Origin: Inediibacterium massiliense
GTDB lineage: Bacteria; Bacillota; Clostridia; Peptostreptococcales; Thermotaleaceae
Length of the DNA stretch: 64,000 nucleotides
NCBI RefSeq assembly: GCF_001282725.1
Contig: NZ_LN876587.1
Coordinates: 801,695-865,694 of the forward strand
Reading direction: 5' to 3'
Positions 1-64,000 of this stretch are shown piece after piece. A model generated the notes under the pieces. The model saw only the letters and a program-made list of their open reading frames with translations, ran no database searches and had not been told where the DNA came from. A program made the translations under genes and the position numbers. Within the stretch, counting starts at the first letter, position 1, and each line of letters begins with the position of its first letter.

Positions 1-681
1 ATAGGAGCAATGGATGAGGAAATTGAAATTTTAAAAGATAAAATGGAATTAAAAGAAGAAACTGTATTTGCAGGAATGAAATTTTATAAAGGAAACTTAG
101 AAAATAAAGAAATTGTTTTAGTAAGAAGTGGAATTGGAAAAGTGAATGCAGCTATTTGTGCACAAATATTGATTAGTAATTTTTCTGTAGATGCTATTAT
201 GAATACAGGAGTTGCTGGAGCTGTTTTTGAGGAATTAGAAGTAGGAGACATTGTAGTATCAGAAGACGTGATTGAACATGATTTTGATGTGACAGCATTT
301 GGAGGATATAAACTAGGACAAATTCCTAGAATGGAGGAATACATATTTAAAGCAGATGAGAAATTGATAAAAGCAGCTATAGAAGCACAGAAAAATGAGA
401 ATTATGAAGTAAAGAGGGGAAGAATAGTATCAGGAGATATATTTGTAGCTTCAAAAGAAAAGAAAGATTTTCTATGGAAAGAATTTAGTGGATATTGTGC
501 GGAAATGGAAGGAGCTGCAATTGGACATACTTGTTATTTAAGTAATATTCCTTTTTTAATTATTCGTGCCATGTCTGATAAAGCAGATGGAACAGCAGAT
601 GTAAATTTTAATGAATTTGTTCATACGGCAGCAAGAAATTCTGTTGATATTGTAATACATGTATTAAAAACTATAAGATAG
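1..681 (+). CDS. mtnN: 5'-methylthioadenosine/S-adenosylhomocysteine nucleosidase, 5' end cut by window
   Basis: Cleaves adenine from methylthioadenosine and S-adenosylhomocysteine in the cytosol, for methyl-cycle recycling. The reading frame is open from base 1 (codons Ile-Gly-Ala before Met-Asp-Glu-Glu at 10). The family normally starts M-x-I-G-I-I-G-A-M-D-E-E, so the true start lies a few codons upstream of the window and the ATG at 10 is internal. Counting from that Met: GIGKVN near 41, NTGVAG near 65, SGDIFV near 131, EMEGAA near 165 and AMSDKAD near 187. These include the family's acidic catalytic residues (Glu of MDEE, Glu of EMEG, Asp of MSD). The visible 226 codons match a nearly complete protein. 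The gene ends in a strong terminator, so it closes the preceding transcription unit. Confidence 0.96.
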   Translation: MGAMDEEIEILKDKMELKEETVFAGMKFYKGNLENKEIVLVRSGIGKVNAAICAQILISNFSVDAIMNTGVAGAVFEELEVGDIVVSEDVIEHDFDVTAFGGYKLGQIPRMEEYIFKADEKLIKAAIEAQKNENYEVKRGRIVSGDIFVASKEKKDFLWKEFSGYCAEMEGAAIGHTCYLSNIPFLIIRAMSDKADGTADVNFNEFVHTAARNSVDIVIHVLKTIR

Positions 682-707
682 AATGTGAAAACATTCTATC
701 TTTTTTT
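676..707 (+). terminator. Rho-independent terminator of mtnN
   Basis: An 11-bp perfect stem (AGATAGAATGT / ACATTCTATCT) with a GAAA loop is followed by seven T. The stem overlaps the mtnN stop codon. Confidence 0.9.
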
Positions 708-798
708 GTGGATAGAATAATGAAGAAATTTTTACATATAAGAATCACGAAGAGGGAAAAATAGCATAAAATAATCTTTTTAAAATGAGGGAATAATA

Positions 799-1077
799 AT
801 GGATGATAAAAGATTAATGAAATTTGAAAAAAATATAGAAAAATTAGCAACAGATTTAGAAAAAACGAAAATATGTGAATATGTAAACATCATGAATGAT
901 TCTAAAAGATTGTTGTATATAAACTTTATAGCAGGTTTAGCAAGAGGATTAGGAACAGCTATAGGACTTACTATATTGGCAGCCGTATTTTTTTATATGC
1001 TAAAGAGTACAGTAGATTTACCTCTTATAGGAAAATATATTGCCCAATTGATTAAAATTATTGAAAATTATAAGTAA
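799..1077 (+). CDS. DUF5665-family small membrane protein
   Basis: A 92-residue protein of unknown function. The first 40 residues are charged and probably helical. A Gly-rich hydrophobic segment (about residues 48-68, INFIAGLARGLG then a hydrophobic run) should cross the membrane once. A short amphipathic tail with Lys-rich end follows. The INFIAGLARGLGTAIG pattern matches the family I know as DUF5665, which is common in Clostridia. It has a GAGGG-type site upstream and lies 14 bp before the zinc-finger gene, so the two are probably co-transcribed. No function is inferred beyond membrane location. Confidence 0.75.
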   Translation: MDDKRLMKFEKNIEKLATDLEKTKICEYVNIMNDSKRLLYINFIAGLARGLGTAIGLTILAAVFFYMLKSTVDLPLIGKYIAQLIKIIENYK

Positions 1078-1091
1078 AGGAGGAATTGAGT

Positions 1092-1751
1092 TTGAAAAGG
1101 GAGAAATTAAATTATTATAAAAATAAGTTATTGAATGAAAAAGAAGAAACCATAAAAACTATTGAACGTATGAATGAAAATGAACCCAATGCTTCTTTGC
1201 AGGAATATTATGATGAATTATCTGTATATGACAATCATCCTGCTGATATAGGCACAGAAACTTTTGAAATGGAAATGAATTTTAATCTTAAAAATAATGA
1301 GGAACTATATTTAAAAGAAATTGAAGATGCACTAGATCGAATCCAAAGAGGCACATATGGAAAATGTATAGATTGTGGAGGAGATATTCCAAATGAAAGA
1401 CTTGAAATGCTTCCTACTGCACTACAATGCATGAACTGCCAAAAGGACAAATTAAGTGTAGATTATGAGGTTCGTACAAGACCTGTAGAGGAACAAAATC
1501 TATATCCCCCTTTTGGAAGAACTTATATGGATACAAATGAAGATTATAATGGATTTGATGGGGAAGATGCATGGCAAGCTGTAGCTCGATTTAATAAAAC
1601 AGATGAACATAATATGGCTCTTGATTGGTATGATAACAATATGTATGATGAAAATGTATCAGGAACAGTAGAATATGTGGATCAAATTAGTAATGGTTTT
1701 TATAAAGGACAATTAAAGGACGAAGAAAGAGAAGATATACCTAAAAAGTGA
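1092..1751 (+). CDS. DksA/TraR-type zinc finger protein (YteA-like)
   Basis: A 219-residue protein with an N-terminal coiled-coil-like half and one C4 zinc finger: Cys at about 92, 95, 113 and 116 (CIDCGG ... CMNC). This is the TraR/DksA C-terminal signature, in the spacing of the Bacillus YteA group. A role in transcription or sporulation is family inference only. A TTG at 1086 is 2 nt from the AAAGGAGGA site, too close. The in-frame TTG at 1092, 8 nt away, is the better start. The acidic, Tyr/Asn-rich C-terminal third (about residues 130-219) is unlike DksA and has no motif I recognise. Confidence 0.85.
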   Translation: MKREKLNYYKNKLLNEKEETIKTIERMNENEPNASLQEYYDELSVYDNHPADIGTETFEMEMNFNLKNNEELYLKEIEDALDRIQRGTYGKCIDCGGDIPNERLEMLPTALQCMNCQKDKLSVDYEVRTRPVEEQNLYPPFGRTYMDTNEDYNGFDGEDAWQAVARFNKTDEHNMALDWYDNNMYDENVSGTVEYVDQISNGFYKGQLKDEEREDIPKK

Positions 1752-1769
1752 AGCTATGCTTCACTTTTT
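1743..1769 (+). terminator. Terminator of the zinc-finger gene
   Basis: A 12-bp perfect stem (AAAAAGTGAAGC / GCTTCACTTTTT) with a TAT loop. The T-run forms the 3' arm, and the hairpin overlaps the stop codon at 1749-1751. Confidence 0.88.
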
Positions 1770-1852
1770 GTATGAAAAATAGACAAAGCTAGTACGAAAC
1801 CCATATAAGTTATGTTATAATCAGATAGATATGTATTTTAGGGAGGTGTATA

Positions 1853-2290
1853 ATGAATTACTTTTTAATTATTTTATTGATTTTTTTAGATCAATGTTCT
1901 AAATGGATCATCCAAAGTAGATTTTCAGTCCATGAGTCTATACCTATTGTAAAAAATATATTCCATATTACTTATGTTCAAAATGTAGGAGCAGCTTTTG
2001 GCATATTGAAAAATCAAAAAATGTTTTTTATCATAGCTACTGTTTTTATTGTTTCTAGTATTTTTATTTATATATATAAGCAAAAAAATTTACATAAAAT
2101 ATTAACAGGTAGTCTAAGTTTAGTCATAGCGGGAGCTATAGGAAACTTTATAGATCGTATTCGATTTGGATACGTAGTAGATTTTTTTGATTTTAGAATT
2201 TGGCCTGTTTTTAATATTGCGGATATGTGTATTGTATTTGGAGCAATAGGACTTTGTTATTATATGATTTTTTTAGAAAATCGTAGCTAG
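1853..2290 (+). CDS. lspA: Lipoprotein signal peptidase (signal peptidase II)
   Basis: An integral membrane aspartyl protease that removes the signal peptide from diacylglyceryl-modified prolipoproteins. At 145 residues it has the normal length, with about four hydrophobic segments. Conserved boxes seen: DQ at 13-14, NVGAAFG at 44-50, GAIGNFIDR at 94-102, VVDFF from 108 and FNIAD at 120-124. Asp110 and Asp124 are the expected catalytic pair. GGGAGGTG lies upstream of the ATG, and TATAAT (1816-1821) precedes it without a good -35. It sits directly before rluD, the usual Gram-positive order. Confidence 0.97.
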   Translation: MNYFLIILLIFLDQCSKWIIQSRFSVHESIPIVKNIFHITYVQNVGAAFGILKNQKMFFIIATVFIVSSIFIYIYKQKNLHKILTGSLSLVIAGAIGNFIDRIRFGYVVDFFDFRIWPVFNIADMCIVFGAIGLCYYMIFLENRS

Positions 2291-2305
2291 AAAGGAAAGA
2301 TTGGA

Positions 2306-3785
<1,480 letters not shown>

Positions 3786-3797
3786 AAAATTGAAAAG

Positions 3798-3839
3798 AAA
3801 GAATCAGTCCAAATCTATTGAGATTTGGACTGATTCTTT
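3798..3839. terminator. Bidirectional terminator between pyrR and rqcH
   Basis: A 19-bp perfect inverted repeat (3798-3816 and 3821-3839) with an ATTG loop. T-rich tracts lie on both sides, so it can end transcription of pyrR (plus) and rqcH (minus). The rqcH stop codon (3815-3817) lies inside it. Confidence 0.92.
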
Positions 3840-5587
3840 TGAAGAATTTCTACTATGTTAGACCTTGGGGTAATATAAATAGTTTTATTATTTTCATATA
3901 TAACCATTCCTGGTTTTGCACCATTAGGTTTTTTGACATATTTAACAGTAGTATAATCTACTGGTACATTACTTGATATTTTTCCTTTGCTAAAGTATGC
4001 TGCAAGTTCAGCTGCTTCTAAAATAGTAGCTTGAGGGACTTCTTCATTATGTGTGACAATAATGACATGAGATCCAGGAATATCTTTTGTATGAAGCCAT
4101 AAATCTTTTTTTGAAGCTATTTTTAGTGTGAGCTGATCATTTTGTTTATTGTTTTTTCCTACTAATATAGAATACCCATCTGAGGATATAAAAGACATAG
4201 GTTTACTAGGAGTATGTTTTTTAGAAGAAATTTTCTTCTTTTTTATATAACCTTCTTCCATAAGTTCTAGTCGAATTTCTTCAATATTTTCTAAATCTGA
4301 TGTGTTTTCTATAGTTTGTATAAGATTTTCAAAATAAAGGATTTCATCATCTGCATCTTTTAATTGAGTATCTATTTCATTTTGTGCATTTTTAGATTTT
4401 GTATATTTTTTAAAATATTTTTGTGCATTTTGTGCAGGAGTTAGATGTTCATTTAATGAAATAGTGACTTTACCACAGTTTTCATCATAAAAGTTTATGA
4501 CTTCTACGGATTTGTCTCCTTTTGTTATAGTGTGAAGGTTTGCAGTTAATAATTCTCCATAGATTCTATATTTTTGAGCTTTCATAGCGGATAAAAGCTC
4601 TTCGTTTAGCTTTTGCTTTTTATTCAATAGCTTTTGCATGGTATGGTTGATTAATTTTCTTAAATCTGTAGATTTTTGCTTGATTCTGTCAAATAAATCC
4701 CTTTGAATATAAAATTGTTCTAAAAGATCACTCATGCAATCAAAATCAATAGATGTATAAACAGATTGATAAATCTTAAGAGGGATAGGATAAAAATCAA
4801 CAATTTGACCATTTTCTTTAGAGATGATTATGTGAGGATTTTGATTTTTTATACATAAAAATTTATGAAAATTGTTCCATAAATTTTTATAATCTGCATC
4901 TAAAAGCTCTATGACTCCTTTATCTTCTTCTATATGAGATAATAAACAAATTTCTCGTGCAGCTACAGGACTAATTCCTTGAAAACTTTTATAGATTCCT
5001 TTGTAAATAGGAGTTCCATTGCTGGATTCTTTGAGTTTGAATACAAAATCTTCAAAGGATAGATTTAGTGGATTTTGTTTTCCTTGTGTAGGGGGTGCAA
5101 TATAATTTTTTCCAGGTAAAATTTCTCTATATCTATTTATATCTCCTGAAATTCTTTTAATGCTATCTAATATTTTATTTTGAGAAGGATCTAATAATAT
5201 AATATTACTATGTTTTCCCATAATCTCAACAACCAATTGTTTGATAGATAAAACTCCTAGTTCATCATAGCTTTCTATACTTAGAACCACAATTCTTTCA
5301 AATTCTTTTTGATAGATATCTATGATTTTTCCTCCTTGAAGATGCTTTCTTAAAAGCATACAAAAGATAGGAGGGGTTTGAGGGTTGATTTTATCTGTAT
5401 GGGTAAGATGAATTCGTGGATGATTGCTACTTGCAGAAATTAAAAGTTTGTATTTTTCTTTAAAGCAACGAATCAAGATATGAATTTCATCGTTTTCAGG
5501 TTGATAAATTTTATCTATTTTACCCATTAATATTTTTTCTTTTAATTCATGGACAATTGATGAAACTACAATTCCGTCAAAAGGCAT
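3815..5587 (-). CDS. rqcH: NFACT family ribosome-quality-control protein RqcH (Rqc2 homologue)
   Basis: RqcH binds 50S subunits carrying stalled nascent chains and directs tRNA-Ala-templated alanine tailing. The 590 residues follow the family plan: NFACT-N (MPFDGIVVSSIV start, EIMGKHSNI near 121-129), a helix-hairpin-helix region, a coiled-coil middle (about 290-440), and NFACT-R with DLWLHTKDIPGSH near 495-507. The position of the family's Asp-Arg motif reads Glu97-Arg98 here, a conservative change (see findings). The start ATG has GGAGGAATATAT upstream. The gene is transcribed towards pyrR. Confidence 0.93.
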   Translation of the reverse strand: MPFDGIVVSSIVHELKEKILMGKIDKIYQPENDEIHILIRCFKEKYKLLISASSNHPRIHLTHTDKINPQTPPIFCMLLRKHLQGGKIIDIYQKEFERIVVLSIESYDELGVLSIKQLVVEIMGKHSNIILLDPSQNKILDSIKRISGDINRYREILPGKNYIAPPTQGKQNPLNLSFEDFVFKLKESSNGTPIYKGIYKSFQGISPVAAREICLLSHIEEDKGVIELLDADYKNLWNNFHKFLCIKNQNPHIIISKENGQIVDFYPIPLKIYQSVYTSIDFDCMSDLLEQFYIQRDLFDRIKQKSTDLRKLINHTMQKLLNKKQKLNEELLSAMKAQKYRIYGELLTANLHTITKGDKSVEVINFYDENCGKVTISLNEHLTPAQNAQKYFKKYTKSKNAQNEIDTQLKDADDEILYFENLIQTIENTSDLENIEEIRLELMEEGYIKKKKISSKKHTPSKPMSFISSDGYSILVGKNNKQNDQLTLKIASKKDLWLHTKDIPGSHVIIVTHNEEVPQATILEAAELAAYFSKGKISSNVPVDYTTVKYVKKPNGAKPGMVIYENNKTIYITPRSNIVEILQKNQSKSQ

Positions 5588-5894
5588 ATATATTCCTCCA
5601 AATATTTATTCTTGTTTTTCTAAGTATACCACTGTTTGTATAGATTTAAAAGTTTTCATAGAAAGGATACATATTGTAAAAAATAAAGAATAGGTAGATG
5701 AAATAAGTAAAATTTTGTATAATGGAAATGCTAAGATCTTAAGTATTTCTTAGAAAATTTGATAAATCTTTAGAAAAATCTATTTGAAGTCTTAAATTTT
5801 CCATGTAAAAGTGATATAATCATTACTTACGAGAGTAGAATATTTCTAATAAATTTATTTCATTTTAAAATAAATAGATGGAAGGATGAAAAGC
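5588..5894. other. Divergent intergenic region rqcH/yicC
   Basis: About 300 bp without a gene. It holds the rqcH ribosome site at its left edge, a possible weak minus-strand -10 (TATACT on the minus strand, at 5624-5629 on plus), the yicC extended -10 at 5812-5820 and a second TATAAT at 5718-5723 without a matching -35. No structured RNA or repeat is recognisable. Confidence 0.5.
5812..5820 (+). promoter_or_regulatory. Extended -10 promoter element for yicC
   Basis: TGATATAAT (TG-n-TATAAT) lies 75 bp before yicC. There is no convincing -35 at 17 nt, as allowed for extended -10 promoters. It probably drives the yicC-remA-gmk-rpoZ-coaBC run. Confidence 0.5.
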
Positions 5895-6776
5895 ATGATC
5901 AAGAGCATGACAGGGTTTGGAAGAGGTGAAGCAAAGGATCTAGATAGACAATTTATTGTAGAAATAAAATCTGTAAATCACAGATACAATGATATGGTAG
6001 TTAGAATGCCCAAAAGGCTTACATATTTAGAGGAAAAATTAAAAAATTTTATAAAGACAGAAATTAGAAGAGGAAGAATAGAAATCTATGTAACTATGGA
6101 GAATATAGGGGACACAGATACAAAAATTTCTGTAAATACATCACTAGCAAAGGAATATATAGACTCTCTCAAAGAAATTAAAGAACAATTTCATGTAATA
6201 GATGATATTTCTGTTTCTTTGGTAGGAAGGTTTCCAGATGTATTAAAAATAGAATCCAAAGAAGAAGATGAAGAAGCAGTATGGAATTGTCTAAAGGATG
6301 CAGCTATGAAAGCTTTAGACATGCTTATGAAAATGAGGATCGCAGAAGGTAAAAAACTAGTAGAAGATATAGAAAGTAGATGTGAATATATAAAGACAAT
6401 AGTAGATGTAGTTGAGCAAAGAGGACCGAAAGTAGTAGAGGAATACAAATGTAAATTAAACGATAGAATTCATGAAATATTAGAAGAGGGTATTGAAATA
6501 GATGAAAATAGGTTAAATGTAGAAGTTGCTTTTATGGCAGACAAAAGTAGTATTACAGAAGAAATCGTAAGACTTAAAAGTCATATTGATCAATTAAAAA
6601 ATACATTCAAAGAAAAGAATCCAGTAGGAAGAAAGTTAGACTTTTTGATCCAAGAGATGAATAGAGAAGTGAATACAATAGGTTCAAAAGCAAATGACTT
6701 AGAAATTACCAATAATGTAGTAGAAATAAAAAGTGAGTTAGAAAAGATTAGAGAACAAGTACAAAATATTGAATAG
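5895..6776 (+). CDS. YicC/YloC family endoribonuclease-like protein
   Basis: A 293-residue protein with the family's start [11 protein letters not shown] and the conserved C-terminal block [20 protein letters not shown] (about 255-274). Members have been described as endoribonucleases acting on small RNAs; the exact role here is inference. An ATG at 5886 touches the GGAAGG site, so the ATG at 5895 (9 nt away), which gives the canonical N-terminus, is chosen. The middle (about 120-230) is acidic and helical. The yicC-remA-gmk-rpoZ order is conserved in Firmicutes. Confidence 0.88.
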
Positions 6777-6787
6777 GGGGTTTACAA

Positions 6788-7054
6788 ATGAGTATTAAAT
6801 TAATTAACATAGGATTTGGAAATATTGTATCTGCAAATAGATTAGTAGCTATCGTAAGTCCAGAATCAGCACCTATTAAAAGAATTATTCAAGAAGCAAG
6901 AGACAGAGGAATGTTAATTGATGCTACTTATGGAAGAAGAACAAGAGCTGTAATTATTACAGATAGTGATCATATTATATTATCTGCTGTTCAACCGGAA
7001 ACAGTAGCTCACAGATTATCTAATAAAGACGAAGGAAAAGATGCTGTACTTTAG
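6788..7054 (+). CDS. remA: Extracellular matrix regulator RemA (DUF370)
   Basis: An 88-residue protein that matches RemA along its length ([13 protein letters not shown] at the N-terminus, [15 protein letters not shown] in the middle). In Bacillus subtilis RemA is a DNA-binding activator of matrix and osmoprotection genes that oligomerises into rings. The Arg-rich [11 protein letters not shown] region fits a DNA-contacting surface. It lies between yicC and gmk, the usual place. GGGGG lies 6 nt upstream of the ATG. The regulon in this organism cannot be inferred. Confidence 0.93.
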
Positions 7055-7090
7055 AATGAACAATAGAATAGATAAAAAGGGGACTAAGAA

Positions 7091-7708
7091 ATGAAAAAAG
7101 GTTTGCTAATTGTAGTGTCAGGTCCTTCTGGAACTGGAAAAGGTACTATTTGTAAGGAACTATTACAAATACAAAAAAATATAGGTCTTTCCATTTCTGC
7201 CACTACAAGAAATCCCAGAGAAGGGGAAGTAGATGGAAAAAACTACTTTTTTGTAGACAAAGATTTTTTTGAGAAAGAGATTTCTCAAGATGGATTTTTA
7301 GAATATGCAAAAGTATTTGATCATTATTATGGAACACCTAAAAAATATGTAATTGATCAAATCAATGATGGCAATAATGTTTTATTAGAAATCGATGTAC
7401 AAGGAGCACTACAAGTAAAAAAGAAATATCCTGAAGCAGTATTACTATTTATATTGCCTCCATCTATGAAGGAATTAAAAAATAGAATTATAGGAAGAGG
7501 AACAGAATCACAAAAAGATATTGAAAAAAGATTTAGCAGTGCTATAGAAGAAATACAATATGTAAAAGAATATGATTATTATATTGTAAATGATGAAGTA
7601 AAAAAGGCTGTAGATCGAATAATAAATATTATAACAGCACATAAATATAAAGTGACAAAAGATATTGAAAAAATAATTTCTAAATTTAAGGAGGAGTGTT
7701 CATGTTAA
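7091..7708 (+). CDS. gmk: Guanylate kinase
   Basis: Phosphorylates GMP to GDP with ATP. At 205 residues it has normal length. The P-loop GPSGTGKGT is at 11-19. The GMP-binding segment (SATTRNPREGEVDGKNYFF) is near 36-54, and the lid region RGTESQKDIEKR is near 137-148. The last codons overlap the rpoZ start by 7 bp, indicating translational coupling. Confidence 0.97.
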   Translation: MKKGLLIVVSGPSGTGKGTICKELLQIQKNIGLSISATTRNPREGEVDGKNYFFVDKDFFEKEISQDGFLEYAKVFDHYYGTPKKYVIDQINDGNNVLLEIDVQGALQVKKKYPEAVLLFILPPSMKELKNRIIGRGTESQKDIEKRFSSAIEEIQYVKEYDYYIVNDEVKKAVDRIINIITAHKYKVTKDIEKIISKFKEECSC

Positions 7709-7911
7709 ATCCATCTGTAGCTGAATTAATGAAAAAAGTAGATAGTAGGTATTCATTAGTCATTGCAGCATCCAAAAGAGCAAGAGAAATTATTGATGGA
7801 TCTGAAAAGATGACAACAGCACCATCAAATAAACCTGTTACCATTGCAACTCATGAAATTGCTGAAGATTTAATTAAATGTATAAGTGGAAGAGAACAAA
7901 TCGAAAAATAA
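7702..7911 (+). CDS. rpoZ: RNA polymerase omega subunit
   Basis: A 69-residue omega subunit, which stabilises beta' in RNA polymerase. MLNPSVAELMKKVDSRYSLV followed by a KRAREI block is the classic omega pattern, and it also ends in the typical acidic helix. GGAGG at 7690-7694 is 7 nt before the ATG at 7702, which is preferred over the GTG at 7696. It overlaps gmk and precedes coaBC by 12 bp, the standard gmk-rpoZ-coaBC order. Confidence 0.95.
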   Translation: MLNPSVAELMKKVDSRYSLVIAASKRAREIIDGSEKMTTAPSNKPVTIATHEIAEDLIKCISGREQIEK

Positions 7912-7923
7912 TGAGGTGTAGGA

Positions 7924-9117
7924 ATGAAAAAAAATGTTGTAGTGGGAATAACTGGAGGCATTGCAGCATATAAAGGAGCCGATGTAGTTAGCAGACTCAA
8001 AAAGCAAGGATTTGAAGTGTTTGTAATCATGACAGAATCTGCACAAGAATTTATCAATCCTTTGACTTTTCAATCTTTATCACAAAACTATGTGATTACA
8101 GATATGTTTAAAGAGCCAAAAACATGGGAAGTGGAGCATATATCTTTAGCAAAGAAGGCTGATTTATTTGTGATTGTTCCTGCAACTGCAAATGCAATAG
8201 GAAAAATTGCAAATGGAATTGCAGACGATATGTTAACTACTACTGTAATGGCAACAAAAGCACCTGTACTTTTGGCACCTGCTATGAATACAAATATGTA
8301 TGAAAATCCTATTGTGCAAGAAAATATAAAGAAACTTAAAGATTTTGGATATTATTTCATAGAGCCTGCAAAGGGAAGACTTGCATGTGGAGATGTGGGA
8401 AGAGGAAAACTTCCAGAGCCAGAAGAAATTGTCAAAGAAGCTTCTTTATTACTGAAAAATGAACAAGACTTAAAAGGTAAAAAGATTTTAATTACAGCCG
8501 GTCCTACAAAAGAGCCTATTGATCCTGTTAGATATATCACCAACCATTCCTCTGGAAAGATGGGTTATGCTATTTCAGAGTGTGCAGCAAATAGAGGAGC
8601 AGAGGTTTTACTCATTTCAGGATCTACCAATTTAGAAACACCAAAGGGCGTAAAAAAGATTGATGTAGTTACAACAAAAAATATGTATGAAGAAGTGTTA
8701 AAACATTTTTCTTGGGCAGATGTTGTAATTAAGTCAGCTGCTGTAGCAGATTATCGTCCAGCTTACGTACAAGAAAATAAAATAAAAAAGAAAGATAATG
8801 ACTTATCGATTACTCTTACTAGAAATCCAGATATATTAAAAGAATTAGGAGCAAAAAAAGAACATCAAATTCTTGTAGGATTTGCTGCAGAAACTCAAAA
8901 TTTGTTAGAAAATGCAAATGATAAAATCAAAAAGAAAAACTTGGATTTTATTGTTGCAAATGATTTGACTAAAGAGGGTGCAGGATTTAAGAGTGATACC
9001 AATATTGTAAGCATTATAGATAAAAATGGATCAATAGATCACTATGAAAAAATGTCTAAAACAGAATTGGCACAAATTATATTAGATAGAGTAAAAAATT
9101 TAATGATTCAGGAGTAG
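7924..9117 (+). CDS. coaBC: Bifunctional phosphopantothenoylcysteine decarboxylase / phosphopantothenate-cysteine ligase
   Basis: Two consecutive steps of coenzyme A synthesis in one 397-residue protein. The N-terminal CoaC flavoprotein domain (about 1-180) shows active-site His72, the PAMNTNMYENP loop near 119-129 and the catalytic Cys155 in GRLACGDVG. The C-terminal CoaB domain starts at ITAGPTKEPIDPVR (about 190) and has the CTP-binding region AAVADYRP. It works with coaD, present at 27.3 kb. The gene ends in a short hairpin that overlaps its stop codon. Confidence 0.97.
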   Translation: MKKNVVVGITGGIAAYKGADVVSRLKKQGFEVFVIMTESAQEFINPLTFQSLSQNYVITDMFKEPKTWEVEHISLAKKADLFVIVPATANAIGKIANGIADDMLTTTVMATKAPVLLAPAMNTNMYENPIVQENIKKLKDFGYYFIEPAKGRLACGDVGRGKLPEPEEIVKEASLLLKNEQDLKGKKILITAGPTKEPIDPVRYITNHSSGKMGYAISECAANRGAEVLLISGSTNLETPKGVKKIDVVTTKNMYEEVLKHFSWADVVIKSAAVADYRPAYVQENKIKKKDNDLSITLTRNPDILKELGAKKEHQILVGFAAETQNLLENANDKIKKKNLDFIVANDLTKEGAGFKSDTNIVSIIDKNGSIDHYEKMSKTELAQIILDRVKNLMIQE

Positions 9118-9131
9118 GGATACCTGCTCCT
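9110..9131 (+). terminator. Weak terminator or attenuating hairpin after coaBC
   Basis: AGGAGTAGG / CCTGCTCCT pair over 9 bp (one G.T) with a GATA loop, followed by an interrupted T tract. It overlaps the coaBC stop codon. Partial read-through into priA is likely. Confidence 0.55.
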
Positions 9132-9134
9132 TTG

Positions 9135-9164
9135 TTGTGTATACCCTATTGCTTTTGATATAAT
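9135..9164 (+). promoter_or_regulatory. Candidate promoter for priA
   Basis: TTGTGT, an 18-bp spacer, then perfect TATAAT (9159-9164), 22 bp before the priA start. Confidence 0.5.
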
Positions 9165-9185
9165 AAGGCCATGGAGGAAAAATCT

Positions 9186-11645
9186 ATGGATAAATTTGCA
9201 AAAATTATTATCAATCATAAAAGCAATCAAACAGATATGGAATATACTTATGGTATTTTAGAAAGTATGTATGAAAAAATATGGATAGGGTCAAGAGTGA
9301 TTGTTCCTTTTGGACAAGGAAATCGACCTATAGAAGGTTTTGTAGTAGATATAATAGACCATATAGATATTCCTAAAAATAAAATAAAGTATATTCAAAG
9401 AGTAGTAGATCATATTCTTTCAAAAGAGATGATTGAGTTATGTAAATGGATGAAAGAGGAATATATGTGTAAATTTATTGATGCTATAGGATGTGTAATG
9501 CCTACAGGAAAGTCATTGAAATTACAAAAATATATTATTCTTTCTGAACATATAGAAGAAAGTGATTTATTCAATTATGATCTTTCAAATAAAGAATACA
9601 AAATAATGAATTATTTGATTCGAAATAAAAAAATACAAGAAGAAATATTTATGAAAACATTTTCTGATAAAGATACAAAAGAAGTTTTGAAGAAACTAAA
9701 AGAGAAGAAGCTTATTCAAATCAAAAATCATTTTAAAAGTCATGTCAATCCGTCCTTTAAAAAAATGATAAAGCTTTGTGAAAAAGAAAATGTATTAGAG
9801 TGTATAAGTAATCGTGCTATCAAGCAAAGGGAAGTTGTATCTTATTTATTAAGCAAAAATCAAGTAGAGTGGAATGAATTAAGAAAAGAAACAAATGTAT
9901 CATTGGCTACCATACAAGCCCTTGAAAAAAAAGGAATTGTTCGTATGATTATGGTTCAAAATAGAAGAGATCCTTATGAGCATATGGATATAGAAAAAAC
10001 ATATAATTTTCCTCTTACAAAAGAACAGATGTATGCAATGGAGAAAATCGTTCCTTTTATAAAAAAAGAAATGCATCATACTTTTTTAATTCATGGAGTT
10101 ACAGGAAGTGGGAAAACTGAAGTATATATGAGATTGATTGATGAAGTTTTAAAAAAATCTAAAGAAGCCATCGTGCTTGTTCCAGAGATTTCTTTGACTA
10201 CACAAATGATTGAAAGATTTAAAGGAAGATTTGGAAATCAAGTTGCAATACTGCACAGCAAATTATCTTTAGGAGAAAGATATGATGAGTGGGCGCGTAT
10301 CAAAGAAGGAGAAGTAAAAATTGTGATAGGAGCAAGATCAGCAGTTTTTGCACCTTTTCGGAATCTAGGTATTATTATTGTGGATGAGGAACATGAATAT
10401 ACTTACAAATCCGAGTATACGCCCAAGTATCATGCTATAGATGTGGCAAAGTTTAGATGTCAAAAAAATAATGCAATACTTGTATTAGGATCAGCTACGC
10501 CATCTCTTGAAAGTTATACCAAAGGATTAGAGGGAGAATATGAAAAAATAGAGATGTTGGATCGATTTAATAAAAATCCTCTTCCTAAAGTAGAAATTGT
10601 AGATATGAGAGAAGAGTTAGAAAGAGGAAATAAAAGCATCTTTAGCAAAAAGTTATATGATGCCATTGAAGAAAAGTTGAATAAGAAAGAACAAATTATA
10701 TTATTTTTAAATCGTAGGGGGTATTCTACATTTATTTCCTGTAGAAAATGTGGCTATGTAGTAAAATGTCCTCATTGTGACATTTCTCTTACTTATCATG
10801 CACAGACACATAAAGCTCAGTGCCATTATTGTGGATTTATACAAAATCCTCCTTCTCTATGTCCTCAGTGTAATAGTAAATATATTAAGTATTTTGGAGT
10901 AGGGACAGAAAAGATTGAAAGAATTACTAAAAAATATTTTCCTCATGCCAATGTGGCAAGATTAGATTTAGATACTACTACAAAAAAAGGTTCAATGGAT
11001 CAAATTATAAAAAAGTTTAAAAAAAGACAGTTAGATATTCTCATAGGAACTCAAATGATTGCAAAAGGATTAGATTTTCCAAATGTAACTTTGGTAGGTG
11101 TTATTGCTGGTGATACAAGCCTTAATTTACCTGATTTTAGAGCAGCAGAAAAAACATTTCAACTGATTACTCAAGTTGCAGGAAGAGCAGGAAGAGGTGA
11201 TCTTTTAGGTAATGTAATCGTACAAACCTATGAACCAGATCATTTTTCTATTCAAGCCGCAAAATATCATGATTATAAGTCTTTTTATCATGAAGAAATT
11301 TTACTTAGAAAAGAATTTTTATATCCTCCCTATACAGTGATTTTTACCATTTTATTTTCTGGAGACAAAGAAAAAGAAGTCATTGAAGGAGCAAATGATT
11401 TTACACAAATGTTAAAAAATCATCTTTTAAAATACAATATAAATTCAGAGGAAATAGTTTTTGGAGCCCATCCTGCTCCCCTTTCTAAAATAAAGGAAAA
11501 ATATAGATGGCAAACTATTATCAAATGCAAATTAGTTGACCAAAAAACAATAAAAGGTATAATAAATGATATGAGATATCATGAACAAAATCATTTTTCT
11601 AGTATAAATATAAGTATAGATATAAATCCATTTAGTATGATGTAG
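9186..11645 (+). CDS. priA: Primosomal replication restart helicase PriA
   Basis: A 3'-5' helicase that recognises stalled forks and reloads the replisome. Of its 819 residues the N-terminal third is the DNA-binding part, then come Walker A GVTGSGKTE (about 299-307), the DEEH box (VDEEHEYTYK), a zinc region with eight Cys in four CxxC pairs (CRKC, CPHC, CHYC, CPQC, about 510-570) and the C-terminal helicase lobe (GTQMIAKGLDFP, QVAGRAGRG). The ATG at 9171 is part of the GGAGGA site (ATGGAGGA), so the start is the ATG at 9186. def follows after 12 bp. Confidence 0.96.
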   Translation: MDKFAKIIINHKSNQTDMEYTYGILESMYEKIWIGSRVIVPFGQGNRPIEGFVVDIIDHIDIPKNKIKYIQRVVDHILSKEMIELCKWMKEEYMCKFIDAIGCVMPTGKSLKLQKYIILSEHIEESDLFNYDLSNKEYKIMNYLIRNKKIQEEIFMKTFSDKDTKEVLKKLKEKKLIQIKNHFKSHVNPSFKKMIKLCEKENVLECISNRAIKQREVVSYLLSKNQVEWNELRKETNVSLATIQALEKKGIVRMIMVQNRRDPYEHMDIEKTYNFPLTKEQMYAMEKIVPFIKKEMHHTFLIHGVTGSGKTEVYMRLIDEVLKKSKEAIVLVPEISLTTQMIERFKGRFGNQVAILHSKLSLGERYDEWARIKEGEVKIVIGARSAVFAPFRNLGIIIVDEEHEYTYKSEYTPKYHAIDVAKFRCQKNNAILVLGSATPSLESYTKGLEGEYEKIEMLDRFNKNPLPKVEIVDMREELERGNKSIFSKKLYDAIEEKLNKKEQIILFLNRRGYSTFISCRKCGYVVKCPHCDISLTYHAQTHKAQCHYCGFIQNPPSLCPQCNSKYIKYFGVGTEKIERITKKYFPHANVARLDLDTTTKKGSMDQIIKKFKKRQLDILIGTQMIAKGLDFPNVTLVGVIAGDTSLNLPDFRAAEKTFQLITQVAGRAGRGDLLGNVIVQTYEPDHFSIQAAKYHDYKSFYHEEILLRKEFLYPPYTVIFTILFSGDKEKEVIEGANDFTQMLKNHLLKYNINSEEIVFGAHPAPLSKIKEKYRWQTIIKCKLVDQKTIKGIINDMRYHEQNHFSSINISIDINPFSMM

Positions 11646-11657
11646 AGGAGGAATAGT

Positions 11658-12098
11658 ATGGCAATTAGAAATATTATTAAAGAAGGAGATCCAACCTTAA
11701 GAAAAAAATCTAGAACGGTTGATAAAATTGACGATCGAATTCAAACACTTATTGATGATATGGTTGAAACTATGTATGAAGCAGATGGGGTAGGTCTTGC
11801 AGCTCCACAAGTAGGAATTTTAAAAAGAATTATCGTTATTGATGTAGGAGATGGGATTATAGAGCTTATTAATCCTGAGATTATAGAACGAAAAGGTTCA
11901 CAAATAGATAATGAAGGATGTTTAAGTGTGCCTGGAGCTACAGGTGAAGTAAAAAGACCTATGTGGGTTAAAGTAAAAGGCTTAAATAGACATGGTCAAG
12001 AAGTAGAACTAGAAGGAGAAGAACTTTTGGCACGAGCTTTTTGTCATGAAATTGACCACTTAGAAGGAATATTATTCATAGATAAAGTTATAAAGTAG
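11658..12098 (+). CDS. def: Peptide deformylase
   Basis: Removes the formyl group from nascent protein N-termini using a bound metal. In 146 residues all three motifs are intact: [10 protein letters not shown] (44-53), EGCLS (86-90, metal ligand Cys88) and HEIDH (130-134). It is paired with fmt, the enzyme that adds the formyl group to Met-tRNA. The fmt ribosome site overlaps the def stop codon. Confidence 0.97.
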
Positions 12099-12107
12099 GT
12101 GATAAAA

Positions 12108-13037
12108 ATGAAAATTGTATTTATGGGAACGCCAGATTTTTCTGTACCTTGTTTAAAACAAATTATACAAGATGGACATGAAGTAATAGGGGTGTTTACT
12201 CAACCAGATCGACCAAAAGGAAGAGGAAAAAAATTGACATCTCCACCTGTAAAAGAGATAGCAATGGAGTACAATATTCCAGTTTTTCAACCACAAAAAA
12301 TTAGAGAAGAAGAATCAGTACAACAAATAAGAGAGTTAAAACCAGATTGTATTGTAGTAGTTGCTTTTGGCCAAATTTTACCTAAAAGTATTTTAGACAT
12401 TCCTAAGTTTGGATGCATTAATGTTCATGCATCTTTACTTCCAAAGTATAGAGGAGCAGCACCTATTCATTGGGCTATCATCAATGGAGAGAAGATTTCA
12501 GGTGTTACAACTATGTACATGGATGAAGGATTAGATACTGGGGATATGATTTTAAAAAGAGAGGTACCTATTGAAGATAAAATAGCAGGAGAGCTTCATG
12601 ATGAGCTTTCTATAGAAGGAGCAAAATTATTAAAAGAGACTCTAGTACTTATTGAAAAGAAATGTGCCCCTAGAGAAAAACAAATAGACGAACAAAGTAA
12701 TTATGCATCTATTCTTAATAAAGATACAGGCAAAATTGATTGGAAAAATACAGCACAAGACATTTATAATCTGATTCGAGGGGTGAATCCTTGGCCTACT
12801 GCCTACACAACTTATAATGGACAAAAAATGAAAATATGGAAAGCAAAGGTCACACAAGAGAGTTGTAATGAAATTTCAGGAAAAATTATAAAGGTCAATA
12901 AAGAAGGCTTGTTTGTATGTACCAAAGAGAAAATTCTTTTGATAGAAGAGATACAATTTCCAAATAGTAAAAGAATGACGGTAGATGCTTACTTAAGAGG
13001 TCATGACATAGAAGAAAATATCATATTAGGTGAATAA
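12108..13037 (+). CDS. fmt: Methionyl-tRNA formyltransferase
   Basis: Transfers the formyl group from 10-formyl-THF to initiator Met-tRNA. The 309 residues include the formyltransferase core with MKIVFMGTPDFS at the start, HASLLPKYRGAAPI around 107-120 (catalytic Asn/His region), DTGDM near 142-146, and a C-terminal OB-like domain. A GTG at 12099 lies inside the AGGTGA site, so the ATG at 12108 is chosen. It overlaps the ribosome site of the DUF116 gene. Confidence 0.96.
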   Translation: MKIVFMGTPDFSVPCLKQIIQDGHEVIGVFTQPDRPKGRGKKLTSPPVKEIAMEYNIPVFQPQKIREEESVQQIRELKPDCIVVVAFGQILPKSILDIPKFGCINVHASLLPKYRGAAPIHWAIINGEKISGVTTMYMDEGLDTGDMILKREVPIEDKIAGELHDELSIEGAKLLKETLVLIEKKCAPREKQIDEQSNYASILNKDTGKIDWKNTAQDIYNLIRGVNPWPTAYTTYNGQKMKIWKAKVTQESCNEISGKIIKVNKEGLFVCTKEKILLIEEIQFPNSKRMTVDAYLRGHDIEENIILGE

Positions 13038-13038
13038 T

Positions 13039-13803
13039 ATGCATATGAATACTAAAAACAATAAAGTATTTATGGGTATGGTTTTTGTGATGATTTTACT
13101 ATTTGTTTTTATCGGAGGAGCAGCTTTTTATTTAGTAAAATCTACCAACAGAGTATTATATGATTTTATTTTGACTATAATACTGATTATAACCTTATTC
13201 CTTAGTTTTTTTACTCTTGTTAGTATGATCATAATGATTCGTATTTTATATAATAAACAAATCTCTAGCTTTTCAATCAATTGGTTAAAATATTCATTAC
13301 GAGTGATTTATTCTAATATTATGTATCTTTCTTCTTTTGTAAGAATAGATAAAGATTCCATTAGAAGTGTTTTTGCACAAATTAATAATAAACTTATTTT
13401 ATCGTCTCATATATCTGTATCCAAAGAAGATATATTAATATTACTTCCTCATTGTATTCAAAAGTCAATTTGTCCTCATAAAATTACTACGAATATTGAG
13501 AACTGTAAAAGATGTGGGTTGTGTAATATTGATGAATTACTGAAATTAAAAGAAAAATATAAAGTACAAATATTTGTGGCTACAGGAGGAACATTGGCAA
13601 GAAAGATTATCAAAGAATTAAAACCAAAACTTATTATTGCGGTAGCTTGTGAGAGAGATTTAAGTAGTGGGATTAAAGATGTCCAAAGTATACCAGTTAT
13701 AGGCATTCTTAATGAAAGACCAGAAGGCCCTTGTGTGAATACTTGTGTGAATGTAGAAAAAATAGAAAAAACTATAAAGTATTTTATTGGTGAGGAGGAG
13801 TAG
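13039..13803 (+). CDS. DUF116 membrane-anchored cysteine-rich protein
   Basis: A 254-residue protein of unknown function. Two hydrophobic helices (about 10-33 and 41-70) anchor it. The rest is a cytosolic or external domain with clustered cysteines: CIQ...CPHK, NCKRCGLCNID near 155-165, ACERD and GPCVNTCVN near 238-246. The CxxCxxC spacing suggests a metal or Fe-S site. DUF116 is typical of anaerobes and methanogens and commonly follows fmt in Clostridia. The ATG at 13039 is 5 nt from AGGTGA and preferred over the GTG at 13030. It ends 1 bp before the metallopeptidase start. Confidence 0.8.
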   Translation: MHMNTKNNKVFMGMVFVMILLFVFIGGAAFYLVKSTNRVLYDFILTIILIITLFLSFFTLVSMIIMIRILYNKQISSFSINWLKYSLRVIYSNIMYLSSFVRIDKDSIRSVFAQINNKLILSSHISVSKEDILILLPHCIQKSICPHKITTNIENCKRCGLCNIDELLKLKEKYKVQIFVATGGTLARKIIKELKPKLIIAVACERDLSSGIKDVQSIPVIGILNERPEGPCVNTCVNVEKIEKTIKYFIGEEE

Positions 13804-13804
13804 T

Positions 13805-14497
13805 ATGTATGGTAGAGGACTTTATTTACCATCAGGAATGATTTTTTTAATTCCTGCTATGCTCTTAGCTTTTTATGCACAAATGAAAGTAAAAAGTACT
13901 TTTCATAAATATTTGAATGTAGCTAGTACAAGAGGATATACAGGAGCAGAAGTGGCTAGAATGATTTTGGATAAAAATGGTATATACCATGTTTCTATTG
14001 AGCCTATAGGAGGGTACTTATCAGATCATTATGATCCAAGACACAAAGTTCTTAGATTATCTCCACAAGTATACAATGGAAGAAGTATAGCATCTATTAG
14101 TGTAGCAGCTCATGAGGTAGGTCATGCTATACAGCATGATCATGGCTATACTCCACTGATCCTTAGAAATACTATAGCACCTATTGCAAGCTTTGGTTCC
14201 CAGTTTGTTTGGATACTTGTATTTGCAGGTTTTGCTTTAAGAATTGGTTCTTTAATAGATTTAGGCATTTTGTTTTATTTAGCAGCAGTTGTATTTCAAG
14301 TGATTACTTTACCAGTAGAATTAAATGCAAGCAGTAGAGCAATAAATGAACTTCAAGAAAGAGGAGTGATTGCTATAGATGAAATAAAACCTTCAAAAAA
14401 GGTGTTATCTGCAGCAGCTCTAACTTATGTAGCAGCTATGGCTGTGTCTATTGCGCATTTATTAAGACTTATGCTACTTAGAAATAGAGACGAGTAA
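13805..14497 (+). CDS. Membrane zinc metallopeptidase, YugP family
   Basis: A 230-residue membrane protein with a zincin motif AHEVGHAIQHD (HExxH, about 104-114). It has an N-terminal hydrophobic segment and two or three further ones (about 128-180 and 205-225). The family is known as YugP/DUF (PF04298-type); substrates are not known to me. GAGGAGGAG precedes the ATG at 13805. It is in tight array with DUF116 and rsmB, so a housekeeping membrane-maintenance role is plausible but unproven. Confidence 0.85.
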   Translation: MYGRGLYLPSGMIFLIPAMLLAFYAQMKVKSTFHKYLNVASTRGYTGAEVARMILDKNGIYHVSIEPIGGYLSDHYDPRHKVLRLSPQVYNGRSIASISVAAHEVGHAIQHDHGYTPLILRNTIAPIASFGSQFVWILVFAGFALRIGSLIDLGILFYLAAVVFQVITLPVELNASSRAINELQERGVIAIDEIKPSKKVLSAAALTYVAAMAVSIAHLLRLMLLRNRDE

Positions 14498-14517
14498 TGC
14501 ACCCATATGGGTGCATT
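14496..14517 (+). terminator. Perfect 22-bp palindrome after the metallopeptidase gene
   Basis: AATGCACCCAT / ATGGGTGCATT, overlapping the stop codon and followed by TGATTTTG. The T-run is short, so this is a weak terminator or mRNA 3'-end stabiliser; rsmB starts 25 bp later. Confidence 0.55.
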
Positions 14518-14541
14518 GATTTTGTATATAGGAGGAAAAAT

Positions 14542-15873
14542 ATGAATGCAAGAAAATATGCTTATAAAATATTATTAGACATTGAACAAAATAATGCTTT
14601 TTCTAATATTGCAGTGAATAAAGAATTAAGAGGAAAAGATATCTCATCAGTAGATAGAAGATTAATTAGAGAGCTTGTATATGGAGTTTTGGAGAATAAA
14701 ATTTATTTAGATTTTATCATTTCAAAACTTTCTAATACAAAAATGAATAAAATGGATAGAAAAGTGATTATAATTCTTAGAATAGGACTTTATCAAATTA
14801 TATTTTTAGATAAAATTCCTGCTTTTGCAGCTGTATCAGAAAGTGTAAATATTATGAAAAAAATCAATCCAAGAGCAGCAGGTTTTACAAATGGAATTTT
14901 GAGGAACTATTTAAGAAATCAAGAGAAAATAAAAATTCCTTCTTTAAAAGAAAATTTAGAAATGCACCTCTCTATTCAATATTCTCACCCATTATGGTTA
15001 GTAAAAAAATGGTTAAACGAATTTGGACAAGACTTCACTATGAAACTTTTAAAAGCAAATAATGAAACACCAAAGTTGTCTATTCGAGTGAATACGCTAA
15101 AAACTACAAAAGAAAAGTTAATAAAAATGTTACAGACTGAAGGGGTAGAGGTAGATAAAAATACAAATGCAGAGGAATGTTTACATCTAGATCATGTAGG
15201 GAATATAGAAGAGCTAAAATCTTATCAAGAAGGACTTTTCCAGATTCAAGATGAAAGTTCCATGTTAGTAGGACTTGTATTAAATCCAAAGAGTGGCGAA
15301 TGTATTGTAGATGTATGTGCAGCTCCTGGAGGGAAAACAACTCATATTGCCCAAATTATGAAGAATCAAGGTCAAATTATAGCTAGAGATATTTACCCTC
15401 ATAAACTCAATCTCATTAAAGAAAATGCTAAAAAGTTAGGAATTGAAAATATTATAGTTCAAGAATTTGATGCCCAAAAGATAGATGTCGATTTGATTCA
15501 AAAGGCAGATCGGGTATTGGTAGATGCTCCTTGTTCAGGTCTTGGAATTATTAGAAGAAAACCTGAATTAAAGTACAACAAGACTCCAGACCATATCAAA
15601 GAAATTACAAAAATTCAATTAGAAATACTAAAAAATGCAAGTCAATATGTAAAAGACAATGGAGTATTAGTTTATAGTACTTGCACAATAGAGAAAGAAG
15701 AAAATATAGAAGTAATTAAAAAATTTATAGAATATGATAAAAATTTTGAAATCATAGATGTAAATCCATACATTCCTAAAAAGTTTAGAGGAGAAGAAAA
15801 GATGATACAGCTTTATCCTCATATTCATCATACGGATGGATTTTTTATCTGCAAATTAAGAAAGAAATCATAA
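14542..15873 (+). CDS. rsmB: 16S rRNA (cytosine-967-C5)-methyltransferase
   Basis: Methylates C967 of 16S rRNA with SAM. The 443 residues are an N-terminal NusB-like RNA-binding domain (about 1-140) and a Rossmann methyltransferase with VDVCAAPGGKTTH (about 255-267), VDAPCSGLG (first Cys) and VYSTCTIEKEEN (catalytic Cys). The in-frame ATG at 14542 follows ATAGGAGGAAAAAT. The order rsmB-stp-prkC-rsgA-rpe-thiN matches Bacillus. Confidence 0.95.
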   Translation: MNARKYAYKILLDIEQNNAFSNIAVNKELRGKDISSVDRRLIRELVYGVLENKIYLDFIISKLSNTKMNKMDRKVIIILRIGLYQIIFLDKIPAFAAVSESVNIMKKINPRAAGFTNGILRNYLRNQEKIKIPSLKENLEMHLSIQYSHPLWLVKKWLNEFGQDFTMKLLKANNETPKLSIRVNTLKTTKEKLIKMLQTEGVEVDKNTNAEECLHLDHVGNIEELKSYQEGLFQIQDESSMLVGLVLNPKSGECIVDVCAAPGGKTTHIAQIMKNQGQIIARDIYPHKLNLIKENAKKLGIENIIVQEFDAQKIDVDLIQKADRVLVDAPCSGLGIIRRKPELKYNKTPDHIKEITKIQLEILKNASQYVKDNGVLVYSTCTIEKEENIEVIKKFIEYDKNFEIIDVNPYIPKKFRGEEKMIQLYPHIHHTDGFFICKLRKKS

Positions 15874-15890
15874 GGAAATGAATCGAAATG

Positions 15891-15899
15891 TGGTATAAT
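15891..15899 (+). promoter_or_regulatory. Extended -10 element before the stp-prkC-rsgA operon
   Basis: TGGTATAAT (TG-n-TATAAT) is 58 bp upstream of stp. No clear -35 is visible. Confidence 0.5.
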
Positions 15900-15956
15900 A
15901 GTGTTTGTAAAAAAAGGCGAAAAATCAATATTTATTGATTTATGTGGGGTGATTGA

Positions 15957-16685
15957 ATGGAAATTGGAGCTTATTCTCATAAAGGTAGAGTAAGAGAAAT
16001 GAATGAAGATGCTTATTGTATATCTAGTGGAGATTTAAATTTATTTATTGTTGCAGATGGAATGGGAGGACATAATGCAGGAGAAGTAGCAAGCAATGAG
16101 GCAATTCATTCTATAAAAGATTTTATGGAAAAAAACAAAGGGGTAGTTTCAAAAAATGATCAAGAAATTTGCCATGCATTAAAAGATGCCACTACTCATG
16201 CCAATTTAGATATTTTAAAAAAAGCACAACAAAATGAAGAGTATGAGGGAATGGGAACTACTTTAACAGTAGTGCTCATTGCGTCAAAGATTTATGTTGC
16301 TCATGTAGGAGATAGTCGAGCTTATCTTATTCGAAAAAATAGCATATCTCAAATTACTCAAGATCATTCATTAGTTGCTGAGCTTGTAAGGAATGGAAGT
16401 ATCACAGAAAATGAAGCGAAGATTCATCCACAAAGAAATATGATTACAAGAGCTCTAGGAACAGATGAAGATATTAATATAGATTTGTATACACTCGATG
16501 TAGAAAAAGAAGATATTATTGTATTGTGTACAGATGGACTTACAAATCTTATAGAGATTGAAGAAATAAAGGATACATTAATAGATTGTGCAAACATTCA
16601 AAAAGCATGTGAACATTTAGTAGACCTTGCAAATGAAAGAGGCGGATATGATAATATTACTATTATTGCTATAAAAAATAGATAG
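15957..16685 (+). CDS. stp: PP2C-type Ser/Thr protein phosphatase (Stp/PrpC)
   Basis: Dephosphorylates proteins modified by the kinase encoded next door. The 242 residues hold the PP2C metal-binding motifs: RVREMNEDAY near 11-20, ADGMGGHNAGE near 35-45, GDSRAYL near 118-124, CTDGLTNL near 187-194 and GGYDNIT near 230-236. The acidic ligands are all present. The start ATG follows a GGGGTGA site. It lies 23 bp before prkC, the conserved phosphatase-kinase pair. Confidence 0.95.
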   Translation: MEIGAYSHKGRVREMNEDAYCISSGDLNLFIVADGMGGHNAGEVASNEAIHSIKDFMEKNKGVVSKNDQEICHALKDATTHANLDILKKAQQNEEYEGMGTTLTVVLIASKIYVAHVGDSRAYLIRKNSISQITQDHSLVAELVRNGSITENEAKIHPQRNMITRALGTDEDINIDLYTLDVEKEDIIVLCTDGLTNLIEIEEIKDTLIDCANIQKACEHLVDLANERGGYDNITIIAIKNR

Positions 16686-16708
16686 ATAGAAAGAATCGAG
16701 GTGAGAAA

Positions 16709-18652
16709 ATGATAGGAAAAATTTTAGGAGACCGTTATGAAATTATTGAAAAAATAGGTGGCGGAGGAATGGCATTAGTCTACAAAGCAAAATGTAGACT
16801 ACTAAATAGATTCGTTGCTGTAAAAATATTAAGACCAGAATTTACAAGTGATGAAGAGTTTATTCAGTCTTTTAGAAAAGAATCACAAGCTGCTGCAAGT
16901 TTATCTCATCCTAATATTGTAAATATTTATGATGTAGGAGATGAAAAAGATATTTATTATATTGTTATGGAGTATGTAAAAGGAAAAACATTAAAGCAAT
17001 TGATCAAAGAAAAAGGTATTTTAAATTTTAATGAAACCATTCATATTGGAAAACAAATTGCTTTAGCTTTAAAACATGCCCATACAAATCATATTATTCA
17101 TAGAGATATAAAGCCTCATAATATATTAATTACAGAAGATGGAAGAGTGAAGGTTACAGATTTTGGGATCGCTAGAGCAGTTACTTCTTCAACAGTTACT
17201 AATACAGGGAATGTAATAGGATCAGTACATTATTTTTCACCAGAGCAAGCTAGAGGTGGATATATTGATGAAAAATCCGATTTATACTCTTTAGGAATTG
17301 TTCTTTATGAGATGGCTACAGGAAAAGTTCCTTTTGAAGGAGAAAGTCCTATTTCTATTGCATTAAAGCATATTCATGAAGAGGTAGCACCACCATCTTT
17401 AATTAATGAGAATATTCCTAAGGGATTAGAAGATATTATTATCAAAGCTACTCAAAAAGATCAGTTAAAAAGATATAACAATACAGAGGAAATATGTGAA
17501 GACTTAGATAAAGTTTTAGCATATCCACAAGGAGATTTTGTAAATTTTGAAGAAGATGATGATAGTCCAACACAAGTGATTCCTGCCATTAAAGGAGAGC
17601 CTGTAGATATGAAAAGAATAGATGATAGAAAAAAAGATAAACCAAAGAACAAAACAAATAAAAAAATTGTATGGGGTGCAATTATTACAGCTTTTGTACT
17701 AGCGATTTTATTTACAGTAGGAGTATTTTATGCAAAAGATTTATTGACAGTAGATGAAAAGCCAGTTCCAAATGTAGTAGGTATTCCTTACGAAGAAGCA
17801 AAAACAAATCTTGAAAATCTTGGATTTAAAGTAGAAAAAGCTTCAGAAAAAAGCAGTGCTGAATATGAAAATGGTTATGTAATGGCTCAAGATCCTTCTG
17901 ATGGAGAAGTAAAAAAAGCCGGTTATACCATTAAGTTAACTGTAAGTACAGGAGCTAAGTTAGTAGAAGTACCTTCTTTTGTAAATGAAAATATTGATGA
18001 AATAGATGATTTATTAGAGAATGCAGGGCTAAAAGAAGGAATTGTAAAACCAGAATATAGTAATTTGCCAAATGGAGTAATTATTAATCAAAGCCCAAAG
18101 GCCTATAAAGAGGTCAAAGAAGGAACTGAAGTAAATTTTATTGTAAGTCAAGGACCAGAAGTGAAATTAGTAGAAGTACCTAATGTAGAGGGAGAAGAAA
18201 TAAATGTAGCCAAGAGAATCATTGAATCAAAGAACTTAATATGTGGCAAAGTTGAATATAAATATGATGACAGTGTTGACAAAAACAAAGTAATTACACA
18301 AAGTCTAAAAGCAGGATCAGAGGTAGAAGAAAATAAAGTTATAGATCTATTGGTAAGTAAAGGTGCTGAAGGATTAACACAGCCGTCAGAAGAAGAAGAG
18401 CTTCAAATGAAAACTGTATCATTGCCTATTAGTTATGATCCAGCAAAGAGAGAAGAATTTGATTTAAAAATCGTAAAAATTCAAAATGGAGTTTCTACTA
18501 CTATATATAATGGTACTCATAAAAAATCAAATAACGGAAAAGAGTCTATTTCTATTTCAGGTAGAAATAAAGCAACTATTGAAGTCTATTTTGATAATGA
18601 AAAAATTACAACAAAGCAAATAGATTTTGAAACGGGGAAATATTATGATTGA
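16709..18652 (+). CDS. prkC: PASTA-domain eukaryotic-type Ser/Thr kinase
   Basis: A membrane kinase that senses peptidoglycan fragments and phosphorylates cell-wall, translation and germination proteins. The 647 residues are in order: a cytosolic kinase domain (GGGGMALVYKA loop near 17-27, AVKIL Lys, HRDIKPHN catalytic loop, DFGIAR), a basic juxtamembrane stretch, one transmembrane helix (about 318-342), three PASTA repeats (about 350-550, each ending in a VS-G type turn) and a C-terminal beta-rich domain (about 565-647). The length and plan equal Bacillus PrkC. The last 8 bp overlap rsgA. Confidence 0.95.
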   Translation: MIGKILGDRYEIIEKIGGGGMALVYKAKCRLLNRFVAVKILRPEFTSDEEFIQSFRKESQAAASLSHPNIVNIYDVGDEKDIYYIVMEYVKGKTLKQLIKEKGILNFNETIHIGKQIALALKHAHTNHIIHRDIKPHNILITEDGRVKVTDFGIARAVTSSTVTNTGNVIGSVHYFSPEQARGGYIDEKSDLYSLGIVLYEMATGKVPFEGESPISIALKHIHEEVAPPSLINENIPKGLEDIIIKATQKDQLKRYNNTEEICEDLDKVLAYPQGDFVNFEEDDDSPTQVIPAIKGEPVDMKRIDDRKKDKPKNKTNKKIVWGAIITAFVLAILFTVGVFYAKDLLTVDEKPVPNVVGIPYEEAKTNLENLGFKVEKASEKSSAEYENGYVMAQDPSDGEVKKAGYTIKLTVSTGAKLVEVPSFVNENIDEIDDLLENAGLKEGIVKPEYSNLPNGVIINQSPKAYKEVKEGTEVNFIVSQGPEVKLVEVPNVEGEEINVAKRIIESKNLICGKVEYKYDDSVDKNKVITQSLKAGSEVEENKVIDLLVSKGAEGLTQPSEEEELQMKTVSLPISYDPAKREEFDLKIVKIQNGVSTTIYNGTHKKSNNGKESISISGRNKATIEVYFDNEKITTKQIDFETGKYYD

Positions 18653-19511
18653 TGGAAGGATTATAAAAGGGATCGGGGGATTTTATTATGTACAATCAGG
18701 GAAAGATGTTTATGAATGTAGAGCAAGAGGAAAGTTTAGAAAAGAAAAAATTATTCCTTTAGTGGGAGATCAAGTAAAGATTCAAGTTCAAGAAAACCAA
18801 AAAGGTGTTGTAGAAGAAATACTACAGAGGTCTACAGAGCTTATTAGGCCTCCTGTTGCAAACATCGATCAAGCTATGATTGTATTTGCTGTAAAAAAAC
18901 CTGATCCAAATCTTACTTTATTAGATCGTTTTTTAGTTATGGCAGAAAGTAGAGAAATAGATGTGGTGATTTGCTTTAATAAAATGGATTTAAGTGAAGA
19001 AAAATGTACAAATTTAAAAGAAATTTATTCTCAAGCAGGATATAAAGTGGTAGCTACTAGTGTAAAAGAAAATAAGGGGATAGATGATGTAATAGAGACT
19101 TTGAAAAATAGAGTTACAGTTTTTGCAGGGCCTTCCGGAGTAGGAAAATCTTCATTACTTAATTCTATTCAACCGAATTTATCTTTACAAACAGGAGAAA
19201 TTAGTCAAAAAAATAAAAGAGGAAAGCATACTACAAGACACGTAGAATTGCTTCCATTAGATTTTGGAGGGTGGGTATTAGATACTCCAGGATTTAGTTC
19301 CTTAGAGCTTGATTTTTCAGAAGAAGATCTTCCATTTTTATTCAAAGAGTTTAATTCTTTATTAGGACAATGCAGATTTAATGGATGTAAGCATATAAAT
19401 GAGCCAGATTGTTCTGTAAAAGATGCAGTAGAAAGTGGAAAAATTAGTTTATCAAGATACGAAAGCTATATTCAATTATTACAGGAAATGAGTCAAAAGA
19501 GGAGGTATTAA
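18645..19511 (+). CDS. rsgA: Ribosome small-subunit-dependent GTPase RsgA
   Basis: A late 30S assembly GTPase. In its 288 residues the circularly permuted GTPase order is visible: NKMD (G4), then GPSGVGKSS (G1), then LDTPGF (G3). An N-terminal OB fold (about 1-65) and a C-terminal zinc knuckle ([14 protein letters not shown]) complete the family plan. The ATG at 18645 overlaps the end of prkC, with GGGGAA 5 nt upstream. rpe starts 2 bp after its stop. Confidence 0.96.
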
Positions 19512-19513
19512 AT

Positions 19514-20170
19514 ATGGCAAAGTTAGCACCATCTATATTATCAGCAGATTTTTCAAATCTTTTAGAAGATATAAAAAAGGTAGAGAATGCAGGGGCGGAT
19601 TTATTGCATATAGACGTAATGGATGGTCATTTTGTTCCCAATATTACAATAGGACCATTGATTTTACAAAGTATAAAAGGAAAAACAAATCTTCCTTTTG
19701 ATGTACATTTAATGATAGAAAATCCAGATCTTTATATTGAAGAGTTTGTAAAGAAAGGAGCAGATATCATTACAGTACATGTAGAGGCATGTCCTCATCT
19801 ACATAGAACGATACAAAATATAAAATCATATGGAGTAAAAGCAGCTGTCTCTTTAAACCCTGCAACAAGTTTAAGTACTATTGAATATATCCTAGAGGAT
19901 GTAGACATGGTTTTACTCATGTCCGTAAATCCTGGATTTGGAGGTCAAAAATTTATTCCTTCTGTAATAGATAAGATTAAAAAATTAAGAAAAATGATCC
20001 AAGAAAAGAATCTAAATGTAGAGATTGAGATTGATGGAGGAGTTAAAATAGATAATGCCAAAGATGTGGTAAAGGCAGGAGCTCATATATTGGTTGCAGG
20101 TTCTGCTGTATTTGGAGCAGATGATGTATCCAAAGCAGTGAGAAGGTTTAAAGAAGAGACAAGCCTGTAG
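19514..20170 (+). CDS. rpe: Ribulose-phosphate 3-epimerase
   Basis: Interconverts ribulose-5-phosphate and xylulose-5-phosphate in the pentose phosphate pathway. A 218-residue TIM barrel with [13 protein letters not shown] at the N-terminus, [12 protein letters not shown] near 33-44 (metal ligands), [10 protein letters not shown] near 138-147 and EIDGGV near 173-178. GAGGTATTAAAT precedes the ATG. It is in the conserved rsgA-rpe-thiN array. Confidence 0.97.
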
Positions 20171-20180
20171 GAGGTTTATT

Positions 20181-20828
20181 ATGAGGTGTGTCATTGTTAC
20201 AAATGGAGAGATCCTTCATTATGAAAGCATAAAGAATAAAATGAAAGATTATGATTTTTTAATTTGTGCTGATGGAGGAGCAAAACATCTATTAAAAATG
20301 GATCTAGTACCTCATTTTATTGTAGGTGATTTGGATTCTATTGACGAAGAGGTTAAAAAATATTTTCAAGAGAAAAAAGTGATATTTTATAAATTTCCTA
20401 AGGAAAAAGATTATACAGATACAGAACTAGCGGTAGAATATGCTCTTCAAAAAGGTGCAACAGAAATTTTATTTTTAGGAGCAATAGGAAGTAGAATGGA
20501 TCATACTCTAGCCAACGTAACTTTATTGGTAGATTTATTAAAAAAAGGAATAAAGGCAAAGATTATTAATGAACAAAATGAAATCATAGCAACAAATAAA
20601 AATATAGAGATAGAAGGAGAAAAAGGAGAATATCTTTCTATCATTCCCCTATGTGAGAAAGTAGAAGGAATTACATTAAAGGGGCTAAAGTATCCACTTT
20701 TTGAGGCTACTATTTCTATGGGATCATCCATTGGCATTAGTAATGAATTTAAGGAAAAAAAGGCAAGGATTGAGATTAAAAAAGGAATCATTTTAATTAT
20801 AAAAGCAAAAGACAAAAGCCCATTTTAA
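20181..20828 (+). CDS. thiN: Thiamine pyrophosphokinase
   Basis: Transfers pyrophosphate from ATP to thiamine. The 215 residues have ICADGGAKHLL (about 29-39), VGDLDSID (about 50-57), KDYTDTELAVEYAL (about 76-89) and GSRMDHTLAN (about 101-110), the family's catalytic and substrate-binding boxes. It follows rpe after 10 bp with GGAGG as the site. Its stop codon lies inside an 18-bp terminator stem, beyond which the first palindromic repeat lies. Confidence 0.95.
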   Translation: MRCVIVTNGEILHYESIKNKMKDYDFLICADGGAKHLLKMDLVPHFIVGDLDSIDEEVKKYFQEKKVIFYKFPKEKDYTDTELAVEYALQKGATEILFLGAIGSRMDHTLANVTLLVDLLKKGIKAKIINEQNEIIATNKNIEIEGEKGEYLSIIPLCEKVEGITLKGLKYPLFEATISMGSSIGISNEFKEKKARIEIKKGIILIIKAKDKSPF

Positions 20829-20844
20829 ATGGGCTTTTGTCTTT
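20808..20844 (+). terminator. Terminator of thiN
   Basis: An 18-bp stem: 20808-20825 pairs with 20827-20844 (AAAGACAAAAGCCC... / ...GGGCTTTTGTCTTT). The T-rich 3' arm and the position over the thiN stop codon make it a strong terminator. A degraded second copy of its core lies at 20932-20960. Confidence 0.85.
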
Positions 20845-20931
20845 ATAGCAAAGTTATAAAAAACGTCACCAAAGATGTTCCTTGTTTTTATAACTATGCT
20901 AAAACATAAATTTATTCAATAGTCTGCTAAT
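20845..20931 (+). repeat. Short copy (A) of the terminator-linked palindromic repeat
   Basis: The 54-bp core 20847-20900 has 16-bp terminal inverted arms (AGCAAAGTTATAAAAA / TTTTTATAACTATGCT, one mismatch). Inside are AACGTCAC and TGTTCCTT, the outermost internal segments of the two long copies at 23.9 and 61.4 kb. The roughly 110-bp centre of those copies is missing. The right flank (20901-20927) aligns loosely with the right flanks of the long copies, ending in AGTCT. No coding capacity. Confidence 0.8.
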
Positions 20932-20960
20932 CCATATTTTAAATGGGTTTTTATTTTTTT
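20932..20960 (+). repeat. Degraded duplicate of the thiN terminator core
   Basis: CCATATTTTAAATGGG followed by T-rich sequence resembles CCCATTTTAAATGGGC plus T tract at 20819-20844. It stands on the far side of repeat copy A, just as exact terminator duplicates flank copies B and C. Confidence 0.55.
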
Positions 20961-21023
20961 GTAGCAAATATTTATGATTATGAATAATATATAATAATAT
21001 GTATGAATACTGAGGTGGTTTTT

Positions 21024-21176
21024 TTGAAAAGAAGAAATTCAATCAAAAAAATATTGGGAATTTTAATAGCTTTAGGTGGAGCGGTAGTGTTGATAGAATG
21101 TGTACCTTTGTGGATTTGGTATACTACATTAGGAGTGTTATGTATTATTTTAATATTATTATTTTTGATTCGATAG
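21024..21176 (+). CDS. Small membrane protein, 50 aa (first of a paralogous pair)
   Basis: TTG start at 21024, 5 nt after GAGGTGG; stop at 21174-21176. The product begins with a basic stretch (LKRRNSIKKILG) and then has two hydrophobic stretches separated by ECVPLWIWYTTLG. It is either one long or two short membrane segments. It shares with the next gene the plan Arg-rich start, KK-I-(I/L)-G, hydrophobic run, Pro-x-x-W, hydrophobic run. I recognise no named family. In Bacillus the thiN-rpmB gap holds spoVM, but this product does not resemble SpoVM. Confidence 0.65.
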   Translation: MKRRNSIKKILGILIALGGAVVLIECVPLWIWYTTLGVLCIILILLFLIR

Positions 21177-21219
21177 GATCATGGGAATTTTTAAAAATCA
21201 TTGAAATGGAGGAATGATT

Positions 21220-21393
21220 TTGAGAAGAAGAAAATATATCCATAGAAGAGCACAAAAAAAAATAATAGGATGTTGTCTCTTAGGTATTGGAATTGCAATT
21301 GTTGCATTTATGTTACTTCCTCCAAGTGCTTGGATTGTTTTAGGAGGAATTATTATGATTTATATAGGGTATAAATTGTTTTGTAGTTGTTGA
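21220..21393 (+). CDS. Small membrane protein, 57 aa (second of a paralogous pair)
   Basis: TTG start at 21220, 7 nt after GGAGGA (the ATG at 21214 touches the site). The product starts LRRRKYIHRRAQKKIIG, then has a hydrophobic segment (about 18-33), LPPSAWIVLGG as a turn, and a second hydrophobic segment ending KLFCSC. The Cys-x-Cys at the very end and the Cys-Cys at 18-19 are notable. It is 44 bp after the first paralogue and followed by the convergent rpmB terminator. Function unknown. Confidence 0.68.
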   Translation: MRRRKYIHRRAQKKIIGCCLLGIGIAIVAFMLLPPSAWIVLGGIIMIYIGYKLFCSC

Positions 21394-21405
21394 TGATAAA
21401 GGAAA

Positions 21406-21427
21406 AGCCTACCTAAATAGGCAGGCT
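21406..21427 (-). terminator. Terminator of rpmB (minus strand)
   Basis: On the minus strand AGCCTGCCT / AGGTAGGCT (one G.T pair) with an ATTT loop, followed by TTTTCC. It may also serve the small genes on the plus strand. Confidence 0.7.
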
Positions 21428-21435
21428 CTTGAAAG

Positions 21436-21627
21436 CTATATAGCTCTTTCGACCTTATTAGAACGAAGACATCTAGTGCATACATGAATTCTCTTTGGAG
21501 AACCATCTACGATAGCTTTTACTTTTTTTATATTTGCACTCCAAGATCTTCTGATATGACGATTAGAGTGACTTACTGCATTACCAGATATTTTACCTTT
21601 TCCACATACGTCGCATGCTTTTGACAT
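21436..21627 (-). CDS. rpmB: 50S ribosomal protein L28
   Basis: A 63-residue L28 with the zinc-binding pairs CDVCGKGK (N-terminus) and CTRCL (C-terminus), i.e. the zinc-dependent C+ form. The start ATG at 21627 (minus) is preceded by GGAGGTGTT. An upstream in-frame ATG adds ten residues and lies before that site, so it was not used. It is transcribed against its neighbours, as in Bacillus, between thiN and asp23. Confidence 0.97.
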   Translation of the reverse strand: MSKACDVCGKGKISGNAVSHSNRHIRRSWSANIKKVKAIVDGSPKRIHVCTRCLRSNKVERAI

Positions 21628-21761
21628 ATATAACACCTCCTTCGAGTGAGTATCCACCTATTACAAACATTAACATTTTACCACATGTATAGGGTTTTAT
21701 GCAACTATTATGAAGAAATTGATGGAAAACATTTTAAAAATGGAAAGAAATATCATTTCAG

Positions 21762-21790
21762 TTGAATCATTAAATAAATTCATATAAAAT
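21762..21790 (+). promoter_or_regulatory. Promoter of asp23-fakA
   Basis: TTGAAT, a 17-bp spacer, TAAAAT, 50 bp upstream of the asp23 start. It lies in the region divergent to rpmB. Confidence 0.7.
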
Positions 21791-21840
21791 AGAGTATGGA
21801 TATGATAAGGTTTTAGAAAGGACAAAAAAGGAGGATTCAA

Positions 21841-22197
21841 ATGAGTGCCAAATTAGTAAATGAATTAGGAAATATTTTCATAGATGATGAGGTTTTGGCA
21901 AGTATTGCTGGAATATCCGCAATGGAATGTTATGGATTAGTAGGCATGGCTAAAAAATCAACTGGAAATGGGTTAGTAGAACTTTTAAAAAGAGAAAATT
22001 TAGGGAAGGGAGTAAAGGTACGATCCGAAGAGGATCAGATTATTATAGATCTCTTTATTGTAGTACAGTTTGGAATTCGAATATCTACGGTTGCTCAAAA
22101 TATCATTGACAAGGTAAAATATAATATTGAAACTATCACAGGATTAAAGGTAGAAACCGTAAATATTCATGTGCAAGGAGTTAGAGTACAAAAGTAA
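21841..22197 (+). CDS. Asp23/Gls24 family envelope stress protein (YloU-like)
   Basis: A 118-residue Asp23/DUF322 protein. The domain spans nearly the whole length: IFIDDEVLASIAGISAMECYG at the start, LKREN...GVKVRSEED in the middle and VNIHVQGVRV at the end. Members associate with the membrane and help envelope homeostasis. GGAGGATTCAA precedes the ATG. It is followed after 17 bp by fakA, the fixed yloU-yloV pair of Firmicutes. Confidence 0.93.
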   Translation: MSAKLVNELGNIFIDDEVLASIAGISAMECYGLVGMAKKSTGNGLVELLKRENLGKGVKVRSEEDQIIIDLFIVVQFGIRISTVAQNIIDKVKYNIETITGLKVETVNIHVQGVRVQK

Positions 22198-22214
22198 TTT
22201 GAGGAGGTACGATC

Positions 22215-23822
22215 TTGAAGGTTCAAATAATAGATGGAGTATTGCTCAAAAAGATGTTCATTCAAGGAGCAAATATATTAGAAGAAAATAAAGAAGAGGT
22301 AGATGGATTAAATGTATTTCCAGTTCCAGATGGAGATACTGGAACAAATATGTCTCTTACTATGCGTTCGGCAGCAAAAGAGATCAAAGAATTAGAAAAT
22401 AATAATGTAAAAGATATAGCAGAGAGTATGGCAAATGGATCTTTAATGGGAGCTAGAGGAAATTCCGGGGTAATTTTATCACAGCTTTTTAGAGGGTTTG
22501 CCAAGGAGTGTGAAAATAAAGAAGAATTAACAGTAGTAGACTTGGCAAATGCCATTAAGAGTGCTTCAGAAACAGCATATAAAGCAGTTATGAAGCCTAT
22601 TGAGGGAACTATTCTTACTGTAGCAAGGGAAATGGGAGAAAAAGCTATTCATATAGCAAAAGAGACAAAGGATATAGATATATTTTTAAAGTCTGTAATA
22701 GAATATGGAGAATATACATTATCTCAAACTCCTAATATGTTGAAAGTGTTAAAAGAAGCAGGTGTAGTAGACGCAGGCGGAAAAGGTCTTATTTTTATTT
22801 ATAAAGGTTTTTATGAAGCAATTACAGGAAAAGAGGTAAAGATAGAGCCAATTAAAATCTCAAATCCTGTACAAACAGAAAATAGAGGAATGCAAAATAT
22901 TGAATTTGGGTATTGTACAGAATTTATTATTAAAGGTAAACAAGTCGATATAGATATGTTTAAAAATAAAATAGGTAAATTTGGAGATTGTATGTTAGTA
23001 GTAGGAGATGGAAATTTAGTAAAGGTACATATTCATACAAATCATCCAGGTATTATTATAGAAAGTGGTCTTGAATTAGGAGAATTGATGAACTTAAAAA
23101 TTGATAATATGAGACTACAACATGAAAATAAAATTTTTGATCAAGTAGATGAAAAAGAAGAAATAAAGGAAGTTGGAATGATTACAGTCACTATGGGAGA
23201 AGGACTTACAAATATTTTTAAAGATTTAAATGTAGATAGGGTTATTACAGGAGGGCAAACTATGAACCCTAGTACAGAAGATATTAAAAAAGCAATTGAT
23301 GAAGTCCGTGCAAAGCATATATTTATATTCCCAAATAATAGCAATATCATACTAGCTGCTAATCAAGCAAAACAATTAAGTGAAAAACAAATTACAGTGA
23401 TCCCCACTAAGACTGTTCCACAAGGAATTGCAAGTATTTTAGCGTATCATGAAGATTTGGATATAAAAGAAAATGAAAAAAATATGATACAAGCTTTACA
23501 AAATGTAAAAACAGGACAAATCACTTATTCTGTCAGAGACACAAAATTTAATGATTTAGATATTTATAAAGATGATATTTTAGGAATGATGGATGGGGAA
23601 ATTATAGGGGTAGGAAAAGATATTGAAGAAGAGGCTTATAAGCTTCTAAAATATATGATTCAAGAAGATGATGAGATTGTTACTATTTTTTATGGAAAAG
23701 ATGAAGATGAAGATTGTGCTCATGAGCTTGCACAAAAAATACAAGAAGAGTATGAAGATATTGATGTAGAAGTTTATTCTGGAGGACAACCTCTTTATTA
23801 TTACATATTTTCTATAGAATAA
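22215..23822 (+). CDS. fakA: Fatty acid kinase catalytic subunit (DhaL domain, YloV/FakA)
   Basis: FakA phosphorylates fatty acids bound by a FakB protein; the acyl-phosphate then enters phospholipid synthesis through PlsX/PlsY. The 535 residues have an N-terminal DhaL kinase domain with NVFPVPDGDTGTNM (about 30-43, metal-binding Asp residues) and GARGNSGVILSQ, a middle domain (about 215-300) and a C-terminal DegV-like domain (about 315-535). The start is TTG at 22215, 8 nt after GAGGAGGTAC. No fakB gene is seen in the window; plsX is at 34.6 kb. Confidence 0.92.
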   Translation: MKVQIIDGVLLKKMFIQGANILEENKEEVDGLNVFPVPDGDTGTNMSLTMRSAAKEIKELENNNVKDIAESMANGSLMGARGNSGVILSQLFRGFAKECENKEELTVVDLANAIKSASETAYKAVMKPIEGTILTVAREMGEKAIHIAKETKDIDIFLKSVIEYGEYTLSQTPNMLKVLKEAGVVDAGGKGLIFIYKGFYEAITGKEVKIEPIKISNPVQTENRGMQNIEFGYCTEFIIKGKQVDIDMFKNKIGKFGDCMLVVGDGNLVKVHIHTNHPGIIIESGLELGELMNLKIDNMRLQHENKIFDQVDEKEEIKEVGMITVTMGEGLTNIFKDLNVDRVITGGQTMNPSTEDIKKAIDEVRAKHIFIFPNNSNIILAANQAKQLSEKQITVIPTKTVPQGIASILAYHEDLDIKENEKNMIQALQNVKTGQITYSVRDTKFNDLDIYKDDILGMMDGEIIGVGKDIEEEAYKLLKYMIQEDDEIVTIFYGKDEDEDCAHELAQKIQEEYEDIDVEVYSGGQPLYYYIFSIE

Positions 23823-23844
23823 GAAATGACGCAAGTCATTTCTT
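23821..23844 (+). terminator. Terminator of fakA, left duplicate
   Basis: AAGAAATGAC-GCAA-GTCATTTCTT, a 10-bp perfect stem followed by T, overlapping the fakA stop codon. The same 24-bp sequence, with one loop change (GTAA), recurs at 24050-24073 beyond repeat copy B. Confidence 0.85.
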
Positions 23845-24049
23845 TAGCTTATACACAAAGTTATAAAAAACGTCACTAATTTTTAAATTTGGAAAATATG
23901 AAGAAACGGTCGAAAATAGCATTACAAACTCGCTATGTTCAAACAGTGTAATGCTAATGATTTTCTTACTTATTCTATATTTTCACAAATTCTCAATAAT
24001 TGTTCCTTATTTTTATAGCTTTGATAAAAGATTATTTGTTAATAGTATA
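23845..24049 (+). repeat. Long copy (B) of the terminator-linked palindromic repeat
   Basis: A 205-bp insert lies between two copies of the fakA terminator. The palindromic core 23857-24022 has terminal arms AAAGTTATAAAAA / TTTTTATAGCTTT. Inner arms are AATTTGGAAAATAT with ATATTTTCACAAATT and AGCATTACA with TGTAATGCT around a loop containing AACTCGCTATGTTC. The whole core can fold into one long hairpin. It is nearly identical to copy C (61384-61551). No open frame of note and no transposase. Confidence 0.85.
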
Positions 24050-24080
24050 AAGAAATGACGTAAGTCATTTCTTGTTTTTT
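24050..24080 (+). terminator. Right duplicate of the fakA terminator
   Basis: AAGAAATGAC-GTAA-GTCATTTCTT followed by GTTTTTT: same stem as 23821-23844 and a better T-run. It stands 18 bp before the recG start. Confidence 0.8.
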
Positions 24081-24097
24081 ATGTGGAAGGTGATTGT

Positions 24098-26152
24098 ATG
24101 GAGTATCTAAAAAAAGATATACAGTATTTAAAAGGTGTGGGACCTAAAAAAGCACAATATCTTAAAAATTTAGGGATATGTACTATAGAGGACTTACTAT
24201 ATTTTTTTCCTAGAGAATACGAAGATCGAAGGGAGATAAAAAATATAGCTACTCTTTATGATGAAGAAAAAGTTACATTAAAGGTTACAGTTTGTGAAAA
24301 AACAGTAGAAAAATCTATTAGAAAAGGACTTACAGTTTATAAAGTACCTATTAAAGATTATACAGGAAGAGCATATGCAGTATTTTATAACACTCCTTTT
24401 ATAAAAAAGATATTTAAAAAAGATGCTAGATTATATTTATATGGAAAAATAAAAAAAGCATTTGGAGAAATACAAATATTACATCCAAGTTATGAATTTA
24501 TTGAAGGAGATACAAAAAATAGTGGGATTTTAAGTGTATATCCACTAACACAAGGCCTTACAAATAAAGATATGTCAAAATTTATAGATCATGTACTAGA
24601 GTATTTACATATGGAAGATGAATACCTTCCAAAAGAAACTATAAAAAGAAATAGGCTTTGTAGTCTTTGTGAAGCTCTTTTAAATATTCATAGACCAGAT
24701 TCTGTTAAAAAGCTTAAAATTGCAAAATTTCGTCTTGTTTTTGAAGAACTATTTATTTTACAGATAGGTTTGTGGCTCATTAAAAATAAATTTCATGATA
24801 ACAAAGAAGGTATTTTATTTCATAAAGATAAAAAAGTAGATGATTTTATTCACTCATTGCCATATCAATTGACAGATGCACAAAATAAAGTATTAGATGA
24901 AATTATACAAGATCTGACAAGTAAAAAAATAATGAATAGGCTTGTTCAAGGAGATGTAGGCTCTGGAAAAACAATTATTGCTTTTGTTTCGCTATATTTG
25001 AGTGTATTAAATGGATACCAAGGAGTTTTAATGGCACCAACAGAAATATTAGCACAGCAACATTTCCTATCAGCACAAGAGCTTTTAGCCCCATTAGGAC
25101 TCAATATTGAACTTCTAGTAGGAAGTGTTTCTAAAAAAAGAAAAGAGGATATACGGGAAAAATTAGAAAATGGAGAAATTCATATTATCATAGGAACACA
25201 TGCTCTTATTGAGGAGTATATAGCTTTTAAAAGTTTAGGACTTGTGATTACAGATGAACAACATAGATTTGGGGTAAGACAGAGAAAAATTCTCTCTAGC
25301 AAGGGAATCAATCCTCATGTGTTAGTTATGACGGCTACACCTATTCCAAGAACCTTAGGACTTATACTTTATGGAGATTTGGATATATCCATTATAGATA
25401 AGCTTCCTCCAGGAAGAAAAAAAATAAAAACTTATTGTGTAAAAGAAGAAAAAAGAAATGATGTATATGATTTTGCAAAAAAAGAAATAGTAGAAGGAAG
25501 ACAAATTTATGTAGTAGCACCACTTGTGGAAGAATCAGAAAATATAGAAGCAAAATCAGCTACACAACTTTATGAAGAACTTAAAAATACATATTTCAAA
25601 GAATTTCCTATAGGGCTTTTACATGGGAAAATGAAACCTTATGAGAAAGACGAAATAATGGAAGCATTTAAAAAAGGATATTTAAAAGTTTTAGTTTCTA
25701 CTACAGTCATAGAAGTAGGAGTCAATGTTCCTAATGCATCTGTTATGATTATTGAAAATAGCGAAAGGTTTGGACTTGCTCAACTCCATCAGCTCAGAGG
25801 AAGAGTAGGAAGAGGAGCGTATCAATCTTATTGTGCTTTAATCAATTATAGTAAAAGTAAATTATCTAAAGAAAGAATGGATATTATGCAAAAAAGCAAT
25901 AATGGATTTATGATCGCGCAAAAAGATTTAGAATTAAGAGGTCCAGGAGAATTTTTTGGAACAAGACAACATGGACTTCCAGAGCTTAAAATTGCAAATT
26001 TATTTAAACATATAAATATACTAAAACAAGCCCAACAGGAAGCTGCTCTTCTTTTGAAAGAAGATCCAAGTCTATTATTATCTCAAAATGTAGCTTTGAA
26101 AAATAAAGTTATAGAGAAATTTGGAGATCATATAACAGAAATTTGCTTATAA
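24098..26152 (+). CDS. recG: ATP-dependent DNA helicase RecG
   Basis: Remodels stalled forks and branched recombination intermediates. The 684 residues include an N-terminal wedge/OB domain (about 50-150), Walker A GDVGSGKTI (about 286-294), DEQH (Walker B, TDEQHRFGVRQR), SAT-like MTATPIPRT, and the helicase C-terminal lobe ending in QLHQLRGRVGRG plus the TRG-type tail. The GTG at 24083 is upstream of the GGAAGGTGA site, so the ATG at 24098 is used. Repeat copy B separates it from fakA, so it needs its own promoter, not clearly seen. Confidence 0.96.
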   Translation: MEYLKKDIQYLKGVGPKKAQYLKNLGICTIEDLLYFFPREYEDRREIKNIATLYDEEKVTLKVTVCEKTVEKSIRKGLTVYKVPIKDYTGRAYAVFYNTPFIKKIFKKDARLYLYGKIKKAFGEIQILHPSYEFIEGDTKNSGILSVYPLTQGLTNKDMSKFIDHVLEYLHMEDEYLPKETIKRNRLCSLCEALLNIHRPDSVKKLKIAKFRLVFEELFILQIGLWLIKNKFHDNKEGILFHKDKKVDDFIHSLPYQLTDAQNKVLDEIIQDLTSKKIMNRLVQGDVGSGKTIIAFVSLYLSVLNGYQGVLMAPTEILAQQHFLSAQELLAPLGLNIELLVGSVSKKRKEDIREKLENGEIHIIIGTHALIEEYIAFKSLGLVITDEQHRFGVRQRKILSSKGINPHVLVMTATPIPRTLGLILYGDLDISIIDKLPPGRKKIKTYCVKEEKRNDVYDFAKKEIVEGRQIYVVAPLVEESENIEAKSATQLYEELKNTYFKEFPIGLLHGKMKPYEKDEIMEAFKKGYLKVLVSTTVIEVGVNVPNASVMIIENSERFGLAQLHQLRGRVGRGAYQSYCALINYSKSKLSKERMDIMQKSNNGFMIAQKDLELRGPGEFFGTRQHGLPELKIANLFKHINILKQAQQEAALLLKEDPSLLLSQNVALKNKVIEKFGDHITEICL

Positions 26153-26254
26153 ACAATTACCATTCTGTTACACTACATCTAAAATATACTAGATATAAAA
26201 TTAACGATATTGGTTAAATTAATAGTACAACGAAATAAGGAGGTGACTTCTAAA

Positions 26255-26458
26255 ATGCCAAACACAAATCAAAAGGTAGTTCCAGAAGCAAAAGCTGCTT
26301 TAAACCAAATGAAATATGAAATTGCAAATGAATTAGGATTAAACAACTACCAAGGTATGGATAAAGGAAATTTAACAGCTAGACAAAATGGTTATGTAGG
26401 TGGATACATGACTAAAAGATTAGTTGAAATGGCTGAACAACAAATGTCTGGTAAATAA
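26255..26458 (+). CDS. Alpha/beta-type small acid-soluble spore protein
   Basis: A 67-residue SASP that coats and protects spore DNA. The signature MKYEIANELGL (about 18-28) contains the GPR protease site, and GNLTARQNGYVGGYMTKRLV is the conserved C-terminal block. The ATG at 26255 follows AAGGAGGTGAC. It shows that the organism makes endospores. Expression should be forespore-specific through sigma G. A TATACTA (26185-26191) resembles a sigma G -10, but no matching -35 was found. The unit ends in a 21-bp-stem terminator. Confidence 0.96.
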   Translation: MPNTNQKVVPEAKAALNQMKYEIANELGLNNYQGMDKGNLTARQNGYVGGYMTKRLVEMAEQQMSGK

Positions 26459-26465
26459 AACTTCA

Positions 26466-26514
26466 TATATAATAATAAAGAAGAGATAGAATGTCTCTTC
26501 TTTATTATTATATA
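26466..26514 (+). terminator. Terminator of the SASP gene
   Basis: A 21-bp perfect stem: 26466-26486 pairs with 26494-26514 around a 7-nt loop. It is unusually long. The 3' arm contains TTTATTATTATATA. Confidence 0.85.
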
Positions 26515-26536
26515 AAAAATTAGCTATAATGTAAAA

Positions 26537-26563
26537 AATACTGGTGAAAAAATCACCAGTATT
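26537..26563 (-). terminator. Terminator facing the minus strand, without a minus-strand gene
   Basis: AATACTGGTGA / TCACCAGTATT around an AAAAA loop. On the plus strand there is no T-run after it. On the minus strand it is followed by TTTTTTAC, a proper terminator. No minus-strand gene is visible on its right (26564-26736). Confidence 0.6.
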
Positions 26564-26680
26564 ATGAGAGGAGAAATGAAGGAAGAGCTCTAAGGGGAAT
26601 GAAATTTTTCTGTACTAGTTATAATATGGCTATAAAATGATTATATTATGTATGGATTTTTAAAATATAAAAAGAAAATT

Positions 26681-26709
26681 TTGTTTCTCAATTACATATA
26701 TGCTACAAT
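26681..26709 (+). promoter_or_regulatory. Promoter of rsmD-coaD operon
   Basis: TTGTTT, 17-bp spacer, TACAAT, 28 bp before the rsmD start. Confidence 0.7.
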
Positions 26710-26736
26710 ATATTTATTGAAAGGAGAGAATGATAT

Positions 26737-27288
26737 TTGAGAGTGATTGCAGGTTCTGCAAAAGGAATGAAATTAAAGGCACCAAAAGGACAAAATACAA
26801 GACCTACTACAGATAGGGTAAAGGAATCTTTATTTAGTATGATACATTCTTACTTAGTAGACAGCTTTGTTTTAGATCTGTTTTCAGGTACTGGAAGTTT
26901 AGGAATAGAAGCTTTAAGTAGAGGAGCAGAAGCTGCTTATTTTGTAGATAATAATAAAATGAGTATTCAGGTGATCAAAGACAATATTGAACATACTGGA
27001 TATAAAGAAATAAGTAATGTTTTTTTTTCAGATGTGGGAAAAATGATAAAAGAGTTTGGACAAAAAGAGAAAAAATTTGATGTTATTTTTATGGATCCAC
27101 CTTATTTAAAGGATTTTATTATACCTTGTATAGAAGACATATCTATTCATAAAATATTAAAAGAAGAAGGTATAATTGTTGTAGAGCATGATATAGAAGA
27201 TCTTTTACCTGATCAAATTCAAAATCTTACTAAGTTGAAAGAAAAAAAATACGGAAATACATTGATAACCATTTACTCAAAGGAGTGA
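26737..27288 (+). CDS. rsmD: 16S rRNA (guanine-966-N2)-methyltransferase
   Basis: Methylates G966 of 16S rRNA. In 183 residues: [18 protein letters not shown] start with [12 protein letters not shown] (about 23-34), SAM site [14 protein letters not shown] (about 47-60) and the catalytic MDPPY (about 112-116). The start is TTG at 26737 after GGAGAGAATGATA. coaD starts 5 bp after its stop, the usual pair. Confidence 0.95.
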
Positions 27289-27292
27289 TAAA

Positions 27293-27769
27293 ATGAGAAC
27301 AGCAGTATGTCCAGGAAGCTTTGATCCAGTTACAAATGGTCATTTAGATATTATCAAAAGGACTGCTAAAATGGTAGACAAAGTGATTGTAGCTGTACTT
27401 TATAATCCAAATAAAAATCCTCTTTTTACAGTGGAAGAAAGAATACAGCTTTTAACAGAAGTTCTTAAAGAAATTCCTAATGTAGAAATTGATTGTTTTT
27501 CTGGATTATTAGTAGATTATGTGAAAGAGAGAAAGATAGATGTAATTGTAAAAGGATTAAGAGCTATATCAGATTTTGAATATGAATTTCAAATGGCACT
27601 CATGAATAAAAAATTAAGTCCAGAGGTAGAAACTATTTTTATGATGACTAGCAATGAGTATTCTTATTTAAGTTCAAGTGTAATAAAAGAAACATGTAAA
27701 TTTAAAGGATGTATTGATGGACTAGTTCCTGATAAAGTAAAAGATGCTTTAATGAAAAAATATGAGTAA
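27293..27769 (+). CDS. coaD: Phosphopantetheine adenylyltransferase
   Basis: Fourth step of CoA synthesis: 4'-phosphopantetheine plus ATP to dephospho-CoA. The 158 residues contain the nucleotidyltransferase TNGH site ([13 protein letters not shown], about 8-20), [13 protein letters not shown] (about 86-98) and the ISSS/KE-like YLSSSVIKE (about 122-130). It complements coaBC at 7.9 kb. The next gene follows after 20 bp. Confidence 0.97.
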
Positions 27770-27789
27770 AAGCAAAGGAGGGGAGAATT

Positions 27790-28239
27790 ATGGATGCTCT
27801 ACATTTGCTAGACGAACTAGAAGATATTATAGAAAATAGTTCTTCAATTCCATTTGCGGGAAAGAGTTTGGTAGACAAAGAAGAGATATTAGATCTTATT
27901 AAGGAAATTAGAATTCAATTACCAGACGAAGTAAAGCAAGCACAATGGATTAAAGAAGAAAGACAAAGAATTCTTCTAGAAGCACAAAAAGAAGCAGATG
28001 CTATTATAGAAGATGCAAAGATACATATAGAAGAACTAGTAGATCGAGATGAAATTACAAAAGAAGCACAAAAAAGAGCAGAAGAAATGATTTCTGAGGC
28101 TCAGATGAATGCAAAAGAGGTTAGACTCGGAGCAAGACAATATACAGATGAATTATTAGGAAGTGTAGAAAAAAGCATTGAAAGGATATTAGATACGATA
28201 AAAGATAATCGAAATGAGCTAAGAGGAATGAAGGGATAA
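27790..28239 (+). CDS. Coiled-coil protein resembling the DivIVA-like septation factor SepIVA
   Basis: A 149-residue soluble protein. Residues 1-45 (LLDELEDIIENSSSIPFAGK, then a DxxEILDLIKEIR helix) form a small N-terminal domain. Residues 50-115 are Ala/Glu/Lys-rich heptads (EAQKEADAIIEDA, KRAEEMISEAQ). Residues 117-149 (ARQYTDELLG then IERILDTIKDNRNEL) are a terminal helix. From memory this matches mycobacterial SepIVA (Rv2927c) in layout and motifs at both ends. SepIVA lies near DUF177, rpmF and rnc, all present here within 13 kb. A division or envelope role is inference. Automatic annotation often calls it an ATPase-like protein. Confidence 0.6.
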   Translation: MDALHLLDELEDIIENSSSIPFAGKSLVDKEEILDLIKEIRIQLPDEVKQAQWIKEERQRILLEAQKEADAIIEDAKIHIEELVDRDEITKEAQKRAEEMISEAQMNAKEVRLGARQYTDELLGSVEKSIERILDTIKDNRNELRGMKG

Positions 28240-28254
28240 TCCCTTCATTTTTAT
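28227..28254 (+). terminator. Terminator after the SepIVA-like gene
   Basis: AATGAAGGG / CCCTTCATT with an ATAAT loop and TTTTTATTT following; it overlaps the stop codon. Confidence 0.88.
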
Positions 28255-28269
28255 TTCAGTTATTGGCAT

Positions 28270-28298
28270 TTGACGATAACTAAAAAGAGGGATAATAT
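28270..28298 (+). promoter_or_regulatory. Promoter of the DUF1847 gene
   Basis: TTGACG, 17-bp spacer, TAATAT, 59 bp before the start codon. Confidence 0.65.
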
Positions 28299-28356
28299 GA
28301 AAATAGAATAATAAAAACAATGCAAAAATTATCTAAAAAGGTTGGAGGGGAAGAAT

Positions 28357-28980
28357 ATGCATACTTGTGCCGTGTGTAGTGAACATTATTGCAAAAAAGG
28401 AGAACTAGAAAAAGTACCATTAAACTGTCCTTGTAATGAAAAAGAAGAAATAGAAAATATAAAAAAATTGTATCTTGAAGATGCAAATTATAAATTAGCA
28501 TATCATTCAGCATTGGTTGAAGCAGAAGGGTATTGTGAAAAGACAAGACTTGAAGAGATTATGGATTTTGCAAACAAATGTAATTTTAAAAAGTTAGGAC
28601 TAGCTTTTTGTATTGGGTTAAGTAATGAGGCGAAAATATTATCTTCTATATTAAAACATAATGGGTTTGAGGTTCATTCTGTGGTATGTAAAAACGGAAG
28701 TATACCTAAAGAGTTTTTAAAGATTGAAGATCATAAAAAAGTAAGACCAGGTACTTATGAAGCTATGTGTAATCCTATAGGACAGGCAATATTTCTGAAT
28801 CATTCTAAAACAGATTTAAATATTATTTTAGGATTATGCGTAGGACATGATTCGTTATTTATAAAATATTCTGATGCACCTATAACTGTTTTTGCAGTGA
28901 AAGATAGAGTGCTTGCTCATAATCCTATGAGTGCGTTGTATATTTCAAATAGCTATTATAAAAATAAATTATACAAATAA
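28357..28980 (+). CDS. DUF1847 cysteine-rich protein
   Basis: A 207-residue protein of unknown function found in anaerobes. The N-terminal Cys cluster (CAVCSEHYCKKG, about 4-15, then NCPC) looks like a metal-binding site. The rest is a compact alpha/beta domain with GLAFCIGLSNEA (about 85-96), CNPIGQA and GLCVGHDSLFIKYS (about 164-177). The Cys residues in those core motifs suggest redox or metal chemistry. The start ATG at 28357 follows GGAGGGG. It is a monocistron between its own promoter and convergent ylbJ; there is no clear terminator. Confidence 0.75.
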   Translation: MHTCAVCSEHYCKKGELEKVPLNCPCNEKEEIENIKKLYLEDANYKLAYHSALVEAEGYCEKTRLEEIMDFANKCNFKKLGLAFCIGLSNEAKILSSILKHNGFEVHSVVCKNGSIPKEFLKIEDHKKVRPGTYEAMCNPIGQAIFLNHSKTDLNIILGLCVGHDSLFIKYSDAPITVFAVKDRVLAHNPMSALYISNSYYKNKLYK

Positions 28981-29038
28981 TCATTCTAAAATGTTTTGAT
29001 CATGTATATTTTTCTCATTTATCTTTCTAATGAAGACT

Positions 29039-30268
29039 CTATTTTATAGATATAAAAGATAAAATTTTAGTCAATAAAGCAAATAATATATATATCAAAA
29101 GTATAAACAAAAATAACTCAGAAGAAAAAATAAGCCTAGAGATCCAAGGTAAATCAAAAAATATTGCTTTGGAAGATGAAAAAGTAGGTATATGTATATG
29201 ATGCAAGCTTAAAAAAATCACTGGCATAGTTAAAACTACAAAAATACCTGAAAAGATTGCATGAATGATTTTGGAGAAAATATAAATACTGATGCTTAAA
29301 TCTGTTTTACTAATTAAACTAGAAGCTTGAGCATGAATAGAAAAACCACTAAAAGAAATAAGAATGGTAGAAAATAAAGCTTGTTGTAAAAAAGAAAGAT
29401 GAGGGATTTCTGATAAAGCTTTACAGCCTACAGTCATTTCAAATATTCCACCGATGAATGCATTGCAAATGTTTTTAGGGATAGGTAAAAGGCTTTGTAT
29501 ACAATAAGAAATATAACTTAGTATACCTAAAGTATTTAAAAGCTTAATGATTACAGAAAATAAAATAATAAAGCCTCCTATGCTTAAAAGGGTTTCGACA
29601 GAATTTTTTACAGCTTTACCTAAAAGAACACCAAAAGTAGTTTCGTTTTTGTTTGAAGTACTAAATAGATCTAAAAAAGCTTTTTTAATAGATGTATTTT
29701 CTTTTTTTCTAAAAGATGTTCTTTGTATTGTAAAAGGATAAAATCTAAAAAGAAGTCCTGTTGCAATAGCTCCTAGATAGTGGGAAAGTGCAATACTTGT
29801 ACCAAGCTGTGGATTTTTAAACATTCCAATAGATACGGCTCCAATCATAAATAAAGGACCTGATGTACTACAAAATGAAAGGAGTCTTTGCCCTTCAGTT
29901 TTGTTACATATACCATTAGAACGAAGCTGTGTAATGAGTTTTACACCCATAGGATATCCTGAGGTAACACTCATAGCTAAGATAAAAGAGCCTTCTCCTG
30001 GAACGTTAAAAAGAGGACGCACTAACGGCTCTAATAAAACACCTAAAAAATTTACAAGACCTAGGCTTATAAGTAATTCCGCTCCAACAAAAAAGGGAAG
30101 AAGTGCAGGAAATACAATATAAAACCAAGTATCTATTCCAAGCTTTGCAGCTTCAAAAGATTCTTTTGGAAATTTTATAATACTAAAAACTAAAAAAGAG
30201 ACTATAAAAATAATAAAGAATTTCTTTATGTTAAAAACAAAATTAAAATTTCGCCATTTATAATTCAT
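29039..30268 (-). CDS. ylbJ: Sporulation integral membrane protein YlbJ
   Basis: A 409-residue polytopic membrane protein with eight or more hydrophobic segments and the Gate/nucleoside-recognition-like fold (GAELLISLGLVNFLGVLLEP, then SGYPMG and SGPLFMIGAV boxes). In Bacillus it is a sigma E-dependent mother-cell protein needed for heat-resistant spores. With the SASP gene and dacF it marks a spore former. GGAGGATCC precedes the ATG. It lies 67 bp downstream of tmcAL on the same strand. Confidence 0.88.
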   Translation of the reverse strand: MNYKWRNFNFVFNIKKFFIIFIVSFLVFSIIKFPKESFEAAKLGIDTWFYIVFPALLPFFVGAELLISLGLVNFLGVLLEPLVRPLFNVPGEGSFILAMSVTSGYPMGVKLITQLRSNGICNKTEGQRLLSFCSTSGPLFMIGAVSIGMFKNPQLGTSIALSHYLGAIATGLLFRFYPFTIQRTSFRKKENTSIKKAFLDLFSTSNKNETTFGVLLGKAVKNSVETLLSIGGFIILFSVIIKLLNTLGILSYISYCIQSLLPIPKNICNAFIGGIFEMTVGCKALSEIPHLSFLQQALFSTILISFSGFSIHAQASSLISKTDLSISIYIFSKIIHAIFSGIFVVLTMPVIFLSLHHIHIPTFSSSKAIFFDLPWISRLIFSSELFLFILLIYILFALLTKILSFISIK

Positions 30269-30335
30269 GATAGGGATCCTCCTAAAAGTCTGATTATATT
30301 ATATATATTTTTAAAGAGGATCTTTATGCTTTCAT

Positions 30336-31562
30336 TTATTGAATAAAGGGTGTTTGATAATAATCTTGCCCTGCTTTTTTATAAGAAATATTTTTATGAC
30401 CAAGTGCATAAATGTCTGTAGCTAAAATATCAAAATTAAGCATTTTTTGAGAGAAAGTATTTTCCAAAGGCTGTTTGTTGATATTTGTAAGAATAGGAAT
30501 TTTAGAAGTTTTTTTCATTTTTTTCAATAATTCAGTTCCATTGTTAGAGAAAGCTAATATTCTTGCATATTGAGGTCCTGAAAAGGAAAAAATATCTTTT
30601 TTTGTAATTCCTAAAAGAGCATGAACGAAAATTCGTTGAAGCCTTGTTTGGGTGTATCTTTTGGACTTAGATAAAGAAATTAAGCTCTCAAGGTCATAAG
30701 CTCTTTTAGATGCTACTTTTAGCTTGTTTTCAAGTCCCTCTACTACATCTGTAATCTTTATGAGTTCTTCTATGGGTATTGTACGAAGCTTGTATAAAAT
30801 TAGATCTTCAAAATTTTTATATTCAATAGGACCATATTGATTTTGTATGTTTTCTTTTAAAATAGAAAAGCTTTCCTTTGGCATTACTTTTTTTAAATGG
30901 TCAATGCAATCTTTATGATGAAAGAGATATTCTCGAATAGCAGTAGCACTACATATATTTTCTTCTATATTTTTAGAATGATAATCTGCCTTGATTCTTG
31001 AAATGGTATAAGGGATCATTGTGCTATTTAATTTAATCAAGCTTTTTAAGTATTCAATTCCTAAAATATTATTAGGCGTCAATAGATCTTTATAAATATT
31101 GGAATCTTTTAGATAATTCTCTATAGCCTTTTGACGTGCTTTAGGAAAAGACATTCCTTGTGATAAAAAATTTTTTAAATTATTTTGATAAAAGATAGGT
31201 TCGTCTATTAATATTTGTGCTATTTTTTTCAAAGAAGAAAGCTCTCCTGATTCACTTCCAAAACAAAGACAGTCTACAATCCCTATATTTTCAAGTAGTG
31301 ATATGGCTCCATATGAAAAAAATTCAGCACTGTTACATGCGTATAAAACAGGAAGTTCGATAACTAAATCAATTCCTTCTGCTACAGCCATTTTAGCACG
31401 AATCCATTTATTGAATAGTGCAGGTTCTCCTCTTTGTAAAAAGTTTCCGCTCATAATGGCAATGGTATGAGTAGAATTTGTTTTTTTCTTAGAGGATAAA
31501 AGATGATATATATGCCCATTATGAAAAGGATTATATTCTGTAATGAGTCCTAATACTTTCAA
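30336..31562 (-). CDS. tmcAL: tRNA(Met) cytidine acetate ligase
   Basis: TmcAL (formerly YlbM) activates acetate with ATP and makes N4-acetylcytidine at the wobble position of elongator tRNA-Met. The 408 residues start MKVLGLITEYNPFHNGHIYH, where NPFHNGH is the nucleotidyltransferase motif. IMSGNFLQRGEPALFNKW (about 37-54) and CFGSESG (about 99-105) are family signatures. GGAGGAATT precedes the ATG. It is divergent to ackA, which interconverts acetate and acetyl phosphate. Confidence 0.93.
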   Translation of the reverse strand: MKVLGLITEYNPFHNGHIYHLLSSKKKTNSTHTIAIMSGNFLQRGEPALFNKWIRAKMAVAEGIDLVIELPVLYACNSAEFFSYGAISLLENIGIVDCLCFGSESGELSSLKKIAQILIDEPIFYQNNLKNFLSQGMSFPKARQKAIENYLKDSNIYKDLLTPNNILGIEYLKSLIKLNSTMIPYTISRIKADYHSKNIEENICSATAIREYLFHHKDCIDHLKKVMPKESFSILKENIQNQYGPIEYKNFEDLILYKLRTIPIEELIKITDVVEGLENKLKVASKRAYDLESLISLSKSKRYTQTRLQRIFVHALLGITKKDIFSFSGPQYARILAFSNNGTELLKKMKKTSKIPILTNINKQPLENTFSQKMLNFDILATDIYALGHKNISYKKAGQDYYQTPFIQ

Positions 31563-31884
31563 TAAAATTCCTCCCTAATAAAATGATAAACTTATATATA
31601 ATATTACAAGATTTTGTTAATAATATCAAAAAATAAGATAAATATTGTTTTTCCTACTTGAAAAAGTTTTATAGTCCATTATAATTAAAATGGTGAACGA
31701 TGTATTGCATTAGATTTGTAGCAAATTTATCTTATGACTAAGGGTTCTAATTTATTTAACTTTATAAATGTAGTATAAGAATTGTATAGTCCATAGATAA
31801 CATAACTTAGATTTTAGATGGTGCAATGACTCTATCTATATTTAGTCTTAGTTTATGATATAAAATTATGAAGGAGGATATAAA
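31563..31884. other. Divergent intergenic region tmcAL/ackA
   Basis: About 320 bp without a gene. It holds the tmcAL ribosome site, the candidate ackA promoter (31658-31685), and a leader of about 190 nt before ackA. TATAGTCCAT occurs twice, at 31670-31679 (inside the promoter spacer) and at 31785-31794. No riboswitch class is recognisable. Confidence 0.5.
31658..31685 (+). promoter_or_regulatory. Candidate promoter of ackA
   Basis: TTGAAA, 16-bp spacer, TATAAT. It lies 200 bp upstream of ackA, leaving a long untranslated leader. Confidence 0.6.
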
Positions 31885-33078
31885 ATGAACATACTAGTGA
31901 TTAATTGTGGTAGTTCATCACTTAAATATCAATTAATTAATATGAGTGATGAAAGTGTTTTAGCAAAGGGTCTTGTAGAAAGAATAGGAATTGAAGGTTC
32001 TGTTTTAAAACATGAAATAGAAGGAATGGACAAAGTAGTTATCAAAACACCTATGAAGGATCATAAGGTAGCTTTAGGACTTGTTTTAAATGCTTTAGTA
32101 GATGAAAAACATGGTGCTATCAAAGATATGAGTGAAATTTCTGCAGTAGGACATAGAGTGGTTCATGCTGGAGAGAAATTTAGTGAATCTGTAATCATTA
32201 CAGATGAAGTGTTGAAAGCATTAGAAGATTGTATAGAATTAGCGCCACTACATAACCCAGCTAACTTAATGGGAATTGATGCTTGTAAAGAATTAATGCC
32301 AAATACACCAATGGTAGCAGTATTTGATACAGCATTCCATCAAACTATGCCAAAAGCATCTTATATTTACCCACTTCCTTATGAACTTTATGAAAAATAT
32401 GGAGTTCGTAGATACGGATTCCATGGAACAAGTCACAGATATGTTTGTCAAAGAGCAGCAGATTTTCTTGGTAAAAAATTAGAAGATTTAAAAATTATTA
32501 CATGCCACTTAGGAAATGGTGCAAGCTTAGCAGCAATTGAAAATGGAAAATGTGTGGATACAAGTATGGGCTTTACACCGCTAGAAGGTCTTGTAATGGG
32601 TACAAGATGTGGAGATATTGACCCTGCTATTGTTACTTATATTATGGAAAAAGAAAAATTAAATCTTGAAGAAGTGAATAACCTTTTAAATAAAAAATCA
32701 GGAGTATTAGGTATTTCTGGAGTAAGTAGTGATTTTAGAGATATAGAAAATGCAGCAGAACAAGGAAATGAAAGAGCTCAATTAGCTTTAGATACTTTCA
32801 ATCAACGTGTAAAAAAATATATAGGATCTTATGTAGCACTATTAGGCGGAGCAGATGTTTTAGTATTTACAGCAGGACTTGGAGAAAATTCTATTTCTAA
32901 TAGAGAAGATATTTGTAAAGGGTTAGAATTTATGGGTATTGAAGTAGATCCTGCAAAAAATAATATCAGAGGAAAAGATGCTGTTGTGAGCACAGACAAT
33001 TCAAAAGTAAAAGTTTTAGTTATCCCTACAAATGAAGAGTTAATGATTGCACAAGATACATTAGAACTTGTAAAATAG
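31885..33078 (+). CDS. ackA: Acetate kinase
   Basis: Acetyl phosphate plus ADP to acetate plus ATP, the energy-yielding last step of acetate fermentation. A 397-residue ASKHA-fold protein: [10 protein letters not shown] (about 7-16), HRVVHAG (about 89-95), [19 protein letters not shown] (about 177-186), [10 protein letters not shown] (about 207-216) and GLGENS (about 330-335). Phosphotransacetylase (pta) is not adjacent; the gene has its own promoter and terminator. GGAGG precedes the ATG. Confidence 0.98.
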
Positions 33079-33079
33079 G

Positions 33080-33111
33080 GATAAAAGGTAGGAATTTTCC
33101 TACCTTTTATC
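33080..33111 (+). terminator. Terminator of ackA
   Basis: GATAAAAGGTAGGAA pairs with TTCCTACCTTTTATC (15 bp). The 3' arm supplies the T tract. Confidence 0.8.
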
Positions 33112-33141
33112 TATAATAAGACATCTATCAAGTATTTTTAC

Positions 33142-33170
33142 TTGACAAATACCAGCTCCGTTTGTATAAT
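33142..33170 (+). promoter_or_regulatory. Consensus promoter of DUF177-rpmF
   Basis: TTGACA, 17-bp spacer, TATAAT: an exact sigma A consensus, 31 bp before the start codon. Confidence 0.92.
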
Positions 33171-33200
33171 TAATTCTGTTAATACAATGAGGTGAAAGTA

Positions 33201-33701
33201 ATGAAAATAAATATAGCAGAATTGATGGATGGTCAAAAAAATCAATTATCTATAGAAATGAAAGATGAAATTGAAAAATTAGATAGTTTTGGAGATGAAA
33301 TTGTATTAGTTGGTCCGACTGTTTTTAAAGGAAATGTATATATTTCAAATGGAGATTTTTATATAAAAGGAATAGCTCAAAGTACAGGAGTATTTCATTG
33401 TCATAGATGTTTAAAGAAATTTGAACAAACTTTTTATGGGGAAGTGGATGAAAAGCTAGTAACAGAAGGTTCTTTTGAAGCTGAAACTGGAGAATACTAT
33501 ATAATCAAGAATAAGCAAGTAGAGTTATCAGAAATTATAGAGAACACATTAGTGGAAGCACTTCCAATGAAAATTGTTTGTGATGAAAATTGTAAGGGAT
33601 TATGTTTGGTCTGTGGGAAAAATTTGAATGAAGATACATGTGATTGTTCAAAAGATGATATAGACCCTAGACTAGCTAAGCTAAAAGATTTGCTACAATA
33701 A
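33201..33701 (+). CDS. DUF177 family protein (YceD-like, 23S rRNA accumulation)
   Basis: A 166-residue protein of the YceD/DUF177 family, linked to 23S rRNA processing or accumulation and always beside rpmF. It has Cys pairs CHRC (near 68-71) and, at the C-terminus, CDENCKGLCLVCGKNL then CDC, which look like a zinc site. The ATG at 33201 follows AGGTGA; the GTG at 33192 lies within that site. rpmF begins 19 bp later. Confidence 0.9.
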   Translation: MKINIAELMDGQKNQLSIEMKDEIEKLDSFGDEIVLVGPTVFKGNVYISNGDFYIKGIAQSTGVFHCHRCLKKFEQTFYGEVDEKLVTEGSFEAETGEYYIIKNKQVELSEIIENTLVEALPMKIVCDENCKGLCLVCGKNLNEDTCDCSKDDIDPRLAKLKDLLQ

Positions 33702-33720
33702 TGGTAAGGAGGTGGAAAAA

Positions 33721-33900
33721 ATGGCAGTACCTAAGAGAAAAACATCCAAAGCAAGAAGAGATAAAAGAAGAGCATCAAATATAAAAATGACAGCAATTAA
33801 TGTTGTAGAATGTCCACAATGTCATGAACCAAAAATGCAACATAGAGTATGTAAAAAATGTGGTTTTTATAATGACAAAGAGGTAATGGAAGTAAAGTAA
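33721..33900 (+). CDS. rpmF: 50S ribosomal protein L32
   Basis: A 59-residue L32, MAVPKRKTSKARRDKRRA start and the zinc ribbon CPQC (about 30-33) with CKKC (about 43-46): the zinc-dependent form. AAGGAGGTGG precedes the ATG. The two-gene unit ends at a strong terminator, so the fatty acid operon that follows is separately controlled, although rpmF-fab linkage is conserved. Confidence 0.96.
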   Translation: MAVPKRKTSKARRDKRRASNIKMTAINVVECPQCHEPKMQHRVCKKCGFYNDKEVMEVK

Positions 33901-33906
33901 TCTAAG

Positions 33907-33942
33907 ATAGTAATGATGACATCATCATTACTATTTTTTTTT
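33907..33942 (+). terminator. Terminator of rpmF
   Basis: ATAGTAATGATG / CATCATTACTAT, 12-bp perfect stem, ACAT loop, followed by nine T. Confidence 0.92.
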
Positions 33943-33949
33943 AAAATGG

Positions 33950-33978
33950 TTGATTTGTGGAAAAACTTATTATATACT
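33950..33978 (+). promoter_or_regulatory. Promoter of the fapR-plsX-fab operon
   Basis: TTGATT, 17-bp spacer, TATACT. The FapR operator starts 6 bp after the -10, where the transcript should start. Confidence 0.75.
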
Positions 33979-33983
33979 TAATG

Positions 33984-34013
33984 TTAGTATCAGGTACTAA
34001 TTTCAGATACTAA
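33984..34013 (+). promoter_or_regulatory. FapR operator
   Basis: TTAGTATCAGGTACTAA (33984-34000) is an inverted repeat TTAGTA-N5-TACTAA, the known FapR box. A further half-site TTTCAGATACTAA (34001-34013) follows at once. Bound FapR would cover the transcription start, and malonyl-CoA would release it. Confidence 0.88.
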
Positions 34014-34027
34014 AAGAGGTGAAATAT

Positions 34028-34594
34028 ATGCCTAGTAAAAGAAAAAGTAAAAAGGCAAGACAATTGGAATTAATAGAAAAAATTGAAAAAGAACCTTTTG
34101 TAACAGATGAAGAATTAAGCGAGCATTTTGGAGTAAGCATACAAACTATTCGTTTAGATAGATTAGAACTTAGAATACCAGAATTGAGAGAAAGAATTAA
34201 AAAGGTTGCCCAAAAAAACTATTCAAAAGTTATTAGTTTAAGAGAAACTGAAATCGTAGGAGAATTGATTGATTTAAATTTAAATGAAAATGGTATTTCT
34301 ATCCTTGAGACAACCATTGATTTGGCTTTTAAAAAGACAAAGGTAGTAAAGGGACATCATATCTTTTCTATGGCTGAATCTTTAGCTATGGCAGTCATTA
34401 ATACAAAAGTAGCTTTAACAGGAGTTGCCAATATGAAATATAGAGTTCCTGTTTTATCAGGACAGAAATTAGTAGCAAAAGCTGAAGTAGTAAATCAAAG
34501 AGGGAATAAGTACTTTGTTCATGTGAAAATATATGTAAAAACAGAACAAGTATTTAGGGGGAAATTTATTCTCGTAGCTATTGGGGAGGAATAA
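34028..34594 (+). CDS. fapR: Transcription factor FapR
   Basis: A repressor of fatty acid and phospholipid genes whose inducer is malonyl-CoA. The 188 residues have an N-terminal helix-turn-helix (about 20-55, TDEELSEHFGVSIQTIRLDR) and a C-terminal hot-dog ligand domain (about 75-188; HHIFSMAESLAMAV, MKYRVPVLSGQKLVAKAEV). The ATG at 34028 follows AGAGGTGA. The operator directly upstream shows autoregulation. plsX starts 3 bp after its stop. Confidence 0.95.
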   Translation: MPSKRKSKKARQLELIEKIEKEPFVTDEELSEHFGVSIQTIRLDRLELRIPELRERIKKVAQKNYSKVISLRETEIVGELIDLNLNENGISILETTIDLAFKKTKVVKGHHIFSMAESLAMAVINTKVALTGVANMKYRVPVLSGQKLVAKAEVVNQRGNKYFVHVKIYVKTEQVFRGKFILVAIGEE

Positions 34595-34597
34595 AAG

Positions 34598-35605
34598 ATG
34601 AATAAAATAAAAATTGCTGTAGATGGGATGGGAGGAGACAATGCTCCAATAGAAATTGTCAAAGGTTGTATAGACGCTATCTCTCAACTAGATGTAGAAA
34701 TTTTTTTAATAGGAAAAGAAGATGCCCTAAAAAATGCATTGAATGGGAAAAAATTTGATAAAGATCAATTGCATATAATTTATGCCCAGGAGGTTATTGA
34801 AAATACAGATAAACCTGTAGCAGCAGTGAGAAAGAAAAAGGATTCTTCTATGGTAGTAGGAATTAACTTATTGAAAGAAAAAAAAGTAGATGCTTTTGTG
34901 TCAGCAGGTAATACAGGGGCATTACTTGCAGGAAGTCTGTTTGGACTTGGAAGAATCAAAGGAATAGACCGGCCAGCTATTGCATCCTTTTATCCTACAA
35001 AAAAAGGAAAATCTCTTTTAGTAGATGCAGGGGCAAATGCAGAATGTAAGCCTAGAAATTTATTGGAATTTGGGATAATGGGATCTATTTATGCTCAAAG
35101 AGTGCTTAAAATAGAAAATCCTTCTATAGGCATTGCAAATATTGGTACAGAAGAAGGAAAAGGAAATCCTTTAGCAAAAGATTCTTTTGAGTTGCTTTCA
35201 AAAGCTTCTATGAATTTTTATGGAAATGCAGAAGCAAGAGACCTTCCATCAGGAATTGTAGATGTGATTGTATGTGATGGTTTTGTTGGAAACATTATAT
35301 TAAAATTAACAGAGGGTGTAGCTATGAATATGATGGCTATGCTAAAGGAACAATTTTTAAAAAATATGATGACAAAAATAGGTGCTATGCTTTTAAAACC
35401 TTCCTTAAAGGAATTTAAAAAAATAATGGATTATACAGAGTATGGAGGGGCACCATTATTAGGAGTAGAGGGTGCAGTAATCAAAGCACATGGAAGCTCA
35501 AATGCTAAGGCAATAAAAAATGCAATAAAACAAGCAAAAGCTTTTGCCCAAGAAGAAGTGATCAAAAACATAAAGGTACAGATTCAGAAAATAGGAGATG
35601 AATAG
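34598..35605 (+). CDS. plsX: Phosphate acyltransferase PlsX
   Basis: Makes acyl phosphate from acyl-ACP for PlsY; it is peripheral to the membrane. 335 residues: AVDGMGGDNAP at the N-terminus, VSAGNTGALLAGS (about 102-114) and VCDGFVGNIILK (about 226-237) are the family signatures. GGGGAGGA precedes the ATG. Acyl phosphate can also come from FakA (22.2 kb). It overlaps the possible early fabH start. Confidence 0.97.
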   Translation: MNKIKIAVDGMGGDNAPIEIVKGCIDAISQLDVEIFLIGKEDALKNALNGKKFDKDQLHIIYAQEVIENTDKPVAAVRKKKDSSMVVGINLLKEKKVDAFVSAGNTGALLAGSLFGLGRIKGIDRPAIASFYPTKKGKSLLVDAGANAECKPRNLLEFGIMGSIYAQRVLKIENPSIGIANIGTEEGKGNPLAKDSFELLSKASMNFYGNAEARDLPSGIVDVIVCDGFVGNIILKLTEGVAMNMMAMLKEQFLKNMMTKIGAMLLKPSLKEFKKIMDYTEYGGAPLLGVEGAVIKAHGSSNAKAIKNAIKQAKAFAQEEVIKNIKVQIQKIGDE

Positions 35606-35606
35606 G

Positions 35607-36605
35607 ATGCAAAATCAAATAAGGCCAGTAGGAATACTAGGGACTGGAAGTTATCTTCCACCAAAGATTATGACCAATCATGACATTGAACAAATAGTAG
35701 ATACAAGTGATGAATGGATTGTAGCAAGAACTGGAATCAAAGGAAGACATATTGCAGATGAAAATACAGCTACTGCTCATCTTGCTACAAAGGCTGCAAA
35801 GCTTGCATTAGAAGATGCAAAAGTTTTACCAGAGGAAATAGATCTTATCATTGTAGCTACAGTAACACCTGATATGCTTTTTCCATCTACAGCTTGTATT
35901 GTACAGAAGGAGATCAAAGCTATAAACGCAGCAGCTTTTGATTTAGCAGCAGGTTGTTCTGGATTTTTATATGGATTAAGTGTTGCAAAACAATTTATTG
36001 CTACAGGGATGTATCAAAGAGTTTTAGTTATTGGAGCAGAGACTCTATCTAAAATATTAGATTGGAAGGATCGAAATACCTGTGTTTTATTTGGAGATGG
36101 AGCAGGGGCAGCAGTTTTAGGGCCTACAGAGGAAGGATTTGGAATTTTATCTTCTACCATGGGAGCGGATGGAGAAGGAGGAAAATTCTTAACTATGCCT
36201 GCAGGAGGTTCATTGATGCCTGCATCTATAGAAACGATAGAACAAAGACTTCATTATCTAAAGATGGATGGAAGTGAAGTATTTAAGTTTGCAGCGAGAA
36301 CGATGCCTAAAGCTTCTATAGAAGCCCTAAATTTAAGCGGATATAATATAGATGATGTAGATTGTTTGATTCCACATCAAGCAAACATTAGAATTATTAA
36401 ATCAGCAGCAAAAAAATTAAATCTTCCTATGGAAAAAATATTTGTAAATTTAGATAAAGTAGGAAATATGTCTGCTGCATCTATTCCTGTTGCTTTAGAT
36501 GAAGCGGTAAAACAAAGTAAAATAAAAAAAGGGGATTTGATTGTTTTAGTAGGATTTGGTGCAGGACTTACTTGGGGGTCCAATGTGATACGTTGGAATA
36601 AGTAA
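35607..36605 (+). CDS. fabH: 3-oxoacyl-ACP synthase III (FabH)
   Basis: Starts fatty acid chains by condensing acetyl-CoA or branched acyl-CoA with malonyl-ACP. In 332 residues the triad is intact: Cys in LAAGCSGFLYG (about 114), His in IPHQAN (about 256) and Asn in GNMSAASIP (about 286). The ATG at 35598 touches the AGGAG site; the ATG at 35607, 9 nt away, is preferred. Substrate preference (straight or branched) is not readable. Confidence 0.96.
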   Translation: MQNQIRPVGILGTGSYLPPKIMTNHDIEQIVDTSDEWIVARTGIKGRHIADENTATAHLATKAAKLALEDAKVLPEEIDLIIVATVTPDMLFPSTACIVQKEIKAINAAAFDLAAGCSGFLYGLSVAKQFIATGMYQRVLVIGAETLSKILDWKDRNTCVLFGDGAGAAVLGPTEEGFGILSSTMGADGEGGKFLTMPAGGSLMPASIETIEQRLHYLKMDGSEVFKFAARTMPKASIEALNLSGYNIDDVDCLIPHQANIRIIKSAAKKLNLPMEKIFVNLDKVGNMSAASIPVALDEAVKQSKIKKGDLIVLVGFGAGLTWGSNVIRWNK

Positions 36606-36621
36606 ATAAGGGGGTGTGTAT

Positions 36622-37566
36622 ATGATCCATTCAAGAGTGTGTAAATTATTGGGAATTGAGTATCCAATATTTCAAGGAGCAATGGCATGGATTTCTACAG
36701 CAGAGTTAGCGGCAGCAGTATCTAATGCAGGCGGATTAGGAATTATAGCTGCTGGAAATGCACCTGCTCATATTGTTAAAAAAGAAATAGACAAAATAAA
36801 GTCACTCACAGATAAACCTTATGGAATCAATGTCATGTTATTGTCTCCTTATATAGATGAAATCATGGAACTTGTTTTTTCTGAGAAAGTACCTGTTGTA
36901 ACGACTGGTGCAGGAAATCCATCAAAGTATATCAAAGATTTAAAAAGTATAGGTACAAAAGTTATTCCAGTAGTTCCTTCGATTGCTCTTGCAAAAAGAG
37001 TTGAAAAATCTGGGGCAGATGCAATAATTGTAGAAGGAACAGAAGCAGGAGGTCATATTGGAGAACTTACGACTATGGTTTTAGTTCCTCAAATTGCAGA
37101 TGCAGTAAATATTCCTGTGATTGCAGCAGGGGGAGTTGCAGATGGAAGAGGAATGATGGCAGCATTTTCTCTAGGGGCAGAAGCTGTACAAATAGGAACA
37201 AGATTTGTATGTTCTAAGGAATGTCAAGTTCATGATAAATACAAAGAAATAATCTTAAAGGCAAAGGATCGAGATACAGTAGTGACAGGAAGAAGTACAG
37301 GACATCCTGTAAGAATCATTAAAAATAAACTAGCTAAGGAATTTGATCGGTTAGAAAAGAAAGGTTGCTCTATAGAAGAATTAGAGCAATTAGGGGCAGG
37401 AAAATTAAAAATAGCAGCTATTGATGGAGACATAGAAAATGGATCTATTATGTCAGGTCAAATTGCAGGAATGATTAATGATATTAAAAGCTGTAAAGAA
37501 ATCATAGAAGAAATCATGTTAGGAATGAAAGAAAATTACCAAGCAATGAATCATATATGGCAATAA
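36622..37566 (+). CDS. fabK: FMN-dependent enoyl-ACP reductase II (FabK)
   Basis: Reduces trans-2-enoyl-ACP with NAD(P)H and FMN, replacing FabI and conferring natural triclosan resistance in known cases. A 314-residue TIM barrel: PIFQGAMAW (FMN site), NAGGLGIIAAG (about 32-42), EGTEAGGHIGE (about 138-148, catalytic His) and AAGGVADGRGM (about 170-180). GGGGG lies 7-8 nt before the ATG at 36622. No fabI-like gene is in the window. Confidence 0.94.
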   Translation: MIHSRVCKLLGIEYPIFQGAMAWISTAELAAAVSNAGGLGIIAAGNAPAHIVKKEIDKIKSLTDKPYGINVMLLSPYIDEIMELVFSEKVPVVTTGAGNPSKYIKDLKSIGTKVIPVVPSIALAKRVEKSGADAIIVEGTEAGGHIGELTTMVLVPQIADAVNIPVIAAGGVADGRGMMAAFSLGAEAVQIGTRFVCSKECQVHDKYKEIILKAKDRDTVVTGRSTGHPVRIIKNKLAKEFDRLEKKGCSIEELEQLGAGKLKIAAIDGDIENGSIMSGQIAGMINDIKSCKEIIEEIMLGMKENYQAMNHIWQ

Positions 37567-37578
37567 GGAGTGGATATT

Positions 37579-38526
37579 ATGAAAAAAATTGCATTTGTCT
37601 TCCCTGGACAAGGAGCTCAATATGTTGGAATGGGAGAAGAAATTTCAAAACACTATAAAGTAGCAAATGAAATATTTCAAGAGGCAACCTTATCTGTAGG
37701 ATATGATATGAAAAAAATGTGTTTTGAAGGACCAGAAGAGGAGCTTAAAAAAACAGAAAACACACAACCTGCTATATTAACTACTTGTATAGCGATTGCA
37801 AAGGTTTTAGAAGAAAAAGGAATACATCCTCAAGTTACAGCAGGACTTAGTTTAGGAGAATATGCATCTTTAGTGATTTCCGGTGCAATGGAATTTAAAG
37901 ATGCAGTAGCATTAGTGAAAAAAAGAGGCAAATATATGCAAGAAGCAGTTCCTCTAGGAGTAGGAACAATGGCTGCAATTCTTGGAATGGACAGAGAAGA
38001 TTTATATAAAGCATTAGAAAAAGGAAAAGAATTTGGAATTGTAGAAGCTGCAAATTTTAACAGTCCAGGACAAATTGTTATCTCTGGAGAAATTATAGCT
38101 GTAGAAAAAACTTGTGAGTTTGCAAAAGAATTAGGTGCTAAAAAGGCAGTGATTCTTCCAGTAAGTGCACCTTTTCATTGTTCAATGCTTATCCCTGCGG
38201 GAGAAAAATTATCTAAGGAGTTAGAAAATATTTCTATCAAAGAGTTAAAAGTACCAGTCATTGCAAATGTCAATGGAGATTATTATAAAGATTCATCAGA
38301 AGCGAAAGAACTACTTATCAAACAAGTAAGCAATTCTGTATTATGGGAAGATAGTGTTACAAAAATGCTTCATGAAGGAATCAATACTTTTATAGAAATA
38401 GGACCAGGAAAATCATTGAGTGGATTTATTAAAAAAATCAGCAAAAAAGAAGATCAAAAAGTAGAGATCTATAATGTAGAAGATCAAAAAACTTTAGAAG
38501 CAGTAATAGAAGCTGTTTTGAAATAG
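37579..38526 (+). CDS. fabD: Malonyl-CoA:ACP transacylase (FabD)
   Basis: Loads malonate onto ACP. The 315 residues have FVFPGQGAQYVGMG (about 5-18), the nucleophile Ser in AGLSLGEYASL (about 88-98), and His in APFHCSML (about 200-207). AAGGAG is 8 nt before the ATG at 37579. It is in the operon between fabK and fabG; its acceptor ACP is not encoded here. Confidence 0.96.
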   Translation: MKKIAFVFPGQGAQYVGMGEEISKHYKVANEIFQEATLSVGYDMKKMCFEGPEEELKKTENTQPAILTTCIAIAKVLEEKGIHPQVTAGLSLGEYASLVISGAMEFKDAVALVKKRGKYMQEAVPLGVGTMAAILGMDREDLYKALEKGKEFGIVEAANFNSPGQIVISGEIIAVEKTCEFAKELGAKKAVILPVSAPFHCSMLIPAGEKLSKELENISIKELKVPVIANVNGDYYKDSSEAKELLIKQVSNSVLWEDSVTKMLHEGINTFIEIGPGKSLSGFIKKISKKEDQKVEIYNVEDQKTLEAVIEAVLK

Positions 38527-38538
38527 GAGGAGATTATA

Positions 38539-39282
38539 ATGAAATTAGAAGGAAAAACTGCTATTGTCACAGGAGGTTCTAGAGGAATAGGAAAAGCTAT
38601 TGCATTGACACTTGCAAATTTAGGAGCAAATATTGTTGTCAATTATACAAGTAATCCCAAAAGAGCAGAGGAAGTAGTAGCAGAAATAAAAAATATGGGA
38701 AGAGAAGCTATTGCAATAAAAGCAGATGTTTCTAATAGTGAGGAAGTAGCAAATTTTATAAAAGAAGTAGAAGAACAATTTGACTCTATTGATATTTTAA
38801 TCAATAATGCAGGAGTTACAAAAGATAATTTATTAATGAGAATGAAAGAAGAAGACTGGGATCAAGTAATCAACATTAATTTAAAAGGCACATACAACTG
38901 CACAAAGGCAGTGACTAAAAAAATGATGAAGCAAAGAAGTGGTAAGATTGTAAATATAGCATCTGTAGTAGGGGTTACTGGAAATGCTGGACAAGCAAAT
39001 TATGCTGCATCTAAAGCTGGAGTCATAGGATTTACTAAGTCTATTGCAAAAGAATTAGGATCAAGAGGGATTAATGTAAATGCAGTAGCACCAGGATTTA
39101 TTCAAACAGATATGACAGAGGTTTTATCTGACGAAGTAAAAAAACAAATTATGGAACAAATTCCAATGAAAGAATTAGGAAAGCCTGAAGATGTAGCCAA
39201 TGCTGTAGCTTTTTTATGTATGGATGAGGCAAAATACATTACAGGACAAGTGATTCATATAGATGGCGGGATGGCTATGTAA
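38539..39282 (+). CDS. fabG: 3-oxoacyl-ACP reductase (FabG)
   Basis: NADPH-dependent reduction of beta-ketoacyl-ACP. A 247-residue short-chain dehydrogenase: [11 protein letters not shown] (about 12-22), NNAG (about 89-92), Ser in IASVVG (about 139), YAASK (about 153-157). GGAGG precedes the ATG. In most Clostridia acpP follows; here only 43 bp separate it from fabF. Confidence 0.96.
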
Positions 39283-39325
39283 TATAAAAAACTATTTTTA
39301 AAAATAGGATAGGGAGGTTTTTATT

Positions 39326-40570
39326 TTGAATAGAAGAGTTGTTGTGACTGGGCTTGGAGCAATTACTCCCATAGGAATTGGAAAAGAGGAGTTTTTTAAA
39401 GGATTAAGAGAAGGGAAAAATGGAGTAGGAAAAATTACAAAATTTGATACAGAAGATTTTTCTACTAAAATTGCAGCAGAAGTAAAAAATTTTGAGCCAA
39501 CAGATTATATAGAGAAAAAAGAAGCAAAAAGAATGGATAGATTTACTCAATATGCAGTAGCTGCAAGCAAGATGGCTATAGAAGATTCTAAATTAGATTT
39601 AGATGAAATAGATAAAAATAGATTTGGAGTAGTAGTAGGTTCTGGAATCGGTGGAATCGAAACTTTTGAAAGAGAACATGAAAAGCTTTTAAACAAAGGA
39701 CCAGGAAGAGTGAGCCCATTTTTTATTCCAATGATGATCTCAAATATTGGAGCAGGACAGGTTTCTATTGCTTTTGGAGCAAAGGGACCTAATACTACAG
39801 TAGTAACTGCATGTGCAACTTCAACCAATGCCGTTGGAGATGCTTTTAAAATCATCCAAAGGGGTGATGCAGATATTATGATTACAGGAGGAGCAGAAGC
39901 TTCGATTACTCCTTTGGCTGTAGCAGGATTTTCATCTATGAAAGCATTGTCTACAAGAAATGATGAGCCAGAAAAAGCAAGTAGACCTTTTGATAAAGAC
40001 AGAGATGGTTTTATAATGGGAGAAGGAGCAGGAATTTTAATTCTTGAAGAATTAGAACATGCAGTGGCTCGTGGTGCTCATATTTATGCAGAAGTTGTAG
40101 GTTATGGAATGAGTGGAGATGCATATCATATTACAACTCCAGCTCCAGAAGGAGAAGGAGCGAAAAGATCTATGGAAAATGCTATAAAAGATGCAGGCAT
40201 TTCACCTGAAGATGTTGATTATATTAATGCTCATGGAACATCAACAGCATATAATGATAAATTTGAAACTATGGCGATCAAATCTTTATTTAAAGATCAT
40301 GCTTATAAGCTAGCAGTAAGTTCAACAAAATCTATGACAGGACATTTATTAGGAGCTGCAGGAGGAATAGAAGCTATTGCGTGTGTAATGGCACTTACAG
40401 AAAATTTTATACCTCCAACTATGAACTATACTACAAAAGATGAAGAATGTGATCTAGACTATGTTCCAAATGAAGGAAGAAAAGCAGATGTAGAATATGC
40501 ACTATCTAATTCATTAGGTTTTGGCGGTCATAATGCATCTATTTTATTAAAAAAATATTGTGTAAAATAG
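39326..40570 (+). CDS. fabF: 3-oxoacyl-ACP synthase II (FabF)
   Basis: Elongating condensing enzyme. The 414 residues have the Cys-His-His set: Cys in [10 protein letters not shown] (about 164), His in [11 protein letters not shown] (about 304) and His in [13 protein letters not shown] (about 341). The start is TTG at 39326 after AGGGAGG. It is the last gene of the operon and ends in a hairpin overlapping its stop codon. Confidence 0.96.
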
Positions 40571-40602
40571 GGGAGTCTTTTAAAGACTTCCCATTTTTAA
40601 AA
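40570..40602 (+). terminator. Terminator of the fab operon
   Basis: GGGGAGTCTTT pairs with AAAGACTTCCC (one G.T), followed by ATTTTTA. It begins at the last base of the fabF stop codon. Confidence 0.8.
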
Positions 40603-40682
40603 ATGGAAACTTTTAAAATAGATCAAAAAAGTGTACAATAAACTAAGGTAAAAAAGTGTATGAATACGAAGGAGGACAAAAA

Positions 40683-41393
40683 TTGCAGCGTATAAAAAAA
40701 GAAAGAGAAGAAACTTTAAAGGAACTAGTGAAAAAATTAGGATATGAATTTAACAATATTGAACTTTTGAATGAAGCCTTAACACATAGCTCTTATGCAA
40801 ATGAACATAAAAAAAGGAAGATCCCTTATAATGAAAGATTAGAGTTTTTAGGGGATTCTGTACTGAGTATTGTGATTAGTGATTATCTTTACAATCATTT
40901 ATCTACTCTACAAGAAGGAGAACTTACTAAGATTAGGGCAAGTATCGTATGTGAGCCATCACTAGCTAATTGTTCTATGAGTATGCAGATGGGTAATTAT
41001 CTTCTTTTAGGAAAAGGGGAGGAAGTAACAGGAGGAAGAGAAAGAGTATCCATATTAGCAGATACTTTTGAAGCCATCATAGGAGCTATTTATTTAGATG
41101 GTGGATTAACAAAGGTAAGTGAGTTTATATTAAGAACATTACATCAAACTATAGAAGATGCTATTGAAGGGAAAATTTTTAAAGATTATAAAACTCATTT
41201 ACAAGAATTTATTCAAAGTATCAATACAAAAAAGATTTCTTATGAAGTAGTTCATGAAGAAGGACCAGATCATAATAAGATTTTTTATGTACAGGTAAAA
41301 ATAGGAGATGAAGTTTTAGGAGAAGGGTCAGGTAAAAGCAAAAAAGAAGCAGAACAAAATGCAGCACAAAAAGCTTTAAAGAAGGTGATGTAA
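40683..41393 (+). CDS. rnc: Ribonuclease III
   Basis: Cleaves double-stranded RNA, including rRNA precursors. The 236 residues contain the RNase III signature NERLEFLGDSVL (about 46-57) with the metal-binding Glu/Asp, ADTFEAIIGAIYLDGG (about 123-138) and a C-terminal dsRNA-binding domain (about 160-234). The start is TTG at 40683, 6-7 nt after AAGGAGGAC. The rnc-radical SAM-smc-ftsY order is normal for Clostridia. Confidence 0.95.
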   Translation: MQRIKKEREETLKELVKKLGYEFNNIELLNEALTHSSYANEHKKRKIPYNERLEFLGDSVLSIVISDYLYNHLSTLQEGELTKIRASIVCEPSLANCSMSMQMGNYLLLGKGEEVTGGRERVSILADTFEAIIGAIYLDGGLTKVSEFILRTLHQTIEDAIEGKIFKDYKTHLQEFIQSINTKKISYEVVHEEGPDHNKIFYVQVKIGDEVLGEGSGKSKKEAEQNAAQKALKKVM

Positions 41394-41394
41394 T

Positions 41395-42450
41395 ATGGCA
41401 AAGAAACACTATATTATTCCTATATTTGTTCCTCATAGAGGGTGTCCTTTTGATTGTGTTTTTTGTAATCAAAAAAAAATTACTGGATGTGAAGAAGAAG
41501 TTACAAAAGAGAAAGTCAATCAGCAAATTATAGATTATATGGCTACGATACAAGATATAGAAGATAAACATGTAGAGATTGCATTTTTTGGAGGAAGTTT
41601 TACAGGAATAGAACAAAAAAAGCAACAAGAGCTTTTAGAGGTAGCATATAAATGGAAGAATAAAGGTGTTGTGAATGATATAAGAATTTCTACTCGTCCT
41701 GATTATATCAATGAATCTATTGTTGAATTTTTAGAAAAATATGGTGTATCTATTATAGGATTAGGTGTACAATCTATGGATGAGGAAGTACTCAAAAAAA
41801 GTAATAGAGGACATACACCTAAAGATGTCATACAAGCTGTTGAAGTTTTGAGAAAATTTAATGTACAAATTGGTCTTCAAATGATGATAGGACTTCCATT
41901 GGATACCCTGAAGAAGGCAGAATATACAGCAAGTGAAATTATTAAGCTAAAACCTCACTTCGTTAGGATATATCCTACTTTAGTCATTAAGGGCACATAT
42001 CTAGAGAAAATGTATGAAAGAGGAGAATATGATCCATTGTCTATAGAAAAGGCAGTAAGTATAAGCAAAAAATTATTACTAAGCTTTATGAAATATAATA
42101 TTCCGGTTATCAGAATAGGACTACAGCCTACAGAGAATATTTTGTTAGGAAGAGAGGTTATTGCAGGTCCTTTTCATCCTGCTTTTAGACAATTAGTAGA
42201 ATCAAAAATTTTTAAGGAAGTGCTAGATCGTACATTTTCTATACATAAAATAAACCATATTCCATTTGTAAAGTTAAGGGTTCATGAGAAAAATATTTCA
42301 AATATAGTGGGACATAAAAAAGAAAATATAGATTTTATTGAAGAAAAATATAAAATCCATAAGATTAGCATTTCAAAGAATAATGATTTAAAATTAGACC
42401 AAGTACAAATTTTTTATGAAGACAATAACATTCTTTATTCCATAAAATAG
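41395..42450 (+). CDS. Radical SAM protein, Elp3-like without acetyltransferase domain
   Basis: A 351-residue radical SAM enzyme. The Fe-S cluster motif reads RGCPFDCVFCNQ (CxxxCxxC, about 17-26). EIAFFGGSFTG (about 62-72) and GLGVQSMDEEVLKKSNRGHT (about 121-140) are typical of the Elp3/coproporphyrinogen-oxidase-like SAM group. The C-terminal 100 residues show no GNAT acetyltransferase motif, so it is not a full Elp3. It begins 1 bp after rnc, with which it is translationally coupled. A tRNA-modifying role is a guess. Confidence 0.8.
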   Translation: MAKKHYIIPIFVPHRGCPFDCVFCNQKKITGCEEEVTKEKVNQQIIDYMATIQDIEDKHVEIAFFGGSFTGIEQKKQQELLEVAYKWKNKGVVNDIRISTRPDYINESIVEFLEKYGVSIIGLGVQSMDEEVLKKSNRGHTPKDVIQAVEVLRKFNVQIGLQMMIGLPLDTLKKAEYTASEIIKLKPHFVRIYPTLVIKGTYLEKMYERGEYDPLSIEKAVSISKKLLLSFMKYNIPVIRIGLQPTENILLGREVIAGPFHPAFRQLVESKIFKEVLDRTFSIHKINHIPFVKLRVHEKNISNIVGHKKENIDFIEEKYKIHKISISKNNDLKLDQVQIFYEDNNILYSIK

Positions 42451-42459
42451 TATTTGGAT

Positions 42460-42506
42460 AATGCAATTTAAAACTTATCTATGAAAGATAGGCTTTAAAT
42501 TGCATT
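42460..42506 (+). terminator. Long hairpin between the radical SAM gene and smc
   Basis: AATGCAATTTAAA pairs with TTTAAATTGCATT, and inside it CTTATCT pairs with AGATAGG. About 20 bp in all, followed by GTAATTGATTTTTG. Probably a terminator with a poor T-run. A possible smc promoter (TTGCAT at 42500, 18-bp spacer, TATGAT at 42524) starts in its 3' arm. Confidence 0.6.
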
Positions 42507-42571
42507 GTAATTGATTTTTGATATATGATAAAATAATGAAATGCGACTAAAAAAGAAGAGGTGTTTCAAAT

Positions 42572-45500
42572 TTGTACCTAAAGAAAATTGAACTTCAAGG
42601 ATTTAAATCTTTTGCAAATAAAACACAAATAGATTTTGAAAAAGGGGTTACAGGGATTGTAGGACCTAATGGAAGTGGAAAGAGTAATATTTCTGATGCC
42701 ATTAGATGGGTACTAGGAGAACAAAGTGCAAAAACTTTAAGAGGAAGTCGAATGGATGATGTAATATTTGCTGGAACGACACAAAGAAAGCCTGTGGGAA
42801 TGGCAGAGGTATCTCTAACATTAAGTAATGAATCTGGAAAACTTCCAGTAGATTATACGGAAATAACTGTTACAAGGAGAGTGTATCGTTCTGGAGAAAG
42901 CGAATACTCGATTAATAAATCTTTATGTAGATTAAAAGATGTAAAAGAACTTTTTATGGATACAGGAGTAGGGGTAGATGGGTATTCTATTATTGGACAA
43001 GGAAAAATAGATGAAATATTAAATAATAAATCAGGAAATAGAAGACTTTTATTTGAGGAAGCTGCTGGAATTGTAAAATATAGAACAAGAAAAGAAGATG
43101 CTCAAAAAAAATTAGAAAATACAACACAAAATTTAATTCGTATTGATGATATTATTAAAGAATTAAAAAATAGGATAGATCCCTTAAAGATACAAAGTGA
43201 AAAAGCAAAAAGCTTTTTAGAATTACAAGAAAAACTAAAAGATTTAGAAATCAATTTATTTGTTCATGAGATGGAAAGTTTGAAATATGAAATCAAAGAA
43301 TTACAGGAACAAAAAGAAATCATATCAGATCAGTTTCATCATTATTCAAAAGAGAAAAAACAAATTGAAGAAACTTATATTTATTATAAAAAGGAAATGG
43401 AAGAGTTAGAAACATCTATTGGACAACTTCAAAACAATATATTTGATACCGTTCACTTTATAGAAAAAAAAGATGGGGAAATAGGACTTTATCAAGAAAA
43501 AATTCATAATCACATGAATAATATAGATCGGCTCAATAAAGAAATAGAAGATACACAAAAAGATGAAGAAAAATATTTGATTGAGTTAGAAAGCATGAAG
43601 AAGGATTATGAAGAAGAAAATGAATTTGCACAAGTAAACAAAAAAAATTTAGAGGATAAGCTTAAGTTACTTAAAAGCATCAATCAAGTGTTAAAGCAGC
43701 AAGAAGATGAAATGGAGAATGAAAAAACAAATGTCATTGAAATATTAAATGAAATGGCATCTCATAAAACGTATATGCAAGGGTTAATCCATTTGCAAAA
43801 GAACATGCTTAAAAGAAAAAGTCAAATTGAAGAAGAAAAAAATCAGATACAGACAAATAAAAATAGGATGCTTCAAGAGAAAAATCATTTAGAAAAGATT
43901 TTGCAAGAAAAAGAAGAAAATTTAAACAAGATGATAGAAGAGAAGGATGTTCTTCAAAAAGAAATAGAACAATTTCAAAATATCATACAAAAAGATCAAG
44001 AGCAAAATATAATTAGCAAAGAAAAAATACAGCAAAAGACAACAAGAAAAAGTTTATTAGAAGAAATGGAGAAAGACTATGAAGGGTTTCACAAAAGTGT
44101 AAAAAATACTTTGCTAGAAGCTCAAAAAAATGAAAATTTAGGAAATGGTATAGAGGGTGTCGTAGCAAAGCTTTTAACAGTTCCAAGAGGATACGAGACA
44201 GCTATCGAAGTAGCTTTAGGAAATAGTATGCAAAATATAGTTTGTCAAAAAACTCAAGATGCAAATAAAATGATTCAGCATTTAAAGAAAAACAAATTAG
44301 GAAGAGTGACTTTTCTTCCTATGGATCGTTTTTTGGATAAACCATATTCTCACAAAGAATCTTTTAAAGATGAAAAAGGGTTTATAGGATTTGCTGTAGA
44401 TTTAGTAAGTTTTCCAAATGAATATAAAAATATTTTTGAATATTTATTAGGAAGAATCATTTTAGTAGACAAAATAGAAAATGGAATTCTATTATCTAAA
44501 AAAACAAAATATAAAATTGTTTCCTTAGATGGAGATGTTATTAATCCAAGTGGAGCTATAACAGGAGGAAGTTATCATTCTAAAACATTAAATATATTAA
44601 GTAGAAAGACAGAAATTGAAGAATTAAATTGTGATTTAGGTATGCTTTATAAAGAATATGATCAAAAAAATGAAGGAATACAAGAAAGAAAAGAAGCATT
44701 AGAAAAAAGAATACAACAATTTAAGAATAAAGAGCAAGAATTAAAAGAAAAAGAAATTGAACTCATTCATGTAAAAAACAGAAAAGAACAATTTTATAAA
44801 GATATAAAAAATTATGAAGAAAATATAGAAAGAATTCATTTAGAAATGGATCAATTAGAAGCAGATACCATTCATACACAGAATGAGATACAACAGAAAG
44901 AAGATCAAATCCAAAAATTACAACAAGAGGAAATGGAGCTTAAAAATGGAGTATCTTCTAAAAAAGAGGTATATGAGGAGAAAAAAATTCAAAAAGAAGA
45001 GGTTTCTCAAGAAGTGACCCAGCTTCAAATAAAAATTGCTTCTTTAGAAGAAAAAAAGGAACATATAAATAAGAATATCCAAGATTTTAAAAATAAACTA
45101 GGTCAATTCAAAGAAACAAGAGAAATTAAGAAAAAAGAAATTGAAGAATTCATTAAAAACAAAGAATTTTTACAAAAAGAATTAAACCAATTCAAATTAG
45201 AAATAAAAGATGCTGAAGTTTTAAAAAAACAATGTGAATTCAATATGGCACAGGAAAAAGAAAAAAAGAATAAAAACACAAAAAACTTTGAAGAAATTCA
45301 AGAAAAATTAAAAAATGTTACACAAAATGTAGTTGAATTACAAGACAGTAGTCATAAAATTGAAGTAAAACTTGCTAGATTAGAAATGCAACAAGAATCA
45401 TTTTGCGATAAATTATTGGAAGAATATGAAATTACTTATATGGAGGCATTAGAATATAAAAGAGAGCCTGTGAATGTAACCGAATCAGGAAAAGAAATTA

Positions 45501-46132
45501 AAATGATTAAAAAGAAGATAAAAGAATTAGGAACGGTACATGTAGGGTCTATAGAAGAATATAAAGAGGTATTAGAAAGATATGAATTTTTAACAGGACA
45601 AAAGGATGATTTGAAAACTGCTATAGAATCTCTTAAAAAAGTAATCAAAGAAATGGAACATACTATGAAGGATCAGTTTGCTGAATCTTTTGCAAAAATA
45701 AAAATCAATTTTAATGAGGTGTTCCAAAAGCTTTTTGGAGGGGGAAAAGCACAACTTTTATTAGAAAATGAAGAAGATCTTTTAAATTCAGGCATAGAGA
45801 TTATTGCTCAACCACCAGGAAAGAAACTTCAAAACCTTTCACTATTATCAGGAGGAGAAAGAGCACTTACTGCCATTGCCTTATTATTTGCTATTTTAAA
45901 GGTAAAACCTACTCCATTTTGTATTTTAGATGAAATTGAAGCAGCATTGGATGATGCCAATGTTTATCGATATGCAAATTTTTTAAAAGAGTTTTCGAAA
46001 GAGACTCAATTTATTGTTGTGACTCATAGAAAAGGAACAATGGAATCAGTAGATGCTTTATATGGAGTGACTATGCAAGAACATGGAGTGTCTACACTAG
46101 TTTCTGTAAAATTGGAAGAACAAGCTAGCTAA
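42572..46132 (+). CDS. smc: Chromosome segregation protein SMC
   Basis: Chromosome-condensing ATPase acting with ScpA/ScpB. The 1186 residues have Walker A GPNGSGKSN (about 32-40), two long coiled coils (about 170-500 and 680-1020), a hinge (about 520-665, with VAKLLTVPRGYETAIEVALG and GAITGGSYH), signature LSGGERALTA (about 1090) and Walker B FCILDEIEAALDDANV (about 1112-1127). The start is TTG at 42572 after GAGGTG. ftsY follows after 12 bp. Confidence 0.97.
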   Translation: MYLKKIELQGFKSFANKTQIDFEKGVTGIVGPNGSGKSNISDAIRWVLGEQSAKTLRGSRMDDVIFAGTTQRKPVGMAEVSLTLSNESGKLPVDYTEITVTRRVYRSGESEYSINKSLCRLKDVKELFMDTGVGVDGYSIIGQGKIDEILNNKSGNRRLLFEEAAGIVKYRTRKEDAQKKLENTTQNLIRIDDIIKELKNRIDPLKIQSEKAKSFLELQEKLKDLEINLFVHEMESLKYEIKELQEQKEIISDQFHHYSKEKKQIEETYIYYKKEMEELETSIGQLQNNIFDTVHFIEKKDGEIGLYQEKIHNHMNNIDRLNKEIEDTQKDEEKYLIELESMKKDYEEENEFAQVNKKNLEDKLKLLKSINQVLKQQEDEMENEKTNVIEILNEMASHKTYMQGLIHLQKNMLKRKSQIEEEKNQIQTNKNRMLQEKNHLEKILQEKEENLNKMIEEKDVLQKEIEQFQNIIQKDQEQNIISKEKIQQKTTRKSLLEEMEKDYEGFHKSVKNTLLEAQKNENLGNGIEGVVAKLLTVPRGYETAIEVALGNSMQNIVCQKTQDANKMIQHLKKNKLGRVTFLPMDRFLDKPYSHKESFKDEKGFIGFAVDLVSFPNEYKNIFEYLLGRIILVDKIENGILLSKKTKYKIVSLDGDVINPSGAITGGSYHSKTLNILSRKTEIEELNCDLGMLYKEYDQKNEGIQERKEALEKRIQQFKNKEQELKEKEIELIHVKNRKEQFYKDIKNYEENIERIHLEMDQLEADTIHTQNEIQQKEDQIQKLQQEEMELKNGVSSKKEVYEEKKIQKEEVSQEVTQLQIKIASLEEKKEHINKNIQDFKNKLGQFKETREIKKKEIEEFIKNKEFLQKELNQFKLEIKDAEVLKKQCEFNMAQEKEKKNKNTKNFEEIQEKLKNVTQNVVELQDSSHKIEVKLARLEMQQESFCDKLLEEYEITYMEALEYKREPVNVTESGKEIKMIKKKIKELGTVHVGSIEEYKEVLERYEFLTGQKDDLKTAIESLKKVIKEMEHTMKDQFAESFAKIKINFNEVFQKLFGGGKAQLLLENEEDLLNSGIEIIAQPPGKKLQNLSLLSGGERALTAIALLFAILKVKPTPFCILDEIEAALDDANVYRYANFLKEFSKETQFIVVTHRKGTMESVDALYGVTMQEHGVSTLVSVKLEEQAS

Positions 46133-46144
46133 GGAGGAAAATAT

Positions 46145-47512
46145 ATGTTTAAAAAGTTTTTTTCAAAATTCAAAAAAAATAAAGAAGAACCAGTAGAAGA
46201 GATCAAAGAAGAAATTATAAAAGAAGAACCAGTAGAAGAGATCAAAGAAGAAATCATAAAAGAAGAACCAGTAGAAGAGATCAAAGAAGAAATCATAAAA
46301 GAAGAACCAGTAGAAGAGATCAAAGAAGAAATCATAAAAGAAGAACCAGTAGAAGAGATCAAAGAAGAAATCATAAAAGAAGAACCAGTAGAAGAGATCA
46401 AAGAAGAAGTCATAAAAGAAGAACCAGTAGAAGAGATCAAAGAAGAAATTATAAAAGAAGAACCAGTAGAAGAGATCAAAGAAGAAATTATAAAAGAAGA
46501 GCCAGTAGAAGAGATCAAAGAAGAAATCATAAAAGAAGAACCAGTAAAAGAGATCAAAGAAGAATCAATAGAAGAAGAACCTGAAGAAAAAATTAGCTTT
46601 TTTGCAAAATTAAAGAGAGGTCTTACAAAGACAAGAGAAGGAATAGCTGGAAAAGTAGATGCAGTTTTAAAAAGCTATAAAAAAATAGATGAGGAATTAT
46701 TTGAAGAAATTGAAGAAATATTAATTACATCTGATGTAGGTGTTCAGACTACTATGGAGATTATTGAAAAATTAAGAGATTTATCTAAAGAAAGAAAAAT
46801 CACAGAAGCAGAAAGTTTAAAAGGATTATTAAAAGAAATTTTAATTGAATTATTAGATAAAGGGCAAGAAAATGAAGTAAATATAGAGCCTTCTCCAGCT
46901 ATTGTTTTAGTAGTAGGAGTCAATGGAGTAGGAAAAACTACATCTATTGGAAAAATTGCACACAGATTTAAATCAGAGGGTAAAAAAGTATTGTTAGCAG
47001 CAGGAGATACGTTTAGAGCAGCAGCCATTGATCAATTAGAGATTTGGGGAAATAGAGTAGGCGTAGATGTAATTAAACATCAAGAGGGAGCAGATACAGC
47101 AGCTGTTATTTATGATGCTATTGCTTCTGCAAAAGCTAGAAATATAGATGTTCTTATTTGTGATACAGCAGGAAGGCTTCATAATAAAAAGAATTTGATG
47201 AATGAGCTTGGAAAAGTATCTAAAATTGTAGAAAGAGAATATGGCAATGCTACACAAGAAATTTTGTTGGTATTAGATGCAACTACAGGTCAAAATGCTA
47301 TTCAACAAGCCAAAACATTTAAAGAAGTAACAAACATTACAGGTGTTGTTCTTACTAAGTTGGATGGAACAGCAAAAGGAGGGGTAGTTCTAGGGATTAG
47401 TGCAGAGCTAGGGATACCGGTAAAACTAATTGGAGTAGGGGAAGGAATGGATGATCTACAAAAATTTGTGCCTAAAGATTTTGTAGATGCATTATTTGGA
47501 GAAGAAGATTAA
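46145..47512 (+). CDS. ftsY: Signal recognition particle receptor FtsY with acidic repeat region
   Basis: Membrane-associated GTPase that docks SRP-ribosome complexes. The 455 residues are: a basic amphipathic start MFKKFFSKFKKNK (membrane contact), ten 13-residue repeats EEPVEEIKEEIIK (residues 14-143, the tenth diverged), then the NG domain from about 150 with GVNGVGKTTSIGK (about 258-270), DTAGRLH (about 341-347) and TKLDGTAKGG (about 403-412). The Glu-rich A domain exists in other FtsY proteins, but such perfect repeats are unusual. Co-encoded with ylxM and ffh downstream. Confidence 0.96.
   Translation: MFKKFFSKFKKNKEEPVEEIKEEIIKEEPVEEIKEEIIKEEPVEEIKEEIIKEEPVEEIKEEIIKEEPVEEIKEEIIKEEPVEEIKEEVIKEEPVEEIKEEIIKEEPVEEIKEEIIKEEPVEEIKEEIIKEEPVKEIKEESIEEEPEEKISFFAKLKRGLTKTREGIAGKVDAVLKSYKKIDEELFEEIEEILITSDVGVQTTMEIIEKLRDLSKERKITEAESLKGLLKEILIELLDKGQENEVNIEPSPAIVLVVGVNGVGKTTSIGKIAHRFKSEGKKVLLAAGDTFRAAAIDQLEIWGNRVGVDVIKHQEGADTAAVIYDAIASAKARNIDVLICDTAGRLHNKKNLMNELGKVSKIVEREYGNATQEILLVLDATTGQNAIQQAKTFKEVTNITGVVLTKLDGTAKGGVVLGISAELGIPVKLIGVGEGMDDLQKFVPKDFVDALFGEED
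46184..46573 (+). repeat. 39-bp minisatellite, ten units, inside ftsY
   Basis: Ten consecutive 39-bp units, each encoding EEPVEEIKEEIIK or a near copy. Units 1-9 differ only at a few bases (att/atc for Ile, one gtc for Val in unit 6, gag for gaa in unit 9). Unit 10 has Lys for Glu and a changed end, and a partial eleventh follows. The period is a multiple of three, so gain or loss keeps the frame. Confidence 0.95.
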
Positions 47513-47520
47513 AAAAATTA

Positions 47521-47549
47521 TTGACAGTTTTAAAAATGTAGTATACAAT
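47521..47549 (+). promoter_or_regulatory. Promoter of ylxM-ffh-rpsP-khpA
   Basis: TTGACA, 17-bp spacer, TACAAT. It begins 9 bp after the ftsY stop. Confidence 0.88.
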
Positions 47550-47593
47550 ACATCTGTAAAGCAAAATACCTTTACAGTCAAAGGAGTGTCATC

Positions 47594-47962
47594 ATGTTTG
47601 ATAAAATACTCCAAATGAGTTTATTATATGATTTTTATGGTCAATTATTGACAAAGAAACAACAGGAGATACTTGAATTGTATTATGGAAATGATTTTTC
47701 ATTAGGAGAGATCTCTGAAGAATTAGGAGTAAGCAGACAAGCTATCTATGATACAATTAAACGAACAGAAAAATTATTATTTGCATATGAAGAAAAATTA
47801 GGGCTTTTAAAAAAATTTCTATTGAATAAAAAGCAAGTAGAAGAAATTTTAAGTATTGTAGAAAAAATAGAAAAAAATGAAAATATACAAAGTAGTATTT
47901 CATATATAGAAGAAGAAATTGAAACTATAAAAAAGCTATCCTATGCCATATTAGAAAAATAG
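47594..47962 (+). CDS. ylxM: YlxM family DNA-binding protein
   Basis: A 122-residue sigma-70-region-4-like protein. QQEILELYYGNDFSLGEISEELGVSRQAIYDTIKRTE (about 22-58) is a helix-turn-helix. The C-terminal half is helical and Glu/Lys-rich. It is always beside ffh in Firmicutes, and YlxM is reported to modulate SRP GTPase activity. AAAGGAG precedes the ATG. ffh begins 20 bp later. Confidence 0.93.
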   Translation: MFDKILQMSLLYDFYGQLLTKKQQEILELYYGNDFSLGEISEELGVSRQAIYDTIKRTEKLLFAYEEKLGLLKKFLLNKKQVEEILSIVEKIEKNENIQSSISYIEEEIETIKKLSYAILEK

Positions 47963-47982
47963 CCCCCTGAGGAGGTGGAAAA

Positions 47983-49329
47983 GTGGTTTTTGAAGGATTA
48001 GCAGATAAGCTTCAAGATGCATTAAAGAAGCTAAAGAGTAAAGGTAAGCTTACTGAAAAAGATGTTAAGGAAGCTATGAGAGAAGTAAAACTTGCTCTTT
48101 TAGAAGCTGATGTTAACTTTAAAGTAGTAAAGGATTTTATCAACAAGGTAAAAGAAAGAGCTGTCGGAGCAGAAGTAATGGAAAGTTTAACACCAGGACA
48201 GCATGTGATAAAAATTGTAAATGAAGAGTTAACCAATCTCATGGGTATGACCCAAAGCAAATTAACTTTTTCTTCCAAACCACCTACTGTTTATATGTTG
48301 GTAGGACTCCAAGGAGCCGGAAAGACAACTACTGGAGGAAAATTGGGTGGATATCTTAAGAAAATGGGTAAAAGACCATTATTGGTTGCAGGAGATGTTT
48401 ATAGACCTGCTGCTATCAAGCAGTTACAAGTGGTAGGTAAACAATTAGATATTCCAGTGTTTTCTATGGGAGATAAAGTAAGTCCTGTAAATATTGCAAA
48501 AGCAGGAGTGAATCATGCCAATCAACATGGAAATGATATAGTGATTATTGATACAGCTGGTAGACTTCATATTGACGAGGAATTGATGGATGAATTAGAA
48601 AATATAAAAAAAGAAGTTGGTCCTCAGGAAATTCTTCTTGTAGTAGATTCTATGACAGGTCAAGATGCAGTCAATGTAGCAGAGCATTTCAATGAAAAAT
48701 TAGGAATAGATGGAGTGGTTCTTACCAAATTAGATGGAGATACAAGAGGAGGAGCAGCCCTTTCTGTTAGAGCTGTGACTCAAAAGCCTATTAAATTCGT
48801 AGGTATGGGTGAAAAACTAGATGATTTAGAACCTTTTTATCCAGATCGAATGGCTTCAAGAATATTAGGTATGGGAGATGTCCTTAGCTTAATTGAAAAA
48901 GCACAAGCCAACTTTGATGCTCAAAAAGCAAAAGAGCTTGAAAAAAGAATAAAAAACCAAGAATTTTCATTTGATGACTTTTTAGATCAATTACAGCAAA
49001 TGAAGAAAATGGGACCTATGAGTCAATTGCTAGAGATGATTCCAGGAGTGAATAGTAAACAATTAAAAGGTTTGGAGATTGATGAAAAAGAACTTGTGCA
49101 TATTGAAGCTATGATTCAATCCATGACTAAAAAAGAAAGAAATGACCCAAGTATTATTAATGGAAGCAGAAGAAAGAGAATTGCAAAGGGTAGTGGTATG
49201 ACTGTAAATAAAGTAAATAGTTTATTAAAGCAATTTGCTCAAACTAAGAAAATGATGAAGCAATTCTCCAGTATGGAAAAAAGTATGAAAAAGGGTGGAA
49301 AAATGAAATTTCCATTCTTTGGAAGATAG
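47983..49329 (+). CDS. ffh: Signal recognition particle protein Ffh (SRP54)
   Basis: The SRP GTPase that binds signal sequences and SRP RNA. Of 448 residues the N domain spans 1-95, the G domain has [14 protein letters not shown] (about 107-120), DTAGRLH (about 190-196) and [10 protein letters not shown] (about 248-257). The Met-rich M domain (about 300-448; [27 protein letters not shown]) holds RNA and signal peptide. The start is GTG at 47983 after GAGGAGGTGG. The SRP RNA is not in the window. Confidence 0.97.
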
Positions 49330-49361
49330 ATTCAAACTTACTATTGAAGGAGGTGAAGATC

Positions 49362-49631
49362 ATGTCAGTAAAAATCAGATTAAAAAGAATGGGAGCTAAA
49401 AAGAAACCTTTCTATAGAGTTGTAGTTGCAGATTCTCGTTCACCTAGAGATGGAAGATTCATTGAAGAGGTGGGTTACTATAATCCTGTAGTTGAACCAG
49501 TAGTAGTAAAAATTGATGATGAAAAAGCTATTAAATGGTTACAAAATGGAGCTCAACCAACTGATACAGTAAAAGGACTATTCAAAAAATATGGTGTTTT
49601 AGAAAAATTTGAACAGTCTAAGAAAGCATAG
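49362..49631 (+). CDS. rpsP: 30S ribosomal protein S16
   Basis: An 89-residue S16 with the family start [20 protein letters not shown] and [12 protein letters not shown] (about 22-33). An upstream TTG at 49344 is before the AAGGAGGTGA site, so the ATG at 49362 is taken. It is followed after 24 bp by khpA, the usual ffh-rpsP-khpA-rimM-trmD series. Confidence 0.97.
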
Positions 49632-49655
49632 TAAGGCTTTCAGGGGGTGTAAAAA

Positions 49656-49886
49656 ATGGGTGAATTAGTAAAAACTATTGCTAAGGCTTTAGTGGATAAC
49701 CCAGATGAAGTATGTGTTACAGAAATAGAAGGAAGCCAATCTTTAATTGTTGAACTTAAGGTTGCCCCAGAAGATATGGGAAAAGTTATAGGAAAACAAG
49801 GTAGGATTGCAAAAGCAATAAGAACTGTAGCAAAGGCTGCTGCTACGAAAGAAAATAAAAGGGTAGTAGTAGAAATCATTCAATAA
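49656..49886 (+). CDS. khpA: KH-domain RNA-binding protein KhpA
   Basis: A 76-residue single KH domain, GxxG loop in VIGKQGRIAKAIR (about 46-58). KhpA with KhpB binds many RNAs and affects cell size and division in streptococci; the partner is not in this window. The CAGGGGGTG site precedes the ATG. A terminator follows at once, so rimM and trmD may need a second promoter. Confidence 0.92.
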   Translation: MGELVKTIAKALVDNPDEVCVTEIEGSQSLIVELKVAPEDMGKVIGKQGRIAKAIRTVAKAAATKENKRVVVEIIQ

Positions 49887-49889
49887 TGT

Positions 49890-49920
49890 AAAAGGATTAG
49901 GGGATACCTAATCCTTTTGT
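49890..49920 (+). terminator. Terminator after khpA
   Basis: AAAAGGATTAGG / CCTAATCCTTTT, 12-bp perfect stem with a 5-nt loop, ending in TTTTG. Confidence 0.8.
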
Positions 49921-50015
49921 AATATAAAGATGAATGTTTGTATTCATTAGGAGTATTCGAATTTTTAGAATCTTATCCTTTGAAGTGGGTAATATATAAG
50001 AAAAAGGGTGATGTG

Positions 50016-50525
50016 ATGGTCAAATTATTTAAAGTAGGACAAATTGTAAATGTTCAAGGAATTCGTGGAGAAATAAGAGTTTATCCTCTGACGGATTATA
50101 AAGAAAGATTTGAAGAATTAGAATTTGTATATATAGAGGATTCTGATAAAAAGTTTTATATTGATCATGTAAAGTATAAAAATAATTTAGTTCTTTTAAA
50201 GTTTAAAGGAATAGATGATCGAAATGAAGCAGAAAAACTTAAGACAAAATATTTAATGATTGATGAAGAAGATCGAAGAGAATTGCCTGAAGATACTTAT
50301 TATATTTCAGACTTAATAGGAATAAAAGTTTATACAGAAGATAAAGTACTTGTTGGAGAGGTTAAAAATATTATACAAAATACTGCTCAAGATCTTTATG
50401 AAATAGTAGATGCAAAAAATCCTAAAAAAACAATATTGATTCCTGCTGTAGGTGAATTTATTAAAGAAGTAGACATACAAAATAAAACAATGACCATTGC
50501 CACTATTGAAGGGTTGATAGAATGA
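50016..50525 (+). CDS. rimM: Ribosome maturation factor RimM
   Basis: Helps late 30S assembly by binding S19. The 169 residues have the RimM N domain ([20 protein letters not shown], about 5-24) and a PRC-barrel C domain (about 98-165; [12 protein letters not shown]). Upstream codons in frame exist from 49938, but only the ATG at 50016 follows a site (AAGGGTGATG) and gives the family N-terminus. It overlaps trmD by 4 bp (ATGA). Confidence 0.95.
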
Positions 50526-51265
50526 AAATAGATATTTTAACTCTTTTTCCAGATATGTTTGTACCATTAACTGAAAGTATCATTGGAAGAGCTAGAGAAA
50601 AGAATATAGTAGATATAAATACAATCAATATAAGAGATTTTAGTATAGATAAACATAAGAAGGTGGATGATTATCCTTATGGTGGAGGAGCGGGAATGGT
50701 TATGACACCTCAACCTATTTATTCTGCAATGGAGAGTATAGGTGCAAAAGGTAAAAAAGTCATATATATGTCTCCAAAGGGTACAACCTTCAATCAAAAG
50801 ATAGCAATGGATCTTTCAAAAGAGGAAAGTTTAATTTTTTTATGTGGCCATTATGAAGGAATTGATCAAAGAGTCATTGACACATGGGTAACAGATGAAA
50901 TTTCTATAGGAGATTATGTACTTACAGGAGGAGAACTTCCTACAATGGTAGTGATTGATACGATTTGTAGGTTGCTTCCTGGAGTTTTAGGACAAGAGGA
51001 GTCGTATATGGAAGAATCGTTCTATGATGGACTTTTAGAATATCCTCAATATACAAGACCAAGTGATTTTTTAGATCTTAAGGTACCTGATATACTTTTA
51101 TCTGGGAATCATAAAAAAATTGCACAGTGGCGTAAAATGGAATCTTTAAAGACTACAAGAAAAAATAGACCGGATTTGTTTAGAAAATATATACAAGGGA
51201 AAAACTTAAGTAAGGAAGAAAAAATTTTTATAGATAAAATATTGGAAAATAAAGTTGACTTTTAA
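50522..51265 (+). CDS. trmD: tRNA (guanine-37-N1)-methyltransferase
   Basis: Makes m1G37 in tRNAs, needed to hold the reading frame. 247 residues: [13 protein letters not shown] start, YGGGAGMVM (about 57-65), the SPOUT knot [11 protein letters not shown] (about 112-122) and [12 protein letters not shown] (about 132-143). It overlaps rimM by 4 bp. rplS normally follows; here the rplU promoter begins inside the last trmD codons. Confidence 0.97.
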
Positions 51266-51283
51266 TAATGAATATGATATCAT
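51255..51283 (+). promoter_or_regulatory. Promoter of rplU-prp-rpmA
   Basis: TTGACT, 17-bp spacer, TATCAT. The -35 lies within the last codons of trmD (stop at 51263-51265). Confidence 0.85.
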
Positions 51284-51289
51284 ACTTAT

Positions 51290-51361
51290 CTGTAGGTAGC
51301 CGCACAAATCGGGTTTTAAAACTTTGTTACCTAGCATTTGGCGAGTCTGGTTAGAGGAGGT
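51290..51361 (+). ncRNA. Ribosomal protein L21 leader (cis-regulatory)
   Basis: The 80-nt leader between the promoter and rplU has short complementary blocks (GGTAGCC...; GGTTTTAAAACTTTGTTACC; GGCGAGTCTGG) and the location of the L21 leader family (Rfam class L21_leader), used for autoregulation by L21. The motif call rests on position and general look, not on a covariance search. Confidence 0.6.
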
Positions 51362-51367
51362 GTAATT

Positions 51368-51679
51368 ATGTACGCAATCATTGAAACAGGTGGAAAACAA
51401 TATAGAGTACAAGAAGGAGACACTTTATTCATTGAAAAGTTAGAAGTAAGTGAAGGTGAAGCGGTTGAATTCGATAAAGTATTAGCTCTATCTAAAGACG
51501 GAAAATTATCTGTTGGAGCACCAGTTGTAGAAGGAGCGAAAGTTTCTGCTACTGTAGTTGAAAATGGAAAAGGACCAAAAGTTATTATATTCAAATACAA
51601 GTCCAAAAAAGACTACAGAAAGAAACAAGGACATCGTCAACCTTACACAAAAATTAAAGTTGAAAAAATTAATGGATAA
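51368..51679 (+). CDS. rplU: 50S ribosomal protein L21
   Basis: A 103-residue L21: [18 protein letters not shown] start and [19 protein letters not shown] near the C-terminus. AGAGGAGGTG precedes the ATG at 51368. It is the first gene of rplU-prp-rpmA, followed after 13 bp by prp. Confidence 0.98.
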
Positions 51680-51692
51680 GGTCGTTTGATAA

Positions 51693-52022
51693 ATGATTTC
51701 TATTTCTATTAAAAGAAACTTTAAAAAAGAGATTATGTCCTATTCTGTAATAGGACATGCAAATGCTTCTGAATATGGAAAAGATATTGTTTGTGCAAGC
51801 ATCTCTGTTCTTGCACAAACTGCTATTCTGTCACTTCATGAATTATTAGGTATAGATGTTGTTTATAAGATGGAAGATGGATATTTACATTGTAATATTC
51901 CTTCTTTAACAGATGATTTAAGACAGAAGGCAGATTTGATTCTAGAAGCAATGGTTATTGGAATGAAAGGGACAGAAGAGTCCTATAAACAGTATATAAG
52001 TCTTGTAGAAGAGGAGGTGTAG
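51693..52022 (+). CDS. prp: Ribosomal-processing cysteine protease Prp
   Basis: Removes the N-terminal leader of L27 before it enters the ribosome. In 109 residues the catalytic pair is visible: His22 in GHANASEYG and Cys34 in DIVCASIS, the same positions as in Staphylococcus Prp. It sits between rplU and rpmA, and the matching cleavage site is present in rpmA. rpmA starts 3 bp after its stop. Confidence 0.95.
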   Translation: MISISIKRNFKKEIMSYSVIGHANASEYGKDIVCASISVLAQTAILSLHELLGIDVVYKMEDGYLHCNIPSLTDDLRQKADLILEAMVIGMKGTEESYKQYISLVEEEV

Positions 52023-52025
52023 GAT

Positions 52026-52325
52026 ATGTTATTTCAAATGAATCTTCAATTATTTGCCAGTAAAAAAGGAGTAGGTTCTTCTAAAAATGGTAGAGATAGT
52101 GAAGCGAAAAGATTAGGTGTAAAAAGAGCAGATGGACAATTTGTAAGCGGCGGAAGTATACTTGTTCGTCAAAGAGGAACAAAAATTCACCCTGGAAACA
52201 ATGTAGGTATTGGTGGAGATGACACTCTTTTTGCTAAGATCGATGGAGTTGTAAAGTTCGAAAGAAAAGGAAAAGACAAGAAACAAGTAAGCGTATATGC
52301 AAGAGAAGTTGCAGCTGCAAAATAA
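52026..52325 (+). CDS. rpmA: 50S ribosomal protein L27 with cleavable N-terminal leader
   Basis: A 99-residue L27. The N-terminal [10 protein letters not shown] followed by [15 protein letters not shown] is the Firmicute leader type cut by Prp between Phe10 and Ala11; the mature tail reaches the peptidyl transferase centre. Removal is essential in Staphylococcus. GGAGGTGTAGGAT precedes the ATG. A strong terminator follows. Confidence 0.97.
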
Positions 52326-52327
52326 TT

Positions 52328-52358
52328 AAAACCCATGCTTTACGGCATGGGTTTTATA
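52328..52358 (+). terminator. Terminator of rplU-prp-rpmA
   Basis: AAAACCCATGC / GCATGGGTTTT, 11-bp perfect stem with a 6-nt loop. Confidence 0.85.
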
Positions 52359-52429
52359 ATATGTAAATAATAAATAAAAAATTTGGAAATAATAAAAGAA
52401 TTAATAAGTTGAAATTTAAGGGTGATGAT

Positions 52430-53707
52430 ATGTTTGTAGATAAAGCAAGGATTTTTATAAAAGGTGGAAAAGGTGGAGATGGCGCTGTCTCCTTTAGAAG
52501 AGAAAAATATATCCCCGCAGGAGGTCCAGATGGGGGAGATGGCGGAAGAGGCGGAAGTGTCATCTTTATCGTAGATGAAGGATTAAGAACTCTAATGGAT
52601 TTTAGATATCAAAAAAGATATATAGCTGAAAATGGTGAAAGTGGAAAAGGAAAAAAGCAATTTGGAAAAGATGCAAAGGATTTAATTGTGAAGGTTCCAC
52701 CAGGAACTATTGTAAGAGATGAAGAAACAGGAAAAGTTATTGCAGATTTAGTAGAAGGTGGACAAAAGGAAGTGATTGCAAAGGGTGGAAAAGGTGGAAA
52801 AGGGAATGTTCATTTTACTACTTCCACAAGACAAGCTCCAAATTTTGCTGAAAGTGGGAATCTTCCAGAAGAAAGATGGGTGATTCTTGAATTAAAGCTT
52901 TTAGCAGATGTAGGATTAGTAGGATTTCCTAATGTAGGTAAATCTACAATTTTAGCTACAGTAACCAGTGCAAAACCTAAAATTGCAAATTATCATTTTA
53001 CAACTATTACACCTAATTTAGGAGTAGTATCTGTTAATCAAAATAGCTTTGTATTAGCAGATATCCCAGGTCTGATTGAAGGAGCTCATGAAGGAGTAGG
53101 GTTAGGATTAGAATTCTTAAGACATGTAGAGAGAACAAAGCTTTTGATTCATGTGGTAGATATTTCTTCAGTAGAAGGAAGAGATCCTTATGATGATTTT
53201 TGCAAAATAAATGAAGAATTAAATCAATATACAAAAAAATTAGCACAAAAACATCAAGTGATTGCTGCTAATAAAATAGATATTCTTTCTGATGAAAGTA
53301 CATTTTATGAATTTAAAGAAAAAATGGAAAAAGAAGGCCACGAAGTCTTTCCTATTTCTGCTGCAACAGGTAAGGGATTAAAAGAATTAATGAGTTATGT
53401 AGGTAAAAAATTAGACGAAATAGAAGATACTCCTTTCATTGAAGAAGATGAAGTGTATAAAGAGTATACATTAACAGAAGAAGACAAAAATGGTATCATT
53501 GTTCGAAAAGAAAATGATTATTATATTCTAGAAGGAAGACGAATAGAAAAACTTTTTTATTCTACTAATTTTGAAGATATGGATTCATTAAGATATTTTC
53601 AAAATTTCTTAATGAAAAATGGAGTAGTAGATCAGCTTAAGGAATTAGGTATTGAAGATGGAGAAATAGTAAAAATATTTGATTTTGAATTTGAATTTTA
53701 TGATTAA
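52430..53707 (+). CDS. obgE: GTPase ObgE/CgtA
   Basis: Essential GTPase for 50S assembly, also tied to sporulation and ppGpp. The 425 residues have the Gly-rich Obg fold ([18 protein letters not shown], about 9-26), the G domain with [10 protein letters not shown] (about 164-173), [12 protein letters not shown] (about 211-222), NKID and SAATGKG, and a C-terminal OCT domain (about 345-425). The ATG at 52430 follows AAGGGTGATG. yhbY follows after 11 bp. Confidence 0.97.
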
Positions 53708-53718
53708 TGGAGGTTTCA

Positions 53719-54027
53719 ATGAAAAAAATTGATATATTAACAGGAAAACAAAGAAGTTATTTAAAAGGAATTGCAAATGGGATCAAACCAATTGGGCAAA
53801 TTGGTAAAGGCGGAGTTACAGATAGCTTTATTAAACAATTAGATGATGCATTAGAAGCAAGAGAAATTGTTAAAATTCATGTGCTCGAGAATAGTCTTTT
53901 AGATGCAAAAGAAACGGCAAATGAAGTAGCAAAAAAGACAAATTCACATTTTGTACAAGCTATTGGAAATAAGTTTGTATTATATAGACAGGCTCAAAAA
54001 GATCCACAAATACAAATACCAAAGTAG
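53719..54027 (+). CDS. yhbY: CRS1/YhbY-type RNA-binding protein
   Basis: A 102-residue CRM-domain protein associated with pre-50S particles. LTGKQRSYLKGIANGIKPIGQIGKGG (about 6-31) contains the family's basic and GxxG-like loop. The ATG at 53707 is part of ATGGAGG, so the ATG at 53719 is used. The obgE-yhbY pair is conserved; a terminator follows. Confidence 0.93.
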   Translation: MKKIDILTGKQRSYLKGIANGIKPIGQIGKGGVTDSFIKQLDDALEAREIVKIHVLENSLLDAKETANEVAKKTNSHFVQAIGNKFVLYRQAQKDPQIQIPK

Positions 54028-54052
54028 AAATCGAGTGTATACTCGATTTTTT
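54028..54052 (+). terminator. Terminator of obgE-yhbY
   Basis: AAATCGAGT / ACTCGATTT, 9-bp stem, GTAT loop, followed by a run of T. Confidence 0.88.
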
Positions 54053-54075
54053 GCATGTGAAAGTTTTGATTCTTA

Positions 54076-54103
54076 TTGTCAAAATTCGATAATCATATAT
54101 AAT
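54076..54103 (+). promoter_or_regulatory. Promoter of nadD-yqeK-LCP genes
   Basis: TTGTCA, 16-bp spacer, TATAAT, 51 bp before nadD. Confidence 0.7.
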
Positions 54104-54153
54104 AGAGTTACGAAATAAAATATAATTTTAATAAATATTCTGGAGGAGAATAT

Positions 54154-54807
54154 ATGTCAACCATACATGGATTAGATATTATTCAAAAGCCTAAAAAAGA
54201 GCATACAAAGATTGGGATTATGGGTGGAACTTTTGACCCTATTCATTATGGTCATCTTGTGATTGCAGAGCAAATCCGCTGTGAATATGATCTTGAAAAA
54301 ATTATTTTTATTCCTGCAGGAATCCCGCCTCATAAAGCAGATTCTTGTTTAACAGATGGTAAGCATAGGTATTTTATGACTCTTTTAGCTACCATTACAA
54401 ATCCACATTTTGAAGTATCTAAAATTGAATTAGAAAGTAATGAAATATCTTATACGATTCGTACCATAGAGAAATTGAAAAAAATATATAGAGAGGATAC
54501 TGAACTTTTTTTTATTACAGGAGCAGATGCTATTTGTGAACTAGGAACATGGAAAAGTGTAGACAAACTATCGAGGTTATGTAAATTTATAGCAGCTACA
54601 AGGCCTGGAATGAATTCATCTCATGTAGATGAAAAAATTAAGGAATTAAAACAAAAATATGGCACCTGTATCAAAAAAATTGATTTACCAGCTCTGGCGA
54701 TTTCTTCAACAGATATAAGAAATAGAGTGAGCAAAGGACAATCTATTAAATATTTATTACCTGAGCCTGTTGAATACTATGTTTATAAAAACAACCTATA
54801 TATATAA
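54154..54807 (+). CDS. nadD: Nicotinate-nucleotide adenylyltransferase
   Basis: Makes deamido-NAD from nicotinate mononucleotide. The 217 residues have GGTFDPIHYGHL (about 25-36; the nucleotidyltransferase site) and AISSTDIRNRV near 188-198. The protein has about 17 extra residues before the usual KIGIMGGTFDP start. The only good site (GGAGGAGAATAT) precedes the ATG at 54154, so the extension appears real. yqeK follows 13 bp after its stop. Confidence 0.94.
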   Translation: MSTIHGLDIIQKPKKEHTKIGIMGGTFDPIHYGHLVIAEQIRCEYDLEKIIFIPAGIPPHKADSCLTDGKHRYFMTLLATITNPHFEVSKIELESNEISYTIRTIEKLKKIYREDTELFFITGADAICELGTWKSVDKLSRLCKFIAATRPGMNSSHVDEKIKELKQKYGTCIKKIDLPALAISSTDIRNRVSKGQSIKYLLPEPVEYYVYKNNLYI

Positions 54808-54820
54808 AGAGGTGTCTAAA

Positions 54821-55390
54821 TTGATAGATAGGAATAAAATGAAAGAGGAACTTAAACATTCATTATCTCATAAAAGGTATGTCCATTCTTTAGGAGTAGA
54901 AGAAACAGCTATAAAACTTGCACAAATTTATAATGTACCCATTGAAAAAGCATCTATAGCAGGTCTTATTCATGATTTGGCAAAAGATTTTTCTAATAAT
55001 GAATTATTGCATTATGCAAAAGATTTTGATATACTACACAATGGTATATTTTCTTTTCATCCCTCATTGCTTCATGGAATGGTTGGAGCAGAACTAGCAA
55101 AGAGAAAGTTTCATATTGAAGATGAAGAAATTCTAGATGCCATTCGTTTTCATACTACAGGAAAAAAAGATATGTCTGTGCTTGAAAAAATTATTTATTT
55201 AGCTGACTATATAGAACCAAATAGATTCTTTCCAAAAGTGGAGGAATTGAGAAAGGTTGCTTTTTTAAACTTAGATGAAGGTGTTTTAAAGGCACTCGAT
55301 CATACAATTCATTACGTTGTACAAAAAGGAGAACTTCTGCATCCAGATACTATTCATGCTAGAAATTTTCTCCTATTACAGAGAAAGTAA
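54821..55390 (+). CDS. yqeK: HD-domain bis(5'-nucleosyl)-tetraphosphatase YqeK
   Basis: Symmetrical Ap4A hydrolase of the YqeK type. In 189 residues: HSLGVEETAIKLA (about 21-33, first His), GLIHDLAKD (about 46-54, HD pair), HPSLLHGMVGAELA (about 78-91) and IYLADYIEPNR (about 124-134). The TTG at 54821 follows AGAGGTG by 6 nt and is the best start. The nadD-yqeK-LCP-rsfS order is the Firmicute norm, though an exchanger gene is inserted before rsfS here. Confidence 0.92.
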   Translation: MIDRNKMKEELKHSLSHKRYVHSLGVEETAIKLAQIYNVPIEKASIAGLIHDLAKDFSNNELLHYAKDFDILHNGIFSFHPSLLHGMVGAELAKRKFHIEDEEILDAIRFHTTGKKDMSVLEKIIYLADYIEPNRFFPKVEELRKVAFLNLDEGVLKALDHTIHYVVQKGELLHPDTIHARNFLLLQRK

Positions 55391-55409
55391 TTTTGATAGG
55401 AGTGAGATT

Positions 55410-56672
55410 GTGAAGAAATTTTTTAAAGTACTGATCATAGCGTTTACCTGTTTTACTATTGCTATGGTTACCGGAACTTATATATTTGTTAGTAGTATTA
55501 GTAAAGGCCAAAGTTATAATGATGAAAAAATCACCAATGAGGATAAAATGCCAGAGAAAAAAGAAAGAGTAAATGTATTAGTTGTTGGGGTAGATGCCAA
55601 GGATGAGAAAGCTAGTAAAACTGCTAGAACAGACACTATGATGTTAGCAACCTTTGATCCGAATACAGAAAAGGTAGATGTGATTTCTATTCCGAGAGAT
55701 ACAAGAGTATTGATAAGAGGAAGAAAAGGAAAAGATAAAATTAATCATGCCCATGCCTATGAAGGGATAGATCTTTCTATGAAGGCAGTAAAGGATCTTT
55801 TAGGTGTTCCTATTCATTATTATGTTCGAATCAATTATACAGGAGTAGCAAAGATTATAGATGATATAGGAGGAGTAGAAGTAGATGTACCTATCAATAT
55901 GAATTATTATGATCCAAAGGCAGATCCACCATTAAAAATCAACTTGAAAAAAGGTGTACAAGTATTAGATAGTGATAAATCCATGCAATTTTTGAGATTT
56001 AGAAAAGGGAAAAATGGCACTGGATATCCAGATGGAGATATTGGAAGAATTAATGCACAACATAATTTTTTAATGGCATTATCGGATAAATTGTTGTCTC
56101 CTAAAACGATTATAAGATTACCGAAATTATTAAGTACTTTTATTACTTATGTAGATACAAATATGTCAGTTTCTCAGATTAGTTCTTATGCATTGTATGC
56201 AAAAGATATAAAGAGAGAAGATATTCATATGGTTACCATTCCTGGAACACCTAAAATGATCAACGGAATTTCTTATTATGAACCTGATATGAAAAATATA
56301 GAAAAAATGATAGAACAAATATTTAGTGGGAACTATGAAACGAAAAAGAGTGACAATAGTTCTACAACAAATGACATGAATCAAAATAAAAATAAAAAGA
56401 AAGTTACAGTTGAGGTTTTAAATGGAGCGAATATTAATGGGTTGGCTACAAAAATAGGGAAACAATTAAAGGAAGAAGGATATGATGTTGTCAAAGTAGG
56501 AAACGTAGAAGGAATTAAGTATACTAAAACTCATATTTATGATAGAAAGAACAAAGAATCTGATGCAAAGCATATTGCAAAAATCTTAGGAGTCAAACAA
56601 ATAGAAAGTGATATTCATACAGATACAAAGGTGGATATTACTATTATAGTAGGAGCAGATATGAAACAATAG
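55410..56672 (+). CDS. LytR-CpsA-Psr (LCP) family cell-wall ligase
   Basis: Attaches wall polymers to peptidoglycan outside the membrane. The 420 residues have one N-terminal transmembrane helix (about 5-27), the LCP domain (about 55-290; ARTDTMMLATFDP, VISIPRDTRV, Arg/Asp pyrophosphate-binding residues) and a LytR_C domain (about 330-420; VEVLNGANINGLATKIG). The GTG at 55410 follows AGGAGTGAG. It overlaps nothing but shares the yqeK transcript. The stop codon lies inside a 38-bp palindrome. Confidence 0.92.
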   Translation: MKKFFKVLIIAFTCFTIAMVTGTYIFVSSISKGQSYNDEKITNEDKMPEKKERVNVLVVGVDAKDEKASKTARTDTMMLATFDPNTEKVDVISIPRDTRVLIRGRKGKDKINHAHAYEGIDLSMKAVKDLLGVPIHYYVRINYTGVAKIIDDIGGVEVDVPINMNYYDPKADPPLKINLKKGVQVLDSDKSMQFLRFRKGKNGTGYPDGDIGRINAQHNFLMALSDKLLSPKTIIRLPKLLSTFITYVDTNMSVSQISSYALYAKDIKREDIHMVTIPGTPKMINGISYYEPDMKNIEKMIEQIFSGNYETKKSDNSSTTNDMNQNKNKKKVTVEVLNGANINGLATKIGKQLKEEGYDVVKVGNVEGIKYTKTHIYDRKNKESDAKHIAKILGVKQIESDIHTDTKVDITIIVGADMKQ

Positions 56673-56698
56673 CTGAAATATTTCAGCTATTGTTTCAT
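56661..56698 (+). terminator. 38-bp perfect palindrome at the end of the LCP gene
   Basis: ATGAAACAATAGCTGAAAT is followed at once by its exact reverse complement. It covers the last three codons and the stop. The T-run after it is poor (TTTCATATTTAA). It probably ends or protects the LCP transcript. Confidence 0.7.
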
Positions 56699-56796
56699 AT
56701 TTAATGAAATATACAGATTGTTTTATTTTTATTTGTAATATCTAACCAATTTTTTTTGTATATATATAGTGATATAAAATGAATTGGGAGGATATT

Positions 56797-57798
56797 ATGG
56801 AAAACTTAATGATTTATGGATTGTTTCTAATAGGCTTAATCATGATTATCAAAGGAGGAGATTTATTTGTAGATGCAGCAGTAGAGATTGCTATGGCAAC
56901 AGGGATACCTCCTATTTTAATAGGAGCAACTTTGGTGAGCTTGGCTACTACTCTACCAGAATTTTTTGTCTCTACTATTGCAACACTGAAAGGACATCCA
57001 GAAATGGCTGTAGGGAATGCTATAGGTTCTACCATCTGTAATATAGGCTTTATATTAGGAATTTGTGCATGCATTTCTCCCATCTCTATAAGACGAAGGT
57101 TTTTTAGTATAAAAGGATTTTTGATGATTGTTTCTTTAGGATGTTTTTATTTCTTTGCAATAGATAAAGTGGTTTTAAAAACTGAAGGATTCATGTTGCT
57201 ATTATTATTAATTCTCTATATTATAATCAATATATTAGAAGTAAATTATAAAGGGTCTAAAACTTCAAAGGATTTACGTAAGCATATTCATAAGAAAAAT
57301 ATATTTTTTAATGGGATAAAATTTATTTTAGGTGGTTTTTTAGTTGTATTAGGGGCAAGACTATTAGTAGACAATGGAGTAGAAATGGCAAAGATTTTTC
57401 ATATTCCAGAACAAATCATAAGTCTTACATTGATTGCTTTAGGGACTTCTTTACCAGAATTGGTTACATCAGTTACTGCAACACTAAAGGGGCATGAAGG
57501 GATATCTGTGGGAAATATAGTAGGTGCAAATGTGTTAAACATCACTATGGTGTTAGGAACTTCTTGTATGATCCCTAAAAATGGATTATACTTATCTACT
57601 AGAGATATAACTTTTTTAAATCAAAGTCTTTTACATGTTCCTCAAACTTTAGTGTTTGATATTCCATTTGCTCTTCTTTTAATGAGTATATTGGTATTAT
57701 GTGGGACAATGAAGAAACAGATTGATAGAAAGCATGGAATGTTGTTATTTACAATATACGTAGTGTATATAGGATTATTGGGCGCAATTTCTTTTTAA
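56797..57798 (+). CDS. Calcium/cation antiporter, CaCA (YrbG-like) family
   Basis: A membrane exchanger of 333 residues with about ten hydrophobic segments. Both alpha-repeats are visible: GATLVSLATTLPEFFVS (about 42-58) and LIALGTSLPELVTS (about 207-220), with the Glu residues that bind the cation. Residues 150-160 form a basic loop between the halves. Na+/Ca2+ exchange is the family default; ion and direction are not determined. The ATG at 56797 follows GGGAGG. It lies between the LCP gene and rsfS and looks like an addition to this otherwise conserved cluster. Confidence 0.9.
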   Translation: MENLMIYGLFLIGLIMIIKGGDLFVDAAVEIAMATGIPPILIGATLVSLATTLPEFFVSTIATLKGHPEMAVGNAIGSTICNIGFILGICACISPISIRRRFFSIKGFLMIVSLGCFYFFAIDKVVLKTEGFMLLLLLILYIIINILEVNYKGSKTSKDLRKHIHKKNIFFNGIKFILGGFLVVLGARLLVDNGVEMAKIFHIPEQIISLTLIALGTSLPELVTSVTATLKGHEGISVGNIVGANVLNITMVLGTSCMIPKNGLYLSTRDITFLNQSLLHVPQTLVFDIPFALLLMSILVLCGTMKKQIDRKHGMLLFTIYVVYIGLLGAISF

Positions 57799-57833
57799 AA
57801 GTTATTACAAAAGGTATAATTAGGAGGTTTTAT

Positions 57834-58184
57834 ATGAACACATCTAGAAAAATTGCTTGTGGTATTGCCAAATATATAGATGAGAAAAAAGGTCAAGATA
57901 TTCGCATATTAGATATAAAAAATATTTCTAGTTTTGCAGATTATTTTGTCATTGCTCATGGAACTTCCACAAGACAAGTAAAAGCTATAGCAGATGAAAT
58001 ACAAGATCAATTAGATAAAAAAGGAATCCTCCTTGATCATAAAGAAGGATATCAAGAAGGTAGATGGATTTTATTAGATTATATTCAAGTAGTAGTACAT
58101 ATTTTTATAGAGGAAGAGAGAAGCTTTTATGATATAGAGAGAGTATGGAGAGATGCTATTGTAGTAGATATTGACAATCTATGA
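57834..58184 (+). CDS. rsfS: Ribosome silencing factor RsfS
   Basis: Binds L14 and prevents subunit joining when nutrients are short. A 116-residue protein: DIRILDIKNISSFADYFVIAHGTSTRQVKAIAD (about 21-53) and GRWILLDYIQVVVHIF (about 76-91) are the family blocks. TTAGGAGGTTT precedes the ATG. The leuS promoter overlaps its last codons. Confidence 0.96.
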   Translation: MNTSRKIACGIAKYIDEKKGQDIRILDIKNISSFADYFVIAHGTSTRQVKAIADEIQDQLDKKGILLDHKEGYQEGRWILLDYIQVVVHIFIEEERSFYDIERVWRDAIVVDIDNL

Positions 58185-58199
58185 AAAAGCATTTATAAT
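58171..58199 (+). promoter_or_regulatory. Consensus promoter of the leuS T-box leader
   Basis: TTGACA, 17-bp spacer, TATAAT: an exact sigma A consensus that begins inside the last codons of rsfS (stop at 58182-58184). Confidence 0.93.
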
Positions 58200-58440
58200 A
58201 ATGATAAAATTCTATCAAAAATGATCATCAAATAAGTAATAAGAAGTAGTAAGAAGGAAAGCTTTTTCAGAGAGTCGATGGTTGGTGTAAATCGATAAAG
58301 ATACCTTTTGAACTTGTCTTTATAAAATTTACTTATTGAAATCAATGAAGAGGACAATATTTGTCAATTAGGGTGGTACCGCGGGGGAATCCTCGTCCCT
58401 ATGTAGGGATGAAATTTTTCTGAGGTACTTTTTTTAATAC
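58200..58440 (+). ncRNA. T-box leader of leuS
   Basis: A tRNA-sensing leader. The T-box sequence AGGGTGGTACCGCG (58370-58384 region) pairs with the uncharged tRNA acceptor end. A likely specifier is CTT (Leu) at 58313-58315 in GAACTTGTC, in the 3' side of stem I. The competing terminator is at 58391-58435. Uncharged tRNA-Leu should favour the antiterminator and read-through into leuS. Confidence 0.92.
58391..58435 (+). terminator. Regulated terminator of the leuS T-box
   Basis: CCTC-GTCCCT-ATGT-AGGGAT ... GAGG, then TAC and seven T. The 5' arm follows the T-box directly, so it can be sequestered by the antiterminator. Confidence 0.85.
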
Positions 58441-58477
58441 ATAAAATATTATTTTAAATATATAGGAGGAAATGCAG

Positions 58478-60937
58478 ATGACAAAATATAATTTTAAAGA
58501 AATTGAGAAAAAATGGCAGATTCATTGGGACGAAAATAAAGTATTTCAAACCAATGAAAATGAAAAAGAAAAATATTATGCATTAGAGATGTTTCCATAT
58601 CCATCAGGAAAACTTCATATGGGACATGTAAGAAATTATTCTATTGGAGATGTAGTAGCTAGATTTAAAAAAATGAAAGGATATAATGTGCTACATCCTA
58701 TGGGATGGGATGCATTTGGACTTCCAGCTGAAAATGCTGCTATTAAACATGGTATTCATCCAAATGAATGGACATGGAAAAATCTTGAAGAGATGCGTGA
58801 GCAATTAAAACAACTAGGTCTTAGTTATGATTGGGATCGAGAAGTGACAACTTGTCATCCAGATTATTATAAATGGACACAGTGGATTTTCTTACAATTT
58901 TATAAGCATGGTTTAGCATATAAAAAACAATATCCAGTAAATTGGTGTCCTTCCTGTGAAACAGTTTTAGCAAATGAACAAGTAGTTGGAGGAAAATGTG
59001 AACGTTGTGATAGTGTAGTAGGAAAAAAAGATTTAGATCAATGGTATTTTAAAATTACAGATTATGCAGATCGTTTGTTAAAAGATATAGACAAATTAGA
59101 AGGTTGGCCAGAAAAAGTAAAATTGATGCAAAAAAATTGGATTGGGAAAAGTATAGGAGCAGAAGTAGACTTTTCTATTGATGGACATGATGAAAAATTA
59201 AAAGTTTTTACAACTAGACCAGATACTATTTATGGTGTAACTTATATGGTATTAGCCCCTGAGCATCCATATGTGTCTCAATTTACAAAAGGAACTCAAT
59301 ATGAAGAAGAAGTTATAAAGTTTAAAGAAAAACTTCAACATTTATCAGAAATTGAAAGAACATCTACTAATGTAGAAAAAGAAGGACTATTCATAGGAAA
59401 ATATGCTATTAATCCTGTAAGTGAAAAGAAAATCCCTATTTATATTGCAAATTATGTATTAATGGATTATGGAACAGGAGCAGTTATGGCAGTACCTGCT
59501 CATGATGAAAGAGACTTTGAATTTGCAAAAAAATATGATCTTCCTATTATTCCTGTTATAAAGGGAAAAGATGAAGAAATACAAGAGCTAAAAGAAGCTT
59601 ACACTCATGAAGGTGTTATGATCAATTCAGAATTATTTAATGGACTAAATAATAAAGAGGCTCTTGTAAAAATTTCTGAATATCTTGAAGAAAAAGGGTT
59701 AGGCAAAAAAACTATTAACTTTAGATTAAGAGATTGGTTACTTTCAAGACAAAGATATTGGGGAACACCTATTCCTATAGTGTATTGTGAAGAATGTGGA
59801 GTTGTACCTGTGCCGGAGAAAGATTTACCAGTGATGCTTCCAACAGATGTAGTTTTCTCTGGAAAAGGAGAATCTCCTCTTACAACAAGTAAAGAGTTTG
59901 TTTATACAGAATGCCCAAAATGTGGTAAAAGAGCAAGAAGAGAAACAGATACAATGGATACTTTTGTAGATTCTTCTTGGTATTTCTTAAGATATACAGA
60001 TGCAAAAAACCAAGAAGAAATATTTAAAAAAGACAATGCAAAATATTGGATGGGAGTAGATCAATATATTGGTGGAGTAGAACATGCTATACTGCATCTA
60101 TTATATGCTAGATTTTTTACAAAGGTACTTTATGATTTAGGATATTCTCCTATAGAAGAACCATTTGACAATCTTTTGACACAAGGAATGGTATTAAAAG
60201 AAGGAACAAAGATGTCAAAATCTAAAGGAAATGTAGTCAGTCCGGAGGAAATTATAAAAACATATGGAGCGGATACAGCAAGATTATTTATTTTATTTGC
60301 AGCTCCACCAGAGAGAGATCTTGAATGGAGTGATACAGGAGTTGAAGGATGCTTTAGATTTTTAAATAGAGTGTGGAGAGTAGTAGATGAATTAAAAGAT
60401 TTTATTGGAACTGAAAAAGAAATAGGTTCTTTAAAGGAAGAAGATAAAAATTTAGAATATATGATTCATACAACGATTAAGAGGGTTACAGAGGATATTG
60501 AAGAAAGATTTAACTTTAATACAGCTATTAGTGCTATAATGGAGTTAGTAAATGAAATTTATAAATATAAAGAGCTAGGAGAAAGTTGCAATAAGCCTCT
60601 ATTAAGACAAGGACTAGAAACTATTATTATTCTATTATCTCCTTTTGCACCTCATATGACAGAAGAATTATGGCAAAATATAGGAAATAACGTTAGTGTC
60701 CATGAACAAATGTGGCCAACTTATGATGTAGGGGCTACTTTAAAAGACCAAGTAGAAATGGTTATTCAAATCAATGGAAAAGTTCGTGATAAAATAGAAG
60801 TTTCATCTAATGCTACAAAAGAAGAATTAGAAAAAGAAGCACTTTCAAATGAAAAAATTAGTGCATTGATAGAAGGAAAAACATTGATAAAGGTAATTGT
60901 AGTTCCTAAAAAATTAGTCAATATTGTAATTAAATAA
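58478..60937 (+). CDS. leuS: Leucyl-tRNA synthetase
   Basis: Class I synthetase of 819 residues. HIGH-type motif in [13 protein letters not shown] (about 41-53), a zinc-type insertion with CPSC and CERC (about 160-180), the CP1 editing domain (about 225-420; [12 protein letters not shown]), KMSKS in [10 protein letters not shown] (about 576-585) and a C-terminal domain with [11 protein letters not shown]. The ATG at 58472 touches AGGAGGA; the ATG at 58478 is 7 nt away and gives the family N-terminus. Controlled by the T-box leader. Confidence 0.98.
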
Positions 60938-60963
60938 ACTAAATCATTTTTAGGAGGGGTATT

Positions 60964-61347
60964 ATGGAAAAATCTATGATTCATACGAATAACGCTCCAG
61001 AGGCAATAGGACCTTATTCACAAGCAGTAAAGGTAGGAAATTTTGTATTTACATCAGGACAGCTTCCTGTAGACCCTAAAACAGGAGAATTGATAAGGGG
61101 AGACATTCAAAAGGCTACAAGACAATCCCTTGAAAATGTAGCAGCTATTTTAAAAGAAGCAGGTACAAGTATGGACAATGTTGTAAAAACTACTGTGTTT
61201 ATTAAAGATATGAATGAGTTTTCAAAAGTCAATGAAGTATATGGACAGTATTTTTTAAATGATAAGCCAGCTAGATCTTGTATAGAAGTAGCAAGACTTC
61301 CAAAAGATGCAGACGTTGAAATAGAAGTTGTAGCTTTCATCCAATAA
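60964..61347 (+). CDS. ridA: RidA family reactive-enamine deaminase
   Basis: Hydrolyses reactive imine/enamine intermediates from PLP enzymes. In 127 residues: NAPEAIGPYSQAVKVGNFVFTSG (about 9-31) and ARSCIEVARLPKDADVEIEVVAF (about 103-125), where the Arg of ARS is the substrate-binding Arg. AGGAGGGG precedes the ATG. A PLP aminotransferase lies convergent to it, which is suggestive but not proof of a shared role. Confidence 0.95.
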   Translation: MEKSMIHTNNAPEAIGPYSQAVKVGNFVFTSGQLPVDPKTGELIRGDIQKATRQSLENVAAILKEAGTSMDNVVKTTVFIKDMNEFSKVNEVYGQYFLNDKPARSCIEVARLPKDADVEIEVVAFIQ

Positions 61348-61374
61348 AAATGGTGACCTAATGGTCACCATTTT
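61347..61374 (+). terminator. Terminator of ridA, left duplicate
   Basis: AAAATGGTGACC-TAAT-GGTCACCATTTT, 12-bp perfect stem, overlapping the ridA stop. 27 bp of it (61348-61374) recur exactly at 61578-61604. Confidence 0.88.
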
Positions 61375-61577
61375 ATTTGTAGAAAAAGTCATAAAAAACG
61401 TCACTAATTTTTAAATTTGGAAAATATATAGAAACGGTCGAAAATAGCATTACAAACTCGCTTTGCTCAAACAGTGTAATGCTAATGATTTTCTCACTTA
61501 TTCTATATTTTCACAAATTCTCAATAATTGTTTCTAATTTTTATGACTTTTCTAAGATGTAGTTTGTTTTTAGTTTG
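61375..61577 (+). repeat. Long copy (C) of the terminator-linked palindromic repeat
   Basis: A 203-bp insert between two identical copies of the ridA terminator. The core 61384-61551 has 14-bp perfect terminal arms (AAAAGTCATAAAAA / TTTTTATGACTTTT). Inner arms are the same as in copy B, including AGCATTACA / TGTAATGCT around a loop with AACTCGCTTTGCTC. In the core it differs from copy B at only about a dozen positions. No coding frame. Confidence 0.85.
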
Positions 61578-61604
61578 AAATGGTGACCTAATGGTCACCA
61601 TTTT
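61578..61604. terminator. Right duplicate of the ridA terminator
   Basis: Identical over 27 bp to 61348-61374. It lies between the repeat and the end of the minus-strand aminotransferase gene, so it may now end that gene's transcript too. Confidence 0.8.
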
Positions 61605-61609
61605 TATTT

Positions 61610-62680
61610 TTATAATGGGATGATTTTTTCTATAATAGCAAGTAGTTCTTGCACTTCTTTTAGGGTAGTATCAGCCATATGACCAATTCTAAAAGTTTTT
61701 TCTTTTAAATTTCCGTATCCATTAGAAATCATATATCCGTATTTAGATAAATTTTCATTTAGCTCTGCAACAGAAATATTTTTTGTATTTTTAATAGTAG
61801 TTACCGTATAAGATGCATATGCTTCATCTGCAAATAGATCAAAATTTTTCTTTGCCCATTGCTGTACGCATTGAGCCATTTGTTTGTGACGAGCAAACCT
61901 GTTTTCTAATCCTTCATCTAAAATTTTATCTAATTGATAATCTAAAGCGAACATATGAGGCAAAGAAGGAGTAGAAGGGTATTGATAATCCTTCTTTTGA
62001 ATATATTCATATAATTTTAAAAGATCAAAATAAAATCCTCTATTTTTTACATTTTGAGCAGCTTCTATGGCTTTTTGTGAGATAGAACAAATACTCATTC
62101 CTGGAGGGAGACCTAAACATTTTTGAGTAGAAGTAATGCATATATCTACACCTAAATCATCTATATTAATGTTTACACCACCCATAGAACTTACTGTATC
62201 TAGGCAAAAAACTACTTCTGGATATTTTTTAATAACTTTAGAAATTTCTTCAACAGGATTCATAATTCCTGTTGAGGTTTCATTATGAGTAATAGTAATT
62301 AAATCGTATTTTCCAGTAGCTAAAACTTCATCTACTAATTTTGGAGAAGTTGCTTTTCCAAGTTCAGATGAAAATAAATCTGCAGAAACTCCATTTGCAA
62401 CAGCCATTTCGTACCATTTTTCCCCAAAAGCCCCTACAGAGAAGATAGCTGCTCTTTTTTTTGTACAAGATCTTACAGCACCTTCCATAAGACCAGTACC
62501 AGAAGAGGTAGAGAGAAGAATTTCATTATTTGTAGACATTATTTTTTTCATCTTTTGAGAAATACTCTTTTGTAATACAGATGCATCTTTACTTCTATGT
62601 CCAATCATAGGAGTTGCCATTTTTTGAAGTACATCTTCTGTTACGTTGACAGGTCCAGGAATAAAAAGTTTTTGATACAT
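61610..62680 (-). CDS. Class V PLP aminotransferase (alanine-glyoxylate / serine-pyruvate type)
   Basis: A 356-residue class V aminotransferase. FIPGPVNVTEDVLQKM start, STSSGTGLMEGAVRS (about 58-72, PLP phosphate cup), DTVSSMGGV (about 162-170, PLP-ring Asp) and CITSTQKCLGLPPG (about 181-194, with the PLP-binding Lys) are present. Substrate could be alanine, serine or phosphonoacetaldehyde-type; the alanine-glyoxylate group fits best. Its GGAGG ribosome site lies within the last codons of dacF, so it is translationally coupled to it. Confidence 0.85.
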   Translation of the reverse strand: MYQKLFIPGPVNVTEDVLQKMATPMIGHRSKDASVLQKSISQKMKKIMSTNNEILLSTSSGTGLMEGAVRSCTKKRAAIFSVGAFGEKWYEMAVANGVSADLFSSELGKATSPKLVDEVLATGKYDLITITHNETSTGIMNPVEEISKVIKKYPEVVFCLDTVSSMGGVNINIDDLGVDICITSTQKCLGLPPGMSICSISQKAIEAAQNVKNRGFYFDLLKLYEYIQKKDYQYPSTPSLPHMFALDYQLDKILDEGLENRFARHKQMAQCVQQWAKKNFDLFADEAYASYTVTTIKNTKNISVAELNENLSKYGYMISNGYGNLKEKTFRIGHMADTTLKEVQELLAIIEKIIPL

Positions 62681-62681
62681 T

Positions 62682-63956
62682 TTATAACCTCCTTGTTAAT
62701 CTTTTCTTTCTTTTTTGTATACGATTGATAGTTATGATAGTTCTAAGAATTAAAAAAATAATAAATAGGAAAAATAAAAAATATAATATGATTTTTATCC
62801 AAGAAAAAGAACTTATTTTTTCCACAGAAACAGAATCTGATGCAATGAGGGTAATATTCCCTAAAATTTCACCATCTGTTGTATAAGTGATCTTTCCAAT
62901 GGATTGACCCTTCTCAACAGGTGCTTTAATGTTCTTATTTAGACTAATGGTTTGTTCAATAGAACCTAATTTTTCATTTTTGGGAATGACTTTGTATAAT
63001 GGAGATTTTGTCAATACATCGATGCTTTTTTTTGTTCCATTTTCAATAGATATGGATTGAATTTTTTCTCCAGAATCTATGATTTTCTTAAGTTTAAAGT
63101 TATCAAATCCATAGTCAATAAGAGTTCTTGAATCGATATATATATTTTTTCCTTCCGCTTTTAAAACTACGCTAATTAAGCGGTGATTATTTTTTTTAGC
63201 TGAAGTGACTAAACATTGTCTAGCTATATCAGTATATCCTGTTTTAATTCCTTCTACTATATCATATTTGATATTTACATACTTTCCTTGATAAAGTATT
63301 TGATTGCGTCTTCCTGTTCCCCAAAGAAGTCTATTAGAATTATAAAGATGACGAGTTTCTTCTTGTTTATTAGTAGGAGGAATATCATACTTTACAGTTT
63401 TTACAATTTCTCTAAATTTAGGGATGGTCATAGCATGTTTAGCAATCATAGCTAAGTCATAAGAAGTTGTCAGATGATCAGGATCTGGAAGCCCATTAGG
63501 ATTTGTAAAATGTGTATTTTTTGCGCCCAATTCTTGTGCCCTTTTGTTCATAAGCTTTGTAAAATCTTCTACACTATCAGAAATATGTATGGCTAATGCA
63601 ACAGCCGCATCATTGGCAGAATCAATGAGCAGTGCATGAAGAAGTTGTTCAACAGTAAATTCTTCACCTTCTATAATATAAATTCTACTTCCGCCAGTAT
63701 AAGGAGAATCTTTGTCAATAATGACTTTATCATTTAAATTTGTATTTTCTAAAGTTAAAATAGCAGTCATTATTTTTGTGGTACTAGCAGGATACATAGG
63801 AGTATGAGAATCTTTTTCATATAATATATCGCCTGTATCTCCATCTAGTAATATAGCACTTGGGGCTGTAATAGTAGGTTCTATTGGTTGGCAAAATCCA
63901 ATGGATAAGTTTGAGCATATCAATAAGAAAATAAAAAGTAGAGTTCGTTTTTTCAT
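62682..63956 (-). CDS. dacF: D-alanyl-D-alanine carboxypeptidase, DacF/DacB type
   Basis: A penicillin-binding serine peptidase that trims peptidoglycan stem peptides; DacF/DacB types act in spore cortex or vegetative wall. The 424 residues have a signal peptide (about 1-22), SxxK in PASTTKIMTAIL (about 57-68), SxN in DSANDAAVAL (about 112-121), KTG in GIKTGYTD (about 237-244), a C-terminal PBP5-type beta domain (about 285-375) and a C-terminal membrane helix (about 385-410) with a basic tail. The start has CGAGGTGGC upstream. The AGGAGG codons for Arg-Arg at its end serve as the next gene's ribosome site. Confidence 0.93.
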   Translation of the reverse strand: MKKRTLLFIFLLICSNLSIGFCQPIEPTITAPSAILLDGDTGDILYEKDSHTPMYPASTTKIMTAILTLENTNLNDKVIIDKDSPYTGGSRIYIIEGEEFTVEQLLHALLIDSANDAAVALAIHISDSVEDFTKLMNKRAQELGAKNTHFTNPNGLPDPDHLTTSYDLAMIAKHAMTIPKFREIVKTVKYDIPPTNKQEETRHLYNSNRLLWGTGRRNQILYQGKYVNIKYDIVEGIKTGYTDIARQCLVTSAKKNNHRLISVVLKAEGKNIYIDSRTLIDYGFDNFKLKKIIDSGEKIQSISIENGTKKSIDVLTKSPLYKVIPKNEKLGSIEQTISLNKNIKAPVEKGQSIGKITYTTDGEILGNITLIASDSVSVEKISSFSWIKIILYFLFFLFIIFLILRTIITINRIQKRKKRLTRRL

Positions 63957-64000
63957 AAGCCACCTCGTATGAAATATTAAAATTTAATGTACATGAAAGA

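What the first reader, a model, noticed from the sequence alone, without database searches (positions are those of the whole stretch)
23821..24073. Second element of the same family, flanked by duplicates of the unrelated fakA terminator
Here the duplicated hairpin is a different sequence (24 bp, one loop change), but the insert is the same family (205 bp, core 23857-24022). Two independent loci with different terminators, each duplicated, make chance very unlikely. They indicate that the hairpin, not its sequence, is the target. Both copies have the same orientation relative to the upstream gene.
Basis: seen in the sequence. Interest (0 to 1): 0.8.

Follow-up and report, generated by a model that had tools for sequence, protein, structure and literature searches.

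The report
Hairpin-duplicating mini-transposon in gene terminators
A short mobile DNA element without genes has spread through this bacterium by inserting at the hairpins that end genes, leaving a copy of the hairpin on each side, so the end-of-gene signal is probably kept; its tips match a known family of jumping genes, IS1182.

Summary
A 205-bp insert (23845-24049) lies between two 24-bp hairpins that differ at one loop base, and belongs to a family of about 80-90 copies in this genome. The repeated hairpin is a target-site duplication: in the sister species, 27 of 32 orthologous sites (chosen for clear duplications) have one hairpin and no insert, 2 carry an element, 3 have neither, and none has two hairpins without an insert. 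At fakA-recG, 13 of 13 other family members have a single hairpin; both species of this genus carry the insert.

The element encodes no protein, occurs in several sizes, and its tips match IS1182-family insertion sequences. An IS1182 element in the same order (G093) shares 24 of 27 bases of one end, and its hairpin recurs on the far side at the two loci whose contigs could be paired. In 16 plasmid IS1182 loci, 24 of 26 recognised ends abut a hairpin; 6 loci have exact duplicates.

I conclude: a non-autonomous IS1182-type MITE that duplicates terminator hairpins. Neither genome of this genus was searched for an IS1182 transposase. Orientation is biased 54 to 5.

The parts
23821..23844 (+). Upstream copy of the terminator hairpin (target-site duplication); overlaps the fakA stop codon
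   Evidence: single hairpin at this place in 13 of 13 other family members
23845..24049 (+). MITE, 205 bp, no gene; same sense as fakA
   Evidence: absent from fakA-recG in 13 of 13 other family members, present in both species of the genus
24050..24073 (+). Downstream copy of the hairpin, followed by GTTTTTT; the likely working terminator
   Evidence: function inferred
22215..23822 (+). fakA (YloV/FakA family), upstream gene
24083..26152 (+). recG, downstream gene
61348..61374 (+). Upstream copy of a different hairpin (27 bp) at the second full window copy
   Evidence: sister species has one hairpin here (L065/L210)
61375..61577 (+). Second full copy of the MITE in the window
61578..61604 (+). 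Downstream copy of that 27-bp hairpin, identical
20841..20930 (+). Short degenerate copy of the family after a hairpin; approximate limits
   Evidence: sister species lacks it (L063/L222)

Best explanation
The insert is a non-autonomous miniature transposon (MITE) moved by an IS1182-family DDE transposase. Shown by comparison: it inserts; its ends resemble IS1182 ends; its target is a palindromic hairpin of no fixed sequence, mostly at the ends of genes; insertion leaves the hairpin on both sides, centred on its dyad. Inferred: the transposase joins the two element ends at the 5' feet of the extruded hairpin or cruciform, so that repair copies the whole stem-loop; the downstream copy keeps the T-tract and still ends transcription, so the insertion is nearly harmless and adds a folded stretch of about 205 nt to the mRNA tail.
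For: Empty sites: 27 of 32. Single hairpin at fakA-recG in 13 of 13 other family members. Repeats in 46 of 77, hairpins in 39 of these 46; hairpin abutting at least one end in 56 of 71 intron-free copies against 2.6% of random places. Repeat centred on the dyad (median asymmetry 0) and rising with the GC stem span (rho 0.50, p 0.002, n 36). Element ends GAG(C/T)TTGTAGACAAAG and CAGACTGTTGACAAACTATATTTTAGC match IS1182 ends CAGTTTGTAGACAAA and CAGACTGTTGACAAATTATATTGTAGA in G093, both different ends in the same asymmetry. G093 frame start resembles annotated IS1182 transposases (60% over 30 aa, E 4e-4), contig starts encode IS1182 C-termini (51-68%). Plasmid IS1182 copies: 24 of 26 ends abut a hairpin (null 1.2% of 4800), 6 of 16 loci with identical hairpins of 19-35 bp on both sides.
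Against: About 26 of 77 copies show no duplication. Repeat length follows the full stem only weakly (rho 0.29, p 0.07). Repeat tracts in the 30 first sites were selected for clarity. 10 of 16 plasmid IS1182 loci lack a matching pair; 4 of these have two different hairpins. The element faces the gene with the opposite IS end from the G093 copies, so its polarity is not a family trait.
Confidence: 0.87

Rival explanations
1. [quoted passage not shown]
For: Same target habit and similar duplication lengths: 16, 23, 25 and 26 bp at four IS1630 copies (passages of PMC3317919).
Against: No IS30 transposase in G000, G001 or eight other family genomes examined; the ends match IS1182 elements instead.
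Confidence: 0.05
2. A MITE of the long-duplication branch of the IS1202 family (ISNCY).
For: That branch makes duplications of 16-28 bp (passages of PMC10132070).
Against: No ISNCY_2 transposase match in G000 or G001; the paper's passages name no hairpin targets; ends match IS1182.
Confidence: 0.02
3. Replacement of the hairpin as reported for IS1272, with no duplication; the double hairpin would have another cause.
For: IS1272 belongs to the IS1182 family. About 26 of 77 copies have no duplication and could be replacements; not tested.
Against: In 27 of 32 compared sites one hairpin became two, not none.
Confidence: 0.03
4. The two hairpins are an ancient tandem terminator and the element entered between them.
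For: None found.
Against: 0 of 32 sister-species sites and 0 of 13 family members have two hairpins without the insert.
Confidence: 0.01
5. A functional RNA family of 3' UTRs kept by selection, its spread being secondary.
For: Consensus fold with 47 pairs, 9 of them with double changes; strong fold of the whole unit (z -7.4); biased orientation.
Against: Covariation term only -0.27; nested inverted repeats fold by construction; sites differ between the two species.
Confidence: 0.06

Closest known systems
IS1272 and the IS1182 family (Wan et al. 2017, PMC5678879; abstract, passages, and part 1 of 2 of the discussion read)
   Same: Same transposase family by the end match; targets are stem-loops of unrelated sequence; four insertions immediately downstream of genes are reported.
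   Different: IS1272 replaces the stem-loop and leaves no duplication; here the stem-loop is duplicated, the route the paper draws as an alternative (pathway b). IS1272 carries its transposase; this element carries none.
IS1182-family insertion sequences in plasmids and in G093 (loci L270, L273, L309-L324)
   Same: Ends CAGACTGT(A/T)GACAAA; hairpin at 24 of 26 ends; identical hairpins on both sides at 6 of 16 loci.
   Different: About 1.5 kb with a gene; in 4 of 16 loci the two hairpins differ.
IS1630 (IS30 family; title seen in reference lists of PMC3317919 and PMC7648426; paper itself not held)
   Different: Another transposase family; autonomous.
MITEAba12 (PMC6382973, passages)
   Same: Miniature element of about 113 bp moved in trans by an insertion sequence with matching ends.
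   Different: 9-bp duplications of no special structure; no orientation preference found.

Membership tests
MITE of the IS1182 family | Multicopy, short, no transposase gene | tested here: met
   77 anchored copies, size classes 73-268 bp; 20 further stretches around unpaired ends gave only short variants
MITE of the IS1182 family | Ends match those of an IS1182-family element | tested here: met
   24 of 27 bases with G093; CAGACTGTAGACAAA-type ends at 16 plasmid loci
MITE of the IS1182 family | Same kind of target duplication as the parent | tested here: met
   Hairpin duplicated in 46 of 77 MITE copies, in 6 of 16 plasmid IS1182 loci and at two G093 loci across contigs
MITE of the IS1182 family | Active IS1182 transposase in the same genome | not tested
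   The genome search cap reached; only held stretches compared, no hit in G000 or G001
IS1272-type stem-loop replacement | Target stem-loop lost, no duplication | tested here: not met
   27 of 32 sites went from one hairpin to two; copies without duplication not tested
IS30 (IS1630 type) | IS30 transposase | tested here: not met
   NF033563: 0 in G000 and G001
IS1202 family (ISNCY) | ISNCY-type transposase | tested here: not met
   NF033594: 0 in G000 and G001
Known Rfam RNA family | Covariance model match | tested here: not met
   Only a T-box elsewhere in the window at gathering score

The most novel reading that the evidence does not exclude
A DDE transposase of the IS1182 family reads DNA structure rather than sequence: it measures the hairpin (duplication centred on the dyad, scaling with stem length) and duplicates it whole. 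The insertion polarity would be set by replication or transcription, because the hairpin is used when extruded from one strand. Through its MITE it has rewired the 3' ends of about 80 transcripts and built a repeated landing site that a group II intron in this genome now uses exclusively.
Probability: 0.3. Interest if true: 0.7.

Novelty: new variant of a known kind. Interest (0 to 1): 0.52.

Why it matters
It is a natural experiment on structure-guided insertion: about 80 insertions, 27 of them with an empty site for comparison. It shows whole-hairpin duplication, the route drawn only as an alternative in the IS1272 model. It also shows how an element can fill terminators at little apparent cost, because the termination signal is copied rather than broken. 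The same habit in IS1182 copies from Firmicutes and Providencia plasmids suggests a rule that can be tested in the laboratory.

Tried and rejected
IS30, ISNCY/IS1202 and rve-domain transposases (an IS3-family element by model; an IstA/IstB-like pair that I recall as IS21) gave no element with these ends. Gene-bearing copies were sought in 20 stretches of G000 and G001 around unpaired end matches (the match list was cut, about 100 of 192 hits in G000 shown): none seen. Plasmid and phage records hold no copy of the MITE. Viral contigs gave one contig whose copy aligns exactly like a G001 copy, and nothing for the right end. In named genomes the left-end pattern hit 8 Anaerophilus nitritogenes stretches and one Cognataquiflexum aquatile stretch, the last with only a 22-base match, taken as chance.

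Orientation: gene or chromosome arm? On C12, C13, C14 up to 0.95 Mb and the end of C11, 49 of 49 copies are plus; on C10, C11 below 250 kb and C14 beyond 1.3 Mb, 20 of 28 are minus. Arms were assigned by me from GC skew at the loci, which itself follows gene direction. Of 16 convergent or divergent sites 12 follow the arm. Where genes and arm disagree, 2 (L057, L081) follow the arm and 1 (L071) the genes; 3 (L038, L040, L070) oppose both. Not separated.

Decay of the upstream copy: where energies differ, the downstream hairpin is more stable in 19 and the upstream in 8 (p 0.052). An earlier run (20 to 8, p 0.036) had one misplaced row and is superseded.

Literature: searches. None of the listings showed an IS1182-family MITE or hairpin duplication by IS1182; only open-licence papers are held, so this is weak evidence. 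PMC3196728 (passages) lists an IS1182 element with 4-bp repeats, so hairpin duplication is not universal in the family.

Full report
Observation. The two 24-bp hairpins (23821-23844 and 24050-24073) differ at one loop base and enclose 205 bp. The first begins within the fakA stop codon; recG follows the second. The window holds another full copy (61375-61577) between two identical 27-bp hairpins and a short degenerate copy near 20849. The own genome (G000, 3.50 Mb, 14 contigs) has 77 places matching the left-end pattern. I fetched those 77 plus three more found by whole-element search. Counts below are for the 77; the three extra loci lack the anchor pattern and were dropped. Six further copies were confirmed by BLAST later (L176-L179, L181, L182) and are not in the counts.

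Duplication. For each copy I compared 41 bases before the left end with 48 around and after the right end. 46 of 77 score at least 12; 760 pairs from different copies had a 99.9th percentile of 11.2 and a maximum of 12.0. 39 of the 46 repeats are hairpins by shuffling. The right-end motif was weak (under 24 of 36) in 15 of 77, which lowers the yield. Six copies are split by a group II intron; read across it, 5 of 6 have the repeat (by eye). A hairpin abuts the upstream end in 29, the downstream end in 42 and at least one end in 56 of the 71 intron-free copies, against 2.6% of random places. Repeat length (12-29, median 23) rises with the span of the GC part of the stem (rho 0.50, p 0.002, n 36), less clearly with the full stem (rho 0.29, p 0.07, n 39), and is centred on the dyad (median asymmetry 0, mean 0.36).

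Empty sites. G001 is the only other genome of the genus in the set drawn. It is Anaerophilus nitritogenes MJB2 or its like: five contig lengths agree exactly. I searched it with the C-terminal ends of 32 genes upstream of copies with clear repeats. Loci for 30 came back, and I fetched the other two by place. Read by eye and checked by script: 27 of 32 have no element and one hairpin at the matching place; 2 carry an element (fakA-recG in the same orientation, and the L036 site in the opposite orientation); 3 (L056, L078, L083) have no element and no comparable hairpin; none has two hairpins without an insert. The script also gave one 16-base match inside the L107 orthologue, which I take as chance. 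Some sister hairpins are weak (L097, score 6.5). For fakA-recG, 14 other family members were examined: 13 had a fakA hit (G004 had none), and all 13 show one hairpin right after the stop codon. So the fakA insertion is older than the split of the two species, while most of the others came later or were lost in G001.

What the element is. 52 copies align over about 205 bp at 90% mean column identity. Size classes of 73, 83, 95-96, 157-158, 204-207 and 267-268 bp share the ends; the differences fit a 62-bp and a 110-bp module (my reading). No copy examined carries a transposase gene. Whole-element DNA gives strong matches only in G000 and G001 among 118 genomes; nine others give short matches near the threshold that I take as chance. 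The right-end pattern with up to 3 mismatches occurs in 3 of 393 genomes of the order: G000, G001 and G093. In G093 three ends each directly follow a different hairpin. Two of them run through a leader into an open frame, MLRKQDMINRDQLVLFTLDELVPSDHLLR, similar to annotated IS1182 transposases (60% over 30 aa, E 4e-4); the third (L276) shows no such frame before its contig ends. Three other G093 contigs start inside IS1182 C-termini (51-68% identity) and run into the other end. Two of those are followed by a hairpin found at a left end on another contig: AGAAGAATGCAAGAGCATTCTTCT, 24 of 24, and ACCTTAGGGTTATAGCCCTAAGGTT with one change. The third (L301) has no partner. That each pair of contigs is one insertion is inference.

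Generality. Of 347 plasmid records matching that frame start I fetched 16 loci, picked by hand for diversity, not at random. 26 ends with the CAGACTGT-type motif were recognised and 24 abut a hairpin, against 1.2% of 4800 random windows. L315 and L317 share one hairpin and are not independent. Six loci (L310, L312, L316, L318, L319, L322: Peribacillus, Enterococcus twice, Cytobacillus, Sutcliffiella, Providencia) have identical hairpins of 19-35 bp on both sides. Four (L309, L311, L313, L321) have different hairpins on the two sides. The other six showed no repeat; for L314, L317 and L323 the transposase end was my guess. Two transposases were confirmed by NF033551.

Mechanism. Wan et al. (PMC5678879) report that IS1272, an IS1182-family element, replaces stem-loops without duplication. 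They draw an alternative in which joining at the 5' feet of the stem-loop would duplicate it whole. The sites here are what that alternative predicts; the chemistry is inferred. After insertion the T-tract lies behind the downstream hairpin (4.8 T in 8 bases, against 3.5 after the upstream copy), so termination is probably shifted downstream, not lost. That the downstream copy is better kept is only suggested (19 to 8, p 0.052).

Orientation. Of 59 co-directional sites the element's sense agrees with the genes in 54; 13 sites are convergent, 3 divergent, 2 undetermined. Orientation agrees about as well with the chromosome arm, so the cause is open. In G093 the other IS end faces the upstream hairpin.

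RNA. The consensus fold has 47 pairs, 9 with double changes, but a covariation term of only -0.27. The unit with both hairpins folds far better than shuffles (z -7.4), as nested inverted repeats must. I do not count this as evidence of an RNA function.

Nested intron. A group II intron (RT by TIGR04416, RF02003, RF00029) has 6 matches in G000 and none in G001. All 6 sit at the same point in the element's left end, shortly after the hairpin; the aligned introns are 99.8-99.9% identical.

Verdict. The element is best described as a MITE of the IS1182 family; the presence of the parent in this genus is untested.

Noticed in passing
L226-L231 (G000 C11, C13, C14): A group II intron with 6 copies in this genome lies in all 6 cases at the same point in the MITE's left end, just after the duplicated hairpin: a mobile intron living on a mobile element.
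   Followed up: partly
L032, L083, L076, L096 near the right end: A 62-bp module (AAGCAACGGAAATC...TTTCGTTGGCGCCATGAGC) is nested in the 157- and 267-bp forms of the MITE; similar words occur near other terminators, also in G001 (L209).
   Followed up: no
L041 against the 205-bp copies: The 110-bp inner part of the 205-bp form is missing from the 95-bp form and is bordered by near direct repeats AATTTTCAA and AATTCTCAA: either an insertion into the MITE or a deletion from it.
   Followed up: no
L270, L273, L276 leaders; window 23924-23943: The motif ACTCGC-(2-3)-GCTCAAAC occurs in the MITE loop and in the leader of the G093 IS1182 copies (3 of 3), but in the opposite orientation to the shared end, and in none of 16 plasmid IS1182 loci.
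   Followed up: partly
L309, L311, L313, L321: IS1182 copies with two different hairpins at their two ends, perhaps from recombination between copies.
   Followed up: no
window 58227-58403: T-box leader (RF00230, 104 bits) upstream of the frame at 58472.
   Followed up: no
G001 C54 (L206), orthologue of L036: The same gap carries the element in both species but in opposite orientation, suggesting independent insertions.
   Followed up: no
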